A stretch of DNA of 6,157 bases from positions 1-6,157 of the forward strand of contig JAFDJF010000301.1 in NCBI GenBank assembly GCA_019307645.1. The letters run 5' to 3'. The notes under the pieces are model-generated. The model searched no databases. It was given only the letters and a program-made list of their open reading frames with translations, and was not told the origin of the DNA. Positions 1 through 6,157 of this stretch are shown here, piece after piece. Source of the stretch: Deltaproteobacteria bacterium (lineage in GTDB: Bacteria; Desulfobacterota; DSM-4660; Desulfatiglandales; Desulfatiglandaceae). The stretch's first letter is position 1. Each line of letters begins with the position of its first letter. Position numbers and translations under genes: made by a program.

Positions 1-318
1 TTCCTGATGCTGGGGGTTTAGTTCGATGGCTTTTTGGTAATATTCCATGGCCATAGACAATTTCCCTGCCTTTTCATGGGCATCGGCTGCCCTTGCAAAA
101 TAACCGGCGTTTTTTGGGTTTAATGCAATGGCTGACTCCCAGTCCACTGCAGATCCGGCATAGTCTTTGTTTGTCCATCTTATTTGTGCCCTGTTGACGT
201 AAAGTGCGGCAGAGGGTTTATCTGCCGATCTGATGGCCAAACCCGCCTCTTGTTCGGACCTGCTTAGCTTTTGTCGGCGAGCGAGCACCTGTGAGAAGAG
301 GAGATGGTAACGGCTGTT
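1..318 (-). pseudogene. Continuation of the TPR protein in a shifted frame, running off the left edge
   Basis: From 318 to 1 the minus strand is open in the frame one base ahead of the upstream TPR frame. It encodes 106 residues beginning NSRYHLLFSQVLARRQKLSR, followed by two textbook TPR units: AALYVNRAQIRWTNKDYAGS with AVDWESAIALNPKN, then AGYFARAADAHEKAGKLSMA with MEYYQKAIELNPQ. No stop occurs before the window edge, so the C-terminus is outside. It overlaps the out-of-frame tail of the upstream part (218-318). The segment may be the broken end of a pseudogene, or a normal 3' part of an intact gene if the frameshift is a sequencing error. A separate gene is unlikely: an ATG exists at 352-354 but the first codons after it are not TPR-like and it has no clear ribosome site. 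Confidence 0.75.
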
Positions 319-1465
319 CCTTCTGGATGGCCAGTTCCATAGCACCCAAATCATTTTCCTGATTGGCTAACCGGGCCAACCAGTAATAGGCCTCTGCCAA
401 AGGCTTTTTCTCGTTCAGATTATTCAGGAGCCGGCGTGCCTCGCTGTACCTTTTCAGATTCATCAAGGCCCTGGCAAGCAGGATATCCGTTTTATCGGAA
501 AGAAGAAACCTGTCCCTTACTTTTTCATAAAATTGAATGAAGCCCTCGGTGTAACCCTTGCTTTGATAGATCCTAAGGAGTCCCTCTAAGTCTTTCTCCC
601 GGGTTTCACTCATATATAGGGCCTTAATAAAACTCTCTCCAGCTTCTTCAAATTGTCGGTTTTCCAGGAAAAGCCGCCCTAAATGGGAATAGTATCCCGA
701 ATGATTAAAAACCGGCTGGTATAATGATGCCTTTTTAAATTGAGATATGGCTCCTTCCCAGTCTTTTTCTTCCGCCAGGAGTGAAGATAGAATGGAGTGG
801 GCGTTTCGGGGGTCAATCCCCTCTTCAGCAGCCTTTTCAATTCCCCTTTTCACCGCTTCCCTGACAGATGGAGACCAGAATTGCTCTTTTCTGAGCCGGT
901 TATATGCAAGGGGGGACATGCGGGCGAGTTCACGGATCACACTTAATAATTCCTTATCCTTATTGTGATAGTAGAGGTACGCAGCAAAGGCATAGTGGTA
1001 GTCTGTAGCATTGGGCCGCAAACGGATGGCGTCTTGAAAGTAGGGGAGTGCATAATGGGGATTGTGGTCATGGTCAGGATACAAAAAGGGGTATAGATGT
1101 TCGAGACGGGTTTCTCCACGGGCAAGGGCGAATGCAGTCTCCGCGTCTATAGGGTTGAGCTCGAATGCCCTGCGATAGGCCTCTTTCGCCTTTGCGGCAT
1201 TGACAAAGGCTTCTTTCACAGATTGTGATTTTCCAAAGCCTTGATACGCTTCCCCAAGCTTTTTCCAAAACGAGGGGTCATCTGCCTGAAAATGGATCGC
1301 CTTTTCAAGATCCCTTATGGCGGGGAGATAGCGGCCTTCCCTGACATTGTTCACTGAGTTTTGATAGTAGACCTGGGCGATCAGACGGAGACAGAGGGGA
1401 TAAAAAGCTGCTGCGAAGAGGAGGAGAATTAAGGCTGTTAGGAGGCTTTTTTTGCTTCTTGACAT
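218..1465 (-). CDS. Membrane-anchored TPR protein, N-terminal part of a frameshifted gene
   Basis: The frame has 415 codons. Residues 1-7 are basic, then one hydrophobic segment (about 8-30) acts as an inner-membrane anchor or uncleaved signal, placing the rest in the periplasm. TPR-type helix pairs follow, clearest at about 36-64 (YLPAIRDLEKAIHFQADDP), 92-106 (EAYRRAFELNP), 136-152 (YFQDAIRLRPN), 235-251 (WEGAISQFKKASLYQP), 267-283 and 356-382. TPRs scaffold protein complexes; a role in organising the EPS synthesis/export assembly is inferred from position. The gene starts 47 bp after the kinase stop, with no purine-rich Shine-Dalgarno before the ATG. The last 33 residues (from Glu383: Pro/Ser/Arg/Gly-rich, ending GGFGHQIGR) do not look like TPR, whereas another frame of the same DNA does. 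The natural protein therefore very likely continues in that frame and this C-terminus is an artefact of a frameshift near 313-325. Confidence 0.8.
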   Translation of the reverse strand: MSRSKKSLLTALILLLFAAAFYPLCLRLIAQVYYQNSVNNVREGRYLPAIRDLEKAIHFQADDPSFWKKLGEAYQGFGKSQSVKEAFVNAAKAKEAYRRAFELNPIDAETAFALARGETRLEHLYPFLYPDHDHNPHYALPYFQDAIRLRPNATDYHYAFAAYLYYHNKDKELLSVIRELARMSPLAYNRLRKEQFWSPSVREAVKRGIEKAAEEGIDPRNAHSILSSLLAEEKDWEGAISQFKKASLYQPVFNHSGYYSHLGRLFLENRQFEEAGESFIKALYMSETREKDLEGLLRIYQSKGYTEGFIQFYEKVRDRFLLSDKTDILLARALMNLKRYSEARRLLNNLNEKKPLAEAYYWLARLANQENDLGAMELAIQKEQPLPSPLLTGARSPTKAKQVRTRGGFGHQIGR

Positions 1466-1512
1466 GGAGACTGGCTGGGTGGAGATAACAAAATTAAGGC
1501 GGGCGATTTATG

Positions 1513-2811
1513 CTATTGGTCTCCCTTACCGTAATAACTTGGATAGTAGTTACTTGAATAATAACGGTCTCTCCTGGTATCCACTGCGTTAAGTACCACC
1601 CCCATTATATTGGCCTGAGTAGCCTTTATCTGTTCAACGGCCTTCCTAACGATCTGCCGGTTTGTCCGACCTGCTTTCACAACAAATAAAACGCCATCCG
1701 TTTGGGGAGCCAGGATCAGGGCATCGCTTGCAGGCATAACCGGCGGTGTGTCGATTATCAAAACATCAAATCGTTTCTCCAACAAGGTGATCAAGGATGA
1801 CATCTGACTGGAGCTCAAGAGTTCTGTCGGGTTCGGAGGGATATAGCCGGTCGGGAGGAAAAAAAGATTATTGGTGGGGGTTTTAATTATGTGGGAAGCG
1901 ATCTTCTTTTCTATAAATGGGAATTCCTCTTCGCCAATAAGGGACTTCCTGTAAAGATCGTTTAAATCTAAAGGCTGAAAGGACGGCCTTTCTATCCTGG
2001 AACCAGCAAATTTTTCAAAGGAGAACTGCCCTTCTTTAAACTGCAGAGCTATTCGCAACCCTTCAATAGTATGCAGGGCAATAAAACCTGCCATGTCATC
2101 CTCTTTGACCAACCCCATGTTGATGAGTACAAATCCCAGTTTCTGGCCGGTATTTCGTGCCTTTATAAGCACATGTTTGGCCTGTTCGGTAGTCAGCACT
2201 TTGCTGTTTACCAGCAGTGTGGCCAACTTCTTCTCCTTGGGTCGGGTGATCCAATTGACATTTTCGGGTACGCCTCGTATGAAAAAGATGTCCACCTTCT
2301 CATTTTTGCTGGTGAGATGTAAGATGCCCGTTCTTTTACTAAGGGAGAGAAGCATGAAAAGATCGCTTAGGCTAAACTCTTTAAGAGAGCCTGACTGGAT
2401 GTCGAATATCAAGGTACGAGTAAGAATGTCTGAGAGCCCTTTTGAAGACTGGGGAGCGAACAGCTCTCTGAGCTTTGGCTTCCTTAAATCAGCTTCTACT
2501 ATCAGCACTGAATTCTCTGCCTGCGCCATGGTATAGGCCAGGTTGACTACTGTCGTGCTTTTTCCCTCTTGCTCAACCGCACTTGTGACCACAAAAGATT
2601 TTAGTTCCTCCTCCATTGAGGAGAATTGAATATTGGTTCGCAGCGTCCGGTAACTCTCGGCAAAATGAGACTGTACAGGAAAGTCCCCGACCCAGTTGGT
2701 CGATCGATCTGAACTTTTTTCATCCCGGGAGTTCTTTTTTCTATTCAATTCTTCACCCTTAAGGTTTCGTGGCCATTTGACTACCGAGTTGAGGAATCGA
2801 TTAAAATTCAT
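1513..2811 (-). CDS. CpsD/CapB-type BY-kinase with an internal DUF4388/PATAN-like module
   Basis: 432 residues; the family is usually about 230-300. After a polar N-terminal tail comes the family motif FAESYRTLRTNIQF (50-63). Walker A is AVEQEGKSTT (78-87, Lys84). Walker A' is VLIVEADLRKP (102-112). GLSDIL (125-130) follows, then about 170 residues foreign to the family, containing a DUF4388-like domain at about 137-270. The kinase fold resumes at NNLFFLPTGYIPPNPTELL (314-332), with Walker B VLIIDTPPV (350-358) and the C-terminal tyrosine cluster RYYSSNYYPSYYG (416-428, six Tyr) that BY-kinases trans-autophosphorylate. It would act on the cytoplasmic face with the GNVR protein, its cycling phosphorylation controlling EPS assembly. 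GGGG lies 7 nt before the ATG, which overlaps the GNVR stop by 4 bp. Oddities are the nested module, Glu106 in place of the usual first Walker A' Asp, and Glu-Gln in place of the common Pro-Gly in Walker A. Confidence 0.92.
   Translation of the reverse strand: MNFNRFLNSVVKWPRNLKGEELNRKKNSRDEKSSDRSTNWVGDFPVQSHFAESYRTLRTNIQFSSMEEELKSFVVTSAVEQEGKSTTVVNLAYTMAQAENSVLIVEADLRKPKLRELFAPQSSKGLSDILTRTLIFDIQSGSLKEFSLSDLFMLLSLSKRTGILHLTSKNEKVDIFFIRGVPENVNWITRPKEKKLATLLVNSKVLTTEQAKHVLIKARNTGQKLGFVLINMGLVKEDDMAGFIALHTIEGLRIALQFKEGQFSFEKFAGSRIERPSFQPLDLNDLYRKSLIGEEEFPFIEKKIASHIIKTPTNNLFFLPTGYIPPNPTELLSSSQMSSLITLLEKRFDVLIIDTPPVMPASDALILAPQTDGVLFVVKAGRTNRQIVRKAVEQIKATQANIMGVVLNAVDTRRDRYYSSNYYPSYYGKGDQ
2002..2403 (-). 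other. DUF4388/PATAN-like module nested in the kinase (residues about 137-270)
   Basis: The segment begins GSLKEFSLSDLFMLLSLSKR and continues TGILHL, then DIFFIRGVPENVNW, the usual DUF4388 progression: a helix with repeated Leu, TG-x-L-x-L strand, and an IYFxxG-like strand. A helical half follows with two tandem segments, KLATLLVNSKVLTTEQAKHV (195-214) and KLGFVLINMGLVKEDDM (224-240), spaced 29 residues apart. It closes with a strand pair ending KEGQFSFEKF, also characteristic. The tandem segments resemble the MshEN/GspE N-terminal repeat (LGxxLVxxG...). DUF4388 is generally seen as a signalling or interaction module, often with receiver domains. The boundaries are estimates by eye. Confidence 0.7.
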
Positions 2812-4376
2812 GGTTTAGCCCCATACGATGCTGCTTTGGCTTTACCGGCTAAAGGGATCATAGACAGGACAGGTAAATCGAGGTATTTTTCTGTATCCTC
2901 ATCGGAATGCAGGGTTCTATCGATATTTTCCAGTAAAAAGCTAAGGCCAACGCCTATCATCAACCCTATAACGACAGCCAAGATAGTATTTCTCATCTTA
3001 TTCGGTGCCATGGGAGCGCTTGGCAAGAATGCCTTTTCCAGAATGCGGATGCTGTCCATAGCAATATTGCTGGTAATATCGATCTCCTTTAGCTTAGACA
3101 GGATGATATCATAGAGCCCCTGATTCATCTCAACGTTTCTCTTTAATATTGAGTACGTTAGCCCACTCTTGTTCATATCCATCGCTTCATTCTTGAGCTC
3201 GGAGATTGTCCTTTGGATTACCTTTTCCTTTCTCGAGAGGAGTTCCCGTTCTGCCCTCAGGTTATCTAACTCTTTCTTTATTTCCTGGTTCAGTTTTGTG
3301 CGGAGAGTAGATATCCTGGTGTTGATTTGGACAATTTTCTGGTGTTTTGGTTTATAAACCTTCTGCAGACGGTGGCGTTCTCCCTCAGCATTAATCAGTT
3401 GATTATAAAGGCTGTCTATTAAATCATTTTTTATAAGTGAACTTAAACGGCGGATATGGCTAATGTTTTTGTCCGACTTCATGACGTTAGATAGTTGTCG
3501 TAGTCTTGCGACCACTTCGAAACGCTTGTTTTTGGCCTGGATATAGGCATCATTAAAGTTGCTTATTTTTTGGGCAATAGTTTTTTCGCTTTCCTCGAGA
3601 GAGATCAAATTCCTTTCTTGCTTGAATTGCTGGAATTCTCTTTCGGCGTTTTCCAGTTTCATCTTGAGCCCGTACAGGTGATCGGTCAACCATTTAAGGG
3701 TATTTTGAGCTGATTTCATCTTACTATCGAGATTGAACTCGATATACGCCTTCGCCAGCCCATTGGCGATATTCTTTGCTTCAACAGGAGAGGGGCTTGT
3801 GGCGATTATTTTCAAAAGGCGGGTATCTTCTATCGGGTGTATATTCAACATCCCCTTAATCTTCTGAGTCAGGATGAAAGACCGGTCTTCCGGCTCAGGA
3901 GGTTTCCGGTTTCCCGATAATTCCCTCTCTTTACCAACCAAACGCAGGATATTTCTCTTTATCTCGGAGAATAGTTCCCATAGAGGGTTCGCCATGCCTT
4001 GATCAATTTTGTCAGACTTTCTGCTCGGTTTGTCCAGCTTTAGATCTTTTATCAGCCGCTCAAGGACCGCAAAGGATGTAATCATTTGAAAGTGAGTATT
4101 GAATGTCATGGATTCTGACAGGTAGGATTCATACTCCATGTTCTGCCCGGTGATGGGGGAACTGGCACGTTCCTTTTCAATAATGAGAATGGCGGATGCG
4201 CGGTACATGGGGATATATTTGGAATTATACCAAATGGATATGCTAAACATGATGGCAACCGAAACGACAATTACCCACCTATGTCTCATAAAAACATAGA
4301 GATAATCCATGAGGTTTATTTTTAGTTCTGTTTCTAAAGGTCTCATTCTATCCGGACGATTGTGTGCTACAACCAT
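2808..4376 (-). CDS. Wzz/GNVR-domain chain-length determinant (polysaccharide co-polymerase)
   Basis: 522 residues, inner-membrane protein with a large periplasmic coiled coil. A Wzz domain begins near 14 (LETELKINLMDYLYVFM). Transmembrane segment 1 is at about 34-50. A long charged helical region spans about 215-400. The GNVR segment is at about 405-434 (YSILKRNVEMNQGLYDIIL). The proline-rich motif LPSAPMAPNK (451-460) leads into transmembrane segment 2 at about 463-482, followed by a cytoplasmic tail with the usual DEDTEKYLDLPVLSMIP. No ATPase is fused; the kinase is the next gene, so this is a split Wzc. It would set polymer length with the Wzy polymerase, dock the OPX protein and activate the kinase from its short cytoplasmic tail. 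The first ATG overlaps the OPX gene by 10 bp and has no good Shine-Dalgarno; Met11 (4344-4346) is an alternative start. The stop overlaps the kinase ATG (ATGA), suggesting translational coupling. Confidence 0.93.
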   Translation of the reverse strand: MVVAHNRPDRMRPLETELKINLMDYLYVFMRHRWVIVVSVAIMFSISIWYNSKYIPMYRASAILIIEKERASSPITGQNMEYESYLSESMTFNTHFQMITSFAVLERLIKDLKLDKPSRKSDKIDQGMANPLWELFSEIKRNILRLVGKERELSGNRKPPEPEDRSFILTQKIKGMLNIHPIEDTRLLKIIATSPSPVEAKNIANGLAKAYIEFNLDSKMKSAQNTLKWLTDHLYGLKMKLENAEREFQQFKQERNLISLEESEKTIAQKISNFNDAYIQAKNKRFEVVARLRQLSNVMKSDKNISHIRRLSSLIKNDLIDSLYNQLINAEGERHRLQKVYKPKHQKIVQINTRISTLRTKLNQEIKKELDNLRAERELLSRKEKVIQRTISELKNEAMDMNKSGLTYSILKRNVEMNQGLYDIILSKLKEIDITSNIAMDSIRILEKAFLPSAPMAPNKMRNTILAVVIGLMIGVGLSFLLENIDRTLHSDEDTEKYLDLPVLSMIPLAGKAKAASYGAKP

Positions 4377-5260
4377 GATTCAGGGACATGTATACGGTCA
4401 CCGGGTTTCAGTTCAAAGTCCTCTCTATTTCCCTTACTCACTTCCTTGAGGTTTATCTTGATGACTTCTGTCTTGTTAGCCGTTTTTCGAATGATTCGTG
4501 TTCGATTCTCAGCAGCAAATGTGCTAAAACCGCCGGCAAGGAGACATGCATTAAGTGCGGTCATTCCAGGCATGTAGTCATAAACGCCCGGACGCTTTAT
4601 TTCACCATCCACATAGATTTTTGATATGCTGACGTCGAGGGACTTCAATAGGGGGATATAGATAAGATCACCGCTTATGAGAACCAGGTTGGCACTCATG
4701 TCCCCTCTTTCCAAAAGCCTTTTTAAATCCACCTTAATTGATTTTTTCGCCAAGTCCTCGGGATTAAGGTTTGCCGAACCCCTTACGATGTAGGCAATGT
4801 TTGCATGATCAGGCAGCAATCCCCCTGCTTTGGCAATCAGGTCGAGCAGTCTTATCTCTGTGGACATTTTATAAAGGCCTGGTTCCTTAACAGCGCCCGA
4901 AATGGAATATTGAAGACTGCGATACTCTTTGACATGGATGTCTACCTGGGGATTGACGAAATAATCCTCAGCCAGTGGTATTCTTAACTTTATTTCAAGT
5001 TCAGAGGGAGTTAATCCTTTGGCCTTAATGGAGCCGATAAACGGAGCGATGATAAAGCCCTGGCTTGAGACAGTCAAGTCTGCCTCATGTTGTTTTTCTC
5101 CGCCCGCACGTATTACAAGGCTGATGACATCATTCGATCCGATTCGATATGTCTTGGGCTGGCCCCAGCACAAGGAGGTAAATGCGGGGGAAAAGATCAG
5201 GAAGAGTAAGAAGAGGATAAACGCAGCACGGATAGGGCCTGCCTTTGGTTTCACCATCAT
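4367..5260 (-). CDS. Wza-like outer-membrane polysaccharide export (OPX) protein, short form
   Basis: 297 residues (296 if the second Met is used, which has better ribosome-site spacing). It has an N-terminal signal peptide (basic residues 4-11, hydrophobic 12-30). A Poly_export domain follows at about 36-112 (starts TYRIGSNDVISL). Two SLBB-type domains come next: about 117-162 (ISGAVKEPGLY at 120-130) and about 215-258 (YVDGEIKRPGVYDY at 216-229). It ends at GDRIHVPESWL. The protein would form the periplasmic channel that carries polymer from the inner-membrane complex toward the outer membrane. E. coli Wza is about 80 residues longer and ends in an amphipathic helix that makes its outer-membrane pore; here nothing follows the last beta-strand, so another protein must supply the pore. 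Cys31 is preceded by TSL, a poor lipobox, so lipidation is doubtful. The 3' end overlaps the GNVR gene by 10 bp. Confidence 0.93.
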   Translation of the reverse strand: MMVKPKAGPIRAAFILFLLFLIFSPAFTSLCWGQPKTYRIGSNDVISLVIRAGGEKQHEADLTVSSQGFIIAPFIGSIKAKGLTPSELEIKLRIPLAEDYFVNPQVDIHVKEYRSLQYSISGAVKEPGLYKMSTEIRLLDLIAKAGGLLPDHANIAYIVRGSANLNPEDLAKKSIKVDLKRLLERGDMSANLVLISGDLIYIPLLKSLDVSISKIYVDGEIKRPGVYDYMPGMTALNACLLAGGFSTFAAENRTRIIRKTANKTEVIKINLKEVSKGNREDFELKPGDRIHVPESWL

Positions 5261-5262
5261 AA

Positions 5263-5266
5263 CCTC
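5263..5266 (-). promoter_or_regulatory. Shine-Dalgarno (GAGG) of the OPX gene
   Basis: On the minus strand the sequence reads GAGGTTATGATG. GAGG is only 2 nt from the first ATG (5258-5260) but 5 nt from the second (5255-5257), so the second Met is the more likely initiator. The site lies within the candidate 5-bp target duplication directly beside the repeat element. I found no convincing -35/-10 pair in the 383-bp gap; an AT-rich TATAGAAT within the element has no good -35 partner. Confidence 0.5.
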
Positions 5267-5425
5267 GAGACCTTTGCAAAACGCCCCCTTTCGAAGTCTG
5301 GGCTTATCTGGCCAATCTCGGCGTCAGGCTCAAATTTCAATCCTCGAAATATTCTATATATTCCTGTGGTTGAAATTTTCGCCTTCCTTGATCTTGACCA
5401 AAATTGAACATTTTTCAAAGGTCTC
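5267..5425. mobile_element. 159-bp MITE-like element with terminal inverted repeats
   Basis: The left end (5267-5281, GAGACCTTTGCAAAA) and right end (5411-5425, TTTTTCAAAGGTCTC) are inverted repeats matching at 14 of 15 positions. The 5-bp sequence ACCTC directly abuts both ends (5262-5266 and 5426-5430), as a target-site duplication would. A second, nested 9-bp perfect inverted repeat sits inside (5332-5340, AAATTTCAA, with 5370-5378). The element is far too short to encode a transposase, so it would depend on an enzyme elsewhere. It ends 6 bp before the first ATG of the OPX gene, and the gene-side ACCTC copy contains that gene's Shine-Dalgarno (GAGG on the minus strand). Its right half is repeated next door at 5427-5558. 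An alternative is a non-mobile repetitive extragenic palindrome. I do not recognise a named family. Confidence 0.6.
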
Positions 5426-5456
5426 ACCTCGTAAATATTCAACATATTCCTGCCTG

Positions 5457-5488
5457 CCCCGTGAAATGCGAAGCCTATTTCTCTGGGG
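5457..5488. repeat. Imperfect hairpin in the repeat region
   Basis: CCCCGTGAAAT (5457-5467) faces ATTTCTCTGGGG (5477-5488) across a 9-nt loop, giving an interrupted stem with strong CCCC/GGGG and GAAAT/ATTTC segments. No T-run follows on either strand, so it is not an intrinsic terminator. It lies in the module that distinguishes the second repeat copy from the first. Confidence 0.4.
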
Positions 5489-5495
5489 TGGTTAA

Positions 5496-5511
5496 TCCCG
5501 CTAAAGCGGGA
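5496..5511. repeat. Perfect short palindromic hairpin TCCCGC-TAAA-GCGGGA
   Basis: A perfect 6-bp G/C-rich stem closes a TAAA loop. On neither strand is it followed by a run of T residues (minus strand continues TTAACCACC, plus strand CTCATG), so an intrinsic terminator is unlikely. As RNA within an operon leader it could act as a stabilising or processing hairpin; that is inference. Confidence 0.45.
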
Positions 5512-5643
5512 CTCATGCGCCTTGATCTTGAACGAAATTGAACGGTTTTCAAAGGTCTTTCCATGCCGGGGGCCTGAATTACCACACACGGTAAGAATGT
5601 GGTGACAATTACGACATATCATCCTACCTGTAACTTAGGGCCC

Positions 5644-6157
5644 CTAATAGTATACGGCCTCTTCGCCGAATCCTCCCCGACTCCCTACATCGTAATTAAA
5701 ATCAAAACGAAAGTAAACGTAATTGTTGGTATAGTCAAACCCTCTGATATTCGAATCCCGACGTGCCTGCCCGGCGGAGATAGAGACGTTCATTTTATTG
5801 GTGATCAAATAACTGATACGACCAAAAACATCGTAGGAGGAATCATCCCGTCTTGCGTAATTTCCACCCTTTGTAATCCCTTCGTATGTTTGGTAGTCAC
5901 TTATCTGGTAATAGCCTCTGAGCAGGGCAGATATTTTTTTTTGAAACACGTGCCCGGCACTCAAAGTAAAGCGGTCAGCAATGTAATTGTCTCCAACATT
6001 GTTCAGGTTTCTTTCAGCAGAGAGATAGATATGGTTTTTTGCCCTTGTGGCGACCCCCTCTGTCTGACGTTTTGTCGCGGATGGAGGAGGTGTCTCGCCG
6101 CCAAAGGATAATTTGAAAACAAACGCATTTTCATCTTTTAGGCCCGGGTCATCAAAC
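5644..6157 (-). CDS. Outer-membrane beta-barrel protein of the EPS cluster, C-terminal part (5' end outside window)
   Basis: The frame is open from the right window edge to a TAG stop at 5644-5646, giving 170 residues with no start in view; a TTG near 5964 is internal. The protein shows alternating polar/aromatic beta-strands separated by charged, Gly/Asn/Asp-rich turns: around residues 42-50 (HIYLSAERN), 62-72, 75-88, 108-119, 121-131 and 145-156 (NYVYFRFDFNYD). This is typical of a transmembrane beta-barrel. A 14-residue Gly/Glu tail ending in Tyr-Tyr follows the last strand. Barrels of the BBP2-like type often accompany polysaccharide-export genes in Desulfobacterota and Myxococcota. In Myxococcus xanthus such barrels (Wzp proteins) are proposed to form the outer-membrane pore used by short Wza-like proteins. 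The gene lies upstream of the OPX gene on the same strand, which fits that role. The exact family is inferred from pattern, since only the C-terminal part is visible. I see no intrinsic terminator after the stop. Confidence 0.8.
   Translation of the reverse strand, partial: FDDPGLKDENAFVFKLSFGGETPPPSATKRQTEGVATRAKNHIYLSAERNLNNVGDNYIADRFTLSAGHVFQKKISALLRGYYQISDYQTYEGITKGGNYARRDDSSYDVFGRISYLITNKMNVSISAGQARRDSNIRGFDYTNNYVYFRFDFNYDVGSRGGFGEEAVYY

What the first reader, a model, noticed from the sequence alone, without database searches (positions are those of the whole stretch)
2002..2403. Tyrosine kinase with a sensory/interaction module nested inside its ATPase fold
Seen: normal BY-kinase sequence up to GLSDIL (residue 130), about 170 unrelated residues with a DUF4388-like core, then normal BY-kinase sequence from about residue 300. 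The module sits between Walker A' and Walker B, where the family usually has only a short connector. Extra domains in kinases are usually terminal, so nesting implies that the module's state could alter catalysis or oligomer packing directly. Inference: a cytoplasmic signal is wired into EPS length control at the kinase. I do not know of a characterised example.
Basis: partly seen in the sequence, partly recalled or inferred. Interest (0 to 1): 0.75.

Follow-up and report, generated by a model that had tools for sequence, protein, structure and literature searches.

The report
Sensor-like domain nested inside tyrosine kinase
A bacterial tyrosine kinase that helps control slime (exopolysaccharide) assembly carries, spliced into the middle of its catalytic fold, a complete second domain that itself contains a bundle related to known receptors of the biofilm messenger c-di-GMP; relatives share this layout, so it points to a possible direct signal input to these kinases.

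Summary

New here: inside PATAN lies a second nested unit, a four-helix bundle with the 24+5+24-residue layout of the MshEN c-di-GMP receptor. One relative (P0060) keeps all 12 published ligand contacts and 18 of 89 keep the eight glycine/hydrophobic ones, but the window's copy is identical at only 4 of 12 and scores below NCBIfam's cut-off. I propose a regulatory input module whose ancestral ligand was probably c-di-GMP, with the window's copy probably weakened or turned to another partner. Ligand binding and any effect on the kinase are inferred, not shown. New variant of a known kind.

The parts
1513..2811 (-). BY-kinase gene (432 aa, P0001), PCP-2b-type separate kinase with nested insert
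2419..2694 (-). N-terminal half of the kinase fold (residues 40-131), with ExxRxxR (52-58, window 2638-2658), Walker A (77-85, 2557-2583) and Walker A' (102-112, 2476-2508; E106 where 62 of 66 group A rows have D)
1897..2418 (-). whole insert, residues 132-305, replaced by a short connector in paralogues
   Evidence: 6-69 nt between the kinase halves of insertless paralogues; Walker A-B spacing 268-275 in 23 inserted rows (18 distinct genes) against 101-119 in 6 insertless rows
2002..2394 (-). DUF4388/PATAN domain match (residues 140-270)
   Evidence: PF14332 E 1.8e-16; AF2 strand-helix-three strands-four helices-strand-helix
2071..2229 (-). MshEN_N-like four-helix bundle nested in PATAN (residues 195-247: 24-residue motif 1, 5-residue spacer, 24-residue motif 2)
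1927..1965 (-). C-terminal helix region of the inserted domain (residues 283-295), aligned with the end of PATAN domains that lie outside kinases
   Evidence: alignment A3 with L014/L015; helix 283-290 in the model
1582..1896 (-). C-terminal half of the kinase fold (residues 306-410) with Walker B VLIIDTPP (350-357, window 1741-1764)
1516..1581 (-). Tyr-rich C-terminal tail (residues 411-432, 6 Tyr)
   Evidence: 62 of 67 group A rows have 6 or more Tyr in their last 25 residues
2808..4376 (-). PCP (Wzz/GNVR) transmembrane partner, 522 aa, overlapping the kinase start
   Evidence: GNVR PF13807 E 3.6e-12; EpsF TIGR03017 E 2.7e-45, under its cut-off
4367..5260 (-). [quoted passage not shown]
   Evidence: Poly_export PF02563 E 3.2e-16, SLBB domains
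218..1465 (-). TPR protein downstream of the kinase, conserved at this place in relatives
   Evidence: TPR models; blastp match after the kinase in 9 of 13 loci, the other 4 contigs end within 431 nt of it

Best explanation
This is an active-type BY-kinase of a Wzx/Wzy-style exopolysaccharide operon with a cytoplasmic regulatory module inserted into one surface loop of its P-loop ATPase fold. The module is a PATAN (DUF4388) domain that itself holds a four-helix MshEN_N-type bundle. Shown by sequence and models: the intact kinase, the nested domain, the bundle's 24+5+24 layout, the conserved gene neighbours and the recurrence in relatives. Inferred: the bundle binds a ligand or partner, and because both ends of the module are anchored in the catalytic fold, occupancy changes autophosphorylation of the Tyr tail or octamer packing and so polymerisation/export. 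The ancestral ligand was probably c-di-GMP (about 0.65 that some members bind it); in the window's own branch one half-site is degraded, so I give about 0.25 that this very protein binds c-di-GMP at micromolar affinity or better.
Confidence: 0.6

Rival explanations
1. The module is a protein docking site, not a small-molecule receptor: PATAN plus bundle recruits the kinase to another machine or pole (as PATAN response regulators are thought to act on the type IV pilus motor), coupling EPS assembly to it.
For: PATAN regulator PixE is reported to interact with PilB1 (review PMC7690835, passages); a non-binding GSPII domain is proposed as a 'landing pad' for proteins (PMC12002112, passages); the window's half-site is degraded while W187, R190, P191, T221, Q223, E250, R253 stay at 95% or more in group A.
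Against: Canonical contacts in P0060 and near-canonical ones in many rows of groups B, C and D; motif 2 contact sites are less variable than the bundle mean. No partner is known: besides OMP, OPX, PCP and TPR I did not annotate the neighbouring ORFs.
Confidence: 0.3
2. Neutral or structural decoration: a domain landed in a length-tolerant loop and persists without regulatory effect.
For: The loop varies in length in insertless BY-kinases too (Walker A-B spacing 101-144).
Against: 69 clusters listing both domains, four groups with support of 98 or more in both quick trees, 25 insert sites at 95% or more in group A and retention in both fused and separate kinases.
Confidence: 0.08
3. The window's own kinase is itself a working c-di-GMP receptor with an altered site (Lys for Arg, His for Gln).
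For: Lys at 224 and His at 247 are kept in 49 of 51 and 48 of 51 rows of A1, so the change looks selected rather than decayed; changes at Arg9, Asp12 and Gln32 of MshE cost no more than fivefold (PMC5013675).
Against: Ala at the Gly11, Leu25 and Gln32 positions in the window; Wang et al. report more than 10-fold loss for each conserved hydrophobic residue; below the NF053729 cut-off.
Confidence: 0.25

Closest known systems
BY-kinase of PCP-2b type (CapB of Staphylococcus aureus, with CapA)
   Same: P-loop fold, Walker A/A'/B, ExxRxxR, Tyr tail, separate PCP partner gene next door
   Different: 174-residue insert where CapB has a few residues; operon with an outer-membrane export protein
PATAN / DUF4388 domain (PatA, PixE, PixG)
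   Same: Pfam match over the cut-off; helical insertion between the strands; C-terminal helix shared with PATANs outside kinases
   Different: In the passages I saw, PATANs belong to CheY-type response regulators; here the domain is inside a kinase
MshEN / GSPII domain (MshE, PilF, PilB, NfrB)
   Same: two 24-residue motifs with a 5-residue spacer, four-helix bundle
   Different: only the N subdomain; nested in PATAN; window's copy keeps 4 of 12 contacts, Lys for Arg and His for Gln
NfrB, c-di-GMP-controlled EPS glycosyltransferase
   Same: MshEN attached to an EPS-making protein (PMC8669469, passages)
   Different: C-terminal domain on a glycosyltransferase, not nested in a BY-kinase
PCP-2a kinases such as Wzc
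   Same: group B relatives and L010/L011 are PCP-kinase fusions
   Different: the Wzc chains that match align without this insert

Membership tests
BY-kinase (polysaccharide biosynthesis tyrosine autokinase, TIGR01007) | curated model over cut-off | tested here: met
   187.1 bits against 108.05, in two stretches
BY-kinase (polysaccharide biosynthesis tyrosine autokinase, TIGR01007) | Walker A, A', B, ExxRxxR and C-terminal Tyr cluster | tested here: met
   EGKS, VEADLRKP, VLIIDTPP, ESYRTLR, 6 Tyr in the tail; E106 replaces the usual D
BY-kinase (polysaccharide biosynthesis tyrosine autokinase, TIGR01007) | autophosphorylation and octamer cycle | not testable with these tools
   needs protein
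XrtA-associated tyrosine autokinase TIGR03018 | curated model over cut-off | tested here: not met
   142.6 bits against 230.65
PATAN / DUF4388 PF14332 | curated model over cut-off | tested here: met
   60.7 bits against 25
PATAN / DUF4388 PF14332 | fold shared with a solved PATAN structure | tested here: inconclusive
   the matches shown cover mainly the helical bundle, residues 62-124 of the insert model
MshEN c-di-GMP receptor | two 24-residue motifs, 5-residue spacer, four-helix bundle | tested here: met
   residues 195-218, 219-223, 224-247; helices 196-202, 208-221, 225-231, 237-256
MshEN c-di-GMP receptor | contact residues RLG..L..L..Q twice | tested here: not met
   window 4 of 12 identical; P0060 12 of 12; 18 of 89 rows keep the eight Gly/hydrophobic contacts
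MshEN c-di-GMP receptor | NF053729 over its cut-off | tested here: not met
   window 35.2 bits, cut-off 38; 13 of 15 kinases picked and scored singly pass
MshEN c-di-GMP receptor | binds c-di-GMP | not testable with these tools
   needs ITC or DRaCALA

The most novel reading that the evidence does not exclude
A whole family of BY-kinases is gated directly by c-di-GMP through an MshEN bundle nested in a PATAN domain nested in the kinase, which would be a direct allosteric wire from the biofilm messenger to the master regulator of Wzx/Wzy-type EPS assembly; P0060, P0069 and the L040/L044 kinases are the cleanest cases, and the window's branch has a modified site.
Probability: 0.45. Interest if true: 0.85.

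Novelty: new variant of a known kind. Interest (0 to 1): 0.66.

Why it matters
The cues that trigger BY-kinases are called largely unexplored in the abstract of a 2016 paper (PMC5035731, start of abstract seen in the listing). In the 2025 review I looked at, the two mentions of c-di-GMP concern synthase-dependent pathways (PMC12220298, passages). A sensory module built into the catalytic fold makes the question directly testable with one soluble protein: add ligand, measure Tyr autophosphorylation and oligomer state. It also suggests that the helical insertion of PATAN domains more widely is an MshEN-type bundle (L014, a PATAN outside a kinase, scores 45.7 bits against the 38-bit cut-off).

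Tried and rejected
Assembly or chimera artefact: rejected, since the same junction recurs in dozens of clusters and in 13 named contigs. Pure DUF4388 of unknown function: too shallow, because residues 193-246 match MshE/PilF/PilB N-domains. A stathmin-like match (E 1.9e-4) is three weak stretches and was set aside; the PilF match there also rests on the sum of three repeats. A solved fold for the PATAN beta part: none seen, which does not show a new fold. One origin against several origins of the insert: not settled. With 6 insertless rows the tree needs 2 changes, with 27 it needs 3; a careful tree of 61 rows needs 2 and 0% of 200 bootstrap trees need only 1, yet the AU test does not reject one clade (p 0.08). 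I could not place the insert relative to the octamer interface: I found no model coordinates among the script files and the BY-kinase review PMC9800525 is not held. Genome contigs with P0001 alone gave no confirmed relative. Phylum of the Nitrospirae genome G508: 6 of 8 genomes have PATAN matches, all starting at model position 10 or 11, as in PATANs outside kinases. A survey of the phylum of G509 did not complete, so absence from other phyla is not shown.

Rows left out: A1 omits P0002 (99% identical to the window over the insert), P0006 (short) and P0054. One search took 98 rows, leaving out L005 and 14 loci that duplicate others, then dropped 3 at 95% identity or more; 6 of the remaining 95 are insertless. 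One search left out P0030. One search thinned group A by hand, dropped 11 rows at 93% or more, and 11 of the 43 loci L080-L122 gave no row by my regex (among them L094, L096 and L097, which one search shows as inserted). One search used every third group A row (plus the window) and left out L075 and L084. Of the 45 rows, 30 loci were fetched; 15 rows were not looked into, and six fetched loci (L034, L041, L042, L043, L048, L049) were not printed, so 11 of 395 is a lower bound. The 15 kinases scored singly were my choice; P0007, P0016 and P0048 were meant for and not scored singly.

Full report
What is there. The minus-strand ORF 2811..1513 encodes 432 aa. Pfam finds DUF4388 (PF14332, E 1.8e-16) at residues 140-270 between two P-loop matches, and NCBIfam's BY-kinase model TIGR01007 matches in two stretches with 187.1 bits. 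The kinase half before the insert ends at about residue 131 and the other resumes at about 306: in genomes that carry both forms, insertless BY-kinases align to the two halves with only 6-69 nt between in the 11 pairs I read (18 nt in G001:C84). The Walker A to Walker B distance is 268-275 residues in 23 inserted rows (18 distinct genes) and 101-119 in 6 insertless rows; further insertless rows reach 144.

The bundle. Residues 195-247 have the 24+5+24 layout of MshEN. By phmmer the insert matches MshE (4.2e-4, one stretch) and PilF (4.2e-7, but summed over three repeats, the best alone 0.66), and NCBIfam's NF053729 'cyclic di-GMP-binding, MshE-related' matches all 51 members of A1 at E <= 1e-5. 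Of 15 inserted kinases that I picked and scored singly, 13 pass its 38-bit cut-off; the window (35.2) and P0058 (36.6) do not. Wang et al. 2016 (PMC5013675; parts 1-2 of 7 and passages read) name the contacts R9, L10, G11, L25, L29, Q32, R38, L39, G40, L54, L58, Q61. Over 89 rows: G40 83, L39 81, L54 82, L10 81; but G11 is Ala in 46 and Gly in 33, L25 is Ala in 53 and Leu in 18, Q32 is Gln in 46, R38 is Lys in 62 and Arg in 18, Q61 is His in 67 and Gln in 18. P0060 has all 12; 18 of 89 keep the eight Gly/hydrophobic contacts (Leu, Ile, Val or Met counted as hydrophobic); the window has 4 of 12 identical and 6 of those eight. In group A the motif 2 contacts are conserved (entropies 0.39-0.91, bundle mean 1.54) while five of six in motif 1 are not (1.35-1.96). 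PilF's GSPII-A shows that such erosion can go with loss of binding (PMC12002112, passages).

Relatives. A search with the insert gave 53 proteins: 50 list PF14332 with a P-loop domain, two short ones PF14332 only, one PATAN plus TPR. Two more searches gave 3 of 3 and 16 of 18 with both: 69 clusters in all. Sixteen of the 18 list the PCP domain PF13807 too (P0068 without a listed P-loop domain). The few named records are Thermodesulfobacteriota and Deltaproteobacteria, and one 'Patescibacteria' (P0007, 77% identical to the window), which may be a binning error. In genome contigs 13 of 19 loci are such kinases. In 395 genomes of one phylum at least 11 carry it; in 85 genomes of one class 47 have a match to P0001 at E <= 1e-15 and 10 have a match running through the insert, one with an in-frame TGA. 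A tree of the kinase part shows four groups: A (window, 66 of 94 rows), B (17), C (3), D (2). Groups B, C and D hold the more canonical sites, though not in every row (P0067 and P0072 of B keep 4 of 8), and a clade within A (P0023 and others) keeps 8 of 8; this fits erosion within A, but the root and the number of origins are open (AU p 0.08). In group B the third residue of ExxRxxR is not Arg (17 of 17 rows).

Context. OPX-PCP-kinase in that order in 12 of 13 loci (L003 starts at the kinase; L011 has a small ORF between; in L010 and L011 PCP and kinase are one ORF), an outer-membrane protein like the window's upstream in 10 of 13, TPR after the kinase in 9 of 13, the other four contigs ending within 431 nt (blastp against the window's proteins). 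GGDEF proteins occur in 13 of 13 host genomes searched, so c-di-GMP is probably made there; 8 of 14 control genomes have them too, so this is weak support.

How it may work. In Wzc and CapAB, non-phosphorylated kinase domains form octamers with the Tyr tail of one subunit in the neighbour's active site, and phosphorylation loosens the ring (PMC8285477, PMC3795738, passages). A module held at both ends by the fold could change catalysis or packing when it binds something. That step is inference. I hold the regulatory-module reading at 0.6, c-di-GMP binding by some members at about 0.65, c-di-GMP gating of the family at 0.45 and binding by the window's own protein at 0.25.

Known or new. PATAN's helical insertion ('alpha-clip') was described by Makarova et al. 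2006 (title seen in a reference list; content recalled). Wang et al. list MshEN fusions to REC, HD-GYP, CheA, CheX, cyclases and Ser/Thr kinases, and their main text holds no word beginning with PATAN, DUF or tyrosine; their supplementary tables were not seen. My searches showed no paper on a PATAN or MshEN in a BY-kinase; they cover open PMC text only, I judged listings by title and start of abstract, and one search listed 25 of 143. Databases already carry such proteins under names such as 'polysaccharide biosynthesis tyrosine autokinase' or 'DUF4388 domain-containing protein' (P0063). Hence a new variant of a known kind.

Noticed in passing
window 5267-5425, with a 39-bp copy at 5520-5558: Dispersed non-coding repeat between the OPX and outer-membrane-protein genes; blastn copies in L003 7325-7466 (80%), L012 7054-7156, L010 1423-1523 and L008 12-71 (93%).
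   Followed up: partly
window 1-1465 (-): The TPR gene is one ORF of 505-583 aa in 8 of 9 loci that hold it (L006's runs off its contig) but appears here as two overlapping ORFs in different frames (218-1465 and 1-354): a frameshift in the contig or a split gene.
   Followed up: no
window 2494-2496 (residue 106): First acidic residue of Walker A' is Glu instead of Asp; so in 4 of 67 group A rows and 9 of 17 group B rows.
   Followed up: partly
L014 9488-9976 and L015 10001-10489: PATAN proteins of Nitrospirae without kinase motifs (by eye); L014's helical insertion matches NF053729 over its cut-off (45.7 bits): PATAN's insertion may more widely be an MshEN-type bundle.
   Followed up: partly
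L010 5072-7801, L011 8075-10894, L058: Within the window's own group the kinase is separate in most members but fused to the PCP in a few, so fusion or fission happened inside the inserted group.
   Followed up: partly
G004 (genome of L013): 17 PATAN matches in one genome, while G002 and G003 show only one each.
   Followed up: no
L013 3947-4675: ORF upstream of the operon begins like a PHP-type phosphatase (DIHAHILPGLDDG, recalled motif), a likely partner of a BY-kinase; not tested.
   Followed up: no
group B kinases P0058-P0074: Third residue of the ExxRxxR oligomer motif is Ala, Val or Thr in 17 of 17 rows, although the Walker motifs are kept.
   Followed up: no
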